A DNA stretch of 64,000 nucleotides, taken from contig NC_014363.1 in the NCBI RefSeq assembly GCF_000143845.1, positions 1,969,186 through 2,033,185 of the forward strand, written 5' to 3'. Source of the DNA: Olsenella uli DSM 7084 (GTDB lineage: Bacteria; Actinomycetota; Coriobacteriia; Coriobacteriales; Atopobiaceae). A program made the translations under genes and the position numbers. Shown here piece by piece: positions 1-64,000 of the stretch; positions within the stretch are counted from its first letter, which is position 1, and each line of letters starts with the position of its first letter. The notes beneath the pieces were generated by a model. That model made no database searches. It was not told the origin of the DNA and saw nothing but the letters and a program-made list of their open reading frames with translations.

Positions 1-521
1 ACGCCCAACGGACGGATGACGCGGGAGAGGTAGGTCGCCGTGGTCTCGCCCTCGACGTCGGGGTTGGTGGCCAGGATGACCTCCTTGACCGATTCGTCGG
101 CAAGGCGCTGGAGCAGCTCCTTGACATGCAGCTGGTCGGGCCCGATCTTGTCCATGGGCGAGATCACTCCCCCAAGCACATGATAGAGCCCGTGGTAGGC
201 GCCCGTACGCTCGATTGCGGAAACGTCACGGGGCTCCGACACCACGCAGATGGTCCCCCGGTCGCGCGAGAGGTCCGCACAGACGTCACAGGTGTCGCGC
301 GTGGCATACGAGAAGCACACCGGGCAGAAGTGGACCTGCTGCTTGACCTGCATGATGGCCCCACTCAGCCTACGGGCCGCCTCGACGTCCGCCTCGAGCA
401 GCCAATAGGCTATGCGCTGTGCCGACTTGGGGCCGATGCCCGGCAACCTGCCCAGCTCGTCGAGCAGGCGCTGCAGAGCCCTGCCGTCGCTTGTCGTGCC
501 ATCCGGCGTGCGGGCGTCCAC
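1..521 (-). CDS. recR: Recombination mediator RecR (3' end cut by window edge)
   Basis: RecR works with RecO/RecF to load RecA on gapped DNA. Read leftward from the GTG at 521, the product has the helix-hairpin-helix LPGIGPKSAQR (residues 25-35), a four-cysteine zinc finger (Cys65, 68, 77, 80) and the Toprim segment ATNPDVEGE (150-158). About 173 of roughly 198 residues are present, so some 25 C-terminal residues lie outside the window. GTG 521 is the only reasonable start, because an in-frame stop lies about 30 bases upstream. It begins 2 bases past the stop of ybaB, so the two are probably translationally coupled. The dnaX-ybaB-recR order is classical. Confidence 0.95.
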   Translation of the reverse strand, partial: MDARTPDGTTSDGRALQRLLDELGRLPGIGPKSAQRIAYWLLEADVEAARRLSGAIMQVKQQVHFCPVCFSYATRDTCDVCADLSRDRGTICVVSEPRDVSAIERTGAYHGLYHVLGGVISPMDKIGPDQLHVKELLQRLADESVKEVILATNPDVEGETTATYLSRVIRPLG

Positions 522-522
522 C

Positions 523-837
523 CTAGAACAGCCCCGGGATGTTCATGCCACCGGTCACGGAGCCCAGCTGCTGGTTGGCTGCGTCCTGGGCGCTGGAGAG
601 GCACTCGTTGACGGCCGCCAGGAGGGAGTCCTGGAGAAGCTCGACGTCAGCGGGGTCGCAGGCGTCGGGATCGATGGTGATGGAGGTGATCCTCATGTCT
701 GCCGTCCCCTCGACCTTGACCATGCCGCCGCCGGCAGAGGCCGAGACGGGGATGTCCGCGAGACGGTCCTGGGCGTCGGCCAGCTGCCTCTGCATCTTCT
801 GGGCCTGCTTCATCATCTGCTGCATGTTCATGCACAT
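523..837 (-). CDS. ybaB: YbaB/EbfC family nucleoid-associated protein
   Basis: Small dimeric DNA-binding protein of the YbaB/EbfC family, 104 residues, the usual length. The Met-rich N-terminal helix (MNMQQMMKQAQKMQRQL), the central beta hairpin containing the conserved G-x-V-K-V-x-G-T segment and the C-terminal helix ending in GGMNIPGLF are all typical. It sits between dnaX and recR on the same strand, 36 bases after dnaX, and is presumably cotranscribed with both. Its precise role (nucleoid binding, possibly assisting RecR or replication restart) is known only broadly for the family. Confidence 0.95.
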   Translation of the reverse strand: MCMNMQQMMKQAQKMQRQLADAQDRLADIPVSASAGGGMVKVEGTADMRITSITIDPDACDPADVELLQDSLLAAVNECLSSAQDAANQQLGSVTGGMNIPGLF

Positions 838-873
838 CTCTCCTCTTCGTGGGGCCTTGGGCGGTTGGGGTGG

Positions 874-3072
874 TTAGTCGTCGAGGTCGTCGTCTTCCTC
901 GGGGTCGGGCACGAACTCGTCCTGGGCGTCGTAGTCATCGTCATCCAGGCCCACGGGGTCTTCTGCGACGTCGGACGGGGACTCGACGCTCATGTTGACG
1001 CCCGTGCCAAAGACGTCGGTCAGCATCGACATGATGCTTCGCGCCTCGTCGGGCAGGACATCGGGTTGGGTTGTCGGGCTGGGCTCGGAGGCGGGAGCCG
1101 GCGCGGCCGTCGACTTGGGTGCGGGAGCCGGCGCGGCCGTCGGCTTGGGTGCGGGAGCCGGTGCGGGCTCGGCCGGCACGTCGTCGTAGGGGACCTCCTC
1201 GTACGGAGGCGCGTCATCCCACGGGGCCGGATATGGGGGGGCCTCCTGGACAGGGGCCCCCGCTTCCCCGGCAGCGGGGGCGCAACGTGGCGCGGGAGCG
1301 GACGGGGGTGGCGTCGGCGCAGGCGCGGGCTCTGCGCGAGGCGCGGGTGTGGGCTCTGCGCGAGGCGCGGACACGGGAGCCGAGACGACCTCGCGCTTGC
1401 TGCGGGCGATGTCCGCCCCCCTGAGGCTCGACTCGGCATAGGTCAGCGAGCGCTCCCCGAAGACCGCGGAGACGGCGCGCTCCACCACGTCACGGACGTC
1501 GGGGCGCTCGAGCATCTTGCAGGCGAAGGCGGAGCCCTTCGGCAGGTTGATGAGCAGATGAGAGCCGTCATCCGAGACGGGTGTGGACGCCATGAGCAAC
1601 GAGCCGCGCGGCGGGTTGGTCCGGACCAGCCCGTCGACGACCTGCCTCCACTTACGCTGCAGCTCACCCGCGTCCGTGATGGCGCCGCGCACGCCGGGGG
1701 CCGCGGGGGCAGGGGCGGAATCCGTTGCGGCAGGCGATGCCGCCGCGGGGGCAGGGGGCACGGCGGGCGTCTCCGGAGCGGGACCAGGAGACGCGACGGG
1801 CTTCGGCTGGGTCGCGGGAACGGGATGTGGCTTGGGGAGGGGCGCGGGCTCGATCCCAGGCCGCGACGATGCGGTGGCAGGCCGGACGGACTCCCGCGGT
1901 GTCGGGACGCCGGATGCCCTGAGCGAGGCCAGCTGATGCTCGAGGCGGGAGATGCGGTCGGCCAAAGACTCGAGCGTCAGATCGCTCTTGGGACGGGCGA
2001 TCCTGGTGAGGGCGACCTCCAGCACCAGTCGCTGGTTGGTCGCAGTGCGCATCTCGCTCGAGGCGGCACTGACGCAGTCAAGGGCATGGGCGACGCGGTC
2101 CACAGAGCCAAAGGCGAGCGCCTCGTCCTTGAGCTGGCGCAGCCCCTCCTCGTCCGCATCGACGACGCCTGGCGTCGCGCCCACGGCGCTGACGACGTAG
2201 ACGTCGCGCAGGTGCGCGGCAAGCTCGCGGGAGAACTGCAGAAGGTCGCGACCGGCATCCACCAGGTCCGCGACCGTCCCAAAGAGCGAGGGGACGTTCC
2301 GCTCGGCCATGGCGCAGGCAACGCTTGCCAGCTGGGAGCCTGACACCTCGCCGAGAAGGTCACGGGCTGCCTCGACCGAAATCTTGCCGCTCCCGAAGAC
2401 GGAGAGCTGCTCCAGGGTGGAGAGGGCGTCACGCATGCCACCACGGGCGTGGCGGACGACGAGTTCGATGGCTGCCACATCGTAGGAGAAGCCCTCCTCG
2501 TCACAGACCCGTGTCAGGTGCGCCTTGATGTCATCGTTGCCGATGGCATGGAAGTCGAATCGCTGGACGCGGCTGAGGATGGTCTCGGGAATCTTCTGCG
2601 GGTCTGTGGTGCACAGGACGAAGAGCGTGTGCTCGGGCGGCTCCTCGAGGGTCTTGAGCAGCGCGTTGAACGCTGCCGTGGTGAGCATGTGGACCTCGTC
2701 GATGATGTAGACCTTGTAGCCGCCGCGGACGGGCGCATAGCTGACGCGGCTGATGATCTCCTCGCGTACGTTGTCGACGCCGGTGCGCGAGGCGGCATCG
2801 AGCTCGTACACGTCGGGATGGTCGCCGCTGGCGATGAGCCTGCACTGCTCGCAGCTGCCGTCAGGCAGGTGGCCGGCACCCCGCTCGCACATGAGCGCCT
2901 TGGCTAGCAGGCGCGCCATGGTGGTCTTGCCCGTGCCGCGCGGGCCGCAGAACAGGTATGCGTGGCTGGTGCGACCCTCAAGCACCGCATGCTCGAGGGT
3001 CGAGACGACGTGCTGTTGGCCGACGACGTCCGCAAAGGTCTGCGGTCGGTACTTGGTGTAGAGCGATTCCAT
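874..3072 (-). CDS. dnaX: DNA polymerase III subunit gamma/tau
   Basis: Clamp-loader ATPase of the replisome, 732 residues from ATG 3072 (MESLYTKYRP), which has GGAGG upstream; a longer reading frame to 3117 has no support. Walker A is GPRGTGKTT (residues 43-51), followed by the Cys cluster of the zinc module and the DEVHML Walker B region. After the AAA+ and collar domains (to about residue 370) comes a long Pro/Ala-rich linker with tandem PAPAPK-type repeats, another folded segment near residues 440-540, and a very acidic tail. I see no poly-A slippery site, so separate gamma and tau products by frameshift are not indicated. Confidence 0.96.
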   Translation of the reverse strand: MESLYTKYRPQTFADVVGQQHVVSTLEHAVLEGRTSHAYLFCGPRGTGKTTMARLLAKALMCERGAGHLPDGSCEQCRLIASGDHPDVYELDAASRTGVDNVREEIISRVSYAPVRGGYKVYIIDEVHMLTTAAFNALLKTLEEPPEHTLFVLCTTDPQKIPETILSRVQRFDFHAIGNDDIKAHLTRVCDEEGFSYDVAAIELVVRHARGGMRDALSTLEQLSVFGSGKISVEAARDLLGEVSGSQLASVACAMAERNVPSLFGTVADLVDAGRDLLQFSRELAAHLRDVYVVSAVGATPGVVDADEEGLRQLKDEALAFGSVDRVAHALDCVSAASSEMRTATNQRLVLEVALTRIARPKSDLTLESLADRISRLEHQLASLRASGVPTPRESVRPATASSRPGIEPAPLPKPHPVPATQPKPVASPGPAPETPAVPPAPAAASPAATDSAPAPAAPGVRGAITDAGELQRKWRQVVDGLVRTNPPRGSLLMASTPVSDDGSHLLINLPKGSAFACKMLERPDVRDVVERAVSAVFGERSLTYAESSLRGADIARSKREVVSAPVSAPRAEPTPAPRAEPAPAPTPPPSAPAPRCAPAAGEAGAPVQEAPPYPAPWDDAPPYEEVPYDDVPAEPAPAPAPKPTAAPAPAPKSTAAPAPASEPSPTTQPDVLPDEARSIMSMLTDVFGTGVNMSVESPSDVAEDPVGLDDDDYDAQDEFVPDPEEDDDLDD

Positions 3073-3224
3073 GGCGCCTCCGATGGCCCCTGCGGGGCGG
3101 TGTCTGCTAGGCGTCAAGTATACCCGCGGACACAGCCGGCGCCCGTGGCTCCACGGAAGGTTCGGCGCCGTCGGGAGTGCCGGCGGCGAACGGGACGAAC
3201 CCAGGGACGCTTGCCGAGGGGAGC

Positions 3225-3884
3225 TTAGGGCAGCAGGCCCAGACCGCGGGCCCGCGCACGGAACTCCCGGGGCCGCAGCACACGGACTCGCAGGAAAAAT
3301 CCGCTTTCGTCACCCGTGACGAGCGCGATTCCCGCATTGGGGACGCGGATGGTCTCGCTCCTGACCTTGCGCACCAGGGCCGGTCCCTCGCCAAACTCGA
3401 GGAGCACGTACCTGAAGAGCGCCCCATGGGCCACCACCAGCACGTTATCGCCGTCCTGAGCCTCCTCATACATGCGCGCGAACGCCGACCTCACGCGAGC
3501 ACGCACCTGGGCACCCGCCTCACCGCCATAGCGCGAGAAGTCCTGCGCCATGAAGCAGGCGGAGAAGCGCAGACGGTAGCGCTCGTACGGCTTCCCGTCC
3601 AGTGTGCCAAAGTCAAACTCCCTCAGGTCAGGAAGGCTTGTGGGCACAAGGCCCCTGCCCTCGAGGAGGATCGACGCAGTCTGGCGGGCCCGCCCCAGAG
3701 GCGACACGTAGCAGCGGGCAAAATCAACGTCCCCAAGGGCGCGTGCGCTGTCGCGCACCGCGCCCAGGGACTCCGGCGCCAAAGGCGAGTCGACATCGGC
3801 ACCCTGGATGATGCGGTCGCGGTTGAACTCCGTGCGGCCATGGCGGACGTAGAGGAAGTCGACCCGCTTCACACCCTGCTTCAT
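3225..3884 (-). CDS. Histidine phosphatase family protein (phosphoglycerate mutase-like)
   Basis: 219-residue member of the branch-1 histidine phosphatase superfamily. The catalytic RHG motif is at residues 14-16 (LYVRHGRTEFN) and the second histidine lies in LVVAHGALFRY; the SPLGRARQTA segment supplies the second arginine. ATG 3884 is preferred over the longer frame to 3947 because a G-rich ribosome site lies just before it and the RHG strand then starts at the normal distance. Substrate cannot be told from sequence: members act on phosphosugars, phosphoglycerate, adenosylcobalamin precursors or proteins. It lies downstream of the GtrA/GH3 genes, perhaps in one transcript. Confidence 0.85.
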   Translation of the reverse strand: MKQGVKRVDFLYVRHGRTEFNRDRIIQGADVDSPLAPESLGAVRDSARALGDVDFARCYVSPLGRARQTASILLEGRGLVPTSLPDLREFDFGTLDGKPYERYRLRFSACFMAQDFSRYGGEAGAQVRARVRSAFARMYEEAQDGDNVLVVAHGALFRYVLLEFGEGPALVRKVRSETIRVPNAGIALVTGDESGFFLRVRVLRPREFRARARGLGLLP

Positions 3885-3936
3885 ATGACCCCCCGGCTGC
3901 GGCCAAGACCGCGCGTCCCCCTCGGCGCGCCCTCCC

Positions 3937-4446
3937 TCAGGCGGCACCCTTCGATGGCATGATCCAGAACTTCAGCAGAGGGAAGCTCACCACCACGGCG
4001 AGCAGCGTGTTGACCACCGACGCCACGGTACCGGCCAGACCGGCGCCCATGCCAAACGCCTGCTGGCAGAAGCCCGTGACGTAGCCAGGCAGGATCAAGT
4101 TCACGACGACGATGAGGACCGCCAGGAGGGCATACTTCCAAGCGGCGTCACCGAAGGAGGCGTCGGACTTGAAGACGAGCTTCATCTGCACGAAGAAGTT
4201 TACTACCTGCGCCAGGACCTCGGCTATCAGGAAGGTCACGAAGCCGCCGACGCCATTGGATCCTGGCGCCGTGTAATTGAAGATCAGAAAGCCGAACGGA
4301 GTTGCAAGGCCCAGGGCGTCGATGAAGACCGCCGTGCCCAGCCAAGTGCAGACGAAGCGCGTTATGGTGCTGACGTTGCTGAGAATGTTGAACTTGATGA
4401 ACTCCCACAGCGGCTGATGGTGCTCGGCCCATTCCTTGAGTGCCAT
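3937..4446 (-). CDS. GtrA-like polytopic membrane protein
   Basis: 169 residues from ATG 4446, behind GGAGGGGAAG. The start is chosen there because the frame extended to 4569 adds an unrelated basic stretch. Four hydrophobic segments are evident (around residues 15-45, 50-80, 85-110 and 125-150), with the conserved N-terminal WEFIKFNILSNVSTITRF region characteristic of GtrA/DPMS-type proteins. Family members help move lipid-linked sugars across the membrane or partner with glycosyltransferases. It begins 38 bases after a GH3 glycosidase gene on the same strand, so a common operon and a glycan-related role are plausible but inferred. Confidence 0.8.
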   Translation of the reverse strand: MALKEWAEHHQPLWEFIKFNILSNVSTITRFVCTWLGTAVFIDALGLATPFGFLIFNYTAPGSNGVGGFVTFLIAEVLAQVVNFFVQMKLVFKSDASFGDAAWKYALLAVLIVVVNLILPGYVTGFCQQAFGMGAGLAGTVASVVNTLLAVVVSFPLLKFWIMPSKGAA

Positions 4447-4484
4447 GCGCCTTCCCCTCCTAGACGTGCGCGGAGCGCCGCTCC

Positions 4485-7043
4485 CTAGAGTCTCTTGGCA
4501 AACGATGCGTCCTTCATCCGGCCGCTCGCGAACGCCGCCAGGATCGGCAGCAGGACCCAAAGCGCCCACGCCAACACGCCCCAGCCCAAGCCGCCGGAAA
4601 GCAGCCAGACGGCCACGGCGGGGACGATGCCCAGGACGCCCCAGCCCTTTGCCTCGCGCACCAACGCGTCGACGACGCCCATGCAGACGGGCGGGGCCAT
4701 CTTTGCTATGGCGTGCAGCGGCATGTTGTAGACGAACTCGACGTTGAGGTCGGGTGCGCCCTTGGCGAAGTTCCTACGGTGCAGGTGCCCCAGGATGCCA
4801 CCAACCAGCCAGAGAAGCGGGCTGCGCGTATGACCGAGGTCGCGGAAGCACATGTCGCGGCCTATCTTGACCCCTGGGCTGGGGGCGGCACGGCCGAGCA
4901 GCGCCTCGAACTCGGCGTCAGGCACGTTGGCCACACAGCCGCTCTGGTAGGAGGGAAGCCCCACGCCTTCGTAGGGGTCGGGCGCGCCAGTGCCTGCGAC
5001 CTCGGCCGTCGCGGTCAAGCGAACGTCCTCGCACGACGCGCCGACGCGCAGCTCATAGCTGCCACCCTCGACCTCCCAAGAGCCCGTCCTTGGGTTGAAG
5101 TAGCGAAACGCCTTGTCATCCAAGGGGATCGTGACCTCGCGGGACTCGCCTACCGCAAGCTCCACGCGCGCGAAGCCCTTGAGCTCCTGGGTGGGACGGA
5201 ACACCTTGCGGCTGGGCAGCGCAACGTAGAGCTGGGCGACCTCGGCACCCGCCACGTCACCGGTGTTGGAGACCACGAAGGTCACCGCCTGGGGGACGCC
5301 CTCGGCATTGGTGACGACCCTCTCGTCTGCGTAGGAGAAGGTCGTGTAGCTCAGCCCGAAGCCAAACGGGAACGCGACGGGGACGGAGGCGCTCTGGTAG
5401 TAGCGGTAGCCCACGTAGAGCCCCTCGCGGTACTCCGCCGTGGCCCCTTCGCTGGGGAAGGTCCCTGCTGTGGGCGTGTCGGCAAGGGAGAGCGGCCAGG
5501 TCTCGGCCAGATGGCCGGAGGGGTTCACCTTGCCCGTCAGCACGTCCACGGCGGCATCGGCACCCGCCTGGCCGCCTAGGGCCAGGTATAGCAGGGCGTC
5601 GCAGTCCTTGGCCCACGACGTCTCGACCACGCTGCCTGCAGACAGCAGCACCACGACCTGCCCGCAGGTGGAGCGGATGCGTTCCAGCAGGTCGATCTGG
5701 TTCTGGTTCAGGCGCATGCGGGTGCGGTCGGCACCCTCGGTCTCGTCGGACTCGCCCAGCCCGAGGCACACGAGGGCGACCTCGGCCTTGCGCGCAAGCT
5801 CCTCGGCTGCGGCGAGCTTGCCGGCGTCGGCCTGGCCATCGCGGTCGAAGCCGGGCTCGAAGCCCACGAGCGAAAGCTCGTCGCTGTCCCCTATGACGTC
5901 AAGCAGCGAGTCCAGCCTGGTGCAATTCACCAGAGAGGATCCTGCCCCCTGGTAGCGGGGAGCGCGCGCAAAGTCGCCGATGAGCGCCACGCGCGTGCCG
6001 ATTGCGAGCGGCAGGGCGGCACGCTCCTTGCCCGCAGGGACGTCGTTCTTCATCAGCACGATGCCCTGTGCGGCAACCCTGCGGGCAAGCTCGTGGTGGG
6101 CGTCGACGTCGAACGTGGCCGGCGCGGACTTAACCGCCTCGTCGGTATGGAAGACGAGCGCAAGCGCCTCACGTACACGCACGTCGACCACGGACCCCTC
6201 GATCAGCCCTCCTCGCACGGCATCCACCAGCTCGCGCACGGAGTCCAGGCCGGGATCGGGCATCTCGAGGGTGGAGCCCGCGGCGACGCCCGCGACGTGG
6301 TCGACCGAGGCGCCCCAGTCGGTGACGACCGCGCCGCCAAAGCCCCATTCGTCGCGCAGGACCTCCTGCAGCAGGTGGGCGTTCTCGTTGGCGTACGTGC
6401 CATTGACCAGGTTGTAGCTGCTCATGATGGCCATGGGGTGGCTCTCGCGCACCACGGTCTCGAATGCGGAGAGATAGAGCTCCCGCAGCGTGCGCTCGTC
6501 CAGCACGGAGTCGGATGCCTGGCGGCGCGTCTCCTGGCTGTTGACGGCAAAGTGCTTGGGACACGCGGCGACGCCCTGCCCCTGGATGCCGCGCACGAAG
6601 CCAGCCGCCATCTTGCCGGCAAGGTAGGGGTCCTCGCTGAAGTACTCGAAGTTGCGACCGCAGAGTGGGCTCCGCTTGAGACAGAGCCCTGGCCCCAAAA
6701 GGACGTTCACACCCTGGACCTTGGCCTCCATGCCCAGGGCGGCGCCCATCTCCTGACCCAGCTCGGGGTTCCAAGTGTTGGCGACGGTCACCGCCGTGGG
6801 AAAGCAGGTGGCAGGCAGGCTGCCGCCGATGCCCAGGTGGTTGGCACCCTCCGCCTGATGACGCAGGCCGTGGGGGCCATCGGAGAACTGGAGCTCGGGC
6901 ACGCCAAGCCCCGGGAAGGCGCGGGTGCCGAAGGCGGTGGCGCCGGACAGCAGCGCGCACTTCTGCTCGAGGCTCATCTTGCCAAGGACGGACCCCACCC
7001 TGGCGTCCAGCTCGCAGCATGCGTCCGCTCTCTCATCATTCAA
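4485..7043 (-). CDS. GH3 beta-glucosidase-type glycoside hydrolase with C-terminal membrane tail
   Basis: 852 residues. Conventional order: GH3 N-terminal barrel (about 20-300) with KHFAVN near 163 and the nucleophile Asp242 in VVTDWGAS; GH3 C-terminal sandwich (about 320-530); fibronectin-III-like domain (about 590-680, with AEVAQLYV and QELKGF). It then carries an extra segment of about 150 residues ending in two hydrophobic stretches (VLGIVPAVAVWLLSGG and VLAWALWVLLPILAAF). No signal peptide is visible, so the catalytic part is probably cytoplasmic with a membrane-associated tail. It likely cleaves beta-linked glucosides or aryl-glycosides; GH3 also includes xylosidases and N-acetylglucosaminidases, so substrate is open. 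Confidence 0.93.
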   Translation of the reverse strand: MNDERADACCELDARVGSVLGKMSLEQKCALLSGATAFGTRAFPGLGVPELQFSDGPHGLRHQAEGANHLGIGGSLPATCFPTAVTVANTWNPELGQEMGAALGMEAKVQGVNVLLGPGLCLKRSPLCGRNFEYFSEDPYLAGKMAAGFVRGIQGQGVAACPKHFAVNSQETRRQASDSVLDERTLRELYLSAFETVVRESHPMAIMSSYNLVNGTYANENAHLLQEVLRDEWGFGGAVVTDWGASVDHVAGVAAGSTLEMPDPGLDSVRELVDAVRGGLIEGSVVDVRVREALALVFHTDEAVKSAPATFDVDAHHELARRVAAQGIVLMKNDVPAGKERAALPLAIGTRVALIGDFARAPRYQGAGSSLVNCTRLDSLLDVIGDSDELSLVGFEPGFDRDGQADAGKLAAAEELARKAEVALVCLGLGESDETEGADRTRMRLNQNQIDLLERIRSTCGQVVVLLSAGSVVETSWAKDCDALLYLALGGQAGADAAVDVLTGKVNPSGHLAETWPLSLADTPTAGTFPSEGATAEYREGLYVGYRYYQSASVPVAFPFGFGLSYTTFSYADERVVTNAEGVPQAVTFVVSNTGDVAGAEVAQLYVALPSRKVFRPTQELKGFARVELAVGESREVTIPLDDKAFRYFNPRTGSWEVEGGSYELRVGASCEDVRLTATAEVAGTGAPDPYEGVGLPSYQSGCVANVPDAEFEALLGRAAPSPGVKIGRDMCFRDLGHTRSPLLWLVGGILGHLHRRNFAKGAPDLNVEFVYNMPLHAIAKMAPPVCMGVVDALVREAKGWGVLGIVPAVAVWLLSGGLGWGVLAWALWVLLPILAAFASGRMKDASFAKRL

Positions 7044-7169
7044 GGGCGTTCCTCCTTCTCATCAGTCTTCGCATCTAACGATATGCATACGCAAACCGCA
7101 TCGGCGCAAGACAACGCAATTGGTCGCTTTTGGGGCGCATCTGGTCGCACTCGTCACCAAAGAAGCGGC

Positions 7170-7205
7170 AAAAACGGGACCGGCCTGATGGGCAGGCCGG
7201 TCCCG
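7170..7205 (-). terminator. Rho-independent terminator after the permuted GH3 gene
   Basis: On the minus strand an 11-bp perfect stem (CGGGACCGGCC with GGCCGGTCCCG, loop of 9) is followed directly by TTTTT. It lies 80 bases past the stop of the gene ending at 7286 and should separate it from the GH3 gene that follows, making the latter a separate transcription unit. Confidence 0.85.
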
Positions 7206-7285
7206 CCGCAGGTCACGAGTCACCTTGGAGAGAGACGTGGCGGGGGAAGGGGCTCGCGTCCGCGACGCATTCCCTGACGCGGGAA

Positions 7286-10201
7286 CTATGCATCCCGCAC
7301 CGCGTTGCACTTGACCTGGCGGTAGCTCAGGAAGCCCAGGAGGGTGGCGAGCAGTACCAGGACGACGGTTGCGGCGTAAACGCCATACTGCCACGGCGCG
7401 ATGCCATACTTGATGATGGTACCCGGGGCTATGCCATTCACCGCGTTGGAGTTCACGACGGTGTAGAGAATGTTGTGCATGGCCTGGCGCATCTGCGAGA
7501 CGGTAGTTGCGCCGTTCGCGTTGGGGATGGAGCCGGACATCGCGGAGTAGGTCAGCTGCAGGTCGTTGCCTGCGGCAAGTGCGGCAGACTTGTCCATGTA
7601 GCCGTACAGGTTGAAGTCCGTGATGACCATGCCGCGGAAGCCCCACTCGTCACGCAGGACGTTCGTGAGCAGGCTCCTGCGACCGCCGGTCCACTCGGTG
7701 CCGATGTAGTTGAACGAGCTCATGATCCCCGTACAGGCCTTGGCGGTCCTGGTCTGGACCTCGCCCCTCCCATCAAGAAACCTCTCCTCGTAGGTGGCGT
7801 CCTTGACCGTGATCTCGAACGGCCTGAGGTAGACCTCGCGAATGGTCTGCTCGTCAGCCCAGGTCATGAGATGCTGGATGCGATAGCCCTCCTGGTCGTT
7901 CAGGGCGAAGTGCTTGACGTAGGCGTAGACGCCGTTGGAGGCAGCACCAGAGACCTCGGCGGCACAGATGTTGCCCGCAAGGACGGGATCCTCGGAAAAG
8001 TACTCGAAGTTGCGGCCGGCGAAGGGACTGCGGTGCGTGTTGGCCGCAGGGGCGTACCAACCGCTATAGCCCGAGGAAAGGGCCTCCTGGCCAACTGCCT
8101 GGCCAACGGCATAGATCAGTTCCTTGTTCCAGGTCTGGGCCATGACGTACTCGGAGCAGTAGGCGCAGTTGCCCGTGGAGCCGGTGAGCGAGGTGAAGCC
8201 AGCGGGACCATCGGGGTCGCTCGTCGCGGGCTTGGAGATGGAGGGAACCTCGGCGGTGTTGTAGGCACCGTCGTTTATGACGGAGGTCATCTCGTCGACG
8301 GTCAGCTGGTCGAGCAGCTTATCCCACAGGGGATCGTCGTAGTCCTTGCCGCGCAGGTCGATCAGGGAGACGCCGTTGCTGGCGCCCGTGGTCGGCATCT
8401 GGACGCCGGGGTCCCCTTGTGCCTGGTACTCCGTGATGCTTACGCCTACATCAGAGCTTGCCTTGTCCTCGGCGGGCTTGGGGAAGGTACCCGCGAAGTC
8501 GGCACGGGACATGACGCCACCGTTGTTCCTCATGTACTTGGTGGTGTCAGCAAACTCGTTCTGAATGTCATTACCTGTCGCGGAGTCCTTGGTGATGGTC
8601 CTGGAATCTAGGGCGAGAGCCTTGCTGTCGACAACGGTATGCGAATCGGTCCGCAGGCTGACCACGTAGTCACCGGCATCAAGCACGTAGGCGCCCTTGC
8701 CTCCGTTGGCGCTGGAGTCCCAGGACGCCATATCGTCGATGTCATAGGCGAGCTTCAGGGTCTGGCTCTCCCCGGGCTCGAGGAGCTTGGTCTTCTCGAA
8801 GGCACCAAGCACGACGGCACTCTTCTCGACGCCTCCCTTAGTGTAGGGGGCACTGTAGTAGATCTCGGCGACCTGCTTGCCCGCAACCGGGCCAGTATTG
8901 GTGACGGTCACGCTTGCGGTGACGGTCTTGCCGTCATTCTCGACCGAGTCAAGGGTCTCGGAGAAGGTCGTGTAGCTCAGACCGTAGCCAAACGGAAACA
9001 CGACGGCCTGATCGTAATCGAAGCCGGTGTAGTTGCCTGCTGCGACCTCAGCGGCAGCGGTCTCGTAGTAGCGGTAGCCAACGTAGATACCCTCCCTGTA
9101 CTCGGTGAAGTAGGCGGTGCCGTCAGAGGGTGTGTTGTTGTGGTTCGTGCCGTAATAGTCCGAGACGTCGGTGTAGCGCTTGCCCCCGAAGTTCTGGAAG
9201 GTGGGGTCCTTGGTGAAGTCTGCGGACCACAGGTCGCAGGTCTTGCCGGAAGGGTTCACCGCACCGGAGAGGATGTTGCCCACGCCGTTGGCACCCGAGG
9301 CTCCCAGCGAGCCTATGTTCAAGATTGCGTCGACGGAGTACTCGCCGCTCATCAGGGAACCAACCTCCATGGTGGTGGAGCAGTTGAGAAGAACGACGAC
9401 CTTGTCGCAGCTCTGCTTGGCCGCAGTGATGAGTTCCTTCTCCTCGCGGGTCAGTTCGAGTTCGTGCTGGCCCTCCTCGTAGTTTGCGGTCTCGTTGTTG
9501 TCTGTGAAGTTCTTGGAGACGCCCGAATCGAGGCTCTCCTTGAGGTTGGTAGAGAGGTCGCCGCCCTCACCGCCGCCGCGGCCGATCACGATGACGCCCG
9601 TGGTGCCCGTGACGGAGTACTGGACATCGGCGGGATAGTCAGACCAGGGTATCTCACCGATGTAGTAGCTCGCCGTGGAGGGCGAGTCCATGGTGATGTC
9701 TGCCTTGGCGTAGTTGGGGTAGTTCTGGCTGATCCAGCCGTAGGCGGTGTCGTTGATGGTGAAGCCGGCGTTCTGCAGCCCCTGGCAGAGGGTCACGCAG
9801 TCGCTGGGGTCAACGGTGCCCGAGCCAGCCCCACCATAGACGGCGTCGGCCGCGTAGCGGCCAAGGAGGCTGACCGTCTTGCTCGTGTCCAGCGGCAGGG
9901 CATTGTTGTCGTTCTTCAGCAAGACGGCACCCTCGCCCTCGACCTCGGCGACGACGTCCTGGGCGGCGCGGTTGGCCTGATTGCGGCCACGATACTTGGC
10001 GTCATAGTAGTTGGCGTCCCAGTTCTCGGAGCCCTCGGCCACGACAGTCTGGGACGGGCGTCCACCCAAGTAGTGGTCGAGTAGCGAGCTGAACATGCTC
10101 GTACCCACGTTCAGGGCGATCGCAAGCGCGACAAGCGCGACCGCGAACACGATCTTGGCGACCGGCCTCTTCCTGCCTTTCACCTTGGCTTGCTTGGCCA
10201 T
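7286..10201 (-). CDS. Circularly permuted GH3 glycosidase anchored at both ends
   Basis: 971 residues from ATG 10201 (GGGAG five bases upstream); an ATG at 10213 abuts its ribosome site and is less likely. The basic N-terminus is followed by a membrane segment (IVFAVALVALAIALNV). Then the GH3 domains are in reversed order: the C-terminal-type sandwich first (VLLKNDNNALPL, about 90-340), fibronectin-like domain (about 390-490), then the catalytic barrel (about 600-930) with KHFALND and nucleophile Asp862 in VITDFNLYG. It ends in a second membrane helix (VYAATVVLVLLATLLGFL) and a basic tail. Positive charges at both ends predict an extracellular enzyme tethered twice. Permuted GH3 enzymes are known, for example in rumen bacteria. 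Confidence 0.9.
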   Translation of the reverse strand: MAKQAKVKGRKRPVAKIVFAVALVALAIALNVGTSMFSSLLDHYLGGRPSQTVVAEGSENWDANYYDAKYRGRNQANRAAQDVVAEVEGEGAVLLKNDNNALPLDTSKTVSLLGRYAADAVYGGAGSGTVDPSDCVTLCQGLQNAGFTINDTAYGWISQNYPNYAKADITMDSPSTASYYIGEIPWSDYPADVQYSVTGTTGVIVIGRGGGEGGDLSTNLKESLDSGVSKNFTDNNETANYEEGQHELELTREEKELITAAKQSCDKVVVLLNCSTTMEVGSLMSGEYSVDAILNIGSLGASGANGVGNILSGAVNPSGKTCDLWSADFTKDPTFQNFGGKRYTDVSDYYGTNHNNTPSDGTAYFTEYREGIYVGYRYYETAAAEVAAGNYTGFDYDQAVVFPFGYGLSYTTFSETLDSVENDGKTVTASVTVTNTGPVAGKQVAEIYYSAPYTKGGVEKSAVVLGAFEKTKLLEPGESQTLKLAYDIDDMASWDSSANGGKGAYVLDAGDYVVSLRTDSHTVVDSKALALDSRTITKDSATGNDIQNEFADTTKYMRNNGGVMSRADFAGTFPKPAEDKASSDVGVSITEYQAQGDPGVQMPTTGASNGVSLIDLRGKDYDDPLWDKLLDQLTVDEMTSVINDGAYNTAEVPSISKPATSDPDGPAGFTSLTGSTGNCAYCSEYVMAQTWNKELIYAVGQAVGQEALSSGYSGWYAPAANTHRSPFAGRNFEYFSEDPVLAGNICAAEVSGAASNGVYAYVKHFALNDQEGYRIQHLMTWADEQTIREVYLRPFEITVKDATYEERFLDGRGEVQTRTAKACTGIMSSFNYIGTEWTGGRRSLLTNVLRDEWGFRGMVITDFNLYGYMDKSAALAAGNDLQLTYSAMSGSIPNANGATTVSQMRQAMHNILYTVVNSNAVNGIAPGTIIKYGIAPWQYGVYAATVVLVLLATLLGFLSYRQVKCNAVRDA

Positions 10202-10330
10202 CTGCTCTCCCATCTCCCTTCTGGTATTTGACGCGTGGAGTCATCCCGCGCTCTCTCCTTGCATGTAGATAAGCTATACCGACCCGAAATACGTCCAGCA
10301 GCCAGCAAGAGGCGCCGGGCGATACGGCGG

Positions 10331-12793
10331 CTATGCCTCGGGGTGCGTCAGGGGGTCGACCGCATACTTCTTAGTGCGCTCGTCGGAGATCTTGCCGGAG
10401 TAGTTGAGGCCAAAGGCGAAGTCGTATTCGTTACCGTCCGCGTCGACGTAGCAGTCCATGTCGCGTGGGACGTCCTCGAGCTGCTTCTCGACGGTATCCA
10501 TGTCCTTGGGCATCTGCATGGGCAGGAGACCGGAGGGCTCGGACTGACCGGCAACGATCTTACAGGCGGCCTCTGTGGAACCGGACATGGAGACCAGAAT
10601 CGCGTCGACCTCGGTCTCGAACTCATAGACGCACATGGGCTGGGTGATGTCCAGGATCACGATGCAGGGCTTACCGACCTCCTTTGCCAATTTGGCAGCA
10701 TCGAGAATCTGATCGAGCTGGCTCTCGTTAGTGATCATCGAGGTGCGGCCATAGTAGGAGCGGTTCTCCATCTCGATGCCCTCCGCGCTTTCATGCTCGG
10801 CCCACTTGGATCCATCGGCAGGGTCGCCCGCGATGGAAGTCTGACGCACGTTGGCACCGTCAGCAGTGTAGGGGCGGTACTGCAGGGACAGTGGAATGTA
10901 GTTACCGTCCTGGTCGACGCCTCGGCGAGACGAGGCGTTGTTCGGCGCTTGCGCGCACACGAGGACGAAGTCGACGTCGCCGATGTCGGCGGCAGTAAGA
11001 CGGATGAGGTCGGCCTCAGTAGGCGTGGCCTTGCCAGTCTTCTCGTCAACGGGGCCACTGAGGTTCTCGGACAGGCCATCAGTCACGATATCGAAGTACT
11101 TTTGAAGCGTGCCCTGGGTAAGCGGAAGCTCGCACTTTGCAGAAGAGGTGGTCCACTTGACGGCACCCATGCCTGACGCCGTGGTGGCCTCGGGCGTGAA
11201 GCGCATGGGAACGTAGGCCTTCGGCTTTACGGAGTCCTCGGACTTCCTAATCACGTTACCGTGGTTCTTGAGCATGACGATACCCTTTACCTGGGCTTCA
11301 AGTGCAGCCTGCACCGTCTCGTCGTTCTCGTCAACCTTATCGATGTCCTTCTTGGCCTTGCTGACAGAAACATAGGGATCTTCGAAGAGGCCCGCATTGA
11401 AGTAGGCTAGGAGTAGACTCTTGGCGACGTTGGTGAAGTTGTCCTTCGCTTTTTCCTCGCCGACCTCCGCCTTCATAGATTCATAGGCAGAGACAAGCAG
11501 GGTCGGGTCGTTGCAGCCGCCCATCTGATCGACACCCACAGAGACCGCCTTGGCGGCACGCTTCGCGGGATTCCACCTTGAGGTGTCCTCAAGGCCCCAG
11601 CACGTCCAGATTCCATTGCCGGGATCGTTGAGGACCGCCCAGTCCGTGCAGGCACCGCCGACGAAGTTATACTTGCCACGAAGAAGCTCCGTGATCTTGC
11701 GTTCTGAGAAACCAGACCCTACCAGTTCACCATACTCGTTGTTCTCGTCGAAGGCGATTGTGTACGAGGTCATGACGGTAGCAGCACTACCGGTCTTGCC
11801 ATCAAGTTTGAAGGCCCCGTCGACAAAGGGAATGGTCAGGGCCTCGAAGTTCTTACCGGGATAGACGGCAAACTTTCCGCTATCAGTGTAGCCCTCACGA
11901 CCGCCCTCGCCTGGACCCTCAGCGGGCCAGTGTTTGACCATGGAGACGAGGGATTTTGTTCCCCACCCTTGATCCTCGCCCTTATCGTCGACCGTGGACT
12001 GCAGGCCATCGATGAAGGACTTGACGGTATCGCGCGAGAGCGCGGGATCCTCACCAAAGGTACCATTGAAGCGAGCCCAACGCGGATCTGACGCAATGTC
12101 GGTCTGAGGACCAAGGAACATGGTTACGCCCATGTCACGAGCGATACCCTGACCGGCCTCCTTGGCGACCTGGGGATCAAAGGCAGCCGCGAGCGCAAGG
12201 TTGCCGGGCCAGTCGGTGCAGTTCTTGCCAGCGCGAGGATCGGACGAGAAGAGCACGGGAATCTTGTTGTCAGATGACTCGGCATAGGCCTGCATCGCAT
12301 TCGAGAACTCAGCCTGTTTGAATGCGGGATAGGTACTCATGGCATTGAGGACCGCGCGTACATTGCCGTCGAGGAACTTCTTGCGCTCGTCGTTCACGAG
12401 CTCGTCCTCCTTAAGCTCGCGCTGATGAGCCGAGAAGCACATAAGGCCGGCAATCTGCTCGATGCTAAGACGGCCGGCCAGATCATCCGCACGCTCTGAC
12501 GCAGAGAGACGCCAATCCTCGTAGGGGACAAGCTCGCCAGTACCCTCGAAGTCCTTAAAGGCATATCCGTCCTTCTCAATGAGCCTGAGCCCCGATTCGG
12601 GCGAGTAGGAAAGCTGCTTTCCCCTGCCGTTGTCGACTACGTTGTAGCCGTCCTCGGTCGTCGTTTCGGTGTAGCCGTTGCCCCTGGGATAGGGGGCACT
12701 GTTACCAGAGCCCGAGCATGCAGAAAGCCCGGCAACGACGGCTGCCGCCGCCGAGCCGACGAGGAAGCTCCTGCGCGTAAGTTTTTTGCTCAT
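10331..12793 (-). CDS. Tat-exported GH3 family lipoprotein
   Basis: 820 residues from ATG 12793, with GGGAGAG six bases upstream; the frame to 12913 adds a spurious 40 residues. The signal has Arg7-Arg8 in KKLTRRSFLVG, a hydrophobic stretch, and a lipobox ending at Cys26, so Tat export and lipidation are predicted. The GH3 barrel spans about 105-420 with MVKHWPAEG near 286 and the presumed nucleophile Asp384 in ACTDWAVLN; the second domain runs about 490-800. Sequence around it is more divergent than in the two neighbouring GH3 genes, so substrate may differ. It is followed by a 117-base gap before the permuted GH3 gene and is probably cotranscribed with it. Confidence 0.88.
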   Translation of the reverse strand: MSKKLTRRSFLVGSAAAAVVAGLSACSGSGNSAPYPRGNGYTETTTEDGYNVVDNGRGKQLSYSPESGLRLIEKDGYAFKDFEGTGELVPYEDWRLSASERADDLAGRLSIEQIAGLMCFSAHQRELKEDELVNDERKKFLDGNVRAVLNAMSTYPAFKQAEFSNAMQAYAESSDNKIPVLFSSDPRAGKNCTDWPGNLALAAAFDPQVAKEAGQGIARDMGVTMFLGPQTDIASDPRWARFNGTFGEDPALSRDTVKSFIDGLQSTVDDKGEDQGWGTKSLVSMVKHWPAEGPGEGGREGYTDSGKFAVYPGKNFEALTIPFVDGAFKLDGKTGSAATVMTSYTIAFDENNEYGELVGSGFSERKITELLRGKYNFVGGACTDWAVLNDPGNGIWTCWGLEDTSRWNPAKRAAKAVSVGVDQMGGCNDPTLLVSAYESMKAEVGEEKAKDNFTNVAKSLLLAYFNAGLFEDPYVSVSKAKKDIDKVDENDETVQAALEAQVKGIVMLKNHGNVIRKSEDSVKPKAYVPMRFTPEATTASGMGAVKWTTSSAKCELPLTQGTLQKYFDIVTDGLSENLSGPVDEKTGKATPTEADLIRLTAADIGDVDFVLVCAQAPNNASSRRGVDQDGNYIPLSLQYRPYTADGANVRQTSIAGDPADGSKWAEHESAEGIEMENRSYYGRTSMITNESQLDQILDAAKLAKEVGKPCIVILDITQPMCVYEFETEVDAILVSMSGSTEAACKIVAGQSEPSGLLPMQMPKDMDTVEKQLEDVPRDMDCYVDADGNEYDFAFGLNYSGKISDERTKKYAVDPLTHPEA

Positions 12794-12881
12794 CTTAGAC
12801 TCTCCCTTATCCAGGTGGGTGCATGCACGGTTGCACAGATCGGATCCATAGCGAAATCCGGTCCGACGACTGTGCCTTGGT

Positions 12882-13349
12882 CTAGCCGTAGAAATCGAAG
12901 TCGATGTTGTCAAAGTCAGCGATGCCGAAGTCGGAGGCGGTACCCTTGAGGGTGGCGTTGTCGACGACCTCGAGCTTGATGTCGCCCTTGGAGAGGTGCA
13001 GGGTCAGCTCGGACTTGGTGCCCTCCCAGGTACCCTTGTCGCTCAACAGGTCGGCGTGCTTCTCGAGGGGCTTGACCTCACAACTGCCGTCGTCCTTGAC
13101 GATGACGTCGAGCATCTGCTCGTTGCCACCGGCGGTGCCGTAGACGGTCTGACCAGTGATTTCAACGGAGCCGCGCCACTGTCCGACATAGGTCTTGTTG
13201 GCGTCGAAGTCGGAGCCCTGCGTGCTTGCGGCAGACGTGTCCGAACTCATCGTGGCAGAGCCGTCACCGCCGTTGCCACAGGCGGCAAGTGGTGTCGCGA
13301 GTGCCAGCGCCAGCGCACCGGCGATGATGACGCTTCTCTTCATGTCCAT
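12882..13349 (-). CDS. Small lipoprotein of unknown function
   Basis: 155 residues from ATG 13349, preceded by GGGGGAG; the upstream frame to 13418 has no ribosome site. Signal peptide with lipobox LATPLAAC (Cys24), a Ser/Thr-rich spacer, then about 110 residues of alternating polar/hydrophobic pattern (YVGQWRGSVEI, GTWEGTKSELTLHL) that reads like a small beta-barrel or lipocalin-like fold. I do not recognise the family. It is the first gene of the minus-strand GH3 run, 88 bases before the Tat-GH3 gene, so it may bind glycosides or help tether the enzymes; that is inference. Confidence 0.75.
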   Translation of the reverse strand: MDMKRSVIIAGALALALATPLAACGNGGDGSATMSSDTSAASTQGSDFDANKTYVGQWRGSVEITGQTVYGTAGGNEQMLDVIVKDDGSCEVKPLEKHADLLSDKGTWEGTKSELTLHLSKGDIKLEVVDNATLKGTASDFGIADFDNIDFDFYG

Positions 13350-13444
13350 GTCTCTCCCCCTTTGCATCTTTTGCCAAGATGCGTTAAGCCCTGCCGCCAC
13401 ATAAGCGACGTCCTCCACGGCTCACATAGTGCGACAGAGGCGTA

Positions 13445-13558
13445 GAAATATGCATTCCTGAACATGACCTGTCGAGAAAGCGGCCTGAGTTGCACTCACC
13501 AAACGGCAAGCGGTGTGATACAAGATGGGTAAGCGGCGAGTGGCATATGGCAAACGGT
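13445..13558 (-). promoter_or_regulatory. Candidate LytTR-binding direct repeats and promoter for the lipoprotein/GH3 genes
   Basis: On the minus strand four related 9-mers occur: ACCGTTTGC (13550-13558), GCCGCTTAC (13529-13537), ACCGCTTGC (13506-13514) and GCCGTTTGG (13499-13507). The first matches the published LytTR consensus (T/A)(A/C)(C/A)GTTN(A/G)(T/C) fully, the third in 8 of 9. The first three are 21 and 23 bases apart, the spacing LytTR dimers use. About 25 bases downstream is a possible promoter, TCGACA at 13470-13475 and a poor -10 near 13445-13450. The layout suits activation of the GH3 genes by the divergent LytTR regulator. Confidence 0.5.
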
Positions 13559-13627
13559 GACCTTTGACGCCGAGGCCACCCAGAGCATCCATAGAAGCCT
13601 AGGACCAATGGAGCCGAAAGGAAGCAC

Positions 13628-14335
13628 GTGTACCATTTTCTGATCGTCGATGACGAGGCCGAGGCAGCCGCAAGCCTACGCAGGCTCGTGGAGCGCTACA
13701 CGCGCTCGCACCAGCTTGAAGTCGACATCCAGTGGATGAAGAGCGCGTTCGAGTTCATGGACTGCAAGAAGAGATTTGACCTGGTGTTCATGGACATAGA
13801 GCTCCCTGGTATCAACGGCATGGAGGCCTCGGGGATGCTGCGCACCTACGATGACGAGACACTTATCATCTTCGTCACGAACCTGGCCCAGTACGCGGTC
13901 AAGGGCTATGAGGTCGGCGCGCTCGACTTCGTGGTGAAACCGGTTAGCTACTCAAACCTCAGGATGCGCCTCGACCGTGCCATGCGCATCCTGAGACGCA
14001 ACACCGGGAAGAGCCTCTACGTCCCCACCAAGTACGGGATGCACGCATTCCCCCTTTCCTCCCTGCTCTATGTCGAGATACGGGGTCACAACCTGAGCTA
14101 CCACCTCGAGGAGGGAGACCCCGTAGAGGTCCGTGGAACGCTTGCCAAGATAGAGGGGGACCTCGACCAGGCTCAGTTCGTACGCATATCCAACAGCTGC
14201 ATCATCAACGCCGGCCACATACGGTCAGTCGATGGCTCGGACGTACGCATGTCGAATGGCGAGGTGCTCGCCATGAGCAGGACAAGGCGCAAGGCGGCAT
14301 TGGAGGCATTGGCGAACTACTTTGGGGGCAACTGA
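13628..14335 (+). CDS. LytTR-family response regulator
   Basis: 235 residues from GTG 13628 with AAGGA upstream. Receiver domain: acidic pair Asp8-Asp9, phosphoacceptor Asp56 in LVFMDIELPG, conserved Lys in VVKPVS. LytTR DNA-binding domain about 120-230 (FVRISNSCIINAGHIRSV...MSNGEVLAMSRTRRK). Its stop overlaps the start of the sensor kinase gene by one base (TGATG), which indicates translational coupling. It is divergent from the lipoprotein/GH3 genes with putative LytTR sites between, so these are its best candidate targets. AgrA/VirR-type regulators share this architecture. Confidence 0.93.
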   Translation: MYHFLIVDDEAEAAASLRRLVERYTRSHQLEVDIQWMKSAFEFMDCKKRFDLVFMDIELPGINGMEASGMLRTYDDETLIIFVTNLAQYAVKGYEVGALDFVVKPVSYSNLRMRLDRAMRILRRNTGKSLYVPTKYGMHAFPLSSLLYVEIRGHNLSYHLEEGDPVEVRGTLAKIEGDLDQAQFVRISNSCIINAGHIRSVDGSDVRMSNGEVLAMSRTRRKAALEALANYFGGN

Positions 14336-15657
14336 TGAGTTTGCCCTACCCCGTCATCTACATGGTCAACGCAGTGTTGTTCATAGCCCCCGTCGTTATA
14401 CTGTCCCTGCAGCTTCCCCGACGCACGCACTACTGGCTGCGTGTGACGTTGGCATTTCTCGTACTGTTTGTGGAACTCTCGTTGCAGTTCCCCGACGCGT
14501 GGTTCCACTCCACGCTCAGTTCCATGGCCGCGATGTCACTCTACTTCACACTGGTCATCGTCATCCTCGTCCTGACAGTGCTCTTCTGTAACGAGACCAG
14601 CATCTGGGCGGCATCGTTTTGCGCCGTGGTAGGCTACACCGTAGAGAACCTGGGGGCGGGGACCGCCGAACTCGTGGGCATCCTGATCCGCCACCTGCAC
14701 GTCATACCACTCCTGGGACACGAGTACGCACGGACCGTGGTCTGCTGCACGTTAGTGGTAGCCGTCTTCGCAATCGTCGTACGCAGGGGCGTGCACCTGC
14801 AGTCGCTGAGCCTCAACCCCAGCAAGATGAACGTCCTGCTGGTCTTTGGGGCCGTGTTGATAAACATCGTCTTCGACCTCGCCATCAAGTATGCACGCGC
14901 CTTCAACCTACCCCAGGGCTTCTCCATGCTGTTCCGCATCGTGGAGCTTGCCATATGTGTCTACGTGATCGTGATGGAGTTCGAGATCCTATACAACAGA
15001 CAGCTATTGCTGGATGCAGCGACAACGGAACGCATGATGCGCGACCGCGAACGACAGTACCAGCTATCTAAGGAGAACATCGAGGCAATCAACATCAAGG
15101 CACATGACATCCGCCATCAGATTCGCCACCTGCATGACGGAAAGGACGGCATTGCCGTGGGCAGGGAGGCATTGGCCGACATCGCACGACAGGTCAATAT
15201 CTACGACTCCACCGTCAAGACCGGCAACGAGGCGCTTGACACGATTCTCACCGAGAAGAGCCTCGTGGGCGAGCAGGAGCAGATTACCCTGAGCTGCATC
15301 GTCGACGGCAAGTCTCTGGGCTTCATGTCCCCCACCGACCTGTACGCGCTTTTCGGCAACGCCTTGGACAACGCGTTCGAGGCCGTGCGGCAGATAGACG
15401 ACCCGGAGCTCCGCAACATCTCGCTTTTGGTACGCGTGACTGCAGGCATGGTGTCCATACACATGGAGAACTACTACGCGGGGACGGTCATCTTTGAGGA
15501 AGGCATGCCGCAGACCACCAAGAAAGACAGGCTCAACCACGGGTTTGGCACCAAGTCCATGCGCATCATAGTGGGGCGCTACGGAGGCACCATGACCATG
15601 GGCACCGACGATGAGACGTTCTATCTCAACATCCTGATCCCCATCCCGCGCGCCTAG
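14335..15657 (+). CDS. GHKL-domain sensor histidine kinase (AgrC-like)
   Basis: 440 residues. The N-terminal 215 or so residues contain about six hydrophobic segments and no obvious extracellular domain. The cytoplasmic part has a phosphoacceptor-type helix (IKAHDIRHQIRHLH, around 255-270) and a GHKL ATPase domain (FGNALDNAFEAV, then GFGTKSMRIIV). This organisation is that of AgrC/ComD/NatK kinases paired with LytTR regulators. The signal could be a peptide or a small molecule; none of the neighbours looks like a peptide precursor, so a plant- or host-glycoside cue is equally possible. Confidence 0.9.
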   Translation: MSLPYPVIYMVNAVLFIAPVVILSLQLPRRTHYWLRVTLAFLVLFVELSLQFPDAWFHSTLSSMAAMSLYFTLVIVILVLTVLFCNETSIWAASFCAVVGYTVENLGAGTAELVGILIRHLHVIPLLGHEYARTVVCCTLVVAVFAIVVRRGVHLQSLSLNPSKMNVLLVFGAVLINIVFDLAIKYARAFNLPQGFSMLFRIVELAICVYVIVMEFEILYNRQLLLDAATTERMMRDRERQYQLSKENIEAINIKAHDIRHQIRHLHDGKDGIAVGREALADIARQVNIYDSTVKTGNEALDTILTEKSLVGEQEQITLSCIVDGKSLGFMSPTDLYALFGNALDNAFEAVRQIDDPELRNISLLVRVTAGMVSIHMENYYAGTVIFEEGMPQTTKKDRLNHGFGTKSMRIIVGRYGGTMTMGTDDETFYLNILIPIPRA

Positions 15658-15749
15658 GTCATCGCCTGGTCGCCCATGCTTCGGTCTTCTCGCCGCAACG
15701 GCGTCTGGTCGCACGGGCATGGCCGGGCGCCTGAGAAGGTCCCTGCGCC

Positions 15750-15953
15750 CTACAGCCCGCAGTCCTCCAGGCGCTCGATAATGCCCTCGAGCACCAGCTT
15801 GTTTGCCATCAGCTGCTGGTAGGTGGCGGTCTTGGCCCTGCCCTGCGCACGCAGTCCCACCATGCGGGACTTGACGTCCGCCAGGTCGGCGCGAACGCTG
15901 GCCGCAAATGCGTCGTAGCGCTCCAGACGGCGGATGTCTTCGGGACTAGGCAT
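15750..15953 (-). CDS. Small helical protein of unknown function
   Basis: 67 residues from ATG 15953, with a GGGGGG ribosome site; the longer frame to 16004 is within dedA. The protein is almost all charged helix (PEDIRRLERYDAFAASVRADL, then QLMANKLVLEGIIERLEDCGL) with no signal peptide or membrane segment. Its start overlaps the last 8 bases of the dedA gene, implying translational coupling. It has a loose resemblance to the helical length of chorismate-mutase-like proteins but lacks recognisable active-site residues, so I leave it unnamed. Confidence 0.6.
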   Translation of the reverse strand: MPSPEDIRRLERYDAFAASVRADLADVKSRMVGLRAQGRAKTATYQQLMANKLVLEGIIERLEDCGL

Positions 15954-16626
15954 GATGCCCCCCTTCGGTCGTGGGCCTTCCACCAAGCTTGGCCCTGACG
16001 GCACCGATGACCGCCGGAATGGCGGAGACCAGAACGATGCCCACGATCACCAGCTCGAAGTGCGTCTGCACGGCAGGGATGCCACCGAAGAAGTAGCCCA
16101 GGAGCGCGAACAGGGTCGACCAGGTGACACCACCCAGGACGTTGAAGACCACGAAGCTGTGCCACCTCATGCCACCCATACCCGCCAGAAACGGCACGAA
16201 GGTGCGGATGAACGGGAAGAAGCGACCTAGAAAGATGGCGAGATGCCCCCACTTATCCAGGAACGCCTCGGTCTTCTCGACCCTCTCCGGCGTCATCGCC
16301 TTGACCTTGCCCGAGGCGACGATCTTGCGCCCGAAGAAGTGCCCGATCATGAAGTTGCACTGGTCTCCCAGGATGGCGGCGGCCCAGATGACGCCCAGGA
16401 GCACGAAGATGTTGAAGCCACCCCCCCGTGCGAAGAAGCCCGAGGCGAACAGGAGGGAGTCCCCCGGCAGGAACGGGAAGAACACCACACCGGTCTCGAT
16501 GAAGATGACCAGGAAGACGAAGCCGTACGCCGCAAGGGGACCAGCCGCGATCATGCTTGCGATGGCGGCGCGCGGGTCACGGAGCAGCTCGACGATGAAG
16601 TTGACGAAGGCCATGGGGGCATCCAT
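15946..16626 (-). CDS. DedA family membrane protein
   Basis: 226 residues from ATG 16626 (MDAPMAFVNF); an ATG at 16614 is possible, and the frame to 16698 runs into the SRP RNA terminator. Family hallmarks are the ENTG-like loop IFIETGVVFFPFLPGDSLLF, the F-G-R-x-x-P-x-x-R motif FLGRFFPFIRTFVPFLAGMGGM and the C-terminal FVVFNVLGGVTW segment. DedA proteins are polytopic and have been linked to undecaprenyl-phosphate or phospholipid flipping and to membrane-potential homeostasis. It lies 45 bases downstream of the ffs terminator and overlaps the following small gene. Confidence 0.92.
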   Translation of the reverse strand: MDAPMAFVNFIVELLRDPRAAIASMIAAGPLAAYGFVFLVIFIETGVVFFPFLPGDSLLFASGFFARGGGFNIFVLLGVIWAAAILGDQCNFMIGHFFGRKIVASGKVKAMTPERVEKTEAFLDKWGHLAIFLGRFFPFIRTFVPFLAGMGGMRWHSFVVFNVLGGVTWSTLFALLGYFFGGIPAVQTHFELVIVGIVLVSAIPAVIGAVRAKLGGRPTTEGGHHA

Positions 16627-16670
16627 TCGCACGATGAGACGACCGAGGGGAACGCCGCCCTCGGGCTTAC

Positions 16671-16711
16671 AAAAAAGCCCCTCGGCCGTGCAGGGCACAG
16701 CCGGCAGGGGC
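16671..16711 (-). terminator. Terminator of the SRP RNA gene
   Basis: On the minus strand GCCCCT and AGGGGC arms, with inner GCCGGC/GGCC pairing, form a GC-rich hairpin followed by TTTTTT. It starts a few bases past the end of the SRP RNA. Confidence 0.9.
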
Positions 16712-16717
16712 GCACCA

Positions 16718-16824
16718 GGCGTGCTCGGTGGGAACGGGCGCCCGCCAGAGGCCCCTTATGGCTGCTGCCTCCCGGCCCTGACCAGGTTCGGGACATGACG
16801 TCGCCCGCACCCGCCCAACACACC
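16718..16824 (-). ncRNA. ffs: Small bacterial signal recognition particle RNA (4.5S type)
   Basis: The minus strand carries the nearly invariant domain IV apical sequence: CCTGGTCAGG, then GCCGGGAGGCAGCAGCC (the asymmetric and symmetric loops bound by Ffh). Flanking arms beginning GGUGUGUU and ending at the complementary GGUGGG side pair over about 15 positions, giving a molecule of roughly 107 nt, which is the short form without an Alu domain. The ends are estimated from pairing. A U-run terminator follows immediately. It is not next to dnaX, its location in several other Gram-positives. Confidence 0.93.
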
Positions 16825-17019
16825 TGCAGTCACTCACTGTAACGACCCCCATTGCCACTTGCGACATCCAAAGCCAATCCCATGAAAAAGCCATGGGCTC
16901 CACAGGCGGCGCGCCAGGGCAGGTCCCCATCGCTGGCAAGTGTGAGCACGTGCTTGCGCTACCCTGTTTGCAACGGGTTCACCGGTTTCGACAGGTTCGT
17001 CGGAGGACGGGAGGCTGCC

Positions 17020-18840
17020 ATGCTCAACAGGTTCTGCGCACACCCCCTGTGGGAGGTAAACGACACCCTAGCCAAGGTCGCCCAGGGCCAGCAGGCCGCG
17101 GAGACGGTCATCCGCCACGCCAGGCTCGTCAGCGTCACCACACGCGAGGTCCTCGAGGACACGGACATAGCCATCGCCCGCGGGCGTGTTGCCTACATCG
17201 GCATCTGCGGACACACGGCCGAGCATTGCATCGGACCCGAGACCACCGTGGTGGATGCCACGGGACTCTACGCGGCCCCCGGCCTCTTTGACACGCACGT
17301 ACACATCGAGTCCTCGATGGTCGGTCCGGCCGAGTACGCCCGCGCCGTCGTCCCCCACGGCACCGTGGGCATCTACGCGGACCCACATGAGGTCGCCAAC
17401 GTCTGCGGACTCGAAGGCGTGAGGGCCATGTGGGAGGACGCCGCAGGCGCCCCGCTCAAGACCATGCTCACCACCCCGTCCTGCGTACCGGCCGTGCTGG
17501 GGGTCGAGGACACCGGCTCGTCCATAAACGCCAGCCAGGTGGCCGAGAGCATGCGCTGGGACAGCGTCGTGGCCCTGGGCGAGATGATGAACTTCCCCGG
17601 CATCCTCTCCTGCGAGCAGAACGCGCTGGACGAGGTGAGGGAGACCCTCAAGGCCGACCGTGTCGTCACCGGCCACTACGTCGCCGCCGATGACGACCGC
17701 GGGCTGAGTGCCTACATCGCCGCAGGCGTTACCTCGTGCCATGAGTCCGGCAGCTTCACCGACGTCATCTCCAAGCTGCGCATGGGCATGTACGTGCAGC
17801 TACGTCAGGGATCCGCCTGGCTCAACCTCCCTGGCTACCTACCCGAGCTCGTCGCATCCGGCGTGGACACCAGCCATTGCCTGCTCTGCACCGATGACTC
17901 TCACCCGCATACCCTCGTGGATGACGGCCACATGGACCGCGTGCTGCGCGAGGCGGTGCGACTGGGCCTCGATCCCGTCACCGCCCTGCAGATGGCCACG
18001 ATCAATGCGGCGCAGTACTTTGGCGTCGGGCGTGACATGGGATCGATCACCCCTGGCAAGTGTGCCGACATCGTGTTGCTCCGAGACCTCGAGCGATTCG
18101 AGGCCAAGGCGGTCTACATCGACGGGACGCTTGCGGCCGAGGACGGCAAGGCGACCTTTGCGACGAAGCCCTTCACCTGGCCCGCCTTCATGACCCATAC
18201 CATGAACCTGGGCGTCGACATCACGCCGAGAGCCTTCGAGATTCCCGTCAACCACAAGGATGGCAGCATATGGGTCCGTGCCATCGGCATCAACGCTGGC
18301 GACACCCTGACACGGGACAGCACCGTCAAAACCATCGTGAGGGACGGCAAGATCCAGGCCGATCCCACCCACGACGTGCTCAAGGCCTGCGTCTTCGACC
18401 GTCACCACGGCACGGACGGCACCCACTCCTTTGGCTTCGTCACGGGCTTCGGCATCCATGGCGCCCTCGCGCAGACCGTGAGCCACGACGCTCACAACCT
18501 GCTGGTCATGGGTGACAACGACGCCGACATGGCATTGGCCGCGAGGACCCTGGCGGAGTGCGGAGGCGGAGAGGTCGCCGTTGCCGACGGCAAGGTCCTG
18601 GCCCTGGTCGAGCTGCCCGTGTGCGGTCTCATGAGCGATCGGCGCATAGAAGAGGTCGCCGAGAAGGTCGCAGGGATCGAGGCTGCGTGGGCCCAGATGG
18701 GCTGCAGCCTCCCCTCGCCGTTCATGACCATGGGCGTCATGTCGCTGGCATGCATACCCGTCCTACGCCTCACCAACCGTGGCTATGTCAACTGTCTCAC
18801 GTTCCAGATGGAGCCACTCGTCGTCGGGGACTGCGACTAG
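17020..18840 (+). CDS. ade: Adenine deaminase
   Basis: Converts adenine to hypoxanthine and ammonia (purine salvage). 606 residues from ATG 17020 behind GGGAGG; the frame to 16852 is non-homologous. Amidohydrolase metal ligands appear in APGLFDTHVHIESS, and further conserved blocks include YADPHEVANV, LGEMMNFPG, SCHESGSF and LLCTDDSHP. The C-terminal Ade-specific domain ends with MTMGVMSLACIPVLRLTNRGYV. It stands alone between the SRP RNA and a surface protein gene. I see no purine riboswitch in the 195 bases before it. Confidence 0.96.
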   Translation: MLNRFCAHPLWEVNDTLAKVAQGQQAAETVIRHARLVSVTTREVLEDTDIAIARGRVAYIGICGHTAEHCIGPETTVVDATGLYAAPGLFDTHVHIESSMVGPAEYARAVVPHGTVGIYADPHEVANVCGLEGVRAMWEDAAGAPLKTMLTTPSCVPAVLGVEDTGSSINASQVAESMRWDSVVALGEMMNFPGILSCEQNALDEVRETLKADRVVTGHYVAADDDRGLSAYIAAGVTSCHESGSFTDVISKLRMGMYVQLRQGSAWLNLPGYLPELVASGVDTSHCLLCTDDSHPHTLVDDGHMDRVLREAVRLGLDPVTALQMATINAAQYFGVGRDMGSITPGKCADIVLLRDLERFEAKAVYIDGTLAAEDGKATFATKPFTWPAFMTHTMNLGVDITPRAFEIPVNHKDGSIWVRAIGINAGDTLTRDSTVKTIVRDGKIQADPTHDVLKACVFDRHHGTDGTHSFGFVTGFGIHGALAQTVSHDAHNLLVMGDNDADMALAARTLAECGGGEVAVADGKVLALVELPVCGLMSDRRIEEVAEKVAGIEAAWAQMGCSLPSPFMTMGVMSLACIPVLRLTNRGYVNCLTFQMEPLVVGDCD

Positions 18841-19061
18841 GCGTCTCTCGCGGCGGCGGGTGCGGGCGCGGGGCGCCACAAGGCTCGTAACAGAAAAAAT
18901 TACATGGAAGTTGCTGTCGAGCGGCGACATTTGGTGTATGTTCAGCTTGACATGGGATGCCGTTAGAAGATGGCGTTCGCTCCCGCGTGGACGTCCCCCG
19001 CACGACAAGCCGGCTTCCCGTCATAACCACAGCAACGACCACGCCGTCGGGAAGGCCCGCC

Positions 19062-21101
19062 ATGAAGAGACTCCGGCTCGCCCTCATGGGCATCGTCCCT
19101 GCCCTCTGCGTCTGCCTTTTCCTTGGGGCAAGGCCCGCGTGGGCGGATCCCAGCTTCGTCTACGTCAACGGCCAGACGGGGTCTGACATCGATCCGGGCA
19201 CCGAGGCGGCACCCGTCAAGACCTTCGCCAAGGCAAAGGAGCTTCTACTGGCCTCTGGTGGAGACACCATCTACGTCACGGGGGCGATCCAGGTCTCCGG
19301 AGGCGTCGAGGGCTGGGACCTTGGCGGCAAGGCCCTGAGACGGGCGGCCTCGTACCACGGGGAGCTCGTACATGTGGGCAACGGGGCCACGCTCACGCTC
19401 CAAGACATCGTTATCGACGGGGCCAGTTCGGACGGGGCCACCGGCAGGTGGTCGACAGGCGACGGGAGCGGAGGCTCGCTCGTCGGCGTGTTTGGCGGAA
19501 GCACCCTGACCGTGGGGGAGGGCGCCGTCTTGCAGGGCAACGACATCGAGAGCGAGGGCAAGTGGTACCCCGAGGGCGGTGGCGGCATCTTCGCCAACAG
19601 GAGCACCGTGAACGTCGAGGGCGGCAGCATACGCAACAACTCGGCGGTGCTGGGCGGCGGCATCTACGGCATCTACGACTCGACCATCAACATGTCGAGC
19701 GGCACCATAGCGGGTAACCGCGCGGTCCGGGGAAACAGTCCTGGCCTTCCCGCAGGATACGGGGGAAGCGGCGGTGGCATATGCGCCGCCAACGGCACGG
19801 ACGTCAACCTCTCCGGCGGTACCATCTCGGGCAACTCGGCCTTCGAGCTCGGCGGCGGCATCTCGATGGGCACCTTTTACGCTTCGGAGGCCGACAGCCC
19901 CGTGCTCACCATGACGGGCGGCACCATCACCGGCAACACCGCCGGCAGCGCAGGCGGTGGCATCTACGTACAGGCAGGATACAGCGCCTCGGGCTACGCT
20001 GGGACGCCCACCTACGCCATCGCCCACATCACCGCCGGGGAGGTCACGGACAACTCCCTGACCGCGACAGGCGATGGGAACAACGCGTTCGGCGGGGGTG
20101 GCATCTACGTCAACGGTTACTCCAGAGAATACACCGACTTCCACAACGGCGAGCTCTACCTCGCCAACGTAGAGGTGTCCGGAAACTCCGCTGCGACCGA
20201 GGGCGGCGGCTACGCCGCCTGCCCCGTGTCCGTGACCGAGGTCAGCCTGACGAACGGCGCGACATTCTATGGCAACGTCACCGCCGACGGCAACGCGCGC
20301 GAGCTCTATATCCTCGCGTCGCTCGCCTACGGCACGCACAGTGGCGACCCCGTCTACGAGATCTCGCCCTCCATGCTCGGCGGCGGCGCGTACAGGTGGG
20401 TCTACGACGACGGCACCGAAGTCCCCCTCGATCGTCTCAAGGGAGCTCTGAGCGCTGCGGACAACGAGTCCCTCTCCCTCAGCAACGATCTTGTCGCCGA
20501 CAACCCCGACGTCCAGAGGGCGCTGGGGCTGGCAACCGTGCATATCACAGGCAACACGTCCGCCACGCGCGGAGGTGGCATCGGCTCGAACGGCAGCGTC
20601 TTCATCGGCAAGTCCGTGGACACCACCGAGATCAGCGTCTCCAAGACGTGGGACGACGCAAACGACAAGAACGGCATCCGTCCCGACTCGATCAGGGTCG
20701 AACTGTACCGCAATGGCACCTATGTGGGCTACCAGACCATCAGGGCAGACGACGGGGGCAACTGGTCCACCACGTTCGCAAACCTCCCCAAGGCCGATGC
20801 CGACGGACACGAATACGTCTACACCGTCAAGGAGCGTCCGGTCGAGGGCTACACGACCACCATCGCCGGCGACGCGAGTTCCGGCTTCGCCATAACCAAC
20901 ACGGTCACCACGACGCCTCCGACGCCCCCGACGACCGAAGAGCCACCCAAGCCGACGACGAAGCCAAGCAGGGCGACTGTACGCAAGTCACCTGCACTCC
21001 CACAGACGGGAGACGAGGCGTTCCCACCGATCGCCTTCGCGGGCATTGCCCTTGTGCTGAGCACCATAGGCGTCGTCACGAGGTGCCGCTGGTCGCTGTA
21101 G
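19062..21101 (+). CDS. LPXTG-anchored surface protein with beta-helix repeats and a Cna-B-like domain
   Basis: 679 residues from ATG 19062, which has GGAAGG upstream and starts a clear signal peptide (cleavage near ARPAWA-DP). About residues 30-520 are repeats with GGGIY/GGGI turns and Gly/Asn/Thr-rich strands (GGTISGNSA, GGTITGNTA), as in right-handed parallel beta-helix adhesins or pectin-lyase-fold proteins. A Cna-B-type domain follows (about 525-610: SVSKTWDDANDKNGIRP ... YTVKERPVEGY), then a Pro/Thr stalk, the sortase motif LPQTGD, a hydrophobic helix and a short charged tail. Probably a cell-wall-linked adhesin or polysaccharide-binding protein. No sortase gene is in the window. Confidence 0.88.
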   Translation: MKRLRLALMGIVPALCVCLFLGARPAWADPSFVYVNGQTGSDIDPGTEAAPVKTFAKAKELLLASGGDTIYVTGAIQVSGGVEGWDLGGKALRRAASYHGELVHVGNGATLTLQDIVIDGASSDGATGRWSTGDGSGGSLVGVFGGSTLTVGEGAVLQGNDIESEGKWYPEGGGGIFANRSTVNVEGGSIRNNSAVLGGGIYGIYDSTINMSSGTIAGNRAVRGNSPGLPAGYGGSGGGICAANGTDVNLSGGTISGNSAFELGGGISMGTFYASEADSPVLTMTGGTITGNTAGSAGGGIYVQAGYSASGYAGTPTYAIAHITAGEVTDNSLTATGDGNNAFGGGGIYVNGYSREYTDFHNGELYLANVEVSGNSAATEGGGYAACPVSVTEVSLTNGATFYGNVTADGNARELYILASLAYGTHSGDPVYEISPSMLGGGAYRWVYDDGTEVPLDRLKGALSAADNESLSLSNDLVADNPDVQRALGLATVHITGNTSATRGGGIGSNGSVFIGKSVDTTEISVSKTWDDANDKNGIRPDSIRVELYRNGTYVGYQTIRADDGGNWSTTFANLPKADADGHEYVYTVKERPVEGYTTTIAGDASSGFAITNTVTTTPPTPPTTEEPPKPTTKPSRATVRKSPALPQTGDEAFPPIAFAGIALVLSTIGVVTRCRWSL

Positions 21102-21195
21102 GTCCTATCTGAAGGGGACCGGCCTTACTCGAGGACGCCTGGTGCCAACCCCCAAAAAGGCACAGCCCCCGAAAGACAGGTGTCTTCGCTTGATC

Positions 21196-21229
21196 GGTGG
21201 CCCCGAGCCCGGATGGGCTCGGGGCCACC
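21196..21229. terminator. Bidirectional hairpin between convergent genes
   Basis: A 15-bp perfect inverted repeat (arms 21196-21210 and 21215-21229, 4-base loop) lies between the LPXTG gene (ending 21101) and pgi (ending 21278). Neither side has a U-tract, so it may act as a transcript-stabilising hairpin or an inefficient terminator for both converging transcripts. Confidence 0.6.
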
Positions 21230-21277
21230 TCCTGAGCTGGGACGGGTCGCCGTGACCCGTCCCTACCTACGATCCTC

Positions 21278-22981
21278 TTACCTGCGGTTCTTGCGGTAGA
21301 ACGCAATGAGCGCCTGGGTCGAGGCGTCCTGGGCGGAGAGGGCCTCATCGTCGTGGAAGGCGGGGGTGATCTGCTTGGCAAGCTGCTTGCCCAGCTCGAC
21401 GCCCCACTGGTCATAGGAGTCGAGCCCCCAGACCGTCCCCTCGACGAAGGTGATGTGCTCGTAGAGTGCGATGAGCTCGCCAAGCGCATGGGCATCGAGG
21501 CCGACGCCAAAGATGGAGGTCGTCGGGCGGTTGCCCCCGAAGCAGCGCGCCGGCACCATCCACTCGGCAGTGCCCTCGGCGCGGACCTCGTCGGCCGTCT
21601 TGCCAAAGGCAAGCGCCTTGGTCTGGGCAAGGAAGTTGCCTAGGAAGAGCTCGTGCACGTCCTGCGCGCCGTCCTTGGCGGGATTGGGGGTGTTGGCGAA
21701 GGCGATGAAGTCCGCCGGCACCATGCGACCCTGATGGATGAGCTGGTAGAAGGCATGCTGCCCGTTGGTGCCGGCCTCGCCCCAGAAGACCTCGCCCGTC
21801 TCGGTGGTGGCAGGCGTGCCGTCCCAGCGCGTTGACTTGCCGTTGGACTCCATGGTCAGCTGCTGGAGGTAGGCGGGGAAGCGGTGCAGGTGCTGGTCGT
21901 ACGGAAGCACGGCATGGGTCGGGGACTTGAGGAAGTTGACATACCAGACGTTGATGAGGCCCATGAGGGCGACGACGTTCCGTTCGAGCGGGGTCGTGGC
22001 AAAGTAGGTGTCGACGTCGTGGAAGCCGGACAGAAAGTCCTCGAAGACCTGGGGGCCGAGAGCGATGACGAGCGACAGGCCTACGGCCGCGTCGACGGAG
22101 TAGCGCCCTCCCACCCAACTCCAGAATCCAAAGGCGTTCTCGGGGTCGATGCCGAAGTCAGAGACGAGCTCGAGATTGGTCGAAACGGCAACGAAGTGGC
22201 TCTTGATGGCCGCCGCCGCCGAGGCGTCCGTGTCGTCGATGGCGCCACGTTCCTTGAGCGCGCCCAACAGCCAGGCCCTTGCCTCGCGGGCGTTGGTCAT
22301 GGTCTCGAGCGTGGTGAAGGTCTTGGAGACGATGATGACGAGGGTGGTCTCGGGGTCGAGGTCGCGGGTCTTCTCGGCCATGTCGTTGGGATCGATGTTC
22401 GAGACGTAGCGCACCGCGATGCCCGCGTCGGCATAGGGCTTGAGGGCCTCGTACGCCATGACTGGACCCAGGTCCGAGCCGCCGATGCCGATGGAGAGGA
22501 CGGTCTCGATCCTCTTGCCGGAGACCCCGCGCCAGGATCCCGAGCGGACGCGGTCGGCAAAGGCGTACATGCGGCCGAGTACCTCGTGCACGTCCGCGAC
22601 GCAGTCCTGCCCGTCGACGATGAGCTGACCGCACTCGTCGGCAGGACGACGCAGGGCGCTGTGCAGGACGGCACGGTCCTCGGTGGTGTTGATATGCGCG
22701 CCCGAGAACATGAGGTCGCGGCGCTCCTCCAGATGGACCGCCCTGCCCAGGGCGGCAAGCAGACGGACGGTCTCGTCCGTCACGAGGTTCTTGGACAGGT
22801 CGAAGTGGAGGTCAGGCAGGTCGAAGGAGAGCTTCCTGACGCGCTGGGGATCGTTGGCGAACTGCTGCTTGAGGCTGAAACCACTGGCGCGGAGCTTGTC
22901 GAGGTGCTCCCTCAGCGCCTGCCACTCGGGGGTCTGCGTGGCGTCAATCGGTGCGGGGATGGAGGAGGGATAGTCTGCCAT
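21278..22981 (-). CDS. pgi: Glucose-6-phosphate isomerase
   Basis: Interconverts glucose 6-phosphate and fructose 6-phosphate in glycolysis. 567 residues, the length of the large bacterial/eukaryotic type. Conserved segments are [30 protein letters not shown], the PGI signature region [20 protein letters not shown], the substrate-binding [13 protein letters not shown] and the catalytic [18 protein letters not shown]. The start MADYPSSIP fits the family. It is monocistronic by appearance: the upstream gene ends 123 bases away and a strong hairpin lies downstream. Confidence 0.97.
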
Positions 22982-23104
22982 GTCTGCTCCTTAGTGGCGA
23001 TGTGGCCGCCCTTCGCGAGCGGCACCTACGTGCATCACCATCTTACTCCCCCACACGGATGCTGTTCCAGTGCCCAGGGCGAGGCCGCGGCAAGGGGAAT
23101 CGAC

Positions 23105-23659
23105 CTAGTAGGGCTCGCCCAGGGGTGCAAGCCGCTTGAGGTATGACCACATGACCTGCTTTTGTGCGGGGTCGGAGAGGGCGGCCTCGAAGCCGCCCAG
23201 GTTCAGCACGCGCATGCCGCGAAGGCACGCAATGGTGCCAGGCACAAGCATGGCCTGGTCAAAGTCATCGATGGCCGAGAGGTCGTCGGCATATGCCTCG
23301 CGCAGCGCCCGGGCGGCACCCTCGTCACAGGCGACGAGGGTGGCCGGGTCGAGGGCCGCGATGGCCTCGCCGACGAGATCCGCGGGCAGCGGCCTCCCGT
23401 CGTCCGCACACGTGGACAGAGCGGCCCAGTCCTCGGGGGCATACCCCAGCGCACGCAGGGAGGCGCGCAGCGCGGTGCCATCCGGACCCAAGAGCGGAGG
23501 CGCACCGTCCCTCTCCGCTGCCGAGGGCTCGCCTTTGAGGAGCAGGACGCTCGAGAAGGCGTTGCCCACCATGACAGCGCCCCTTGCGGCAAGCGAGCCC
23601 AGCTCGAAGCGGGCCTTGTCCACATAGGCCTGGCGGACGCTGTCTCTTCTCGTGGGCAC
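23105..23659 (-). CDS. Uncharacterised protein, faintly uracil-DNA-glycosylase-like
   Basis: 184 residues from GTG 23659, chosen because GAGGAGG lies 4-5 bases upstream. Two stretches recall the uracil-DNA glycosylase fold: LLLKGEPSAAERDGAPPLLGPDGTAL (positioned like the water-activating/uracil loop of family 4 enzymes) and a strand VACDEGAARALREAY. However the iron-sulfur cysteines and canonical motifs are absent, so activity cannot be claimed. No signal peptide or membrane segment. It is divergent from trxA with about 155 bases between. Function unknown; the resemblance is weak. Confidence 0.55.
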   Translation of the reverse strand: MPTRRDSVRQAYVDKARFELGSLAARGAVMVGNAFSSVLLLKGEPSAAERDGAPPLLGPDGTALRASLRALGYAPEDWAALSTCADDGRPLPADLVGEAIAALDPATLVACDEGAARALREAYADDLSAIDDFDQAMLVPGTIACLRGMRVLNLGGFEAALSDPAQKQVMWSYLKRLAPLGEPY

Positions 23660-23815
23660 ACGACCTCCTCGCTGAGTCGGGCCGGGCATGATGCGCGGCG
23701 CAGAATCCCACCTACATAAATCACGATTCTACAGCCACGGACGTTACGAACGGGGTATAAGGCGGACTAGGAACAGACGGCGCGCCGTCGTGCGCGCGGC
23801 CCAAAGGAGACCAAC

Positions 23816-24133
23816 ATGGCCAATGCAATAACTACCGCTGAGTTCGATTCCGTTCTTGCCAACGCAGACAAGCCGGTCCTCGTGGACTTCTGGGCGTCCT
23901 GGTGCGGCCCCTGCCGAGCCTTGGGGCCTGTGGTCGAACAGGTGGCAGACGAGATGTCCGACCAGCTCGCCCTCTACAAGTGCAACGTGGACGACGAGGG
24001 TGATCTCGCCCAGCGCTTCCAGATCGTATCCATCCCCACGATGATCCTCTTCAAGGGCGGCAAGCCCGTCCATACCATGGTCGGCAACATGCCAAAGGCG
24101 GAGCTCGTCAAGGAGCTGCAGGCCAACCTCTAG
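23816..24133 (+). CDS. trxA: Thioredoxin
   Basis: 105-residue cytoplasmic disulfide reductase of classical length. Active site WASWCGPC (Cys pair near residues 32 and 35), the buried Asp in VLVDFWA, the cis-proline in VSIPTMILF and the FKGGKPV turn are all present. A ribosome site (AAAGGAG) precedes the ATG. A strong terminator follows at 24184-24221, so it is probably expressed alone; a TATAAG box at 23756-23761 is the best -10 candidate, without a convincing -35. Confidence 0.96.
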   Translation: MANAITTAEFDSVLANADKPVLVDFWASWCGPCRALGPVVEQVADEMSDQLALYKCNVDDEGDLAQRFQIVSIPTMILFKGGKPVHTMVGNMPKAELVKELQANL

Positions 24134-24183
24134 GAAGCACCGCGTGCGACAGCGCACGCCGGGATATCATGTCCCCAACCAGC

Positions 24184-24221
24184 AGGGCGCATGTCCGTGG
24201 GACATGCGCCCTGTCCCTTTT
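24184..24221 (+). terminator. Rho-independent terminator after trxA
   Basis: A 13-bp perfect stem (AGGGCGCATGTCC with GGACATGCGCCCT, loop GTG) followed by GTCCCTTTT, 50 bases past the trxA stop. Confidence 0.85.
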
Positions 24222-24276
24222 GGGGCACGGCCCAGGCGCAACCGACCCCGAGACCCGGAGCAAGGGAGGCACGCCC

Positions 24277-24999
24277 ATGAGCTCGCACGTCCGACAGCTG
24301 TCCCATTCCCTGCGGACGCTCATCCGCAACAACCCGCGTACCATCGTCGCCCTGATGGCAGTGGTGGTGTTCCTATGGTTGATGCAGGAAGTGCTGGAAG
24401 GGGAGCTGACACAGCTTGACTCCGCCGCCTATCAGCTGGTCGTCGTACACATGCGCCGAGAGTGGCTGACGCCTGTCATGCAGTCGATCTCCGAGTTGGC
24501 CCTCCCCGTCGTCCTAGTGGTCATGCTGCTGGCCGTGGAGGCGTTCGCGCCCGGACGCAGGCCAGGCCTTTGTGCCGCGCTCAACCTGGCATTGGCGCTT
24601 CTCCTCAACCTTGCCCTGAAGGAGATCGTCCACCGCCCACGTCCCGAAGGCTTCCGCCTCATCGCCGAGACAGGCTACAGCTTCCCCTCGGGGCACTCCA
24701 TGGTGGCGATGGCGTTCTACGGGCTTTTGGCCTGGATGGTCTGGCACTACGAGCGCGACCACTTCGTGAAGCACCTCTGCCTGGCCGGGTTCGCGCTAGT
24801 CATCGTGGCCGTTGGTCTCAGCCGCATCTACCTGGGGGTCCACTACGCGTCCGACGTGCTCGCCGGCTTCTGCGTGTCGCTTGCCTGGCTGGCCTTCTAC
24901 ACCAAGGTCTTCGTGCCGCTGCTCCTGCCCGAGCCAGACGAAGGCGGGGGACGCCGCGAGGGGGCAGAGACGCACTCGACGACGGGGACGGGAAGGTAG
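24277..24999 (+). CDS. PAP2-family membrane phosphatase
   Basis: 240 residues from ATG 24277 behind GGGAGG. Six membrane segments and the three acid-phosphatase signature motifs are present: KEIVHRPRP, the central PSGH in FPSGHSMVAM, and SRIYLGVHYASD. Proteins of this kind dephosphorylate lipid phosphates such as undecaprenyl pyrophosphate or phosphatidylglycerol phosphate at the outer face of the membrane. The exact lipid is not shown by sequence. It is convergent with the phosphodiesterase gene that follows, 50 bases apart. Confidence 0.92.
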   Translation: MSSHVRQLSHSLRTLIRNNPRTIVALMAVVVFLWLMQEVLEGELTQLDSAAYQLVVVHMRREWLTPVMQSISELALPVVLVVMLLAVEAFAPGRRPGLCAALNLALALLLNLALKEIVHRPRPEGFRLIAETGYSFPSGHSMVAMAFYGLLAWMVWHYERDHFVKHLCLAGFALVIVAVGLSRIYLGVHYASDVLAGFCVSLAWLAFYTKVFVPLLLPEPDEGGGRREGAETHSTTGTGR

Positions 25000-25049
25000 G
25001 ACCCGGTCAAGACGCCATGCTCCTGGGGCCAGCCGCAGGTCTGGGCGGG

Positions 25050-25502
25050 CTAGTCCAGAGCGATGATCTCCGCGCTCACGACCACGCCGCCATCGCAGAC
25101 GATGCGACCCATCGTCGGGGCCGATCCTCGCGGGAAGCTGGGGCTTCCGGGGTTCATCACGAGCGCGCCGGTGCGTTCGTCCCGACCCACGAAGGGCCGG
25201 TGCGTATGCCCGCAGATCGCGATGTCGCAGGTCTCCAGATCGAGACGCTCGCGATAATGGCAGACCTCCCATCTCATCCCATCCGAGAAGAACCTGGTCA
25301 CGCGCTTGACAAGGGGTCCGTACTCAAGGGCGTAGTCATTGTTGCCGAGGCACTGCCTGAGAGGTGCGATGGCAGCGAGTGCACGATGGTCCGAAGGAGA
25401 GCACATGTCTCCGGCATGCACTATCACGTCCGCTCCCCGAAGCCGTTCGAGAAGCTCCGGGGAGAGATGGCCGTGGGTGTCAGAGACTATGTCGTAGCGC
25501 AT
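25050..25502 (-). CDS. YfcE-type metallophosphoesterase
   Basis: 150-residue calcineurin-like phosphodiesterase. Metal-binding motifs are complete: DTHGH near residues 8-12, HAGD, GNND, and GHTH followed by NPGSPSFPR. The short length and motif spacing fit the YfcE/MJ0936 group, which hydrolyse phosphodiesters in vitro; the cellular substrate is uncertain. It starts 27 bases after the LytTR regulator gene ends, on the same strand, and is likely the last gene of that operon. Confidence 0.92.
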   Translation of the reverse strand: MRYDIVSDTHGHLSPELLERLRGADVIVHAGDMCSPSDHRALAAIAPLRQCLGNNDYALEYGPLVKRVTRFFSDGMRWEVCHYRERLDLETCDIAICGHTHRPFVGRDERTGALVMNPGSPSFPRGSAPTMGRIVCDGGVVVSAEIIALD

Positions 25503-25528
25503 GGGTTCCCACCTGTCCCGGGCATCCG

Positions 25529-26272
25529 TCAGAGGCCCAGGGCCCGCTTGAGCGAGACGACGCGGCGGCGGGAGACGGGTATCTTCTTCTCGTCCACGCC
25601 CTTGAGGCCGAGCTGGAGAATGCCACTCGAGATGACCTCGATGTCCTCCACGTGGTCCAAGTTCACGATGTAGCCACGGTGAACGCGGAAGAACCCATGT
25701 GGGACGAGCTTCTGCTCGAGCTTGGCGAGGGAGACCGTCGAGAGGTAGCGATCGAGGTCGGTGTAGATGCAGGAGTAGTCGTCCTTGGCCTCGATGTAGC
25801 GAATCTCCGCAACGGGAACGAGCACCTTGCGCCCGCCCTTTTCGACGGGGATGCGCTCCGTCGGGACATGTGGGGCCGCGGGAGGCTTGAGACGGGCCTC
25901 GACCTTGTCGAGAGCTCGCAGCAGCCGGTCCGTCTCAACGGGCTTCATGAGGTAGTCGACGGCGTCGACCTCAAAGGCCTCGAGCGCATACTCGCTGTAT
26001 GCGGTCACGAAGATGACGGCAGGAGGGTTCTTGAGCGTGTGGAAGGCCTCGGCGAGCTGCATGCCCGAGGTCTTGGGCATGGAGATGTCCAGGAAGATGA
26101 CGTCCGCCTTCTGCTCCGAGCCCTCCTTGCCGCGGACGAGAGCCTCCACGGCCTCACGAGCGTTGCTGGCCTCCTCGATGGAGGCGACGCGACCCGTCTC
26201 CTCGAGCAGGTACCTGAGCTCAGAGCGCGCGGGTGCCTCGTCATCGACAATGAGTGCGTTCAACACGTCCAT
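25529..26272 (-). CDS. LytTR-family response regulator
   Basis: 247 residues from ATG 26272; a GTG one codon upstream is also possible and sits nearer the GGAG site. Receiver: Asp10-Asp11, phosphoacceptor Asp62 in VIFLDISMP, Lys in YLMKPVETDRLL. LytTR domain about 140-245, beginning PVEKGGRKVLVPVAEIRYIEAKDDYSCIYT and including FFRVHRGYIVNLDHV. It pairs with the LytS-type kinase 62 bases upstream. Related systems (LytSR, BtsSR, YpdAB) sense pyruvate or membrane potential and control transporters or murein hydrolases; the local glycosyltransferase and QueT-like transporter are possible targets. Confidence 0.93.
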   Translation of the reverse strand: MDVLNALIVDDEAPARSELRYLLEETGRVASIEEASNAREAVEALVRGKEGSEQKADVIFLDISMPKTSGMQLAEAFHTLKNPPAVIFVTAYSEYALEAFEVDAVDYLMKPVETDRLLRALDKVEARLKPPAAPHVPTERIPVEKGGRKVLVPVAEIRYIEAKDDYSCIYTDLDRYLSTVSLAKLEQKLVPHGFFRVHRGYIVNLDHVEDIEVISSGILQLGLKGVDEKKIPVSRRRVVSLKRALGL

Positions 26273-26334
26273 CACCCAACTTTCTCCGCCCTGGGGCGGT
26301 CAAAGACCTAACGTCACGCAGGACGGCGAGCATA

Positions 26335-27681
26335 TCACCTCTGCGTGATGGCGCTGCGCGGGGCGACGCCGACCAGACGAAGTGTAACGCAGGTGCCCTC
26401 ACCAGACTTGCTCATAATCTCGACGCCCGAGCCGATGCCATAGAAGCGCTCGATGCGCTCGGCGACGTTGCGCAACGCGATGCCCGAGCCATTGCTGCTC
26501 TTGGGTATGTCCTGAGACGAACCCTCGAGCAGGCGACGCGCGATGGGCTCGTCCATGCCCAGGCCGTCGTCCGCCACGGCGAGAAGGACGTCGTCGCCAT
26601 CGGTTGCGACCTGGACGTCGATGTGGAGCGGTCCCTCGTCGCGCATGGCATGGCGGACGGCATTCTCCACGATGGGCTGCACGATGAAGCTCGGAACCTT
26701 GACAGATCCGCAGCCAGGCTCGACGGCCTCGGTCTCGACGATACGATCCTCACCGAAGCGCGCCTTCTCGATCTTGAGGTAGCGGCGGGTCTGCTCGAGC
26801 TCCTCGCAGAGCGGTATGAGCGACTGGGAGCCCTCGAGCGTGCGACGGTAGAAGACGGAGAACTCGCGCAGGAGGTTGCGGGCCTTGTCGGGGTTGGTGC
26901 GGGTAAGCGACGCGATGGTGTTGAGCGTGTTGAACAGAAAGTGAGGGTTGATCTGCGCCTGGAGGGCCTTCACCTCGGCACGGGCGGTGAGCTCCGCCTG
27001 ACGGTCGAGCTCGTAGGCAGAGAGCTGGGTCGAGAGGAGCTCGGCCAGGCCACGGGCGATGGCGAGCTGGGTACGATCGACGTCCCGGCCGTGACGATAG
27101 TAGAGGCGCAGCGTTCCCACCGAGCGGTCGGCCACCACAAGCGGAGCGATGATGCCGACGGGGAAGAGCCGCTCCCGCTCGGTGGGCTCGTCCTCGCCCC
27201 CGGAGCCCATCCATTCGTTGCGATCGAAGACCGTGAAGGTCTGCATGTGCTTGCTCTCCATGACCTCCTTGGTAGGGCCGGCCAGACGTTCCCCCGCACG
27301 GAAGCCGTTGATGTCATCGCCCACGAAGGCGAGCGTCGCGCGGGCGTCGGTCATGGCGATGGCAGCCGCGGCGGTCTCGGGAAGCAGGAGCTGGCACACG
27401 GCCGTGCAGCTCTCGGGAGAGAGACCGGCCGCCATGTAGGTGAGGGTGCCCGATGCGACGCGCAGGGTGCGTTCGGTTGCCTGGGAGCGCAGGTCCTCCG
27501 GGACGAGCAGGGTCGAGCCGCCCATCACGATGTCGACGGCGAGGCCGGCACCGGCAAGCATGGCGGCGATGATGTTGCTCTGGGCGATGCCCCATGAGAG
27601 CAGGGCGAGGAGGGCCACCGTCGTGACGCTGAGCACCACGTGGACCATCCCCATGTAGTGGGAGACAAGCCACCTCCTCAT
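26335..27681 (-). CDS. LytS-type sensor histidine kinase
   Basis: 448 residues from ATG 27681, whose ATGA overlaps the stop of the glycosyltransferase gene by 4 bases; the longer frame to 27780 lies in that gene. Two N-terminal membrane segments (VVLSVTTVALLALLSWG and IIAAMLAGAGLAVDIVMGGS), a GAF-like domain of about 150 residues, then the His_kinase motif AQINPHFLFNTLNTIASL and the ATPase boxes FIVQPIVENAVRHA and VADDGLGMD. Only two membrane passes are present, unlike the 5TM LytS sensor, so sensing is probably through the cytoplasmic GAF-like domain. Confidence 0.92.
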   Translation of the reverse strand: MRRWLVSHYMGMVHVVLSVTTVALLALLSWGIAQSNIIAAMLAGAGLAVDIVMGGSTLLVPEDLRSQATERTLRVASGTLTYMAAGLSPESCTAVCQLLLPETAAAAIAMTDARATLAFVGDDINGFRAGERLAGPTKEVMESKHMQTFTVFDRNEWMGSGGEDEPTERERLFPVGIIAPLVVADRSVGTLRLYYRHGRDVDRTQLAIARGLAELLSTQLSAYELDRQAELTARAEVKALQAQINPHFLFNTLNTIASLTRTNPDKARNLLREFSVFYRRTLEGSQSLIPLCEELEQTRRYLKIEKARFGEDRIVETEAVEPGCGSVKVPSFIVQPIVENAVRHAMRDEGPLHIDVQVATDGDDVLLAVADDGLGMDEPIARRLLEGSSQDIPKSSNGSGIALRNVAERIERFYGIGSGVEIMSKSGEGTCVTLRLVGVAPRSAITQR

Positions 27682-28904
27682 GCGCGACCATCCCCCTCGG
27701 GCCTGCCGGGCGTACCCAAGCCTAAGATCTTGCGCGCAAGCAGCCTGTTGTCCCACAGGGTCGCCATGATCTGGGGCCAATGCGTCTGAAAGGCAAAGTA
27801 GCTGCTAGCGTGCGCCTGCGCCCACGCACGAGCCCGCAGGCGGCCGAGGAGGAAGATGCCGAGGTAGGCACTGCGCTCGGGGCCGAGGATGGCGCGCGCG
27901 AGCGAAGTCAGGGCGATGCGGCGGCGCACGCTGGGCGATATCCACTCGGAGGGGTAGGGACGCAGCGCCTCGGCGCGTATCTGGCGGTTTCCGATGCGGG
28001 CGTTCCCAGCAGCGATCTTCTCGACCTCGTACTCCCAGCGATAGACGTCCTGTAGGAAGCGGGCCGCCCTCGACGGGATGGGTGGCGGCAGGTGGCGGAC
28101 GCGCCAGGCGCTGTCAAACCACACATCGATGCCCTGCATGCGCAGGTTGAAAAGGTAGTCGAGGTCCTCGCCACGGGTGATGGCGGGATCAAATCCCACG
28201 CGCGTGAACGCCCTGGCCGACACCGCGAAGCAGCCTCCGCACACATGGTTGGAGCGAGAGATGCGCGTACCCGAAAGGGCGCGGTGCATCCACTGGTTGA
28301 ACTCCATGCGCTTGGACCACCATCGGTCGCGCAGGGACGGCCTCTCCACGCGGGCATAGGGCGAGCCCTTCTCGTTCAGGAAGCAGCCGCTCTTGGCGAC
28401 GATCGGCAGGCCCTGGCGCGTAGCCAGTCCCAGACCGTACACGGCATCCACGAGGAAGTTCTCGTCGAGGGCGATCTCGTCGTCGTCAAGGAAGACCACG
28501 ACATCATGGTTGAGGATCGCGGCGACGGCCAGGCCCATGTTGCGTATGGCCCCGTAGCCACGCAGCGACACGGACTCGCGGTCGAGTCGGGGGGCGACGT
28601 CCTCCACCACGCCAGAGACCACGGAGGCCTCCTCCTGTCCCACGACCAGGGCATTGAGCGTGGGGTGCATCCTGCAGATGCCATCGACGCGAGCGCGTGC
28701 CGCCGCCTCGCACGAGGACGGCGCGACAAGGAGCACTATGACCCGCAGCACGCCGCGCACCTTGTCCAGCGAGGCCAGGCAGGTCTCGAGCTCGGGCACG
28801 GGCTTCGCGATTGGTGTCGCATGGTCGTACGCGCCAATCCTCCCGATCTCCGCCGACTCGTCCTTCTCGGCCCAGTAGGAGGGGATGACGACTACGGGAT
28901 TCAC
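27678..28904 (-). CDS. Family 2-type glycosyltransferase
   Basis: 408 residues with a GT-A fold: N-terminal VVVIPSYWAEKD, a DXD-type site in DVVVFLDDDEIALDENFL, and an acceptor-side ITRGEDLDYLFNLRMQG segment. No membrane helix, so it is cytosolic or peripheral. The nucleotide sugar and acceptor are unknown; candidates are cell-envelope polysaccharide or glycolipid. It starts 5 bases after the upstream transporter gene ends and overlaps the sensor kinase gene by 4 bases, an arrangement that ties it tightly to the LytS/LytTR pair. Confidence 0.88.
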   Translation of the reverse strand: MNPVVVIPSYWAEKDESAEIGRIGAYDHATPIAKPVPELETCLASLDKVRGVLRVIVLLVAPSSCEAAARARVDGICRMHPTLNALVVGQEEASVVSGVVEDVAPRLDRESVSLRGYGAIRNMGLAVAAILNHDVVVFLDDDEIALDENFLVDAVYGLGLATRQGLPIVAKSGCFLNEKGSPYARVERPSLRDRWWSKRMEFNQWMHRALSGTRISRSNHVCGGCFAVSARAFTRVGFDPAITRGEDLDYLFNLRMQGIDVWFDSAWRVRHLPPPIPSRAARFLQDVYRWEYEVEKIAAGNARIGNRQIRAEALRPYPSEWISPSVRRRIALTSLARAILGPERSAYLGIFLLGRLRARAWAQAHASSYFAFQTHWPQIMATLWDNRLLARKILGLGTPGRPEGDGRA

Positions 28905-28909
28905 GTTGG

Positions 28910-29536
28910 CTAGGCTCCTTCGGGGTCGGGCGCGGCGAGGTCGTCCTCTTCCAGGGCCTTGGCCAGTGGGCTGTCGGCGAGAGCGTGGTAGAGGGGAAGC
29001 CCCAGGACATAGAGCACGACCGCCTCCCCCAGACCCGTGGTGACGAGACCAAAGAGGTACATCAGCGGGTAGGAGCCGTCGAGCGCGATGGTCGTGAACG
29101 GGATGGCGTAGAAGCCCAAACCCCGCAGGATGAGCGGCAGGTAGGCGGGCACGATGAGGGCGTTGGACAGCACGGGGCCCAGCAGGGCGAGATGAGGGCG
29201 GCGACGCAGGTGGTACGTGATGGAGACGCCGACGAGCGTGGCAAGCGAACCGAAGACGACATCAAGCATGCCCAGCATGCCAGCGCCCGAGAGTGCGATG
29301 TTGGCGACGTTTGCGATGACGCATCCCAAGGCGAGGCCGGGGACGGCGTCTGCCGTGAGCAATGCCAGCACGCAGACTGCCTCGGAGATCCTGAACTGGA
29401 TGGGCCCCCAGGCAAGCCCCCCCAAAAACAGCAGCGCCACCAACGTAAGGGTGGCATAGAGCGCAGCGATCATGGCGATGCGCGTGACGTGGGTGGGCGG
29501 GAGGCGCTTCTTAGTTGAGTTGGGAGAAGCGAACAA
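28910..29536 (-). CDS. QueT-family transporter (ECF S-component-like)
   Basis: 208 residues if started at TTG 29536, which I prefer: AGGGGG lies nine bases upstream, the basic MFASPNSTKKRL N-terminus suits a membrane protein, and the longer frame to 29890 would run through the promoter of the divergent gene and encodes unrelated sequence. About six hydrophobic segments follow, beginning IAMIAALYATLTLVALLF, with the QueT-like IQFRISEAVCVLALLTADAVPG block. QueT proteins are thought to import queuosine precursors as the substrate-binding part of an ECF transporter. I do not recognise a preQ1 riboswitch upstream. Confidence 0.8.
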   Translation of the reverse strand: MFASPNSTKKRLPPTHVTRIAMIAALYATLTLVALLFLGGLAWGPIQFRISEAVCVLALLTADAVPGLALGCVIANVANIALSGAGMLGMLDVVFGSLATLVGVSITYHLRRRPHLALLGPVLSNALIVPAYLPLILRGLGFYAIPFTTIALDGSYPLMYLFGLVTTGLGEAVVLYVLGLPLYHALADSPLAKALEEDDLAAPDPEGA

Positions 29537-29559
29537 CGTATGGTACCCCCTGAGTCTTG

Positions 29560-29583
29560 GGCCGTACGCCGCAGCGTACGACC
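29560..29583 (-). repeat. Hairpin in the 5' leader of the QueT gene
   Basis: Two 10-base arms (29560-29569 and 29574-29583) pair over all ten positions with one G-U in RNA and a 4-base loop. It ends about 23 bases before the TTG start. It could be a leader hairpin affecting translation or stability. It does not match preQ1 riboswitch classes that I know. Confidence 0.5.
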
Positions 29584-29598
29584 GACGTAAGAAACACC

Positions 29599-29637
29599 GC
29601 CATTCTACCGCGCAGGTCACGACTACGATAGAATGGC
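29599..29637. promoter_or_regulatory. Inverted repeat in the QueT/YitT divergent promoter region
   Basis: Perfect 9-base arms GCCATTCTA (29599-29607) and TAGAATGGC (29629-29637) are separated by 21 bases. Each arm contains TAGAAT, a good -10 hexamer, facing outward, but neither has a convincing -35 at 16-18 bases. This may be a two-site operator or paired divergent promoters serving the transporter operon (minus) and the YitT gene (plus). Confidence 0.45.
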
Positions 29638-29728
29638 GACGAGATCGCAAGAGTATTGTTGGCTTTGTCACTACGGCAGCGCACCACCAGTCGTTGTCGG
29701 CCATACACCCACGTGCGAAAGAGGGCCA

Positions 29729-30646
29729 ATGGAGGCCATCGGGGACCAGCTCAGCCAAGGCGAAGTCAAGGCAGGGGAAGAGGTGGCGCACAGCCGAGAG
29801 GAGCCCGGCAGGCTGAAGTTCTTTGCCACCCTCAACTTCGGCCTCTTCCTCACTGCGGTAGGCGTCATGGTCTTCAAGGCCCCCAACCACTTTGCGATGG
29901 GCGGGACCTCGGGTCTCTCCATCATCCTTTCGACCCTCTTCCCCACCCTCCCGGTCAGCGCGTTCATGTGGTTCGTGAACGCCGCCCTCGTCGCCCTGGG
30001 ACTCGTCTTCCTGGACAGGAGGACCATGGGATGGACCGTCTACTCGTCTTTCGCCCTGTCCACATACGTCTCGCTCCTCGAGTGGGTCATCCCGCTCTCT
30101 CAGCCCCTCACCAACGACACGCTGCTCGAACTCATCTTTGCGGTCCTGCTTCCCGCCGTGGGAAGCGCCATCGTCTTCAACATAGGGGCGTCTACCGGCG
30201 GCACCGACATCCTGGCGATGATCCTGAGGAAGAGGAGCTCGCTCGAGATCGGCAAGGCCCTTCTGATCGTGGACGCGATCATCGTCCTTACGGCCGCGCT
30301 GCTCTATGGGGCGCGCACGGGCCTCTACTGCATCCTGGGCCTGGTGGCCAAGGCCTTCGTCGTGGACACCGTCATCGAGAGCGTCAACATGCGCAAGGTC
30401 TGCACCGTCATCAGCAGGCGTCCCGACGCCGTGCTAGAGTTCCTCGTGAAGGTGCTGCGCCGCACCGCAACCGTCCGGGAGGAGCGTGGCGGGTTCTCAG
30501 GTCGAACGGAAACCGTTCTGGTCACGGTCCTCACGCGGCGCGAGGCGTCAAAGCTGCGGCTGTTCCTGCGCGAGAGGGACCCACAGGCGTTCATCACCAT
30601 AGTGAGCAGCTCCGAGATAGTGGGCAGGGGCTTCCGCGGAGCGTAA
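29729..30646 (+). CDS. YitT family membrane protein (DUF161/DUF2179)
   Basis: 305 residues from ATG 29729 with AGAGGG upstream; the frame to 29633 is in the promoter region. After about 25 polar residues come five to six membrane segments with the family's conserved PNHFAMGGTSGLSIIL and NIGASTGGTDILAMIL stretches, then a cytoplasmic C-terminal DUF2179 domain (CTVISRRPDAVLEFLVKVLRRTATV ... FITIVSSSEIVGRGF). Function in general is unknown, although transport has been proposed for relatives. It is divergent from the QueT/glycosyltransferase/LytSR operon. Confidence 0.9.
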   Translation: MEAIGDQLSQGEVKAGEEVAHSREEPGRLKFFATLNFGLFLTAVGVMVFKAPNHFAMGGTSGLSIILSTLFPTLPVSAFMWFVNAALVALGLVFLDRRTMGWTVYSSFALSTYVSLLEWVIPLSQPLTNDTLLELIFAVLLPAVGSAIVFNIGASTGGTDILAMILRKRSSLEIGKALLIVDAIIVLTAALLYGARTGLYCILGLVAKAFVVDTVIESVNMRKVCTVISRRPDAVLEFLVKVLRRTATVREERGGFSGRTETVLVTVLTRREASKLRLFLRERDPQAFITIVSSSEIVGRGFRGA

Positions 30647-30676
30647 CCGTGGCCCCAGACGGTCCTGGGGCCACGG
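30647..30676. terminator. Hairpin between convergent YitT and agmatine deiminase genes
   Basis: Twelve-base arms (30647-30658 and 30665-30676) pair perfectly around a 6-base loop, directly after the YitT stop and 27 bases past the end of aguA. No U-tract on either strand, so terminator function is probable by position only. Confidence 0.6.
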
Positions 30677-30702
30677 ACGGCACCCGCCTTACGGGCGCAA
30701 GG

Positions 30703-31917
30703 CTACCTCGCCCGCGCGACGGGCTCTTGCTGAGTGATGCAATGGATGTTGCCGCCGCCATAGACGACTTGGTCGGACTTGACGCCAACGACCCTGTAGA
30801 CGCCCTCGCCCCAAGTCTCGTCGTAGATCCTCTGGAGGGTGTCGATGGCCAGCTGGTCGTTCTCGTCGCCATACTGTGGGGTAATGACGCCATGGTTGGT
30901 GACGAGGTAGTTCATGTAGGAGGCGATCAGGGGCTCGTCCGGGACGCGGGGCTCGGCGTTCTCGTCGACGTCGATGGAGTCGCAGGCTTCCCGCGTCATG
31001 TAGAGCGGATTGGCGGGCATAGGGAGCTTGTAGACCCTGAGCTTGCGGCCCTGGGCGTCCGTCGCGCTGGAGAGCGTCTCATATGCGTCGTGGCACTGGC
31101 TGTAGAACGGGTAGCTGGGGTCGTCGGACCAGATGCAAGCCATGACGCCGGGGGCCACGAAGGTTGCCACGTCGTCGATGTGGCCGTTGGTCTCCTCGGG
31201 ATCGATGCCCTCCTTGACCCAGATGACCTTCTCCACACCCAGATACTCCTTGAGATGCTCGGTCATGTACTCGCGCAGTGCCTCGCTCCAGGGCTCGAAC
31301 TTGCGGGCATGCCTCGGCCAGATGGTGTCTACGTCCTCCTCGTCGGCCATGACCGCAGAGCAGGTGCGGCCCGGCGAGAGCAGGCACTGGTCAGTGACGA
31401 CGACGGTACCCTCGCCATCGACGGTGATGGAGCCGCCCTCGAGGACCATGTCATCGGGACGGTAGGTGCGTGCACCCGCGATCTCTGCCATCTTCTGCGC
31501 GATCTCGTCGTCTGCGCGCCAAGGGAAGTACAGGCCGTCAACCATGCCGCCATAGGCGTTGAAGCGCCAGTTGTTGGCACGAAGCTCGCCCTTGTCATCC
31601 ACGACGAAGGTGGCGCCGGTATCGCGGAACCATGCGTCATCGGTTGTCATCTCGAGGACGGTGACGCCCTCGTCGTTCTCGAAGACCGCCTTGCAGTTGG
31701 CATAGTCTCCCTCGTTGGCGCACATGATGACGGGGGTGAACTCTGCGATGGCCCGCGCGATGGCGGCATACTGCCTCTGTGCGGGTTTGGCGCCAAAGGA
31801 CCAGGTGTCGGTTCGGCGCGGCCAACCCATCCACACGCGCTTCTGCTCGGCAAACTCTGCGGGCATGTGGAAGCCGTCTGCCTTGGGGGTGGACTCGGAC
31901 TCGGTGATGGTACGCAT
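30703..31917 (-). CDS. aguA: Agmatine deiminase
   Basis: Hydrolyses agmatine to N-carbamoylputrescine and ammonia, the first step of the agmatine deiminase pathway. 404 residues. Recognisable pentein motifs: MPAEFAEQKRVWMGWPRR at the N-terminus, MTTDDAWFRDTGATFVV, WRFNAYGG, LEGGSITVDGEG, ETNGHIDDVATFV and the C-terminal GGGNIHCITQQEP carrying the nucleophile Cys393. It follows the putrescine carbamoyltransferase gene by 46 bases and should be on the same transcript. Confidence 0.96.
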   Translation of the reverse strand: MRTITESESTPKADGFHMPAEFAEQKRVWMGWPRRTDTWSFGAKPAQRQYAAIARAIAEFTPVIMCANEGDYANCKAVFENDEGVTVLEMTTDDAWFRDTGATFVVDDKGELRANNWRFNAYGGMVDGLYFPWRADDEIAQKMAEIAGARTYRPDDMVLEGGSITVDGEGTVVVTDQCLLSPGRTCSAVMADEEDVDTIWPRHARKFEPWSEALREYMTEHLKEYLGVEKVIWVKEGIDPEETNGHIDDVATFVAPGVMACIWSDDPSYPFYSQCHDAYETLSSATDAQGRKLRVYKLPMPANPLYMTREACDSIDVDENAEPRVPDEPLIASYMNYLVTNHGVITPQYGDENDQLAIDTLQRIYDETWGEGVYRVVGVKSDQVVYGGGNIHCITQQEPVARAR

Positions 31918-31963
31918 TGCAGAACCTCCCTGACGTGTTCGGAGAACCTATACGGGTGCGCGA

Positions 31964-33022
31964 CTACGCCTGCAGGGCGTCGATCTTGTCGAGCGCGACG
32001 TGCAGCTCAGCCTTGGCAGAATACTCGTCGTCCTCGTCGCCCAGCGGGGTGCGCTCGCCCAGTGCGGCGAGGAGGGCGCGGATGGAGTGCTTGCGGTTCT
32101 CCGCCTCGACCCAGCACAGGGAGCGCTCGGGGTTGTCCATGACCTCGTCGGTGACCTCCTCGCCGCGGGTGGCGGGCAGACAGTGCATGAACTTGGAGCT
32201 GGGGGACGCGTAGTTCATCATGTCCATGGTGACCTGGTACTTGGGGTAGAAGACGTCCATGTAGGACTCGCCGCCCTCCTCCTGGTCGTAGAGGCCGTAC
32301 CACACGTCGGTGTAAACAAAGTCCGCACCCTTGATGCACGCGACGTCGTCGGAGATCACGATGGTGCCACCGGACCCCTCACAGTTCTTCTCGCCGATGG
32401 CGAGCAGGTCGACCTTGTCCTCGACCTGGAGGCCGCCGTCGGTGATCTGGTGACCCTTGGGGCCAAACTGTACGAAATGCATGCCGATCTTTGAGCAGAT
32501 GAACATGAGGGAGACGCAGACCTGTGTGGCATCGCCTATGAAGGCGAGAGTGCAGTCCTCTATCCTCTTTCCCTCGGGAAGGTTCTCGAGCATGGTCATG
32601 AGGTCGCCCATCTCCTGGGTGGGATGGTTGAACTCGGACATGCCGTTGATGACAGGTGCTGCGGAGCCCTTGGCAAGGCCAGCCACATCGGCATGACGGT
32701 TGACGCGGGCCATCATGATGTCGAGCAGCGAACCCATGACGCGCGCGGTGTCGCCAAGGGACTCGTGGCCACCGAGCTGGATGGTACCAGGGCCATAGAA
32801 CTGGGCGTGCCCACCGAGGTCGGTCATGGCCGTCTCGAAGGAGAGGCGGGTACGGGTGGAGACCTGCTGGAAGATCATGCCAAGGGACTTGTTGCGCAGC
32901 AGGTGGGGGTAGTAGCCGTCAACCTCGATGGCCTTCTTCATCGCAAGGCCGAGGTCCTCGATGGCAAGGATCTCTTCCTTGGTGAAGTCGTTGGAGTCGA
33001 TGAAGTCCTTGGGCATTGCCAT
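31964..33022 (-). CDS. ptcA: Putrescine carbamoyltransferase
   Basis: Phosphorolyses N-carbamoylputrescine to putrescine and carbamoyl phosphate. 352 residues from ATG 33022 behind GGGAG; the frame to 33097 is unsupported. Carbamoyl-phosphate site [13 protein letters not shown], and [16 protein letters not shown], are those of the aspartate/ornithine transcarbamylase superfamily. Assignment to the putrescine enzyme rather than ornithine carbamoyltransferase rests on the adjacent agmatine deiminase, the nearby carbamate kinase, and the long helical C-terminal extension ([18 protein letters not shown]) typical of PTCase. Confidence 0.93.
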
Positions 33023-33156
33023 GGCGCTCTCCCTCTGTTCGCAACGTAGCCTCTCGGCCCGGCTTCCGGGTCGCTGGTGCGGACCCTGTTGGGCCAATCA
33101 TCTGCGGTCCTCTGCCAAAATGCCAGTTTATATGGAGTTATTTGGTCTCGGGGGCG

Positions 33157-33186
33157 GTTATACCCCGGCTAAACCCCCATTGTCAT
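33157..33186 (-). promoter_or_regulatory. Probable promoter of the ptcA-aguA operon
   Basis: Minus strand ATGACA (33181-33186), an 18-base spacer and TATAAC (33157-33162), each five of six matches to the sigma-70 consensus. The leader to the ptcA start would be about 128 bases and contains a second AT-rich box, TATAAA, near 33130. Confidence 0.5.
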
Positions 33187-33222
33187 GCGGCTCGTGGCGG
33201 CGCCTCGGGAATGATCGGTCGG

Positions 33223-33858
33223 CTATCTTCCGGCCCTTTCGAGAAGCTTTTGGTAGCTTGCGCGAAAACGCCTTCCCTCGGGCCCCTCGGCGTCGGATGC
33301 CAAGACGACACCCAGCTCGTCTGACACGAGAAACGCCTCGTCGAAGTTCATGCGCCTGGACCGGACGTCATCCAGCAGCCCGCTCGCACGCTCTACCCTG
33401 CATCCCAGCGTCAGCGCAAGGTCCTCCACCAAAGTCGCCGCGCCCGAGGGGAACAGGTCCTGGTCGATACCCCAGAGCAGCGTCCCACTGCGGACCAGCC
33501 ACAAGCTCTCGGGGGCCACGCACGTCCTTGCCGCCTCCTTGGCCGCCAGGTCGACACGGCCAAGGAGGCTTGAGAGGCGCGACTTGGCGAGACCTTCATA
33601 CGGGCCGACCGTCATGGCCGCCCTGCCCTCTTCGTCCACTACCAGCATGAGCACGCCATCGGGATAGGCTGCGGAACCATCCGCAAGGGTCCACTCGACG
33701 TGCTGCTTCGCCCAGGCGACGAGCTGCCTGTCGAGGGGCTTGCCCCCCACCCGACGGTGTCCTAGGGCGCGAAGGTGGCGGTTCCCGAGCGGGAGCGTCC
33801 TGTTGGAGAGGCGCCAGCGGCAGACGAGCTCCGGAACACCCAGCGAAAAGTCCTCCAT
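33223..33858 (-). CDS. Aminotransferase class IV-like protein
   Basis: 211 residues, shorter than the 270-300 usual for class IV PLP enzymes. The central part (GLAKSRLSSLLGRVDLAAKEA) aligns with the K-x-x-N-Y...A-x-x-A block of branched-chain aminotransferases and aminodeoxychorismate lyases, and LLWGIDQDLFPSGAATLVEDLA, then FDEAFLVSDELGVV, with their LPG-x-T-R and DE-x-F-x-T segments, where the usual glycines and threonines are replaced. It may be a degenerate member or bind PLP differently. It lies between ptcA and the antiporter gene, transcribed with them, but its role in agmatine metabolism is not evident. Confidence 0.5.
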   Translation of the reverse strand: MEDFSLGVPELVCRWRLSNRTLPLGNRHLRALGHRRVGGKPLDRQLVAWAKQHVEWTLADGSAAYPDGVLMLVVDEEGRAAMTVGPYEGLAKSRLSSLLGRVDLAAKEAARTCVAPESLWLVRSGTLLWGIDQDLFPSGAATLVEDLALTLGCRVERASGLLDDVRSRRMNFDEAFLVSDELGVVLASDAEGPEGRRFRASYQKLLERAGR

Positions 33859-33964
33859 CAGCAGCTCTCCCCTTTCCTAGGCATGCGTCCCCTTGGCGCG
33901 CAGCGGAGTCATATCACGGTAACTTTCTCCACGACTCTCCTACCCACTATCGCGCGACAAGGCA

Positions 33965-33993
33965 AGCGCGCCACCCCTTTCGGGAGGCGCGCT
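33965..33993 (-). terminator. Hairpin downstream of the antiporter gene
   Basis: Arms AGCGCGCC (33965-33972) and GGCGCGCT (33986-33993) with inner CCC/GGG pairing, 53 bases past the antiporter stop. No U-run follows on the minus strand, so termination is only suggested by position. Confidence 0.4.
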
Positions 33994-34045
33994 CAAAATA
34001 TCCTTGCAAGTCAGTGGCAAGCAGTGCTTCCGACAAACCCCTGCG

Positions 34046-35500
34046 TCAGTTTCCCGCAATCCGCGAAGTCTCCGTTGCCGACTCCTCCGCCAGACGGCGG
34101 CCGGCGAGCTCGGGCGTAAGGCCCGCAAACTCCTCCTCGCGACCCCGCGCCGAGACGATGCGGACGACCTCGCCCAGGGCGATGAAAATCACCACGCCCA
34201 TCACCATCGTCCAGTCGCCAGACATAGACCAGGTGCCCATGGCATCCTTGGGGAACACCGTGGCGACGATGGAGAGGACGAGCTCGGCGCAGGGAATGGC
34301 GAGCATGGCGGTTTGTAGGACGCCTCCGAAGGGGAACGAGAACACGCGTGGGCGGGCGGCATCGACCTTGCGGAGCTTGGAGAAGGCCGGGAACATCGGG
34401 ATGTAGGAGATGAGCAGGAACACCACGTTCATCGAGAAGAGCATCCAGAAGATGTTGTTGGAGATCGTCTCGTTGGGAATGAGCTGCAGGCAGAGGGCGA
34501 GCGAGGCCACGACGCCGTCCACGACGGCGGCGCCGTTGGGCATCTCGGTCTTCTGGGACTCGCGCGCGAAGACCGCGGGCATGTTGCCATGCTTCGCGGC
34601 ATAGTCGGCGACGAAGTTCACGCCGAAGGACCACGAGGCCATGTTGGCGAAGAGGGTCACCAGGAAGACCAGGGCGATGGCCTTGAAGACGGCGCTGTCT
34701 CCCACCATGGCCCGGACGGCGACGATCATGCCGAAGTCGGGATCGATGGAGTCCGACGCGACGGCGGCACCGATGCCGAACGAGGCGAACAGGTAGATGG
34801 CGGCGATAGCGATACCACCGAGAATGATGGCCTTGGGGATGTCCTTCTCGGGGTCCCTCATCGAGCCGGCGAAGGTACAGATGACCTCGAATCCCATGAA
34901 GTTGAACAGGATGACAGAGAGGTTCGAGATTGCGCTGGTGCTGGCGAGGTCAGGCAGGAAGGTCGCTGGTGACATGTCATTCGCAAAGCCGTTATCTGCC
35001 GCGAACCATATGCCCAGGCACCCGACGACGACCGCGATGCCCACCTTGAGCACCGCGCCGCCGTTGAGGATCCAGGCGGAGTCGGAGACCTTCGAGAAGG
35101 ACATCGCAATGACGACCCACACGAAGGCCAGCTCGACGAGCATCTTGCCAACAAGACCGAACTCCCAGCCAAACACCATGCCCAAGATGTCCGGAAACAG
35201 CGTGGCACAGGAGGCAATCCAGAGGGGGAAGTTGATCCAATAGTACCAGGCGACGCGGGCCCCCCACCTGTCCCCGAAGGCGTCGCGGACCCAGTCGTAG
35301 AGTCCGCCGTCGGAGTCATAGGTGGTCCCCAGCTCCGCCACGACCATGCCGTAGGGGAGCAGGAAGGTGATGATCAGGAAGATCCACCAGAAGAACTGGG
35401 CGTTGCCTATCGCCGATGCGGGTGCGCAGGCCTCGGCCACGAACACGACGCAAATGACGGAGAGGATAACGCTCACGAAGCTGAACTTCTTCTCGCCCAT
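34046..35500 (-). CDS. aguD: APC-family amino acid/polyamine antiporter (agmatine/putrescine type)
   Basis: 484 residues from ATG 35500, which has a near-perfect AAAGGAGGT site; the frame to 35641 lies in the upstream region. About twelve membrane segments, starting FVSVILSVICVVFVAEACAPASAIGN, with the APC-type NFMGFEVICTFAGSMRDPEKDIPKAI core segment. The family exchanges amino acids, GABA or polyamines. The agmatine-putrescine assignment is by context: agmatine deiminase, putrescine carbamoyltransferase and carbamate kinase genes surround it. Export of putrescine against agmatine would complete the cycle. Confidence 0.85.
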   Translation of the reverse strand: MGEKKFSFVSVILSVICVVFVAEACAPASAIGNAQFFWWIFLIITFLLPYGMVVAELGTTYDSDGGLYDWVRDAFGDRWGARVAWYYWINFPLWIASCATLFPDILGMVFGWEFGLVGKMLVELAFVWVVIAMSFSKVSDSAWILNGGAVLKVGIAVVVGCLGIWFAADNGFANDMSPATFLPDLASTSAISNLSVILFNFMGFEVICTFAGSMRDPEKDIPKAIILGGIAIAAIYLFASFGIGAAVASDSIDPDFGMIVAVRAMVGDSAVFKAIALVFLVTLFANMASWSFGVNFVADYAAKHGNMPAVFARESQKTEMPNGAAVVDGVVASLALCLQLIPNETISNNIFWMLFSMNVVFLLISYIPMFPAFSKLRKVDAARPRVFSFPFGGVLQTAMLAIPCAELVLSIVATVFPKDAMGTWSMSGDWTMVMGVVIFIALGEVVRIVSARGREEEFAGLTPELAGRRLAEESATETSRIAGN

Positions 35501-35779
35501 TCCGGCAACCTCCTTTCGCGGGCCACCAGGCCCCTCGCTGTCTTGGCGGGGCACATGCCGCCCCCTCGATGCGACAAAGGTGGCACTCGACCGGCGATCG
35601 CGTAAAGGACAAACGGGTTTATGTGGCGCCAAACCGTCCAAATCTCGTTTAAACCATCTTATACCTGCGTATTTATCGAGAGCTGAATGACAGGCCCGCT
35701 AGTGGCGAGAGGGGGTGTTGGCCTACACTGGACTTCTGATCCCCATCTGGGTGACATGCAGCAGCAGGGAGGGTGACAC

Positions 35780-36766
35780 GTGAGCCTATTCTTCTTCGTA
35801 TACACGATTGCCCTGCTCCTGGTATGCATGGTCACCGCATCCATCTGCCTTGCGGCTTACCTTGTCTCCCATAGGGTCCGCTACATTCCCCAGGGGCTCT
35901 TCTTCGTCTTCTACTTCCTAGAGCTCGCAAGCATCTTCGGCAGCGAGTGGATGGCACAGAACGTGGGGTCCATCGACGCCAGTAACTACTACGCGGTCGA
36001 CAACCCCATGCTGCGCATCGCGCTTGGCACGTTCATCCTAGTCTCGTTCTGGGTCGTCGTCCTCGAGATGATCGACGTCACGAGGCCCCTGTACGCCTGC
36101 GGCGCAGGGGCGGCCTTTGCCTTTGCGCAGGGTCTCGTGCTAACGCTAGGGTCCTATGGGCCCGGGACGCAATGGCTGTTCTACAGCCTGCGGCAGCTGT
36201 TCCTCCTTACCTGCCTGGGATATGCCTATCGAGCGTTTCGTACCACAAAGGACGAGGTGATGCGTCAGCGGCTCGCAAGGCGCAAGACGATGTTCGTCGT
36301 CTTGCTTGCTCTGGTGGGGTGCATCCTCGTCGAGGACACCTACGTGATACTCATCGCGTCCGTTCCCGATGACCACAGCGCCTTTGTCGGCCTGTTCCTC
36401 TCGTCGCGCAATTTTTCTGAGAACGTGATGATGGTCTATCTGGCATACGTCGTATGCAAGCCCGCGATAGAGATGCTGCGCCTTCGCTTCAACGAGCCCC
36501 CGGCGATGCCGGGCTCTGGGCGCGAAGCCGCAGGCCCCCTTATCGACCACATAGAGGAACGCCCGCCAGGCTATGCGGCGGCGCACGGTCTCTCGCGACG
36601 CGAGCGCGAGATCCTGTCTCTGGCTCTGGAGGGGCGATCAAACCGCGAGATCGCCAGCGAGCTGACCCTGGCCGAAGGCACCATCAAGACGCACCTGCAC
36701 AACATCATGAGGAAGTGTGCGGTCGCGAATCGAGACGAGCTTCGGCAGAGCTTCTGGGCAAGCTAA
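35780..36766 (+). CDS. Membrane-embedded LuxR-family transcription regulator (AguR-like)
   Basis: 328 residues from GTG 35780 behind GGGAGGG. The first 230 residues form about seven hydrophobic segments (FVYTIALLLVCMVTASICLA onward) with no receiver domain. The C-terminal LuxR-type helix-turn-helix is clear: LSRREREILSLALEGRSNREIA, then LAEGTIKTHLHNIM. In Lactococcus a transmembrane LuxR-type protein, AguR, activates the agmatine genes in response to agmatine. Position between the divergent antiporter gene and the carbamate kinase gene makes an equivalent role likely here, though membrane LuxR proteins are numerous in Coriobacteriia. Confidence 0.85.
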   Translation: MSLFFFVYTIALLLVCMVTASICLAAYLVSHRVRYIPQGLFFVFYFLELASIFGSEWMAQNVGSIDASNYYAVDNPMLRIALGTFILVSFWVVVLEMIDVTRPLYACGAGAAFAFAQGLVLTLGSYGPGTQWLFYSLRQLFLLTCLGYAYRAFRTTKDEVMRQRLARRKTMFVVLLALVGCILVEDTYVILIASVPDDHSAFVGLFLSSRNFSENVMMVYLAYVVCKPAIEMLRLRFNEPPAMPGSGREAAGPLIDHIEERPPGYAAAHGLSRREREILSLALEGRSNREIASELTLAEGTIKTHLHNIMRKCAVANRDELRQSFWAS

Positions 36767-36926
36767 GGGCGACTTGGGGCAAGGGCGGCGGCGTGGGTCG
36801 CGCCAAGGACGGCATCCACCCGCAGCACCAGAAGAGCCCGTGAGCAGAAAGGCCGCAGGCGCGCAAAGGCGGGCCACGACTTTGGTCGCAGCCCGCCTCA
36901 ATGCGGAGTCTGGAAGACCGATCGGA

Positions 36927-37895
36927 TTAGGCGTGGATGCGGGTGCCCGAGAGACCGGCCATGGCCTCGGCCGCCCTCTCGAGCGAGCCGATGACGCAGG
37001 TGCGGCCGGGGCGGGACTTGGCGAACTTGATTCCTGCCCTGACCTTGGGCTCCATGGAGCCCTTGCCGAACTGGCCCTCGGCGACGTAGCGCTCGGCCTC
37101 CTCGACGGAGATGTCCTCGAGGTCGACCTGGTCGGGCTTGCCGAAGTTGATGGCGACATGGTCCACGGCGGTCAGGAGCACCAGTGTGTCGGCGGAGCAG
37201 TCCTCTGCGAGGAGCTCGCCACCCATGTCCTTGTCGATGACGGCCGCAACGCCCCTGTAGGCGCCCTTGTCGTTGTAGTCGCGCACGACGGGGATCCCAC
37301 CGCCGCCGCAGGCGATGACGATGAACTCGTTGTCGAGGAGGTTGAGGATGCTCTCGTACTCGACGATCTTCTTGGGCTCGGGCGAGGCGACGACGCGACG
37401 CCAGCCGCGGCCGGAATCCTCGACCATGGTCCAGTCGGGGTGCTTCGCAAGCTCGCCATCGGCCTCCTCCTTGCTCATGAAGGCGCCGATGGGCTTGGTG
37501 GGGCTCTTGAAGGCGTCGTCGTCGGGATCGACTTCGATCTGCGTGACGACGGAGGCGACGTGCCAGCGCTTGTACTCCTTGTGCATCGCGGCGCCGATGG
37601 CCTGCTGCAGGTGGTAGCCGATGTAGCCCTGGGACATGGCCCCGCACTCGGGGAGGTCCATGGCGGGGATCCTCGCAGGGTCGTCCTTGTGAGCGCAGAC
37701 GAAGGCGTTCTGGATCATGCCGACCTGCGGGCCGTTGCCGTGGGTGATGATGATTTCGTTGCCCTGCTCGATGACTCTGAGCAGCGTGGGGGCGGCGGCG
37801 CGAACACGGGCGACCTGCTCCTCGGGGGTGTCGCCGAGGGCGTTGCCGCCGAGGGCGATGACGACGCGATTGGGCTTGCCGTATGCCTTGGACAT
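36927..37895 (-). CDS. arcC: Carbamate kinase
   Basis: Transfers phosphate from carbamoyl phosphate to ADP, releasing ATP, CO2 and ammonia. 322 residues, normal length. Motifs include NRVVIALGGNALG at the N-terminus, ITHGNGPQVGMI, DMPECGAMSQGYIGYHLQQA, VIACGGGGIPV and LTAVDHVAINFGKPDQ. It lies divergent to nothing close upstream but next to the AguR-like regulator (convergent, 160 bases). With ptcA supplying carbamoyl phosphate it is the energy-yielding last step of the agmatine pathway; it could also serve arginine deiminase metabolism if those genes exist elsewhere. Confidence 0.96.
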   Translation of the reverse strand: MSKAYGKPNRVVIALGGNALGDTPEEQVARVRAAAPTLLRVIEQGNEIIITHGNGPQVGMIQNAFVCAHKDDPARIPAMDLPECGAMSQGYIGYHLQQAIGAAMHKEYKRWHVASVVTQIEVDPDDDAFKSPTKPIGAFMSKEEADGELAKHPDWTMVEDSGRGWRRVVASPEPKKIVEYESILNLLDNEFIVIACGGGGIPVVRDYNDKGAYRGVAAVIDKDMGGELLAEDCSADTLVLLTAVDHVAINFGKPDQVDLEDISVEEAERYVAEGQFGKGSMEPKVRAGIKFAKSRPGRTCVIGSLERAAEAMAGLSGTRIHA

Positions 37896-38227
37896 TCTTC
37901 CTTCTCCTTAGTACGCTTGGTACGAACCGACGAGGCAGTCCGGGCGAACGGAACTATCTCAGGTACCAAAATATAGCCCTCCGCTAATCTCCATGTCGAG
38001 GTTTTATTGGATTCTATAAACGGTACGTTTTCTGTTTTCAAAGGTAAGGTATAAATATCAACTCATTTATTTGTTTATATATGTGATTAAATCCAATATT
38101 TCGAATCATATGGCATGGCACGTGGCATCAGGGCTCACGCAATGCGGACAGGACTGCCGCGCGGAGGGTGTGGCATGGGCGCGCCGGCCCGAAAACCATG
38201 GCCCGCAGGAGCGATACCATAGCCCCT
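37896..38227 (-). promoter_or_regulatory. AT-rich upstream region of the carbamate kinase gene with a strong promoter
   Basis: This 332-base gap holds the most AT-rich tract of the window (about 37970-38110). A good minus-strand promoter is TTGAAA (38036-38041), 17-base spacer, TATAGA (38013-38018). The transcribed leader would contain a 7-base inverted repeat, TTGGTAC with GTACCAA, at 37918-37924 and 37963-37969, able to form a hairpin. The AT-rich stretch beyond the -35 could host activator binding. GGAG sites precede ATG 37895. No further gene is evident here. Confidence 0.6.
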
Positions 38228-39244
38228 ATGGAACTTGAGATAGGTTCATATACGCCCCGCCGAGGGGCGGGGGCGAGCAAGGTCGTTGGGCGCTTTGCAC
38301 CCACGCCGTCCGGTCGTATGCACCTGGGTAACGTGTTCTCGCTTCTCATGGCCTGGGAATCCGCGCGCTCGCAGGGGGGACGGGTGATTCTGCGCATAGA
38401 GGACCTCGACCCACGCGCACGGAGACGCCGCTGTGCGCAAGACCTCATGCGCGACCTCGAATGGCTGGGCCTCTCGTGGGACGAGGGCCCCTACTTCCAG
38501 AGCGAGCGAACGGAGGTCTACCTCGAGGCGCTGGAACGGCTCGAGGGGCGTGGACTCACCTACCCGTGCTTCTGCACCCGCAGCGAGCTGCACGCCGCCA
38601 GCGCACCCCACGCCTCCGACGGAACCTATGTCTATCGGGGAACCTGCCGCAGCCTCTCTCCATCAGACGTCGCCCGACTACGCAAGCTGCGTCCAGCGGC
38701 GATGAGGCTGCGTGTACCGGACGCCGAGGATCCTGCGGGGACGATCGGCTTCTCCGACCGCACGTACGGTTCACGGCATGAGGTCCTCGCGCGCAATTGC
38801 GGCGACTTCCTGGTGCAGAGGAGCGACGGGGTTGTCGCATACCAGCTTGCAGTCGTAGTGGATGACGCGCTGATGGGCGTGAGCGAGGTGGTGAGGGGCC
38901 GCGACCTCCTTGGTTCCGTGGCGAGGCAGAGCTACCTAGCCCACCTGCTTGGGCTCCCGACGCCAGTGTGGGCGCACGTCCCCCTTCTGGTCACCCCGGA
39001 GGGGAGACGCCTCTCCAAACGGGACCATGACCTCGACTTGGGCGTCCTGCGCGAGAGGGGCGTAGGTTCAGCGCAGATCATTGGCTGGCTGGCGCATGCC
39101 GTCGGTCTGGCCGAGAGGGGCGAGGCCCTTTCGACCGAGGAGCTGCTGGAGCGCTTCTCGTGGGACGCCCTTGTGTCCCACCGGGACAACGTGGTCGTGG
39201 ACGATTGTCCCTCTTTCCGGACTTGCCCTTGTGGGCCCTCGTAG
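38228..39244 (+). CDS. gluQ: Glutamyl-Q tRNA(Asp) synthetase-like protein
   Basis: 338 residues from ATG 38228 (AGGAG 14 bases upstream; weaker starts at 38198 and 38168). A truncated class I GluRS: HIGH-type motif FAPTPSGRMHLGN, the RIEDLDPRA block, a Cys-rich zinc region CFCTRSELHA, and the KMSKS-like RLSKRD. It lacks the anticodon-binding domains of true GluRS. Such enzymes glutamylate queuosine in tRNA-Asp, which agrees with a QueT-like transporter in the same window. The C-terminus ends with an unusual Cys-rich stretch (DCPSFRTCPCGPS). It lies just ahead of a tRNA cluster. Confidence 0.88.
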   Translation: MELEIGSYTPRRGAGASKVVGRFAPTPSGRMHLGNVFSLLMAWESARSQGGRVILRIEDLDPRARRRRCAQDLMRDLEWLGLSWDEGPYFQSERTEVYLEALERLEGRGLTYPCFCTRSELHAASAPHASDGTYVYRGTCRSLSPSDVARLRKLRPAAMRLRVPDAEDPAGTIGFSDRTYGSRHEVLARNCGDFLVQRSDGVVAYQLAVVVDDALMGVSEVVRGRDLLGSVARQSYLAHLLGLPTPVWAHVPLLVTPEGRRLSKRDHDLDLGVLRERGVGSAQIIGWLAHAVGLAERGEALSTEELLERFSWDALVSHRDNVVVDDCPSFRTCPCGPS

Positions 39245-39275
39245 TTGTGGGGTATCATTCCCTAGCACCATGAAT

Positions 39276-39366
39276 GGAGAGCTGACCGAGAGGCCGAAGG
39301 TGCTCGCCTGCTAAGCGAGTATAGGACCAAATCCTATCTGGGGTTCGAATCCCCAGCTCTCCGCCA
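39276..39366 (+). tRNA. tRNA-Ser(GCT)
   Basis: Acceptor arms GGAGAGC and GCTCTCC, long variable arm, T-loop GGTTCGAATCC, anticodon GCT at 39310-39312, encoded CCA at 39364-39366. Class II cloverleaf reads AGC/AGU serine codons. Confidence 0.97.
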
Positions 39367-39376
39367 GGGCACACTG

Positions 39377-39408
39377 ACCCAGCCGGATCTCCGGCTGGGT
39401 TTTGTCTT
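39377..39408 (+). terminator. Terminator after tRNA-Ser
   Basis: Ten-base arms ACCCAGCCGG and CCGGCTGGGT with a 4-base loop, followed by TTTGTCTTT, 11 bases after the tRNA. Confidence 0.9.
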
Positions 39409-39466
39409 TGTCCCGCCATTCGCACTTGACTCTCCCCTCCGGGGGTGGCATCCTAATATCCGCAAC

Positions 39467-39543
39467 GCGGCGTTACCTCAGCTGGATAGAGGGTCTGACT
39501 ACGAATCAGAACGTCACAGGTTCGAATCCTGTACGCCGCACCA
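39467..39543 (+). tRNA. tRNA-Arg(ACG), copy 1
   Basis: Acceptor arms GCGGCGT and ACGCCGC, D-arm, anticodon ACG at 39501-39503, T-loop GGTTCGAATCC, encoded CCA at 39541-39543. With A34 edited to inosine it reads CGU, CGC and CGA. Confidence 0.97.
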
Positions 39544-39552
39544 GCGGACGCG

Positions 39553-39581
39553 AGCGGGGCCCCTCGGGGTCCCGCTTTTTT
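39553..39581 (+). terminator. Terminator of tRNA-Arg copy 1
   Basis: GC-rich hairpin (AGCGGG...CCCGCT with inner GCCCC/GGGG pairing) followed by a six-base U-run. Confidence 0.9.
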
Positions 39582-39651
39582 GGGCCAAGGCAATTACCCG
39601 CCATTCGCACTTGACTCTCCCCTCCGGGGGTGGCATCCTAATATCCGCAAC

Positions 39652-39728
39652 GCGGCGTTACCTCAGCTGGATAGAGGGTCTGACTACGAATCAGAACGTC
39701 ACAGGTTCGAATCCTGTACGCCGCACCA
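39652..39728 (+). tRNA. tRNA-Arg(ACG), copy 2
   Basis: Same sequence as copy 1, 185 bases downstream; anticodon ACG at 39686-39688 and encoded CCA at 39726-39728. Confidence 0.97.
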
Positions 39729-39737
39729 GCGGACGCG

Positions 39738-39764
39738 AGCGGGGCCCTCGGGGTCCCGCTTTTT
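39738..39764 (+). terminator. Terminator of tRNA-Arg copy 2
   Basis: Same hairpin as after copy 1 but one C shorter, followed by TTTTT. It also separates the tRNAs from the convergent gene ending at 39795. Confidence 0.88.
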
Positions 39765-39794
39765 ACTGCGGCGACGCCCCCTTGCAAAAACTGC

Positions 39795-40187
39795 TCAGCA
39801 GCAGCTGTGTCGGGGACGGAAGATGATTGTGCTGTCACCCCAGGCAGTCAGGGCATAGGGTACAGACGCACGGTCCAGAACATCCTCTAGGTCACTAAAC
39901 GAGTGCGCCTCCCCTGCAAAGTACTCCTCCAAAGCACTCCCCAGCTCACCTGGGGTCCGCAATGCACGCCTCATCGCCTCGACGTCCTCCCGCTCGATAC
40001 GCAGCTCTTCACGACGCAGCGAGCTGCCGAAGGCGCCTCCCAGCGCAGGACCCTCGGAAATCTGCCGTATGCTTACACCCGACGAACCGACGCTAAGAAG
40101 TATCTCCCGCCTGTTGTCACCCCTGACGACACGCGCGACGATGCCACCCGCGATGCCCCCGCTCTCCCCAACGCTCAGCCCGGCCAT
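39795..40187 (-). CDS. Unknown protein preceded by an SOS box
   Basis: 130 residues from ATG 40187 (GGGAGG upstream); the frame to 40562 crosses the promoter and the serS 3' flank and is not real. The protein starts with a Gly-rich stretch (GESGGIAGGIVARVV), continues as predicted strands and a charged helix (REELRIEREDVEAMRRALRT), and ends with two cysteines. No signal peptide, membrane helix or family that I recognise. A LexA-type palindrome sits 58 bases upstream over the promoter, which suggests a DNA-damage-induced role. It is convergent with the duplicated tRNA-Arg genes. Confidence 0.65.
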   Translation of the reverse strand: MAGLSVGESGGIAGGIVARVVRGDNRREILLSVGSSGVSIRQISEGPALGGAFGSSLRREELRIEREDVEAMRRALRTPGELGSALEEYFAGEAHSFSDLEDVLDRASVPYALTAWGDSTIIFRPRHSCC

Positions 40188-40221
40188 GGTACCCTCCCGT
40201 CTCCGCTTCCTCTTGTCACAG

Positions 40222-40260
40222 TATACCAATCCTGAGGCAAAAACAGAACACATGTTCTGT
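40222..40260 (-). promoter_or_regulatory. LexA-type SOS box over an extended -10 promoter
   Basis: The palindrome ACAGAAC-ACAT-GTTCTGT (40243-40260) contains GAAC-N4-GTTC and fits the Gram-positive/actinobacterial LexA core GAACRNRYGTTC at every position, with perfect 7-base arms. On the minus strand it is followed by TTGGTATACT, an extended -10 (TGN then TATACT, five of six), with the SOS box covering the -35 region. Binding there would block polymerase until LexA cleavage. Confidence 0.75.
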
Positions 40261-40341
40261 TGATTCGACAGAGCGGCGCCAGGAGTCCCCGAGGGCCATC
40301 GGCGCAGCAGATGACGCAGCAGGGGCGCGGGCACCCTTTCG

Positions 40342-41628
40342 CTAGGCCCCGGGCCGGATGACGTCAACGCCACCCATGTAGGGCACGAGGGCTTCGGGGA
40401 CCGTGATGGAGCCATCCGCATTCTGGCAGTTCTCCATGATGGCGGCCATCGTACGGCCGACGGCGAGGCCGGAGCCATTGAGCGTATGGACGTAGCGGGC
40501 GCCCTTAAACTCGGAGGGGTCACGGTACTTGATGTTGGCGCGCCGCGCCTGGAAGTCCCCACAGTTGGAGCATGACGAGATCTCCTTGTAGCTGTTGTAG
40601 CTAGGCAGCCACACCTCGATGTCGTAGCACTTACACGCCGAGAACCCGATGTCCCCTGTACAGAGGGTGACGACGTGATAGGGCAGTCCGAGAGTCTTGA
40701 GGCAAAGCTCGGCCTCGGCGACCATGGACTCGAGCTGGCTCATGGAATCCTCTGGCTTGGCAAACTTGACCATCTCGACCTTGTCGAACTCGTGGACGCG
40801 GATGATGCCGCGTGTGTCACGGCCAGCGGAGCCAGCCTCCTCACGGAAGCATGGGGTGAAGGCGGTGTAGAGCAACGGGAGCTGGGATGCGTCGAGGGTC
40901 TCGTCGCGGTGGATGTTGGTCAGCATGACCTCCGCCGTGGGAATGAGGTACATCCCTCCGCTCACGTGGAACAGGTCCTCGTCGAACTTGGGGAGCTGGC
41001 CCGTCCCGAACAGCGAGTCGTAGTTGGTGATGACGGGGGGCCACCATTCCTTGAATCCCGCCCGAACATGCATGTCGATGAAGAAGTTGATGAGGGCACG
41101 CTCCATGCGGGCACCCATGCCCCCCAGCAGGTAGAAACGTGACCCCGCCAGCTTCACGCCGCGATCGAAATCGATCATGCCGGTGGCGGGGCCCAGGTCC
41201 CAGTGTGCCTTGGGATCGAAGCCAAACCGACGCGGCTCGCCCCAGGCGCGGACTTCGGGGTTGTCAGAGTCATCCTTGCCATACGGCACGGAGGAGTCGG
41301 GGATGTTGGGGATGGCGGAGAGCAGGTCGAGGAGCTCCTTCTCCACGACGCCGCGACGCTCCTCAAGCCCGGCGATGCGTGACTTGTTGGCACTCACCTG
41401 GGCCTTTGCGGACTCGGCCTCGTCCCTTTTGCCCTCGCGCATGAGCTGGCCCACCTGCTTGGAGATGGCGTTGCGCTCGGCCTGCAGCTTCTCCACCTCG
41501 ACGATGACGGAGCGGCGCTCCTCATCGAGATCGAAGAACCTCTCGCGGTCCCAATGGGCGTTCTGGCGCGACGCACAGGACTCGTCCACGGCGTCGGGGT
41601 GCTCCCTGACGAACTTGATGTCGAGCAT
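40342..41628 (-). CDS. serS: Serine-tRNA ligase
   Basis: 428 residues from ATG 41628 (MLDIKFVREHPDAVDES) behind GGGGAAG; the frame extended to 42039 is antisense to the divergent gene. N-terminal long coiled-coil tRNA-binding arm (about 30-100), class II catalytic core with TPCFREEAGSAGRDTRGIIRVHEFDKVEMV (motif 2) and NGSGLAVGRTMAAIMENCQ (motif 3). No T-box leader is visible; only about 70 bases separate it from the divergent promoter element. Confidence 0.97.
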   Translation of the reverse strand: MLDIKFVREHPDAVDESCASRQNAHWDRERFFDLDEERRSVIVEVEKLQAERNAISKQVGQLMREGKRDEAESAKAQVSANKSRIAGLEERRGVVEKELLDLLSAIPNIPDSSVPYGKDDSDNPEVRAWGEPRRFGFDPKAHWDLGPATGMIDFDRGVKLAGSRFYLLGGMGARMERALINFFIDMHVRAGFKEWWPPVITNYDSLFGTGQLPKFDEDLFHVSGGMYLIPTAEVMLTNIHRDETLDASQLPLLYTAFTPCFREEAGSAGRDTRGIIRVHEFDKVEMVKFAKPEDSMSQLESMVAEAELCLKTLGLPYHVVTLCTGDIGFSACKCYDIEVWLPSYNSYKEISSCSNCGDFQARRANIKYRDPSEFKGARYVHTLNGSGLAVGRTMAAIMENCQNADGSITVPEALVPYMGGVDVIRPGA

Positions 41629-41691
41629 CTTGCTTCCCCTCAGAATCGAAACGGCACGCCTCAACCCGTGAGACGGGATGGCGCAGCTCAC

Positions 41692-41705
41692 CAAGTATAT
41701 ACTTG
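41692..41705. promoter_or_regulatory. Palindromic double -10 element between serS and a divergent gene
   Basis: The 14-base perfect palindrome CAAGTATATACTTG contains TATACT on both strands (plus 41698-41703, minus 41694-41699). It lies 64 bases before serS and 41 bases before the plus-strand gene. Good -35 boxes are lacking on both sides. Confidence 0.45.
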
Positions 41706-41745
41706 TGGGGCTCGAAAGCAGTCTCCCCAACAGAAAGGGCACCGC

Positions 41746-41970
41746 ATGGAGGCTATCGGCAACTTCTTCGGCTGGCTGTTTGGCACACGGGCCGGCGTGG
41801 GAGCTTTGGTCCTCGGGGGCATCGTCGTCTTCGTGGTCATCGCGTTCGTCCTTGAGCGTAGGACGCGACGGCGCTACAGGAACCATCGCAAGACCGATAG
41901 CGACTGGGACCTCTTCGACGACGAAGATGACGAGTCTGGCTGGAGCGAGTTCGAGGAGGACAACAAGTAG
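41746..41970 (+). CDS. Small single-span membrane protein with acidic tail
   Basis: 74 residues from ATG 41746 with AAAGGG upstream; the frame to 41554 is antisense to serS. One membrane helix (VGALVLGGIVVFVVIAFVL), then a basic stop-transfer stretch ERRTRRRYRNHRK and a strongly acidic C-terminus (WDLFDDEDDESGW). Topology: N-terminus out, tail in the cytoplasm. Function unknown. A hairpin of 7-base arms at 41980-42000 follows the stop. Confidence 0.65.
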   Translation: MEAIGNFFGWLFGTRAGVGALVLGGIVVFVVIAFVLERRTRRRYRNHRKTDSDWDLFDDEDDESGWSEFEEDNK

Positions 41971-42025
41971 CCTCGCGCGGCACCCTAGGCTCGAGGGTGC
42001 AGGACGTCTGCCATGCAACATAGAA

Positions 42026-42063
42026 AGAAGTCCCCACACGGCACTTCAAGTGCGGGGACTTCT
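42026..42063 (-). terminator. Terminator after tRNA-Leu
   Basis: Ten-base arms AGAAGTCCCC and GGGGACTTCT with further inner pairing (GCACTT/AAGTGC), followed on the minus strand by TTCTATG. The hairpin begins 10 bases beyond the tRNA. Confidence 0.8.
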
Positions 42064-42072
42064 GCTTTGCCA

Positions 42073-42159
42073 TGGTGCGGGCGAAAGGACTTGAACCTTC
42101 ATGAGATTGCTCTCATACGGACCTGAACCGTACGCGTCTGCCAATTCCGCCACGCCCGC
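42073..42159 (-). tRNA. tRNA-Leu(CAG)
   Basis: Acceptor arms GCGGGCG and CGCCCGC, class II variable arm, T-loop GGTTCAAGTCC, anticodon CAG (complement of 42123-42125), encoded CCA. Reads CUG. Confidence 0.96.
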
Positions 42160-42247
42160 GTGAGTCGAGATTCTACTACTACCCAAATCTGGTTGGCAAC
42201 AGATTTTTCCCACCTCGCCTCGCCTTTGTCGCAAGGGAAGCTAAAAT

Positions 42248-44086
42248 GTGCGATACAGGCTCGCTCTTGCCCCCAACACCGCCAAACCGACGAACGAGGT
42301 CAGAGCCGTGAGGGACCCATCGACCACACAGGCACAGCCCATACGACAGACTCGGCCGAACGAGCAGCTGCTCTTGGGCCGTTACCGCGTCATGTCCTCA
42401 TGCGGAACGGGAGGCTTCGGCACGGTTCTGACCTGTTGGGACACCAGGCTCCAGCGTCGGGTCGCCATCAAGCGCATGCCACTCGCAATACGGGGCGTGT
42501 ACAGCGGCGGGGCAGCGACCATGAGCGAAGCCCTTGCCGAGGCACGGACCTCGAGCATGCTCGCGCATCCCAACATCGTCACCATGTTTGACTTCGAGAA
42601 CGACCACGACTACGCGTACCTGGTCATGGAGTACGTCGACGGCATGACGCTTACCGAGCTGCTCTCCCGCGTCGAGGGGGGCACCCTCACCGCCGACGAG
42701 TGTGCCTACATGGTTCGATCGCTCTGCGACGCCTTGGCGTTCGCCCACGAGAACGGCGTGCTGCACCTGGACATAAAGCCGTCGAACATCATGTTCGACC
42801 GTTCGGGTGCGGTCAAGCTCTGCGACTTCGGCATGGCGACGCTCGCCTCGGCCACGGGCTATGGGGACGCGCGGGGGGGCACCATCGGCTACATGCCCCC
42901 CGAACAGATCGAAGGCGGCCTGGTCGACGAGAGAAGCGACGTGTTCGCGCTCGCCGTCGTCGCCTGGTACGCACTGACGGGCGATAACCCCTTTGCAGCA
43001 GGGACGGCTGAGGAGTCCCTGGCAAAGATCGAGCGGGGGGCCCGGCGCAAGCCCTCGAAGGCGAACCCGTCCCTTGCGGGCATGGCCGAGGAGGTCCTGC
43101 TGCAGTCGGTCTCGGCCAGCCCCTCCGGGCGCCTGCCCTCTGTGGACGCGTTCTCGAATGAGCTGGTCTTTGGTCTGGGGGATGCGGATGAGGGGGCGTC
43201 GTCGATCAGGGGCCTCCTCGAGCAGACGACGGACGACGAGGGCGACGGGATGGCCGAGAGGGACCTGCGCGCCCTGCCCGTGGCCTACCGCTATCCCTGG
43301 CTCTCGGGCTGCGTGGCGCGCATGGGGGCGGCGGCGGGCAGCGTTCTCGTAGCCTACCAGGCCCTCCCCTTCGCCTTGGGCGATGGCCCACAGACCACCC
43401 TGATGGGATGCGCGCTCGTCGCGGCATGCGCCGCCGCATGGACCCCCCTGGGAAGCATACTCGCCATGGCGGCATGCGTCTGTGCCCTTGCGAACGGTGC
43501 GCAAGACGCTACGGAAGTCCTGCTCCCAACGGCCCTGGGCGCAGCGACGCTCGCGTGGTGGATCGCAATCGGCAGGTCAGAGCGACTCGCAGCCACCGCG
43601 CTGCTGGCGCCCGCGGTGCTGGTGTGCCCCGGTGCGGGGGCGGGACTGGCCGCCATGGCCCTCACTCCCCTGCGCGCCGCCTTCACGTCGGTGCTTGCGT
43701 ACCTCTTCGCCCTGCTGTTCAGGGCTTGCCTGGCCTCGGGCTTCGCTGCGGGGCCCGTTGCGCAGGACCTCCTCGGCCAGCTGGTCACCACAGGCACGTG
43801 GGTCGCCATCGCGGGAGTCGCGGCTGCGGCGGGGGCAGCGGGGGCGATTGACCGCTGGAGGGGCACGGTCGCGTCGGGAATCGCGGGACAGATCCTGGGG
43901 CTCGTGGTGCTCGTGGCAGCGCAGGTCGTGGCGGTGCGAGTGGAGAATGGCGGCATATGGGCAGCTCCAAAGTGGAGTGCCGTTGCGATTGAGGTACTCT
44001 TGACTGTACTTTTGTGCCTGGCAACCCACCTGAGGGGCCCTCGAGGCGAGGGCGAGGAGGTTGAGGACATACATGAACTTGCTTAG
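42248..44086 (+). CDS. Serine/threonine protein kinase with polytopic membrane C-terminus
   Basis: 612 residues from GTG 42248 (AAGGGAAG upstream); GTG 42308 is an alternative start. Kinase domain about 45-300: glycine loop SCGTGGFGTV, VAIKRM, the catalytic loop HLDIKPSNIMFD (HLD rather than HRD), CDFGMAT and the APE-region substitute YMPPEQIEGG. The rest, about 360-600, is Ala-rich and strongly hydrophobic with roughly eight membrane segments and no PASTA or other extracellular domain. It takes the pknA-like first slot of a Ser/Thr phosphorylation operon with FhaA, FhaB, phosphatase and PknB. Its 3' end overlaps fhaA by 14 bases. Confidence 0.88.
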   Translation: MRYRLALAPNTAKPTNEVRAVRDPSTTQAQPIRQTRPNEQLLLGRYRVMSSCGTGGFGTVLTCWDTRLQRRVAIKRMPLAIRGVYSGGAATMSEALAEARTSSMLAHPNIVTMFDFENDHDYAYLVMEYVDGMTLTELLSRVEGGTLTADECAYMVRSLCDALAFAHENGVLHLDIKPSNIMFDRSGAVKLCDFGMATLASATGYGDARGGTIGYMPPEQIEGGLVDERSDVFALAVVAWYALTGDNPFAAGTAEESLAKIERGARRKPSKANPSLAGMAEEVLLQSVSASPSGRLPSVDAFSNELVFGLGDADEGASSIRGLLEQTTDDEGDGMAERDLRALPVAYRYPWLSGCVARMGAAAGSVLVAYQALPFALGDGPQTTLMGCALVAACAAAWTPLGSILAMAACVCALANGAQDATEVLLPTALGAATLAWWIAIGRSERLAATALLAPAVLVCPGAGAGLAAMALTPLRAAFTSVLAYLFALLFRACLASGFAAGPVAQDLLGQLVTTGTWVAIAGVAAAAGAAGAIDRWRGTVASGIAGQILGLVVLVAAQVVAVRVENGGIWAAPKWSAVAIEVLLTVLLCLATHLRGPRGEGEEVEDIHELA

Positions 44087-45215
44087 GACGTTCGAGAGTC
44101 GCGTAAGCGACGCCTTTGGCGGGGCGCCGCAGGGCTACACCGCCCCGTTCTCGTTCAGGAAGCTTGCCAAGAAGGCCGCCCGTGAACTCGAGGCCGAAAC
44201 GTACGAGATCGATGGCATCGACACCGCACCGGCCCTGTACACCATCCTCGTCTCGAGCGCAGACGACGTGGCCATGAGGCCCCTGTACGCCCAGCTCACC
44301 CAGGAGATAACCGCCTTCGTCGAGGCGCAGGCGCAGTCCAGGAGCTACGTCTTCGTCGGTAAGCCCCTTGCACGCTTCATGGTCGACCCCTCGCTCAGGA
44401 GCGGCAAGTTCGCCGTGTTTGCCGAGAACGTGGACGCGTCCACCCTCGCGCGCCTGCGGGCAGAGGAGGACGCGTTCCTGTCAGGTTCCATGGGTCTGGG
44501 CGGCGCCGCAAAGGCGATGGCGCAAGACGTCGTGGAGGCGCCGCGGCCCGTCGCCGCTGCAGCGCAGGAACAGCCGAGGTCCATCCCCGAGCCCGAAGGG
44601 TCCGCAAAGGGCGAGGGGGCGGCGGCCGGCAGCGGTGACGTCGTGCCTACGCCGAAGGGCCGGGTCTCCGTCGCACGCCATGGCACGCGCCGCAGCGACG
44701 TCGCCGCCATACGCGACGAGACGGCGGCGGGTGAGTTTGCGCCGCTGGTCGGCAACATCTCCTCCGACGCCTCCGCGGGGCTCAACGTCATTCCGGACAG
44801 CGTGCTGGACGGGGTGATGGCGAGCCCTGCCGCCGCGATGGACGTCCCCGCGACCCAGCGCAGGAACGTCCCCCTGGTCAACCCCCAGCGGGCGCAGGCC
44901 CAAGCACAGGTCGCCGTTGAAGCCGATGCGCCGGGCTGCCTGCTGATCGACCACCAGAGCGGACGCACCTACAACGCGAAGGCGCCCTCGACCATCGTGG
45001 GCCGCGAGCGCACCCCGGGCGGCATCGTGCTGCGTGACCCCAACGTCTCGCGGCGGCACGCCGAGCTTAGCTATGACGGGGGCAGCTGGCACCTCAGGGA
45101 CCTGGGGTCCACCAACGGGACCCTCGTGAACGACACGGACGTCGACAGCTGCATCCTGCATGACGGCGACCTCATCACTGTCGGCCTCATGAACCTCGAG
45201 TTCAGGGAGGGCTGA
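44073..45215 (+). CDS. fhaA: FhaA-like protein with DUF3662 and FHA domains
   Basis: 380 residues from ATG 44073 (GAGG six bases upstream). N-terminal DUF3662 domain, about 1-125 (MNLLRTFESRVSDAFGGA ... FVGKPLARFMVDPS), a Pro/Ala-rich flexible middle, and a C-terminal FHA domain, about 290-378, with IVGRERTPGGIVLRDPNVSRRHAELSYD and the GSTNGTLVND loop that binds phosphothreonine. In mycobacteria FhaA binds phosphorylated MviN to control lipid II supply. The operon position is the same here. Confidence 0.93.
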   Translation: MNLLRTFESRVSDAFGGAPQGYTAPFSFRKLAKKAARELEAETYEIDGIDTAPALYTILVSSADDVAMRPLYAQLTQEITAFVEAQAQSRSYVFVGKPLARFMVDPSLRSGKFAVFAENVDASTLARLRAEEDAFLSGSMGLGGAAKAMAQDVVEAPRPVAAAAQEQPRSIPEPEGSAKGEGAAAGSGDVVPTPKGRVSVARHGTRRSDVAAIRDETAAGEFAPLVGNISSDASAGLNVIPDSVLDGVMASPAAAMDVPATQRRNVPLVNPQRAQAQAQVAVEADAPGCLLIDHQSGRTYNAKAPSTIVGRERTPGGIVLRDPNVSRRHAELSYDGGSWHLRDLGSTNGTLVNDTDVDSCILHDGDLITVGLMNLEFREG

Positions 45216-45216
45216 C

Positions 45217-45630
45217 ATGATCGACCTCGTCCTGTTCGCAGGTCGTCTCGTGCTCGTCGTCCTGCTCTACGCCTTCCTCCTCACCGTCGCCAAGACGGGC
45301 ATCGGCTTGGTGCGCGGACAGCGTCGTGATGCCGCCATCTGGTCCGTCGACGTGGAGAAGGGGACCAAGTCCCTGCGGGGCCTGCACGTCGACGTGCTGG
45401 GACCCGTCGTCATCGGACGCGCGCCGTCCTCGGACATCGTGATAGACGAGCCGTTCGTCTCCGCAGCACACGCGCGCTTCACCCTACAGGGCCCGGCACT
45501 CGTCCTCGAGGACCTGGGCTCAACCAACGGGACCCTCGTGAACGGCCACCCCATCGGGCAGCCGGTGACGCTGCGCGACGGGGACGAGATACAGATCGGT
45601 GACGCGATCATGCGTGCGAGCCGCCGATGA
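45217..45630 (+). CDS. fhaB: FhaB-like membrane protein with FHA domain
   Basis: 137 residues: an N-terminal membrane helix (LVLFAGRLVLVVLLYAFLLTVAKTGIGLV) and a C-terminal FHA domain with VIGRAPSSDIVIDEPFVSAAHARF and LEDLGSTNGTLVNGHP. It begins one base after fhaA ends and shares ATGA with the phosphatase gene, so the genes are tightly coupled. In actinobacteria FhaB (FipA) links PknA/PknB signals to division proteins. Confidence 0.93.
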   Translation: MIDLVLFAGRLVLVVLLYAFLLTVAKTGIGLVRGQRRDAAIWSVDVEKGTKSLRGLHVDVLGPVVIGRAPSSDIVIDEPFVSAAHARFTLQGPALVLEDLGSTNGTLVNGHPIGQPVTLRDGDEIQIGDAIMRASRR

Positions 45631-46934
45631 CGGGCATCCCCCTACATAGGACGGACTTCGAGACGATGCTTTCCGGGCACGGTCGCAAGGAGCCCGTCAA
45701 CAGTCCGGGCCATGACACCCTGCCCCTGGAGAGTCGCGAGGGCGGTGACGCCAGGAGCGGGGCCACATCGAGCATCGCCTGGGGTGCGCGCACGGACGTC
45801 GGGCTGGTGCGCGGACACAACGAGGATTCCTTCCTTGTCCAGCCCCCCGTGTTCGCCGTGTGCGACGGAATGGGCGGCCATGCCGCCGGGGAGGTCGCCA
45901 GCAGCATCTCCGTGCAGACCATCGGCGCACGGGCGCCCATTCATGCCGACGACGTGCTGCTGGGCGCCGCCGTGGAAGCCGCCAATGCCGCCGTCATCGA
46001 GGGTGCCGCCCAAGGCCTGGGCAAGCCGGGGATGGGATGCACGGCATCCTGCGTGCACATCGAGGGCAGCAAGGTAGCCGTTGCACACGTAGGTGACTCA
46101 CGCATCTACCTGCTCCACCAAGGGACCCTGGTACGGCTGACTCACGACCACTCCTATGTCGAGGAGCTGGTCGACGCCGGTGAGATCACCGCAGACGAGG
46201 CCCGGGTCCACCCCTCGCGCTCGGTCATTACCCGCGCCCTGGGCTCGGACCCGGACATGTACGCCGATCACTTCACGCTCGACATATCTGCGGGGGATCG
46301 CATCGTCCTCTGTTCCGACGGCCTCTCGTCCATGGTGGAGGACTCAGAAATAGAGGCGATAGCCGTGTCGAGCGCATTGCCTCAGACGGCGGCCGACAAC
46401 CTCGTCGCTGCGGCGCTCGAGGCAGGCGGCCATGACAACGTCACCGTCGTGGTGGTAGACGTCAACGATGACGGACTCGCCGAGGTTCATCGCAGGCAGC
46501 GCAGGCGCTGGCTTTTTGACGCGGGCGTCGTCGGCCTCGTGCTCGCCGCTGCACTCATAGGCGTCAGCGCGGCCTTCGTTAACGCGTCCTGGTATCTGGC
46601 GGACCACAACGGGACCGTCGCCGTCTATCACGGCGTCCAGGGCGACATCCTTGGATTCCAGCTGTCGAGCCTCTCGTCCACGAGCTCCGTCGAGACGAAG
46701 GACCTCCCGACGAGCGTGCAGGACAGCCTGAGGGACGGGTTGCGCGTAGGCAGCGAGGAGGAGGCCCGCGTGACCATAGAGAGCTACCGCGACCAGATCG
46801 ACGCTGACAAGAGCGCCGCCGCAGTAACTGCAGACCGCTCCAAGACCGGAACCGACACCAGCTCCGCCAACCCGGCGACCCCCGAGGGCGAGACGGATGG
46901 CGGCAGGCAGACGACGGGCGAGGGGGGCAGGTAG
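45627..46934 (+). CDS. pstP: PP2C-type serine/threonine phosphatase with membrane anchor
   Basis: 435 residues. PPM metal-site motifs: TDVGLVRGHNEDSF, FAVCDGMGGHAAGE, GMGCTASCV, VAHVGDSRIYLL, ILCSDGLSSM-type VLCSDGLSSMV and GGHDNVTVVVVD. A membrane segment near residue 295-320 (VVGLVLAAALIGVSAAF) places a Ser/Thr-rich tail of about 110 residues outside. An N-terminal extension of about 50 residues precedes the catalytic domain. It should reverse phosphorylation by the two kinases of this operon. Confidence 0.94.
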   Translation: MTGIPLHRTDFETMLSGHGRKEPVNSPGHDTLPLESREGGDARSGATSSIAWGARTDVGLVRGHNEDSFLVQPPVFAVCDGMGGHAAGEVASSISVQTIGARAPIHADDVLLGAAVEAANAAVIEGAAQGLGKPGMGCTASCVHIEGSKVAVAHVGDSRIYLLHQGTLVRLTHDHSYVEELVDAGEITADEARVHPSRSVITRALGSDPDMYADHFTLDISAGDRIVLCSDGLSSMVEDSEIEAIAVSSALPQTAADNLVAAALEAGGHDNVTVVVVDVNDDGLAEVHRRQRRRWLFDAGVVGLVLAAALIGVSAAFVNASWYLADHNGTVAVYHGVQGDILGFQLSSLSSTSSVETKDLPTSVQDSLRDGLRVGSEEEARVTIESYRDQIDADKSAAAVTADRSKTGTDTSSANPATPEGETDGGRQTTGEGGR

Positions 46935-49805
46935 GTGGCCATGCACCAGCCGAACACCAGAAGGAACATCGAGTTAGGCCTGCTCGCCGTGGCAGCGGTG
47001 CCCGTGCTGCTCCTTTACGCCATGTACGTGACGAACATGGCCATCGAGCTGAGCGTGGCGTCGCTTGCGGTGCCCATAGGGCTTTGCGCAGCGTTCGTCG
47101 CGGCACACGTCGCCGTCAGGAAGTTCGCGCCCGGGGCAGACCCGGCCATCTTGCCCATCGTGTTTCTGCTCTCGGGCATCGGGATAGCCTTCGTCACGCG
47201 GCTGGCGCCCAACCTGGCGGTCAGTCAGGTGGTATGGCTGTTTGTCTCGGTAGCGGCCATGGTGGCAACGCTCGTCGCGGTACCCAGCATCGAGACATTG
47301 GGCGAGTACAAGTTCACGATGGGGATAGCCGGCGTGGCGCTGCTGCTGCTGCCCATGTTCGTAGGCACCGAGATAGGCGGATCCAAGCTCTGGATCGTGC
47401 TGGGGCCCCTCTCGTTCCAGCCGGGTGAGGTCGCCAAGATCCTCATCGTCCTGTTCCTTGCCGCCTACCTGGCCGAGAACCGCGAGCTTCTCTCGGCATC
47501 CTCCCGAAGGATCGGGCCGGTGGCCCTGCCCCGACCCCGTATGCTCGCCCCCATGCTCGTCATGTGGGGCATCGCCCTGCTCGTCGTCATCTTCGAGCGT
47601 GACCTGGGCAGCGCCCTCCTGTTCTTCACCTTCTTCGTCATCATGCTCTACGTGTGCACCGGCCGCGTGAGCTACGTGATCGCCTTCTTGGTCCTGCTGT
47701 TGCTGGGCGGGGCCTTCTGCTACACGCTGTTCGGCCATGTCCAGACGCGTGTGCAGATCTGGCTCGACCCGTTTTCCGACCCCTCCAACAAGGGGCTGCA
47801 GATCGTCCAGTCGCTCTACTCGCTTGCGGACGGCAAGCTGACGGGCGCGGGCATCGGGCGCGGCATGCCCACCCTCATCCCCGTCGTCGAATCCGACTTC
47901 ATCTTCTCCGCCATTGGCGAGGAGATGGGCCTCCTGGGAGCCTCGGGCGTGCTCATCTGCTACATCCTCCTCGCCGTGAGGGGCCTTGCCACCGCAGCGC
48001 GAGCCAAGTCCGACGTCTCGGCATTCACCGCCGTCGGCCTGACGGCTGCCATCGTAGTGCAGGCCTTCCTCATCGTCGGTGGCGTGACGAAGCTCCTTCC
48101 GCTCACGGGCGTGACGCTCCCCTTCATGAGCCAGGGCGGCAGCTCCCTGCTCGCCAGCTTCATCATCATCGCACTGCTCCTCAAGACAGGTGACGAGGGT
48201 ACGGGACGCGAGGCCCCCATCCAGACCACGGGCACCGCCGAGCGCGAGACCTACATCCCGGCCGAGGCGGGGGGGCACCGTGCCGCAGTAGTGCGTGGGA
48301 GCCACGCGCGCGGGAGCTTTGGCATGCTCACGCCCGAGTCCGGCGTGCTGGGGCGCGTGGCGCTGGGCAACCGCCTCGTCGCCCTCCTCGGCACCTTCAC
48401 GCTCATGTTCGCCCTACTTGTCGCCAACCTGACCTATATCCAAGTCATCAGGGCCGGCTATTACCAAAACCTGCCAGGCAACAACCACACCATCGCTCGG
48501 ACCTCCTCGATCAAGCGCGGGGCCATCATCACGTCCGATGGGGTCACCTACGCCGAGTCGACCCTCCAGGAGGACGGCAGGTACCAGCGCAGCTACCCTC
48601 AGGGCTCCGTGGCGGCACACACCGTGGGCTATCTTTCCACGCGCTACGGGGCGTCAGGGATCGAGGCCTCGCTCAACGACGTCCTCGTCGGGCATGCCGA
48701 CTACAGCTCCTGGACCAACGCACTGTACTCGCTGGCGGGAACACAGATGCCAGGCTCCTCCGTCGTCCTCACCCTCAACTCCCAGATGCAGAAGGCCGCA
48801 GAGAACGCCCTCGAGGGCTACAGGGGAGCCGTCGCGGTACTTGACCCGACAACCGGAGCCGTGCTCGCAAAGGCATCCAACCCGTCCTTCGACCTGACGA
48901 ACGTAGATGACGCCATGACCTCTGACACCACGGACGGGTCGCTGGTCGATCGCGCGACGCAGACGCTCTACACACCTGGTTCCACCTTCAAGGCCCTCTC
49001 CCTGGCAGCGGCACTCGATTCGGGAACGGCCACACTCGAAAGCAGCTATGACGCACCGGCAAGCATCGATATCGGTGGTGCGGCGGTCACCAACATCGAC
49101 GGGGAGGAGTGGGACTCCCTCACCCTGAAGGAGGCCCTTGCCTACTCCGCGAACACCGTATACGGCCAGCTTGGCACGGAGCTGGGCGCTGACCGGCTCG
49201 TAAGCTATGCGAAGGCCTTTGGCTACGGCAGCAAGCTGGGCCAAGACTTCTCGACCATGGCGTCACTCATGCCCGACCCTTCCGAGATGACCGAGTGGGA
49301 GACCGCATGGGCAGCCATCGGCCAGCCAGTCGGCATGCACGAGAGTCCCGCCGGCCCCCAGACCACGGTCATGCAGAACGCCGTCATGGTGGCCGCGATC
49401 GCCAACAACGGCATCGCCATGAACCCCTACGTCGTGGACCACATCCTCTCCCCCGAGGGCGCGACGACATCCAAGACCCAAGCGAAGTCTCTGGGCCAGG
49501 CAGTCTCGGCGCAGACGGCAGGCCAGGTCAAGGAGGCTATGTTGGCGGTCGTCGAGGGGGGGACCGGAGGCGCCGCGCGCGTGAGCGGCGTCAGGGTCGC
49601 CGGCAAGACGGGCACCGCGGAGACGAGCGGCACGGTCAGCAACTCGCTGTTCGTCGGATTCGCACCCTACGACCAGCCGACGCTCGCCATCTCCGTCTGC
49701 CTCGAGGGTTCGGAGGGCCAGGACGTACACGGGAAGGCGGCGTCGGTCGCGGGCGAGGTGCTGGCGGCCTGCCTGAACGTTCAGGCGCTGGGGGCGGCGT
49801 CGTAG
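46935..49805 (+). CDS. Fusion of a RodA/FtsW-type SEDS polymerase and a class B penicillin-binding protein
   Basis: 956 residues in one uninterrupted frame from GTG 46935 (ATG 46941 also possible). Residues 1 to about 425 form ten membrane segments of a SEDS peptidoglycan glycosyltransferase, with [26 protein letters not shown] (catalytic-type Asp) and [15 protein letters not shown]. After about 50 linker residues comes a new membrane helix (about 478-500, [24 protein letters not shown]) and a transpeptidase with all three active-site motifs: STFK (Ser683), SAN (about 737) and KTGT (about 892). It replaces the separate rodA and pbpA genes of mycobacterial operons. It couples strand polymerisation and crosslinking at the outer membrane face. 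Confidence 0.93.
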
Positions 49806-49862
49806 GGGCACGCGAGAGAGGCGAGGTCGCGCGGCCAGGTCGCGCTCGGGATAGGAGAGACG

Positions 49863-51854
49863 ATGTCAGAGAGAGTTTTGGGCGGCAGGTACACGGTTCA
49901 GGACAAGATAGGCACGGGTGGCATGGCCATCGTCTATCGCGGCCTGGACAACGTGCTCGGGCGGACCGTGGCCATCAAGACCATGCTGCCACAGTACGCT
50001 GCCGACCCCTCGTTCGCGGCCCGCTTCAAGCAGGAGGCGCAGGCCGCCGCGGCGCTCCAGAGCCCGTACATCGTCTCGGTGTACGACTGGGGCAAAGACG
50101 GGGACACCTACTACATTGCCATGGAGTACCTCCGTGGCACCGACCTCAAGAGCGGCATACGCAAGCACGGCGCCCTCGACGGCAAGAAGGTCGCCCAGAT
50201 CGGCTCCCAGATCGCCCAGGCGCTCTCGGTCGCCCACCGTCACGACATCATCCACCGTGACATCAAGCCGCAGAACATCATGGTCCAGCCGGACGGCAAC
50301 ATCAAGGTGATGGACTTCGGCATCGCCCGTGCGAAGAACAGCCACCTGACGACGGACAACTCCGTGCTGGGAACGGCGCACTACGTCTCCCCCGAGCAGA
50401 CGCAGGGCAAGGAGCTGGGTCCCACGACGGACATCTACTCGCTGGGCATCGTCATGTACGAGGCCGCAACGGGGTCGGTTCCCTTCGACGGCGACGACGC
50501 GATCTCAGTCGCGCTCAAGCAGGTCAACGAGCAGCCGATGCCCCCCAGCCAGCGCAACCCCGCCGTCGACGCCCCGCTCGAGGCCATCATCCTCAAGTGC
50601 ATGCAGAAGGACCCCAGCGACCGCTTCCAGTCGGCCGACGAGCTCTACCATGTCCTGCGCGACTACCTCGCCGGACGTGTCGCCGCCGTCAACAACGCCA
50701 CCGCCATGCTCCCCGTCGCCGCCACGACCCCGGTCGCGACGCCCATCCCGGCAACCACCGGCTCGACCGCGCAGATGGCGGCTGTAGAGCCGCTCAGCCG
50801 CGTCAAGACGCAGACGGCCACCGAGAGGGCGCAGGCGCAGGTCGAGGAGCGCGAGCGGAAGCACCGCCGGCACGTAGTCATCGGCGCCATAGTCGGCGCC
50901 ATAGCGCTCGTTGGCATCATCGTCGGGCTCTTCTCCATCTTTGGCTCCAACAACCAGACGCGGCCGGTCCCCAACCTGCTGAACCTCACCGAGGAGCAGG
51001 CGCTCTCGACAATCGCGGCGGACGACTTCTTCCAGAAGGGCACGGTGAAGTCACAGTACAGCAGCACGGTCGCAAAGGGCCTGGTCATAGACCAGACCCC
51101 GGACCAGGGCACCAACGCCAGCAGGGGCACCCAGATAGACATCGTCGTCTCGAAGGGGGAGGAGCCCGCTGCGCCGGTCACGGTGCCCGACCTCAAGGGC
51201 ATGACGCCGTCGGAGGCAGAGGCAGCCCTCACGAAGGTGGGCCTCAAGGGCCAGGCGGGCGACTCCGTCTATGCCGAGGGGGTCGACGTGGGAACCATCG
51301 CGACCCAGAGCCCCGCGGCCAACAGCTCGGCCAAGGCCGGGGACACCGTCACCTACCAGCTTTCCAAAGGTACCGAGCAGGTCGAGGTCCCAAGCGTCGT
51401 CGGTGACGGGGAGAACGGCGCCACCAGCACGCTTGAGGCCGCAGGCTTTGGCGTCACCACGGAGTACGAGGCGAGCGATAGCGTCGACAAGGGCTACGTC
51501 ATCAGCCAGTCACCCTCATCGGGCACCGCCGACAAGGGATCCACCGTCACCATCAAGGTGTCCACGGGCCCCACCACCATCGACGCGTCCCAGTACGTTG
51601 GCGCAAGCGAGGGCTCTGCCACAAGTGCCCTCCAGAACAAGGGCGTCACGGTCACGGTCGAGTACAAGTCCAGTGGCAGCCACGCTGCTGGTACCGTCAT
51701 AAGCGTCTCGCCCAGCTCCACCAAGAAGGGGGGGTCGGTCACCCTCACGGTCTCCAGCGGGAGCGCGTCAGGCGGCACGGACACTAACGGTGGGGGCTCC
51801 TCCAACAACGGTTCTGGAGGCACGGGGAACAATGGGGGGACGCCGTCGTCATAG
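49863..51854 (+). CDS. pknB: PASTA-domain serine/threonine protein kinase
   Basis: 663 residues. Cytoplasmic kinase domain about 8-275 with IGTGGMAIVYRG, VAIK, HRDIKPQN, MDFGIAR and the activation-loop SVLGTAHYVSPEQ. Then a juxtamembrane linker, one membrane helix (VIGAIVGAIALVGIIVGLFSIFG, about 340-363) and four extracellular PASTA repeats (about 370-645) ending in a Ser/Gly/Asn-rich tail. PASTA domains bind muropeptides or lipid II and adjust cell-wall synthesis. It is the last gene of the fhaA-pstP-SEDS/PBP operon, 57 bases after the fusion gene. Confidence 0.96.
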   Translation: MSERVLGGRYTVQDKIGTGGMAIVYRGLDNVLGRTVAIKTMLPQYAADPSFAARFKQEAQAAAALQSPYIVSVYDWGKDGDTYYIAMEYLRGTDLKSGIRKHGALDGKKVAQIGSQIAQALSVAHRHDIIHRDIKPQNIMVQPDGNIKVMDFGIARAKNSHLTTDNSVLGTAHYVSPEQTQGKELGPTTDIYSLGIVMYEAATGSVPFDGDDAISVALKQVNEQPMPPSQRNPAVDAPLEAIILKCMQKDPSDRFQSADELYHVLRDYLAGRVAAVNNATAMLPVAATTPVATPIPATTGSTAQMAAVEPLSRVKTQTATERAQAQVEERERKHRRHVVIGAIVGAIALVGIIVGLFSIFGSNNQTRPVPNLLNLTEEQALSTIAADDFFQKGTVKSQYSSTVAKGLVIDQTPDQGTNASRGTQIDIVVSKGEEPAAPVTVPDLKGMTPSEAEAALTKVGLKGQAGDSVYAEGVDVGTIATQSPAANSSAKAGDTVTYQLSKGTEQVEVPSVVGDGENGATSTLEAAGFGVTTEYEASDSVDKGYVISQSPSSGTADKGSTVTIKVSTGPTTIDASQYVGASEGSATSALQNKGVTVTVEYKSSGSHAAGTVISVSPSSTKKGGSVTLTVSSGSASGGTDTNGGGSSNNGSGGTGNNGGTPSS

Positions 51855-51908
51855 GGAGGTCGGGCCAAGGTGATCCCCCATGTCATGACATAAGCTCTAG
51901 TAAAGAAG

Positions 51909-51937
51909 GCAGCCCGGGACGCGTATCCCCGGGCTGC
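51909..51937. terminator. Bidirectional terminator between pknB and tRNA-Arg
   Basis: Ten-base arms GCAGCCCGGG and CCCGGGCTGC with a 9-base loop. The minus side continues CTTCTTTAC and the plus side TAGCTTTCT, so it can serve both the pknB operon and the tRNA-Arg gene. Confidence 0.75.
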
Positions 51938-51945
51938 TAGCTTTC

Positions 51946-52021
51946 TGGTGACCCCGATTGGATTCGAACCAACGACACCAGGTTTAGGAAACCTGTGCTC
52001 TATCCCCTGAGCTACGGGGCC
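51946..52021 (-). tRNA. tRNA-Arg(CCT)
   Basis: Acceptor arms GGCCCCG and CGGGGTC (one G-U), anticodon CCT (complement of 51986-51988), T-loop GGTTCGAATCC and encoded CCA at 51946-51948. Reads AGG. Confidence 0.96.
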
Positions 52022-52083
52022 GTGACAACACATTCTAGCATCACTCGAACGCGAGGGGCGTCGGAATTGCCCTCGCTCTGGGA

Positions 52084-52788
52084 CTACTTGTGCTGCTCGT
52101 GTCGCGAGAAGAGGCCCCGGCGGCGGTCCGCCTTGGCCTCCGACCTCTCGGCCCGCTCCCTCGCGAACTCCTTGGCGTCGGCCTCGAGCACCTGGCTGAC
52201 CTTCTTGTTGGTCATGGCCGCGACGGCCTTGTCAGCAGCGTTGCGCAGCGGGCGAACCTTGCGCCAGTCATAGATGAAGGCGATGACTATGCAGGCGTAG
52301 GCAGCCGTGACAAGCAGGACCATAACGATGCCCGCAGGTGAGGTTGGATTGTTCGCGGCGTCGGCGAAGTTGGCACCTATGACCCAGGAGAGAACCGTGC
52401 ATGCCAGACCCACTCCCAGAAGGATCCACCAGACGCGCTGGCCACGCCTGTAGCGCACGTCCTGTCCCAGAAGGACGCGTGACGCGGTGCGCCTGCGATC
52501 TTCGGCGTCGCGGCGGGCCCTGCGGTACTCCCTCCTCTCCTCCTTGCTCATGGCCGACTCGGCCTTGCCGGTCTTGCTTCCCTTGGCCGAAACCGTACGC
52601 ACGCCCGAGGCCGCCTCGCGGCTGGGCTTGGCGCGGGCGGTGGACCTGCGGCTGAAGCCACCCCTCTCATCGGCATCGTCAGTGGCTTCGCGGCTCTGTA
52701 TGCAGTCACCCTTGGCCGTAGGCTTGGGTAGGGTGCCCGCCTCCTCGGCCTCCTTCTTTGCGGCGTTGATGGTATCGAGCAGAGACAT
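52084..52788 (-). CDS. Membrane protein of unknown function
   Basis: 234 residues. A basic, disordered-looking N-terminal half (SKEERREYRRARRDAEDRRR near 80-100) is followed by two membrane helices (VWWILLGVGLACTVLSWVIGA and GIVMVLLVTAAYACIVIAFIYDW), then a charged C-terminal helix rich in Arg/Glu/Ala. Its ATG shares a base with the purC stop (TAATG), so it is translated with purC. I recognise no family; a role tied to purine synthesis is not implied by the protein itself. Confidence 0.65.
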   Translation of the reverse strand: MSLLDTINAAKKEAEEAGTLPKPTAKGDCIQSREATDDADERGGFSRRSTARAKPSREAASGVRTVSAKGSKTGKAESAMSKEERREYRRARRDAEDRRRTASRVLLGQDVRYRRGQRVWWILLGVGLACTVLSWVIGANFADAANNPTSPAGIVMVLLVTAAYACIVIAFIYDWRKVRPLRNAADKAVAAMTNKKVSQVLEADAKEFARERAERSEAKADRRRGLFSRHEQHK

Positions 52789-53672
52789 TAGGCTTCCTTC
52801 ATCGGAACGAACTTCTCACCGGTAATGATCTCGAAGGCCTCCTGGTAGCGTCGCGAGGTTCCCTCGACGACCTCTTGGGGCAGGTGGGGCGGTTCGCCCG
52901 TCATATCCCAGTTGGCCCTGAGCCAATCGCGTACGTATTGCTTGTCGTAGCTGGGCTGAACCTTGCCGGGCTCGTAGCCGGCAACAGGCCAGAAGCGGCT
53001 CGAGTCGGGGGTCAGACACTCGTCGATGAGCGTAAGACGGCCGTCGACGTAACCAAATTCGAACTTGGTGTCGGCGATGATGACCCCCCTGGTCGCCGCA
53101 TAGTCCGCAGCCGCCACGTAGATCTTGAGCGAGGCGCTGCGCAGCTGTTGTGCCACCCGATCTCCTACCAGCTCCTCGCAGCGGTCGAACGAGATGTTCT
53201 CGTCGTGGTCGCCCAAGGCGGCCTTGGTGGAGGGAGTGAAGATGGGATCGGGGAGCTTAAAGGCCTCGTCCAGACCGACCGGCATCTGGATGCCGCATAC
53301 GGTACCATCCTGGTCGTAGGTCTTCTTGCCCGAGCCCGTGAGGTAGCCTCGAACGATGGCTTCGACGGGGACCGTCTGGGCCTTCTTGACGAGCATCGAG
53401 CGACCGACGAGGTAGTCAGCGTAGCGCTGGTACTCCTCCGGATAGTCGGCGACGTCCATCGAAACCAGGTGGTTGGGCACGAGGCTAGAGAACTTGTCAA
53501 ACCAGAACGCCGAGATGCGGGTGAGGATCTCACCCTTGTACGGGATCTCGTCTGGGAGGATGAAGTCAAACGCGCTGATGCGATCGCTTGCCACCATGAG
53601 CAAGCTGTCACCGCAATCGTAGATGTCGCGAACCTTGCCGTGAGAATCCGGGCGAAGCTCCATGGCTCTCAT
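52788..53672 (-). CDS. purC: Phosphoribosylaminoimidazole-succinocarboxamide synthase
   Basis: SAICAR synthetase of de novo purine synthesis: joins CAIR and aspartate using ATP. 294 residues from ATG 53672 (AGGGGGA upstream); ATG 53663 is possible and the frame to 53765 is unsupported. Motifs: GKVRDIYDCGDSLLMVASDRISAFDFIL, VEAIVRGYLTGSG, IIADTKFEFGYVDGRLTLIDE and LTPDSSRFWP. Of the longer SAICAR synthetase type found in yeast and many actinobacteria. Confidence 0.96.
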   Translation of the reverse strand: MRAMELRPDSHGKVRDIYDCGDSLLMVASDRISAFDFILPDEIPYKGEILTRISAFWFDKFSSLVPNHLVSMDVADYPEEYQRYADYLVGRSMLVKKAQTVPVEAIVRGYLTGSGKKTYDQDGTVCGIQMPVGLDEAFKLPDPIFTPSTKAALGDHDENISFDRCEELVGDRVAQQLRSASLKIYVAAADYAATRGVIIADTKFEFGYVDGRLTLIDECLTPDSSRFWPVAGYEPGKVQPSYDKQYVRDWLRANWDMTGEPPHLPQEVVEGTSRRYQEAFEIITGEKFVPMKEA

Positions 53673-53736
53673 TAGCTGTTCCCCCTCGGGACGGGACGTG
53701 GCACAAGGTGCGTCCCCATTGTGAATAGTCACACTG

Positions 53737-53764
53737 ATTGTAAAGGATACGACGCAGGCGTCCA
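53737..53764 (-). promoter_or_regulatory. Probable purC promoter
   Basis: Minus strand TGGACG (53759-53764), 16-base spacer, TACAAT (53737-53742). Just downstream is the imperfect palindrome GTGACTATTCAC (53721-53732), which could be an operator at the transcription start. Confidence 0.45.
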
Positions 53765-53813
53765 CAGTCGCTTGGTTCCTACGTCACGCAATGTAAACGA
53801 CACCGGGCGGGCC

Positions 53814-55412
53814 TTAGGGACGATGGGTGATCTGGGGCCCCTGGCGATCGTCGGTGGCAGGCGCCTTGTGCGGCCTATCCTTGCGCTCGAGGGGGACATG
53901 GATGGTGAAGGTGGTGCCCTTGTCCAGTTCGGACTCCACGGAGATGGTGCCCTTGTGCTTGTCGACGATCTCCTTCGTCAACGCCAGCCCCACGCCCAGG
54001 CCGCCGGAGACGCGCTCACGGCTGGCGTCGGAGCGCCAGAAGCGCGAGAACACGCGCGGGATGTCCTCCCTTGCGATGCCGATGCCGGTGTCTTGGACCG
54101 AGACGCGCGCCTCCCCGCGCGGGCGGTCCCGCTCGACGCTCACGACGACCCATCCGCCCTCGGGCGTGTAGCGCATGGCATTCGACATGATGTTGGTGAT
54201 AGCCTCGCGAATGAGATCCGCATCCATGTCGACGAAGCACTCGCCCTCGGCGGTCTTGTCGTCGAAGCGCAGGCGCAGGCCCTTGTCGGCGAACATCCGC
54301 TCCTGCATGGAGACCAGACTCTTCACCAGGTAGACGAGGTCATCGCTCTTGACCTTGAGCTGACGTGTGCCGTTCTCTATGCGTGACAGGTGCAGCATCG
54401 CGTCCACCAGGCGAGAGAGCCTGCGCACCTCCTCGGCGACGGTCTCGAGATGCTCGTCGTCGGTGGGCAGGACCCCGTCCTGCATCGCCTCGACGGTGGC
54501 GAGCATGGCCATGAGGGGAGTACGCAGCTCATGGGCTACGTCGCTGGTCAGGCGATGCTCGAACTTTATGTCACGCTCCAACTCGCTGCACATGCTGTCG
54601 AAGGTCTCCCCCAGGCAGCCTATCTCGTCGTCGCCGCGCAGTCCGGTGCGTGCCGAGAGGTCACCGCTCCTTATCTGCGACGCCGTGGAGGTGATCTTCT
54701 TTATGGGTTTGGTCAGTGTGCGCGATGCGGTGTAGGCCATGCCGCATGCGACCAGGATGGCGACGCCCGCCGCGCCCAGGATCGCACCGTAGGAGTTCAT
54801 CCGGAACGCGGCGTCCGACTTGGTCAGGAGCGCCTCGGAGCCAAAGGCCCACAGACGGACCGTGCCGACCTTCGCACCCGAAAGCGTCACCACGTCGGCA
54901 GAGACGACAGAGTCGGCGCCGGTGGGAACGCCCACGACGTCATCGGTCTCCTCGGCAGGAGGCGAGGCGGCGGACCTCTCGGAGCCGCTGCCCGACCAGG
55001 TGTCGTCATAGAGGATTTTTCCGTTCGCGTCCAAGATCTGCATGCCGACGTCATTCGGTACCGCAAGAGAGCTGTGCGCGTAGTCGAGCGTGGCGCTTGT
55101 CCAGCCGCCCTGCTCTTGATATTCGGCAGAGATGGCCGCCGCAAGCTGCTGGGCGACGTGTTGCATGTTCTGACGGGTATAGCTCTGGAACTGTCCCTCC
55201 CAGACAAGCGCGAGGACGAAAGACAGTATGGCTGCGGTCATGATCGCCGTCAGGGCGAAGTAGAAGGCCATCCGCCCCGAGAAGGTCTTTACGGGACGGC
55301 CTGGCCTGACGTCATGGCGCATGGTATTGAACGACGCCTTGGGCGCATCGAAGCCCTGCGCACCCAGGTCATCATACGCACGGTCAATGAGGTTGTCGAA
55401 GTCCGCCGCCAC
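53814..55412 (-). CDS. MtrB-like sensor histidine kinase
   Basis: 532 residues from GTG 55412, 5 bases after the regulator's stop; ATG 55322 is an alternative start. Two membrane helices (about 50-72 and 210-232) enclose an extracytoplasmic domain of about 130 residues; then HAMP (ASRTLTKPIKKITSTASQI), the H-box SDVAHELRTPLMAML, N-box NIMSNAMRYTPEG, DTGIGIAREDI and GGLGVGLALTKEIV. With the preceding OmpR-type regulator it matches the MtrAB/WalKR layout, which controls cell-wall homeostasis; identity as MtrB proper is inference. Confidence 0.9.
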   Translation of the reverse strand: MAADFDNLIDRAYDDLGAQGFDAPKASFNTMRHDVRPGRPVKTFSGRMAFYFALTAIMTAAILSFVLALVWEGQFQSYTRQNMQHVAQQLAAAISAEYQEQGGWTSATLDYAHSSLAVPNDVGMQILDANGKILYDDTWSGSGSERSAASPPAEETDDVVGVPTGADSVVSADVVTLSGAKVGTVRLWAFGSEALLTKSDAAFRMNSYGAILGAAGVAILVACGMAYTASRTLTKPIKKITSTASQIRSGDLSARTGLRGDDEIGCLGETFDSMCSELERDIKFEHRLTSDVAHELRTPLMAMLATVEAMQDGVLPTDDEHLETVAEEVRRLSRLVDAMLHLSRIENGTRQLKVKSDDLVYLVKSLVSMQERMFADKGLRLRFDDKTAEGECFVDMDADLIREAITNIMSNAMRYTPEGGWVVVSVERDRPRGEARVSVQDTGIGIAREDIPRVFSRFWRSDASRERVSGGLGVGLALTKEIVDKHKGTISVESELDKGTTFTIHVPLERKDRPHKAPATDDRQGPQITHRP

Positions 55413-55417
55413 GGGCG

Positions 55418-56143
55418 CTACTTCTCGCCTGCGGGAGCAGCACCCTTCTGGGCGGATTCGAAGCGATAGCCGACGCCATGGACGGTGTAGAGCCAACGCG
55501 GGTTGCGGGGGTCGTCGCCGAGCTTGGCGCGCAGGTTCTTGACGTGGGAGTCGATCGTGCGCTCATAGCCCTCGAAATCGTAGCCCAGAACCTTCTCGAC
55601 CAGCTCCATGCGGGTGTAGACGCGACCCGGATAGCGCGCGAGGGTGGTGAGGAGCTTGAACTCGGATGCGGTGAGGTCAACCTCGGAACCCTCGACCATG
55701 ACCTTGTGGCCAGAGATGTCTATGACAAGGTCGCCGAAGTCAAGCACCTCGAGCTGTGGCTCCGCCTCGGCGTGAGCGCGACGCAGCAGCGCGCGCACGC
55801 GGGCCACAAGCTCGCGCGGGGAGAAGGGCTTGATCACGTAGTCGTCCGCGCCAAGCTCCAGGCCGATGATGCGGTCCTCCACCTCTCCCTTGGCGGTCAG
55901 CATGATGATGGGGACGCTCGAGGTCTCACGGACGGCACGGCAGACGCGCTCGCCAGAAAGCTTGGGGAGCATGAGGTCGAGGACGATGAGGTCGAAGGAG
56001 TGCTTCTCAAACTCCTCCAGGGCGCTCTGGCCGTCGCCGACGCCACGGACGACGTAACCCTCGCGCTCGAGGTAGGCTGCGACGGCGTCGCGGATGGCCT
56101 TTTCATCCTCGACCAGCAGGATCCTCTTCTCTTCCGAAGCCAT
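55418..56143 (-). CDS. OmpR-family response regulator (MtrA/WalR-like)
   Basis: 241 residues from ATG 56143 with AGGGGGG upstream; the frame to 56824 is antisense-overlap of the lipoprotein gene. Receiver with Glu-Asp near 12-13, phosphoacceptor Asp56 in LIVLDLMLPKLSG, Lys in DDYVIKPFSPREL; winged-helix domain about 135-232 with LTASEFKLLTTLARYPGRVYTR and RTIDSHVKNLRAKLGDD. The next gene is its kinase, 5 bases away. Confidence 0.94.
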   Translation of the reverse strand: MASEEKRILLVEDEKAIRDAVAAYLEREGYVVRGVGDGQSALEEFEKHSFDLIVLDLMLPKLSGERVCRAVRETSSVPIIMLTAKGEVEDRIIGLELGADDYVIKPFSPRELVARVRALLRRAHAEAEPQLEVLDFGDLVIDISGHKVMVEGSEVDLTASEFKLLTTLARYPGRVYTRMELVEKVLGYDFEGYERTIDSHVKNLRAKLGDDPRNPRWLYTVHGVGYRFESAQKGAAPAGEK

Positions 56144-56196
56144 GACGGCCCCCCTTACCCACATCCAAGCAGAATGCGTAATTTGAACGATTTTTT

Positions 56197-56217
56197 TGTG
56201 ACACGCGTCACATTCTA
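56197..56217 (-). promoter_or_regulatory. CRP/FNR-type palindrome at the regulator promoter
   Basis: TGTGACGCGTGTCACA on the minus strand (56197-56212) has the exact form TGTGA-N6-TCACA recognised by CRP-family proteins. It directly follows TAGAAT (56212-56217), a good -10 box, so the operator would overlap the transcription start and act as a repressor site. No CRP-family gene is in the window. Confidence 0.45.
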
Positions 56218-56244
56218 GCGCAGGAGGAGGAGAAAAAGCCAGCT

Positions 56245-57516
56245 TTATAGCGCAAAGCTCCTCACTGTGACGTGCTTGGGATAACCGGTGTCCTCGTCCT
56301 TGACCGTAGCATAGGTAACGAAGCGCGAGCTCTCGCCCTGGGTGGCCGGATACTCGCCATAGCCGAGGCAACGGTTGGCGGCGCCCAGGATGGAGTAGGT
56401 GCGGTCGCGGCTGTTCACGACAAAGTACGATGCGTTGCTCTTGATGACGTAGGTGCCGTCCCTGCCGGTGACCGAGGCGGCGGGCTCGCGCGAGAGGGCC
56501 ACGAACGGACCCCCGGCGCGACCGATGTAGGTGCCCATGGTCCCCAGGAGCCCCCCCGTGCTGTAGTTGGCCTCGATGGAGAAGGCGAAGCTCTCCCCTA
56601 TGCGGACGGCATTGAGGGGCCTGACGCTCTGAGGTAGGACGAGCTGGTCCACCTGCGTCGAGAGGTCGTCGGAGAGCAGATAGGCCGTAATGCCGTAGTA
56701 CACGCCAGAGGTGGCGTTGACGCGGGGGACCAGTGTCACGGTGCCGCCCGAGACCGCGGGCTCGCCGGCGAAGCGTCCCGGCGACTCGATGACGGCCTTC
56801 GCGTTGGCGTCGCCCGTGGACCACAGGTAGCAGAAGGAGTGCTCCTTGGCCTTCGGCCCCGAAACGGAAGGCATGATCTCCCAGATGACCTTGCCGCCTG
56901 CCACGGAGAACTTGGGTGGATCGTAGTCCGACGAGGCGCTCCAGAGCGTGGTGACGCCCCCCGTCAGAACACCGTCCGAGAAGGGGGCGGCATACAGGGT
57001 CCAGTCGTGGGTCAGGAGGTCAAGCTCCACCCAGGCGTAGGCGGAATCGGAACAGCGGACGTCGTAGATGACGACGTTGCTGGCACCCTTGGCCTGGGGC
57101 TCGGGGACGACCTCTACGACAGATCCGCTCGAGGGGGCGAACGCCGAGGCCTTGACCATGGGGGTTGCGGAGGACCCAGCCGTGGTCATGGGGATCCAGA
57201 CATCGCCGCCCGCAGGATGCAGGACATTTCCCAGGGCGATGTCGTGGCTCGTCTCTTCCGTGAGGGGAAGGTCAACCACGCTGTAGTTGCTTTCGTTCGT
57301 GCTGGGGTCGATCACGTAGTCGGCCGAGGAGGTGTCAACGACCGTCGGGGGGGTGGTACCCTCGTCACTGCCCTTGCAGGCGCCCAGCACACCGACGGTA
57401 GCAGCCATGGCGCCTGCGGCGGCCGTGCTCTTGATGAGACCACGGCGCGTCACGTTGTGCGGGTGGCAGGTGGGACGTGCAACGTCATGCGGGGGGACGG
57501 GCCGGTGTAGTGGCAT
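56245..57516 (-). CDS. Tat lipoprotein, possibly beta-propeller, unknown function
   Basis: 423 residues. Twin arginine 24-25 in VTRRGLIKSTAAAG and a lipobox ending at Cys47 predict Tat export and lipid anchoring. The mature part has recurring Trp/Tyr-containing strand-turn units (TTLWSASSDYDPP, FCYLWSTGDANA, YGITAYLLSDD, RTYSILGAANRCLG), like a beta-propeller. It starts 9 bases after purB ends and is followed by the MtrAB-like pair. In mycobacteria a lipoprotein, LpqB, accompanies MtrAB; a similar accessory role is possible, but the gene order differs and I cannot show homology. Confidence 0.7.
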   Translation of the reverse strand: MPLHRPVPPHDVARPTCHPHNVTRRGLIKSTAAAGAMAATVGVLGACKGSDEGTTPPTVVDTSSADYVIDPSTNESNYSVVDLPLTEETSHDIALGNVLHPAGGDVWIPMTTAGSSATPMVKASAFAPSSGSVVEVVPEPQAKGASNVVIYDVRCSDSAYAWVELDLLTHDWTLYAAPFSDGVLTGGVTTLWSASSDYDPPKFSVAGGKVIWEIMPSVSGPKAKEHSFCYLWSTGDANAKAVIESPGRFAGEPAVSGGTVTLVPRVNATSGVYYGITAYLLSDDLSTQVDQLVLPQSVRPLNAVRIGESFAFSIEANYSTGGLLGTMGTYIGRAGGPFVALSREPAASVTGRDGTYVIKSNASYFVVNSRDRTYSILGAANRCLGYGEYPATQGESSRFVTYATVKDEDTGYPKHVTVRSFAL

Positions 57517-57525
57517 CTGGGGTAC

Positions 57526-58872
57526 CTACTCGAAGCTCAGCTGTTCCAGGCGGTCAAACACGACGTCGACGCGGCCCAAGAAACTGCGGGGGTCAAAGAT
57601 GCGGTCGAGCTGCTCCGGGGGGAGCGTGCACTGGGGGTCGTCCTCGAGCTTCTCGCGGAAGCTGGTGCCGCCGGAGCACCGCTGGACCTCGCGCCAGGTC
57701 TCCATAGCGTTGGCCTGCACGATCTTGTAGGCGTCCTCGCGCGTGATGCCCGTGTCCACCAGAGCCAGCAGGACCTTGGACGAATAGATCAGCCCACGGG
57801 TCTTGTCGAGGTTGGCCAGCATCTGCTCGCGGTAGAGCACCAGGCCGTCCACGATGCGAATGAGGCACTGGAACATGTGGTCGAGGGCGATGAAGCTGTC
57901 TGCCTGGGCCACGCGCTCCGCAGACGAGTGGCTGATGTCGCGCTCGTGCCAGAGGGCGACGTTGTCGAAGGCGACCTGCGCGTTGGCCTTGACCACGCGG
58001 GAGAGGCCGCAGACCTTCTCGACCGTGATGGGGTTGCGCTTGTGGGGCATGGCGCTCGAGCCCTTCTGCCCCTTGCGGAACGGCTCCTCGGCCTCGAGGG
58101 TGTCGGTCTTCTGGAGGTTGCGGATCTCCGTGGCTATGCGCTCGCAGGTGGACGCGGCGGTGGCAAGGACGCCGGCGAGGTAGGCGTGGTGGTCGCGACT
58201 GATGACCTGCGTCGAGAGCGGGTCATGGGCCAGGCCCAGGTGCCTGCAGACGTACTCCTCGACACGGGGGTCGATGCTCGAGTAGGTGCCCACCGCACCC
58301 GAGATGGCCCCAAACGCCACGTTGTCGCGGGCGCCTTTCAGCCTATCGAGGTCGCGCCTGAGCTCCCATGCCCAGCTGCCGAACTTCATGCCGAAGGTCA
58401 TGGGCTCGGCATGGATGCCATGGGTGCGGCCGACACACAGGGTGTCGCGCTCCTCGAAGGCGCGGCGGCGGCAGACCTCCCCCAAGGCCCGGCAATCCTC
58501 GATCAGCAGGTCGGTGGCCTGCACCAGCTGGTAGCAGAGGGCCGTGTCGCCCAGGTCGGACGAGGTCATGCCATAGTGGACCCAACGGCTGGGCTTCGGC
58601 TGTCCGGCAGGGACGTCGCGGTCGATGTAGGAGCCCATGTTGGTCAGGAAGGCGATGACGTCGTGGTTGGTGACGCCCTCGATCTCGTCGACCTCGGCCT
58701 TGTCGAAGGCGGCGTGCGCACGGATCCAAGCGGCCTCGTCTTGGGTTATCCCGCTCTCGCCAAGCTCGGCATGCGCCTCGCAGGCCAGGACCTCGATCTC
58801 CTGCCAGATGGCATACTTGTTCTCGAGCGAGAAGATGCGTCCCATCTCAGGACGGGTGTAGCGATCGATCAT
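57526..58872 (-). CDS. purB: Adenylosuccinate lyase
   Basis: Cleaves SAICAR and adenylosuccinate in purine synthesis. 448 residues. Fumarase/aspartase superfamily signature SSAMPHKRNPITVE with the catalytic Ser loop, plus VHYGMTSSDLGDTALCYQ, VGRTHGIHAEPMTFG and LWHERDISHSSAER. Terminal region LDRIFDPRSFLGRVDVVFDRLEQL is typical. It is on the same strand as purC, 4.7 kb away with the MtrAB-like genes between. Confidence 0.97.
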   Translation of the reverse strand: MIDRYTRPEMGRIFSLENKYAIWQEIEVLACEAHAELGESGITQDEAAWIRAHAAFDKAEVDEIEGVTNHDVIAFLTNMGSYIDRDVPAGQPKPSRWVHYGMTSSDLGDTALCYQLVQATDLLIEDCRALGEVCRRRAFEERDTLCVGRTHGIHAEPMTFGMKFGSWAWELRRDLDRLKGARDNVAFGAISGAVGTYSSIDPRVEEYVCRHLGLAHDPLSTQVISRDHHAYLAGVLATAASTCERIATEIRNLQKTDTLEAEEPFRKGQKGSSAMPHKRNPITVEKVCGLSRVVKANAQVAFDNVALWHERDISHSSAERVAQADSFIALDHMFQCLIRIVDGLVLYREQMLANLDKTRGLIYSSKVLLALVDTGITREDAYKIVQANAMETWREVQRCSGGTSFREKLEDDPQCTLPPEQLDRIFDPRSFLGRVDVVFDRLEQLSFE

Positions 58873-58944
58873 CTGCGTTCCTTTCGCAGCGACGTGTGCG
58901 GTCCCTAGATTCTACCGCGTGGGACAAAGGGGCAGCCCCCTGTC

Positions 58945-59964
58945 TCATTGCATGGTGGCGCGCCTCATGGAGCCGCTGGAGACAGCCGGGGCCTTGGTCA
59001 CGTAGCCCGTGAGGTCCGCACCAGTGAACAGCTTGATGAGCCAGAAGTAGACGAGCAGGACGGCCATGGGCACAAGGCATGACGTCACGATGCTCACCGC
59101 CACGGCATCGATGAGTGTGTTGAGCTGCGCGCCCACGGCGCTGGCCGCATCCTTGGCGCCGGAAGCGAGGGCGTCTATTCCACTGGAGGCAGCCAAGCCC
59201 AGCATGTCGAAGAGGCCCCCGCCTTCGCTGTGGTTCTGGCTGGCTGTCCCGTCGGCGTTGTCGGACATGCCCTGGACTGCCGTATCGGTGGCCTGGACCG
59301 CCTTATCCACCTGCTGCGATGACTGGTACTGTGCGTTTATGACGTCAGCGAGGCCGGCGCTCACGGGCACGAGCGTTGCCAGCGCCACCCCAACCACCAT
59401 GAGCCTGACACCCCAGACGAAGAGCATGGGACGTGGGGCCCAGTCCCTGCGCGTCCACAGCCAGGCGATGAGCGTGCCCAAGCCGATGGGGACAAAGACC
59501 CTGAAGCCAATGAGGCCAAACGTGGTCATGAGGAACTTCTCGAGGTAGATAACAGAGAGGACGACCACGAGCTTGCCCGAGAGGTCCGCGAGCTGCTCGG
59601 CTATGGGAGTGCCCACGTCGTCGGGGATGGCCGTGACCGTCACCGAGGCGGCAGTGGCCGTGGCGACGAGCCCGAGGGCGGTGCTCTTCTGGCCGTCGAG
59701 GGTGGCGTTGGTGCCCCCATAGGCATCTTGGGTCGAGAGGTACGTTCCCAGGGGGAACTCGGAGGCAAGCAGGAGCACGGCGAGGAGCGCCGTCACGATA
59801 GCCCGTGCGCGAGAGTCCGACATACCAACTGGATCGTCACTGCCACCAAAACCCCCAGGATCCCCGGACCCCGTAACGCGACAATCCGCGGATGCGCTCG
59901 CTGCCGGCGACCGTCCGACGCGCATCGGGCGCCCCCCTCCGCTGCCTTGGGCTGTGTTGGGCAT
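58945..59964 (-). CDS. Polytopic membrane protein of unknown function
   Basis: 339 residues from ATG 59964, chosen for the GAGGGGAG site; ATG 59823 (MSDSRARA) is an alternative and would remove a Gly/Ser-rich N-terminal 47 residues. About four membrane segments: AIVTALLAVLLLASEFPLG, VVVLSVIYLEKFLMTTFGLIGF, LMVVGVALATLVPVSAGLADV and VSIVTSCLVPMAVLLVYFWLI. Between the third and fourth is a hydrophilic region of about 90 residues. No family recognised. It follows argH on the same strand by 52 bases. Confidence 0.65.
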   Translation of the reverse strand: MPNTAQGSGGGRPMRVGRSPAASASADCRVTGSGDPGGFGGSDDPVGMSDSRARAIVTALLAVLLLASEFPLGTYLSTQDAYGGTNATLDGQKSTALGLVATATAASVTVTAIPDDVGTPIAEQLADLSGKLVVVLSVIYLEKFLMTTFGLIGFRVFVPIGLGTLIAWLWTRRDWAPRPMLFVWGVRLMVVGVALATLVPVSAGLADVINAQYQSSQQVDKAVQATDTAVQGMSDNADGTASQNHSEGGGLFDMLGLAASSGIDALASGAKDAASAVGAQLNTLIDAVAVSIVTSCLVPMAVLLVYFWLIKLFTGADLTGYVTKAPAVSSGSMRRATMQ

Positions 59965-60016
59965 GCGCTGCTCCCCTCTCCTCGGGCTGCCGTCCGGCGC
60001 GACTGCTACAGGAACC

Positions 60017-61429
60017 TTACTGCATCGGAAGGTCGGGCGCCGCCCATTCTCGCCCATCCTTCTTCAGGCGCTCTTGGGCCTCGTCAAGCTGGCGCTCGAC
60101 GGCGGTGCACCCGGTGCCACCATAGGTGTTGCGAGCGTTCGCGATGCCAGCGGGGTCGAGGTCCTGCGCTATGTCGTCGCCGAAGAGGGGGCTGGCGGCG
60201 CGGAACTCGTCTGCCGTGAGGTCCTCCAGCCCCTTGCCGCGCTTCTCGCAGTAGAGCACGAGCCTGCCCACCACCTCGTGCGCCTCACGGAACGGCATGC
60301 CCTTCTTGGCGAGGTAGTCCGCCACGTCCGTGGCGGCGGTGAGGCCCCTGCCCGCCCCCGCGAGCATGGACTCGGCGTTTACGGTCATGGTGCCGAGCAT
60401 CCCCGAGGCAATCGCCATGCAGTCACGGAGCGTGTCTGTGGCGTCCACGAGACCCTCCTTGCATTCCTGCAGATCCTTGTTGTAGGCAAGTGGCAGCGAC
60501 TTCATGGTGGTAAGCAGCGCCATGAGGTCACCGTAGACGCGCCCCGTCTTGCCGCGGGCGAGCTCGGCGAAGTCCGGGTTCTTCTTCTGCGGCATGATGG
60601 AGGAGCCCGTAGAATAGCTGTCGGAGAGCGTGATGAAGCCAAACTCCGTGCTGCTCCAAAGCACGACCTCCTCGCACAGGCGCGAGAGGTGCATCATGCT
60701 CACGGCGCAGGCATAGTCAAGGTCGAGCAGGTAGTCGCGATCCGAGACCGCATCCATCGAGTTGGGGATCTCGTGGTCGAAGCCCAGGAGCCGGGTGGTG
60801 TAGGCGCGGTCCAGCGGATAGGTGGTGCCGGCCAGCGCCGCAGCCCCCAGCGGGTTGGCATCCGCGGCCGTCCGAGCCGCCTCAAGGCGGGTGTGATCAC
60901 GGGTAAACATCCAAAAGTACGCAAGCAGGTGGTGCGAGAAAAGTACGGGCTGGGCGTGCTGCAGGTGGGTGTAGCCCGGCATGACGACCCCCATGTGCCT
61001 CTGGGCGACCTCAAGGATGGTGCGGCGCAGGCGGCAGTTCTCCTCCATGAGTCGACCCGCCGCCTGTTTGGCAAAGAGCCGTATGTCCGTCGCGACCTGG
61101 TCGTTGCGCGACCGACCTGTGTGGAGGCGCGCCCCCGCAGCACCGATCCTCTCCGTGAGCGCGCGCTCGACGGCCATATGGATGTCCTCGTCGCCCACGT
61201 CCCAGACGAAGCCACCCTGATCCATGCTCTCCCGTATGGCGGAGAGGCCCTCGACCATGTCCTGCGCGTCTTCCTGCGAGACGATTCCCTGGCGGCCAAG
61301 CATGCGGGCATGGGCGATGGAGGCGGCTATGTCTTGGCGATACATCCTCCTGTCGATGGGGAGGGACGCGCCGAAACGCTGCGTGAACTCATCCACATCC
61401 CGTTCGAACCTGCCGGACCAAAGCGCCAT
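60017..61429 (-). CDS. argH: Argininosuccinate lyase
   Basis: Last step of arginine synthesis: argininosuccinate to arginine and fumarate. 470 residues from ATG 61429, six bases after AGGAGG (a GTG at 61435 is too close). Superfamily signature GSSIMPQKKNPDFAELARGK, N-terminal LWSGRFERDVDEF and LHTGRSRNDQVATD, and catalytic PGYTHLQHAQPV. It begins 51 bases after argG ends, so argG-argH form an operon. Confidence 0.97.
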   Translation of the reverse strand: MALWSGRFERDVDEFTQRFGASLPIDRRMYRQDIAASIAHARMLGRQGIVSQEDAQDMVEGLSAIRESMDQGGFVWDVGDEDIHMAVERALTERIGAAGARLHTGRSRNDQVATDIRLFAKQAAGRLMEENCRLRRTILEVAQRHMGVVMPGYTHLQHAQPVLFSHHLLAYFWMFTRDHTRLEAARTAADANPLGAAALAGTTYPLDRAYTTRLLGFDHEIPNSMDAVSDRDYLLDLDYACAVSMMHLSRLCEEVVLWSSTEFGFITLSDSYSTGSSIMPQKKNPDFAELARGKTGRVYGDLMALLTTMKSLPLAYNKDLQECKEGLVDATDTLRDCMAIASGMLGTMTVNAESMLAGAGRGLTAATDVADYLAKKGMPFREAHEVVGRLVLYCEKRGKGLEDLTADEFRAASPLFGDDIAQDLDPAGIANARNTYGGTGCTAVERQLDEAQERLKKDGREWAAPDLPMQ

Positions 61430-61480
61430 GGGCACCCTCCTGGAAATCCATCGGTCTGGGAGCTCGCTAGGTACGCCACC

Positions 61481-62785
61481 CTACGCGCTCGCCGCGCTGG
61501 TAGCGGGCGTGCCTTGCTCCGCCTCGCCCGTCTCGAACTGCCTGACCTCGTGCGCAGACATCGACTGCACATACGAGGGTCCCTGACTCAGTGACCATGT
61601 CTGGGAGGGGAGCGAGTGCAGGGTGATCCAACCCTTGGAGCTCGAGCGGTCGAAGAGGTCACCGTGGCCGTAGGTTGCCAGCTCCCTGCTGTAGAGCGAA
61701 TAGTCCGACCTGCGACCAGTCACCGTGAACGTGCCCTTGTAGAACTTGGCCCTCACCTCGCCCGTGACGAACCGCTGGGTGTTGGCTATGAAAGAGTCGA
61801 GTGCGTTCTTGAGGGGAGAGAACCAGAGGCCGTCGTAGACGAGATTGGCCCAGCGCTGGTCGATGCCGGACTTGTAGTGCAGTGTGTCGTGGTCAAGGCA
61901 CATAGACTCAAGGGCCTGGTGTGCGCCGATCAGAGCGAGTGACGCCGGGCACTCGTAGCACTCTCGACTCTTGATGCCAATGACACGGTCCTCGATCATG
62001 TCGATGCGCCCGAAGGCGTTGGCACCCGCAATGCCATTGAGCTCGATGATGAGGTCCAGCAGAGGCATCTCCGTGCCATCCAGAGAGACGGGCGTTCCCC
62101 GCTCGAAGCCAAGGGTGACCTCGCATGGCGCGTCGGGGGCGTCCTCAGGGTCTGTGGTCATCGTCCAGATGTCCGCCGGGGGCTCACTCCACGCATCTTC
62201 GAGGACACCGCACTCGATGGCACGGCCGAAGAGGTTGTCATCGATCGAGTAGGGCTTATCAGCAGTCGTGGGCACGGGCACGTCATGAGCGGCGGCCCAG
62301 TCCATCTCCTGCTCACGGGTCAGCAGGTCCCAATCCCGCACGGGGGCGATGACCCTGAGGGTTGGGTCGATCGCGTGTATTGAGGTCTCAAAGCGCACCT
62401 GGTCGTTACCCTTGCCGGTGCAGCCGTGGGCAATGTAGGCGGCACCGTGGTGGTGCGCCGCCTCGACCATGTAGGCCGATATCATGGGACGGGACAGGGC
62501 AGAGAGGAGCGGGTAGGTCCCCTCATAAAGACCGTTTGCGGCGATTGCCTTGGTCAATATCTGGTCGGCATATTCGCTGCGCATGTCAACCGACTCGGCG
62601 GCGACGGCGCCCATGTCCAAGGCCTTCTGTTTGACCCAGCCCAGGTCCTGGGACTCCTGTCCCACGTTACAGCAGATCGCAACGACATCGAGGCCCTTCT
62701 CGACCTGAAGCCACTTCACCATGACAGAGGTGTCCAGTCCGCCCGAGTACGCGAGAACTACCTTTTCCTTGCTTGAGCTTGCCAT
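61481..62785 (-). CDS. argG: Argininosuccinate synthase
   Basis: Condenses citrulline and aspartate using ATP. 434 residues from ATG 62785 (GGGGAG eight bases upstream; GTG 62794 overlaps that site). PP-loop AYSGGLDTSVMVKWL near residues 11-25, then GNDQVRFE, SIDDNLFGRAIECG, and RESYECPA-type KSRECYECPASLALI. Upstream lies a leader peptide and terminator that look like a transcription attenuator, so expression should respond to arginyl-tRNA supply. Confidence 0.97.
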   Translation of the reverse strand: MASSSKEKVVLAYSGGLDTSVMVKWLQVEKGLDVVAICCNVGQESQDLGWVKQKALDMGAVAAESVDMRSEYADQILTKAIAANGLYEGTYPLLSALSRPMISAYMVEAAHHHGAAYIAHGCTGKGNDQVRFETSIHAIDPTLRVIAPVRDWDLLTREQEMDWAAAHDVPVPTTADKPYSIDDNLFGRAIECGVLEDAWSEPPADIWTMTTDPEDAPDAPCEVTLGFERGTPVSLDGTEMPLLDLIIELNGIAGANAFGRIDMIEDRVIGIKSRECYECPASLALIGAHQALESMCLDHDTLHYKSGIDQRWANLVYDGLWFSPLKNALDSFIANTQRFVTGEVRAKFYKGTFTVTGRRSDYSLYSRELATYGHGDLFDRSSSKGWITLHSLPSQTWSLSQGPSYVQSMSAHEVRQFETGEAEQGTPATSAASA

Positions 62786-62901
62786 TGCCGCCACTCCCCG
62801 AAGGTCGCCGTGTTTGACGTATGCCCGTCCCGCCCGGCCAGGGTCTCCTGATCGGACGAGTGGTATGCTGCTCGTGGACCCCAGGGCTCCTCCGGGTCAA
62901 C

Positions 62902-62923
62902 AAAAAACCCGGCGATGCCGGGT
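62902..62923 (-). terminator. Attenuator terminator in the argG leader
   Basis: Seven-base arms ACCCGGC (62917-62923) and GCCGGGT (62907-62913) around a 3-base loop, followed by TTTTTT on the minus strand. It lies 46 bases past the leader-peptide stop and 116 bases before argG. Its 5' arm can alternatively pair with the end of the leader peptide coding region. Confidence 0.85.
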
Positions 62924-63032
62924 GTCGTCGCAGTCTAGATGTGTGGGTGAGAACGAAGCGTCTCGGTGACTAGGACAACACGCACTGGCGTCGCAGCAGG
63001 ATTCGTCGAGCCTGACGTCGCTGGGCCAGCGC
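62915..63032 (-). promoter_or_regulatory. Four-segment attenuator structure upstream of argGH
   Basis: Segment 1 (63025-63032, GCGCUGGC) pairs with segment 2 start (62982-62989, GCCAGUGC), 8 pairs with one G-U. Segment 2 alternatively pairs with segment 3: GUGUUGUC (62974-62981) with GACGACAC (62922-62929), 8 pairs, extended by GUGC (62982-62985) with GCAU (62915-62918) across a 3-base bulge. That antiterminator takes up the terminator's 5' arm. A ribosome stalled at codons 12-13 would cover segment 1 and free segment 2; one that reaches the stop codon would cover segment 2 and let the terminator form. Confidence 0.75.
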
Positions 63033-63053
63033 GAGCTGAATGCCGTTTGCCAT
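62970..63053 (-). CDS. Arginine-rich leader peptide of the argGH operon
   Basis: 27 codons from ATG 63053, preceded by AGAGGGAAG at proper spacing, ending TAG. It starts MANGIQLALA and has three Arg-Arg pairs, codons 12-13 (CGA CGT), 16-17 (CGA CGA) and 21-22 (CGA CGC), within QRRQARRILLRRQ. Six arginines of 27, four of them the CGA codon, placed before an alternative-stem/terminator structure, are the marks of a ribosome-sensed attenuator. The peptide itself probably has no other function. Confidence 0.78.
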   Translation of the reverse strand: MANGIQLALAQRRQARRILLRRQCVLS

Positions 63054-63109
63054 GGTGCTTCCCTCTTCTCGATGTCACGGGCCACAAGGTGGCATGTCTG
63101 GTTGGGGGT

Positions 63110-63137
63110 ACTTTAGCTCCTGTGCTCGACCACGCAA
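63110..63137 (-). promoter_or_regulatory. Probable promoter of the arg leader
   Basis: Minus strand TTGCGT (63132-63137), 16-base spacer, TAAAGT (63110-63115). The transcript would start near 63102, about 50 bases before the leader ATG. Both hexamers are imperfect. The rest of the gap between here and the kinase gene ending at 63242 shows nothing further. Confidence 0.4.
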
Positions 63138-63241
63138 GCCAAAACTGCCACTGGTCACAACACCGAAACAAAGTGACGTTCGCAATCGCGGCGGCGGAGG
63201 CGGACGTGCCGCCCTGACCCCCATCCAAACGATCGAGGCTG

Positions 63242-64000
63242 TCAGCCCCTCTCCGTCAGCACCTCTCCCCCACTGCCAAACGTCACCGTAAACACGGATC
63301 CCCGTGGCTGGTTCTCGCCTACGGCGACGCGAGCACCGTGGCGGGCAAGGATGGTCTTCACAAGCGAGAGGCCTATGCCCGCGCCACCAAACTCGCGCGA
63401 GCGCGACTTGTTGACTCGGTAGAAGGGTTCGAACACAAGCTCCCGTACGTCGGGCGCAATGCCCACGCCCGTGTCGGAAACGGTGGCCACGGCCCCCTCC
63501 CTTGACGCGGAGAGCTGCAGCTCGACTTTTCCGCCATTAAAATTGTAGCGGATGGCATTCTCGGCCAGGTTGTAGAAGGCGCGGTAGAGAAGGCTCGCGT
63601 TGCCCATGACCGAGACGGGCTGGACATGGCAAGAGAGCGAGACGTTGCTCTCGTGGGCAAGGGGACCAAGGTCTGCTGCGACATGGGCGAGAACCGAATC
63701 GAGGGACACGCGCTGGACGTCGGGCAGCTCCCCCGTGTCCGTGAGCTCGAGGAGGTTGCCGACGAGGGAGGAGAGTCGGTTGACATACGTCTCCATCGTG
63801 TTGACCAGCTCGTCATACTCAGTCTGCTGCCTCTCCTTCTTCCTGAACACGTCGATACGCGTGCGCAGCACGGCGAGCGGCGTCCTCAGCTCGTGCGCAG
63901 CGCTGGCGGAGAAGCGCCTCTGCATCGCGAACGCCTCATCCAGCTGGCAGGTCATCTGGTTGAACGATCTCACGAGCTCCTTGATCTCCTCGCCGCCGTC
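63242..64000 (-). CDS. Sensor histidine kinase (5' end cut by window edge)
   Basis: C-terminal 252 residues of a HisKA-type kinase; the gene continues past 64000, since the reading frame is open to the edge (DGGEEIKELVRSFN is the end of a HAMP domain), so an internal codon at 63973 is not the start. H-box SASAAHELRTPLAVL, N-box NLAENAIRYNFNGG, DTGVGIAPDVRELVFEP and GGAGIGLSLVKTIL. Its partner regulator should lie upstream outside the window. No terminator is visible directly after it. Confidence 0.92.
   Translation of the reverse strand, partial: DGGEEIKELVRSFNQMTCQLDEAFAMQRRFSASAAHELRTPLAVLRTRIDVFRKKERQQTEYDELVNTMETYVNRLSSLVGNLLELTDTGELPDVQRVSLDSVLAHVAADLGPLAHESNVSLSCHVQPVSVMGNASLLYRAFYNLAENAIRYNFNGGKVELQLSASREGAVATVSDTGVGIAPDVRELVFEPFYRVNKSRSREFGGAGIGLSLVKTILARHGARVAVGENQPRGSVFTVTFGSGGEVLTERG

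Follow-up and report, generated by a model that had tools for sequence, protein, structure and literature searches.

The argG and argH genes of Olsenella uli DSM 7084 raise the question of whether an arginine operon can be controlled by the translation of a short leader peptide, as happens in the trp, his, leu and ilv operons with their leader-peptide attenuators. To our knowledge, arginine synthesis is usually described as controlled by ArgR, unlike the synthesis of those leader-attenuated amino acids. The stretch of DNA analysed here, referred to as the window, comprises 64,000 nt of the O. uli genome (GCF_000143845.1, NC_014363.1, positions 1,969,186-2,033,185 of the forward strand), a single contig of 2,051,896 bp. 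A first-pass annotation of the window had placed a leader-peptide attenuator with arginine codons in front of argGH, a claim now supported by conservation, covariation, restriction to CGA codons and linkage to argG. We consider it very probable that the argGH leader acts as a ribosome-mediated transcription attenuator, sensing arginine via charged tRNA-Arg(ICG).

A promoter-like site follows a histidine kinase gene on the minus strand, and after it come a Shine-Dalgarno region, the leader ORF, a GC-rich hairpin with a U-run, argG and argH. The features, in window coordinates, are:

63242 (end), minus strand: histidine kinase gene, upstream neighbour of the leader region
63110-63137, minus strand: probable promoter of the leader transcript, weak, TTGCGT (63132-63137), N16, TAAAGT (63110-63115)
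63054-63066, minus strand: Shine-Dalgarno region AGAGGG of the leader ORF (from sequence)
62970-63053, minus strand: leader ORF, 27 codons plus UAG (from sequence; kept in relatives)
62980-62991, minus strand: small hairpin ACGC-CAGU-GCGU over the third Arg pair, conserved
62968-62981, minus strand: predicted antiterminator 5' arm, GUGUUGUCCUAGUC, which includes the leader stop codon UAG
62922-62935, minus strand: predicted antiterminator 3' arm, GACUGCGACGACAC, its final 2 nt forming the foot of the terminator stem
62902-62923, minus strand: intrinsic terminator ACCCGGC-AUC-GCCGGGU UUUUU, a 7-bp GC hairpin and then TTTTTT
61481-62794, minus strand: argG, argininosuccinate synthase (PF00764, PF20979)
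60017-61435, minus strand: argH, argininosuccinate lyase (PF00206, PF14698)

The 27-codon ORF with a good ribosome site that had been described earlier is in place, AGAGGG ending 7 nt ahead of the ATG, and it encodes the 27-residue peptide MANGIQLALAQRRQARRILLRRQCVLS, in which all three of the claimed Arg-Arg pairs were located (63015-63020, 63003-63008 and 62988-62993). The promoter stands in part: a consensus scan returned no sigma-70 site above threshold near the leader, but the weak TTGCGT-N16-TAAAGT site is present, and similar TATAGT/TAAAGT-like elements cluster 61-77 nt ahead of the leader start in relatives (62 nt in O. uli). The high G+C content of the genome favours CGN codons, and an Arg-rich ORF might therefore have arisen by chance beside an ordinary terminator. 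Two or more Arg-Arg pairs in an ORF preceded by a Shine-Dalgarno sequence, a loose criterion, do occur in 39 of 750 dinucleotide shuffles, compared with 110 of the 150 unique argG upstream regions that lack argR. Chance is nevertheless scarcely credible as an explanation, in view of the conservation across genera and families, the CGA bias, the covariation and the argG linkage described below.

With ArgG as bait, argG upstream regions were gathered across Coriobacteriales. Most genera of Atopobiaceae close to O. uli by ArgG carry a leader ORF whose core reads RRQxRR (CGACGCCAGnnnCGACGWAY as DNA consensus) about 120-300 nt ahead of argG, among them Parafannyhessea umbonata, Olsenella profusa and Tractidigestivibacter species. 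In 140 genomes of the family, a pattern search found the RRQxRR-type motif almost solely ahead of argG, and the perfect motif occurs in O. uli at argG only; a second O. uli copy with one mismatch, inside a coding region read as lysS, was attributed to chance and gives no indication of a regulon. Arg-Arg leaders were found in three families, including Coriobacteriaceae and Eggerthellaceae-like families: in Collinsella and Enorma the leader is a different one, with RRQRAISRRR at its end, the Adlercreutzia leader is DRRRRSRGLRRRRA, and genus g70, from another family, has the RRQxRR leader again. The first-pass annotation had proposed conservation in relatives as a check, and in relatives the reading frame with its Arg codons, as well as the pairings, proved to be conserved and covarying, with the motif tied to argG. 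This conservation is broader than had been guessed, extending to three families with fixed CGA and exclusion with adjacent argR.

Several departures from the common pattern were observed. In genus g4, two leaders (L089, L091) have AAG in place of the ATG, and an in-frame TTG directly before it may be the start, while in six others (L067, L070, L072-L075) the first Arg-Arg pair is lost (e.g., NRQMRRI) and CAGnnnCGACGAAT is kept. Collinsella-type upstream regions (L168, L184, L242, L245, L304) show pairings of 12-17 bp between the region after the leader and the region just before argG, for example GAGTCCAACTGATAT/ATATCAGTTGGGCTC and GAGTCCAACCGATAT/ATATCGGTTGGGCTC, in which both partners differ from species to species; they are read here as a second attenuator architecture. 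The genome that contains locus L239 (G016:C2:1-3500) has additional copies or fragments of ArgG on a small contig, and two of these are pieces that overlap.

The leaders were compared with a codon background made up of the window ORFs and the argG genes. In 98 distinct leaders CGA makes up 50.6% of all Arg codons, compared with 3.7% in the argG genes at those loci (Fisher P 4e-123, kinship ignored), the share in 33 window ORFs being 5.8%; it opens 227 of the 244 Arg-Arg pairs in leaders. The tRNA-Arg anticodons of the O. uli genome are ACG (two copies), CCG, TCT and CCT; with TCG missing, only the ACG (inosine) tRNA is left to read CGA. Inosine-containing tRNA-Arg is a slow decoder of CGA. Both tRNA-Arg(ACG) genes of the genome lie in tandem within the window (39467-39543 and 39652-39728).

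The same codons bear on the possibility that the RRQxRR peptide itself stalls the ribosome together with free arginine or another ligand and in this way controls the terminator, nascent-peptide arrest by arginine being known from its model, the fungal arginine attenuator peptide. The core is indeed kept as a peptide, its Gln being nearly invariant in Atopobiaceae. Such arrest would not, however, account for a fixed synonymous choice of CGA; the N-terminal halves of the leader peptides are unrelated, and the peptides of other families differ (those of Adlercreutzia and Collinsella given above). A stall with plentiful arginine would moreover leave the antiterminator arm free, which is the wrong sign for a biosynthesis operon, and we regard this explanation as improbable. 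Because the CGA bias spans families with different peptides, codon sensing is the easiest explanation, in preference to peptide arrest or to a single RNA fold.

Downstream of the leader ORF, the U-run terminator claimed ahead of argG is confirmed by the 7-bp GC hairpin at 62902-62923, the sole terminator-like site detected within 62700-63300. In a structural alignment of 31 leaders of Atopobiaceae, the terminator is paired in 95.4% of cells, with compensatory changes. The 8-bp pairing GUGUUGUC:GACGACAC is present in O. uli, and across the alignment the antiterminator is paired in 77.9% of cells, compared with 33-48% when it is slid by 1-3 columns. Its covariation score was matched by 3 of 500 shuffles, and arms taken from the same species pair at -17.1 kcal/mol vs -13.7 kcal/mol when swapped between species (P 5e-5, kinship ignored). 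Column 104 of the alignment belongs to both structures: its antiterminator partner is column 41, its terminator partner column 124. U-A-U (17) and C-G-C (5) are the most frequent triples, and 25 of the 31 rows satisfy both pairings at once (permutation P 1.5e-4, kinship ignored). Along the ArgG tree, about five changes fall in column 104, and its partners never change in the opposite direction; tree-based tests of independent pairs gave no significance, there being too few independent changes. The leader-terminator region as a whole folds no better than shuffles (z -0.88).

The earlier claim that a third segment is common to antiterminator and terminator thus stands in the sense that covariation is found with both, but what they have in common in O. 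uli is only 2 nt (62922-62923) and not the whole arm. The two base pairs of the terminator that are contested adjoin the U-run. As the two states in O. uli differ by about 0.2 kcal/mol, so small an overlap makes their mutual exclusion partial on thermodynamics alone. A 2-nt overlap is found in 19 leaders (O. uli and 18 others), in 13 of which the two states lie no more than 0.5 kcal/mol apart, and the overlap amounts to 5-9 nt in six other leaders.

Of the anatomy modelled on trp, the leader, terminator and antiterminator are borne out, but a conserved segment 1 is not, and the competition in O. uli involves 2 nt only. The stem between segments 1 and 2 (63025-63032 with 62982-62989) is strong in O. 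uli only, and it was rejected as a conserved part, native and swapped partners in relatives being indistinguishable (P = 0.80). The pair of mutually exclusive 8-bp stems described in the first-pass annotation does not hold up either: the 1:2 stem adjoins the antiterminator 5' arm (62974-62981) without overlapping it. A 1:2 protector stem, which would give termination without translation, was thus not found as a feature of these leaders. Such a stem is not universal among leader attenuators, masking by the ribosome at the stop codon can be a substitute for it, and its absence is not decisive. The small hairpin over the third Arg pair is paired in 91.9% of cells in the 31 leaders, with little covariation.

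Taken together, these elements suggest that the leader attenuator probably switches argGH on in response to ribosome stalling caused by a shortage of arginine. Transcription would begin upstream of the leader ORF, with a ribosome trailing RNA polymerase. With ample Arg-tRNA, the ribosome would pass the CGA-CGN pairs and reach the UAG stop; as this codon lies within the antiterminator 5' arm, the terminating ribosome would cover that arm, the GC hairpin with its U-run would be completed and transcription would end before argG. With scarce Arg-tRNA, the ribosome would stall at an upstream CGA (in the first or second CGA pair), and the free 5' arm would pair with GACUGCGACGACAC, taking the two foot base pairs of the terminator beside the U-run. 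Loss of these pairs would move the hairpin off the U-run and spoil termination, so that polymerase would read into argGH. The geometry of the switch is consistent with this scheme when the RNA is folded with a masked 5' end, and because polymerase makes the antiterminator before the terminator, the former would have a kinetic advantage whenever its 5' arm is free. That the ribosome stalls, that the response runs in this direction and that competition for a 2-bp foot suffices are what we infer from this arrangement.

The leader might instead act on translation, mRNA decay or Rho, with the hairpin and U-run secondary, as in two known arginine-sensing leaders. In the speF leader of Salmonella, consecutive Arg codons in orf34 sense arginine by ribosome pausing (PMC6386406), and rare Arg codons in the Staphylococcus aureus leader ORF rbfL sense arginine limitation (PMC13009471). 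A good U-run is absent from 4 of the 31 aligned leaders, relatives in genera g4, g50 and g17 have weaker hairpins, and in Collinsella the leader pairs with sequence immediately ahead of argG, as such a mode of action might lead one to expect. Against it, O. uli and most near relatives have a canonical terminator with compensatory changes, and argG begins about 180 nt past the leader end, which is therefore far from the argG ribosome site; we consider it unlikely, to much the same degree as arrest by the peptide. Resemblance to orf34 also ends with its consecutive Arg codons in a leader ORF, since speF serves polyamine synthesis, its control involves Rho, speF translation and RNase G decay, and its peptide belongs to DUF2618 (PMC6386406). 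A leader of that type was set aside for O. uli, with no Pfam match to DUF2618 (PF10940) in the peptide and argG, not speF, downstream. Unlike the argGH leader, rbfL uses AGA/AGG codons, covers the ribosome site of a biofilm regulator and represses translation, and its response has the opposite sign.

Transcription attenuation by the leader, the reading preferred here, also has to be weighed against ArgR. The 139 non-identical argG loci compared across Coriobacteriia divide into 79 with the leader only, 51 with an adjacent argR only, 7 with neither and 2 with both, the last two being spurious (other-frame ORFs inside argR); where adjacent, argR sits directly upstream of argG. Independent switches are few, about 4 for argR, and the mutual exclusion of leader and argR is therefore a pattern and not a significance test. 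Loci with argG and neither an adjacent argR nor a CGA-type leader include L057, L059, L063, L109, L113, L121 and L122 and others (genera g48 and g49). The O. uli genome does have one ArgR gene, which could control argGH at the promoter and leave the leader and hairpin passive, but this gene lies far from argG among unrelated genes. No ARG-box above chance was found near argG, with one 1-mismatch match in 4.3 kb against an expected 0.63, the form of the ARG-box in Coriobacteriia possibly being different. The leader is, moreover, kept in some near-complete genomes without an ArgR match, such as G127 (one contig, 99% complete), and fixed CGA and three-way covariation would be unexpected in passive sequence, all of which makes control by ArgR very improbable. 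A wider proposal, for which we see a real but somewhat less than even case, is that Coriobacteriia have class-wide arginine attenuators where an adjacent argR is missing, reading CGA via inosine-34 tRNA-Arg, and that the O. uli switch removes only two foot pairs of a minimal terminator. If this were true, the switch would report the charging, and possibly the A-to-I editing, of a single tRNA-Arg.

The O. uli leader has in common with the trp, his, leu and ilv attenuators a short ORF with codons of the product, a terminator, an alternative antiterminator and a stop codon positioned to mask one arm; it differs from them in serving arginine and argGH, in that its 1:2 protector stem is not conserved, in its CGA restriction and in the mere 2 nt shared by its two structures. 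A leader attenuator of this kind has been described for ilvBNC of Corynebacterium glutamicum (PMC11857589). Arginine T-boxes, which have been named (PMC1262725), and ArgR with its ARG-box also make arginine genes respond to arginine, but a T-box works by direct binding of uncharged tRNA and lacks a leader ORF, and ArgR is a DNA-binding repressor; a T-box riboswitch was discarded here, with no Rfam match in the window or leader region. In Pseudomonas aeruginosa, carA, a gene adjoining the arginine pathway, likewise has a leader peptide for which attenuation has been proposed, differing in gene and signal: the attenuation is reported to respond to pyrimidines, and arginine to act separately at transcription (PMC4997734). 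No conserved RNA structure was reported ahead of arginine operons in Actinobacteria (Seliverstov et al., 2005; PMC1262725), and no description of a leader attenuator for arginine biosynthesis was found in the open-access literature, subscription papers and preprints lying outside the scope. A conserved arginine attenuator in this class, which lives in gut and mouth, would close the gap between arginine and the amino acids run by leader attenuation, provide a natural test of why rare CGA is kept for sensing and be a case of an RNA switch standing in place of a repressor gene, and its 2-nt overlap bears on how little disturbance of a terminator prevents termination.

Between argH and purB, a 370-aa ORF (58945-60057, minus strand) has hydrophobic stretches and no Pfam match. 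A search for ArgJ in O. uli gave no match, and argGH may therefore make arginine from citrulline. Ammonia production from arginine has been reported for O. uli (PMC3035265).
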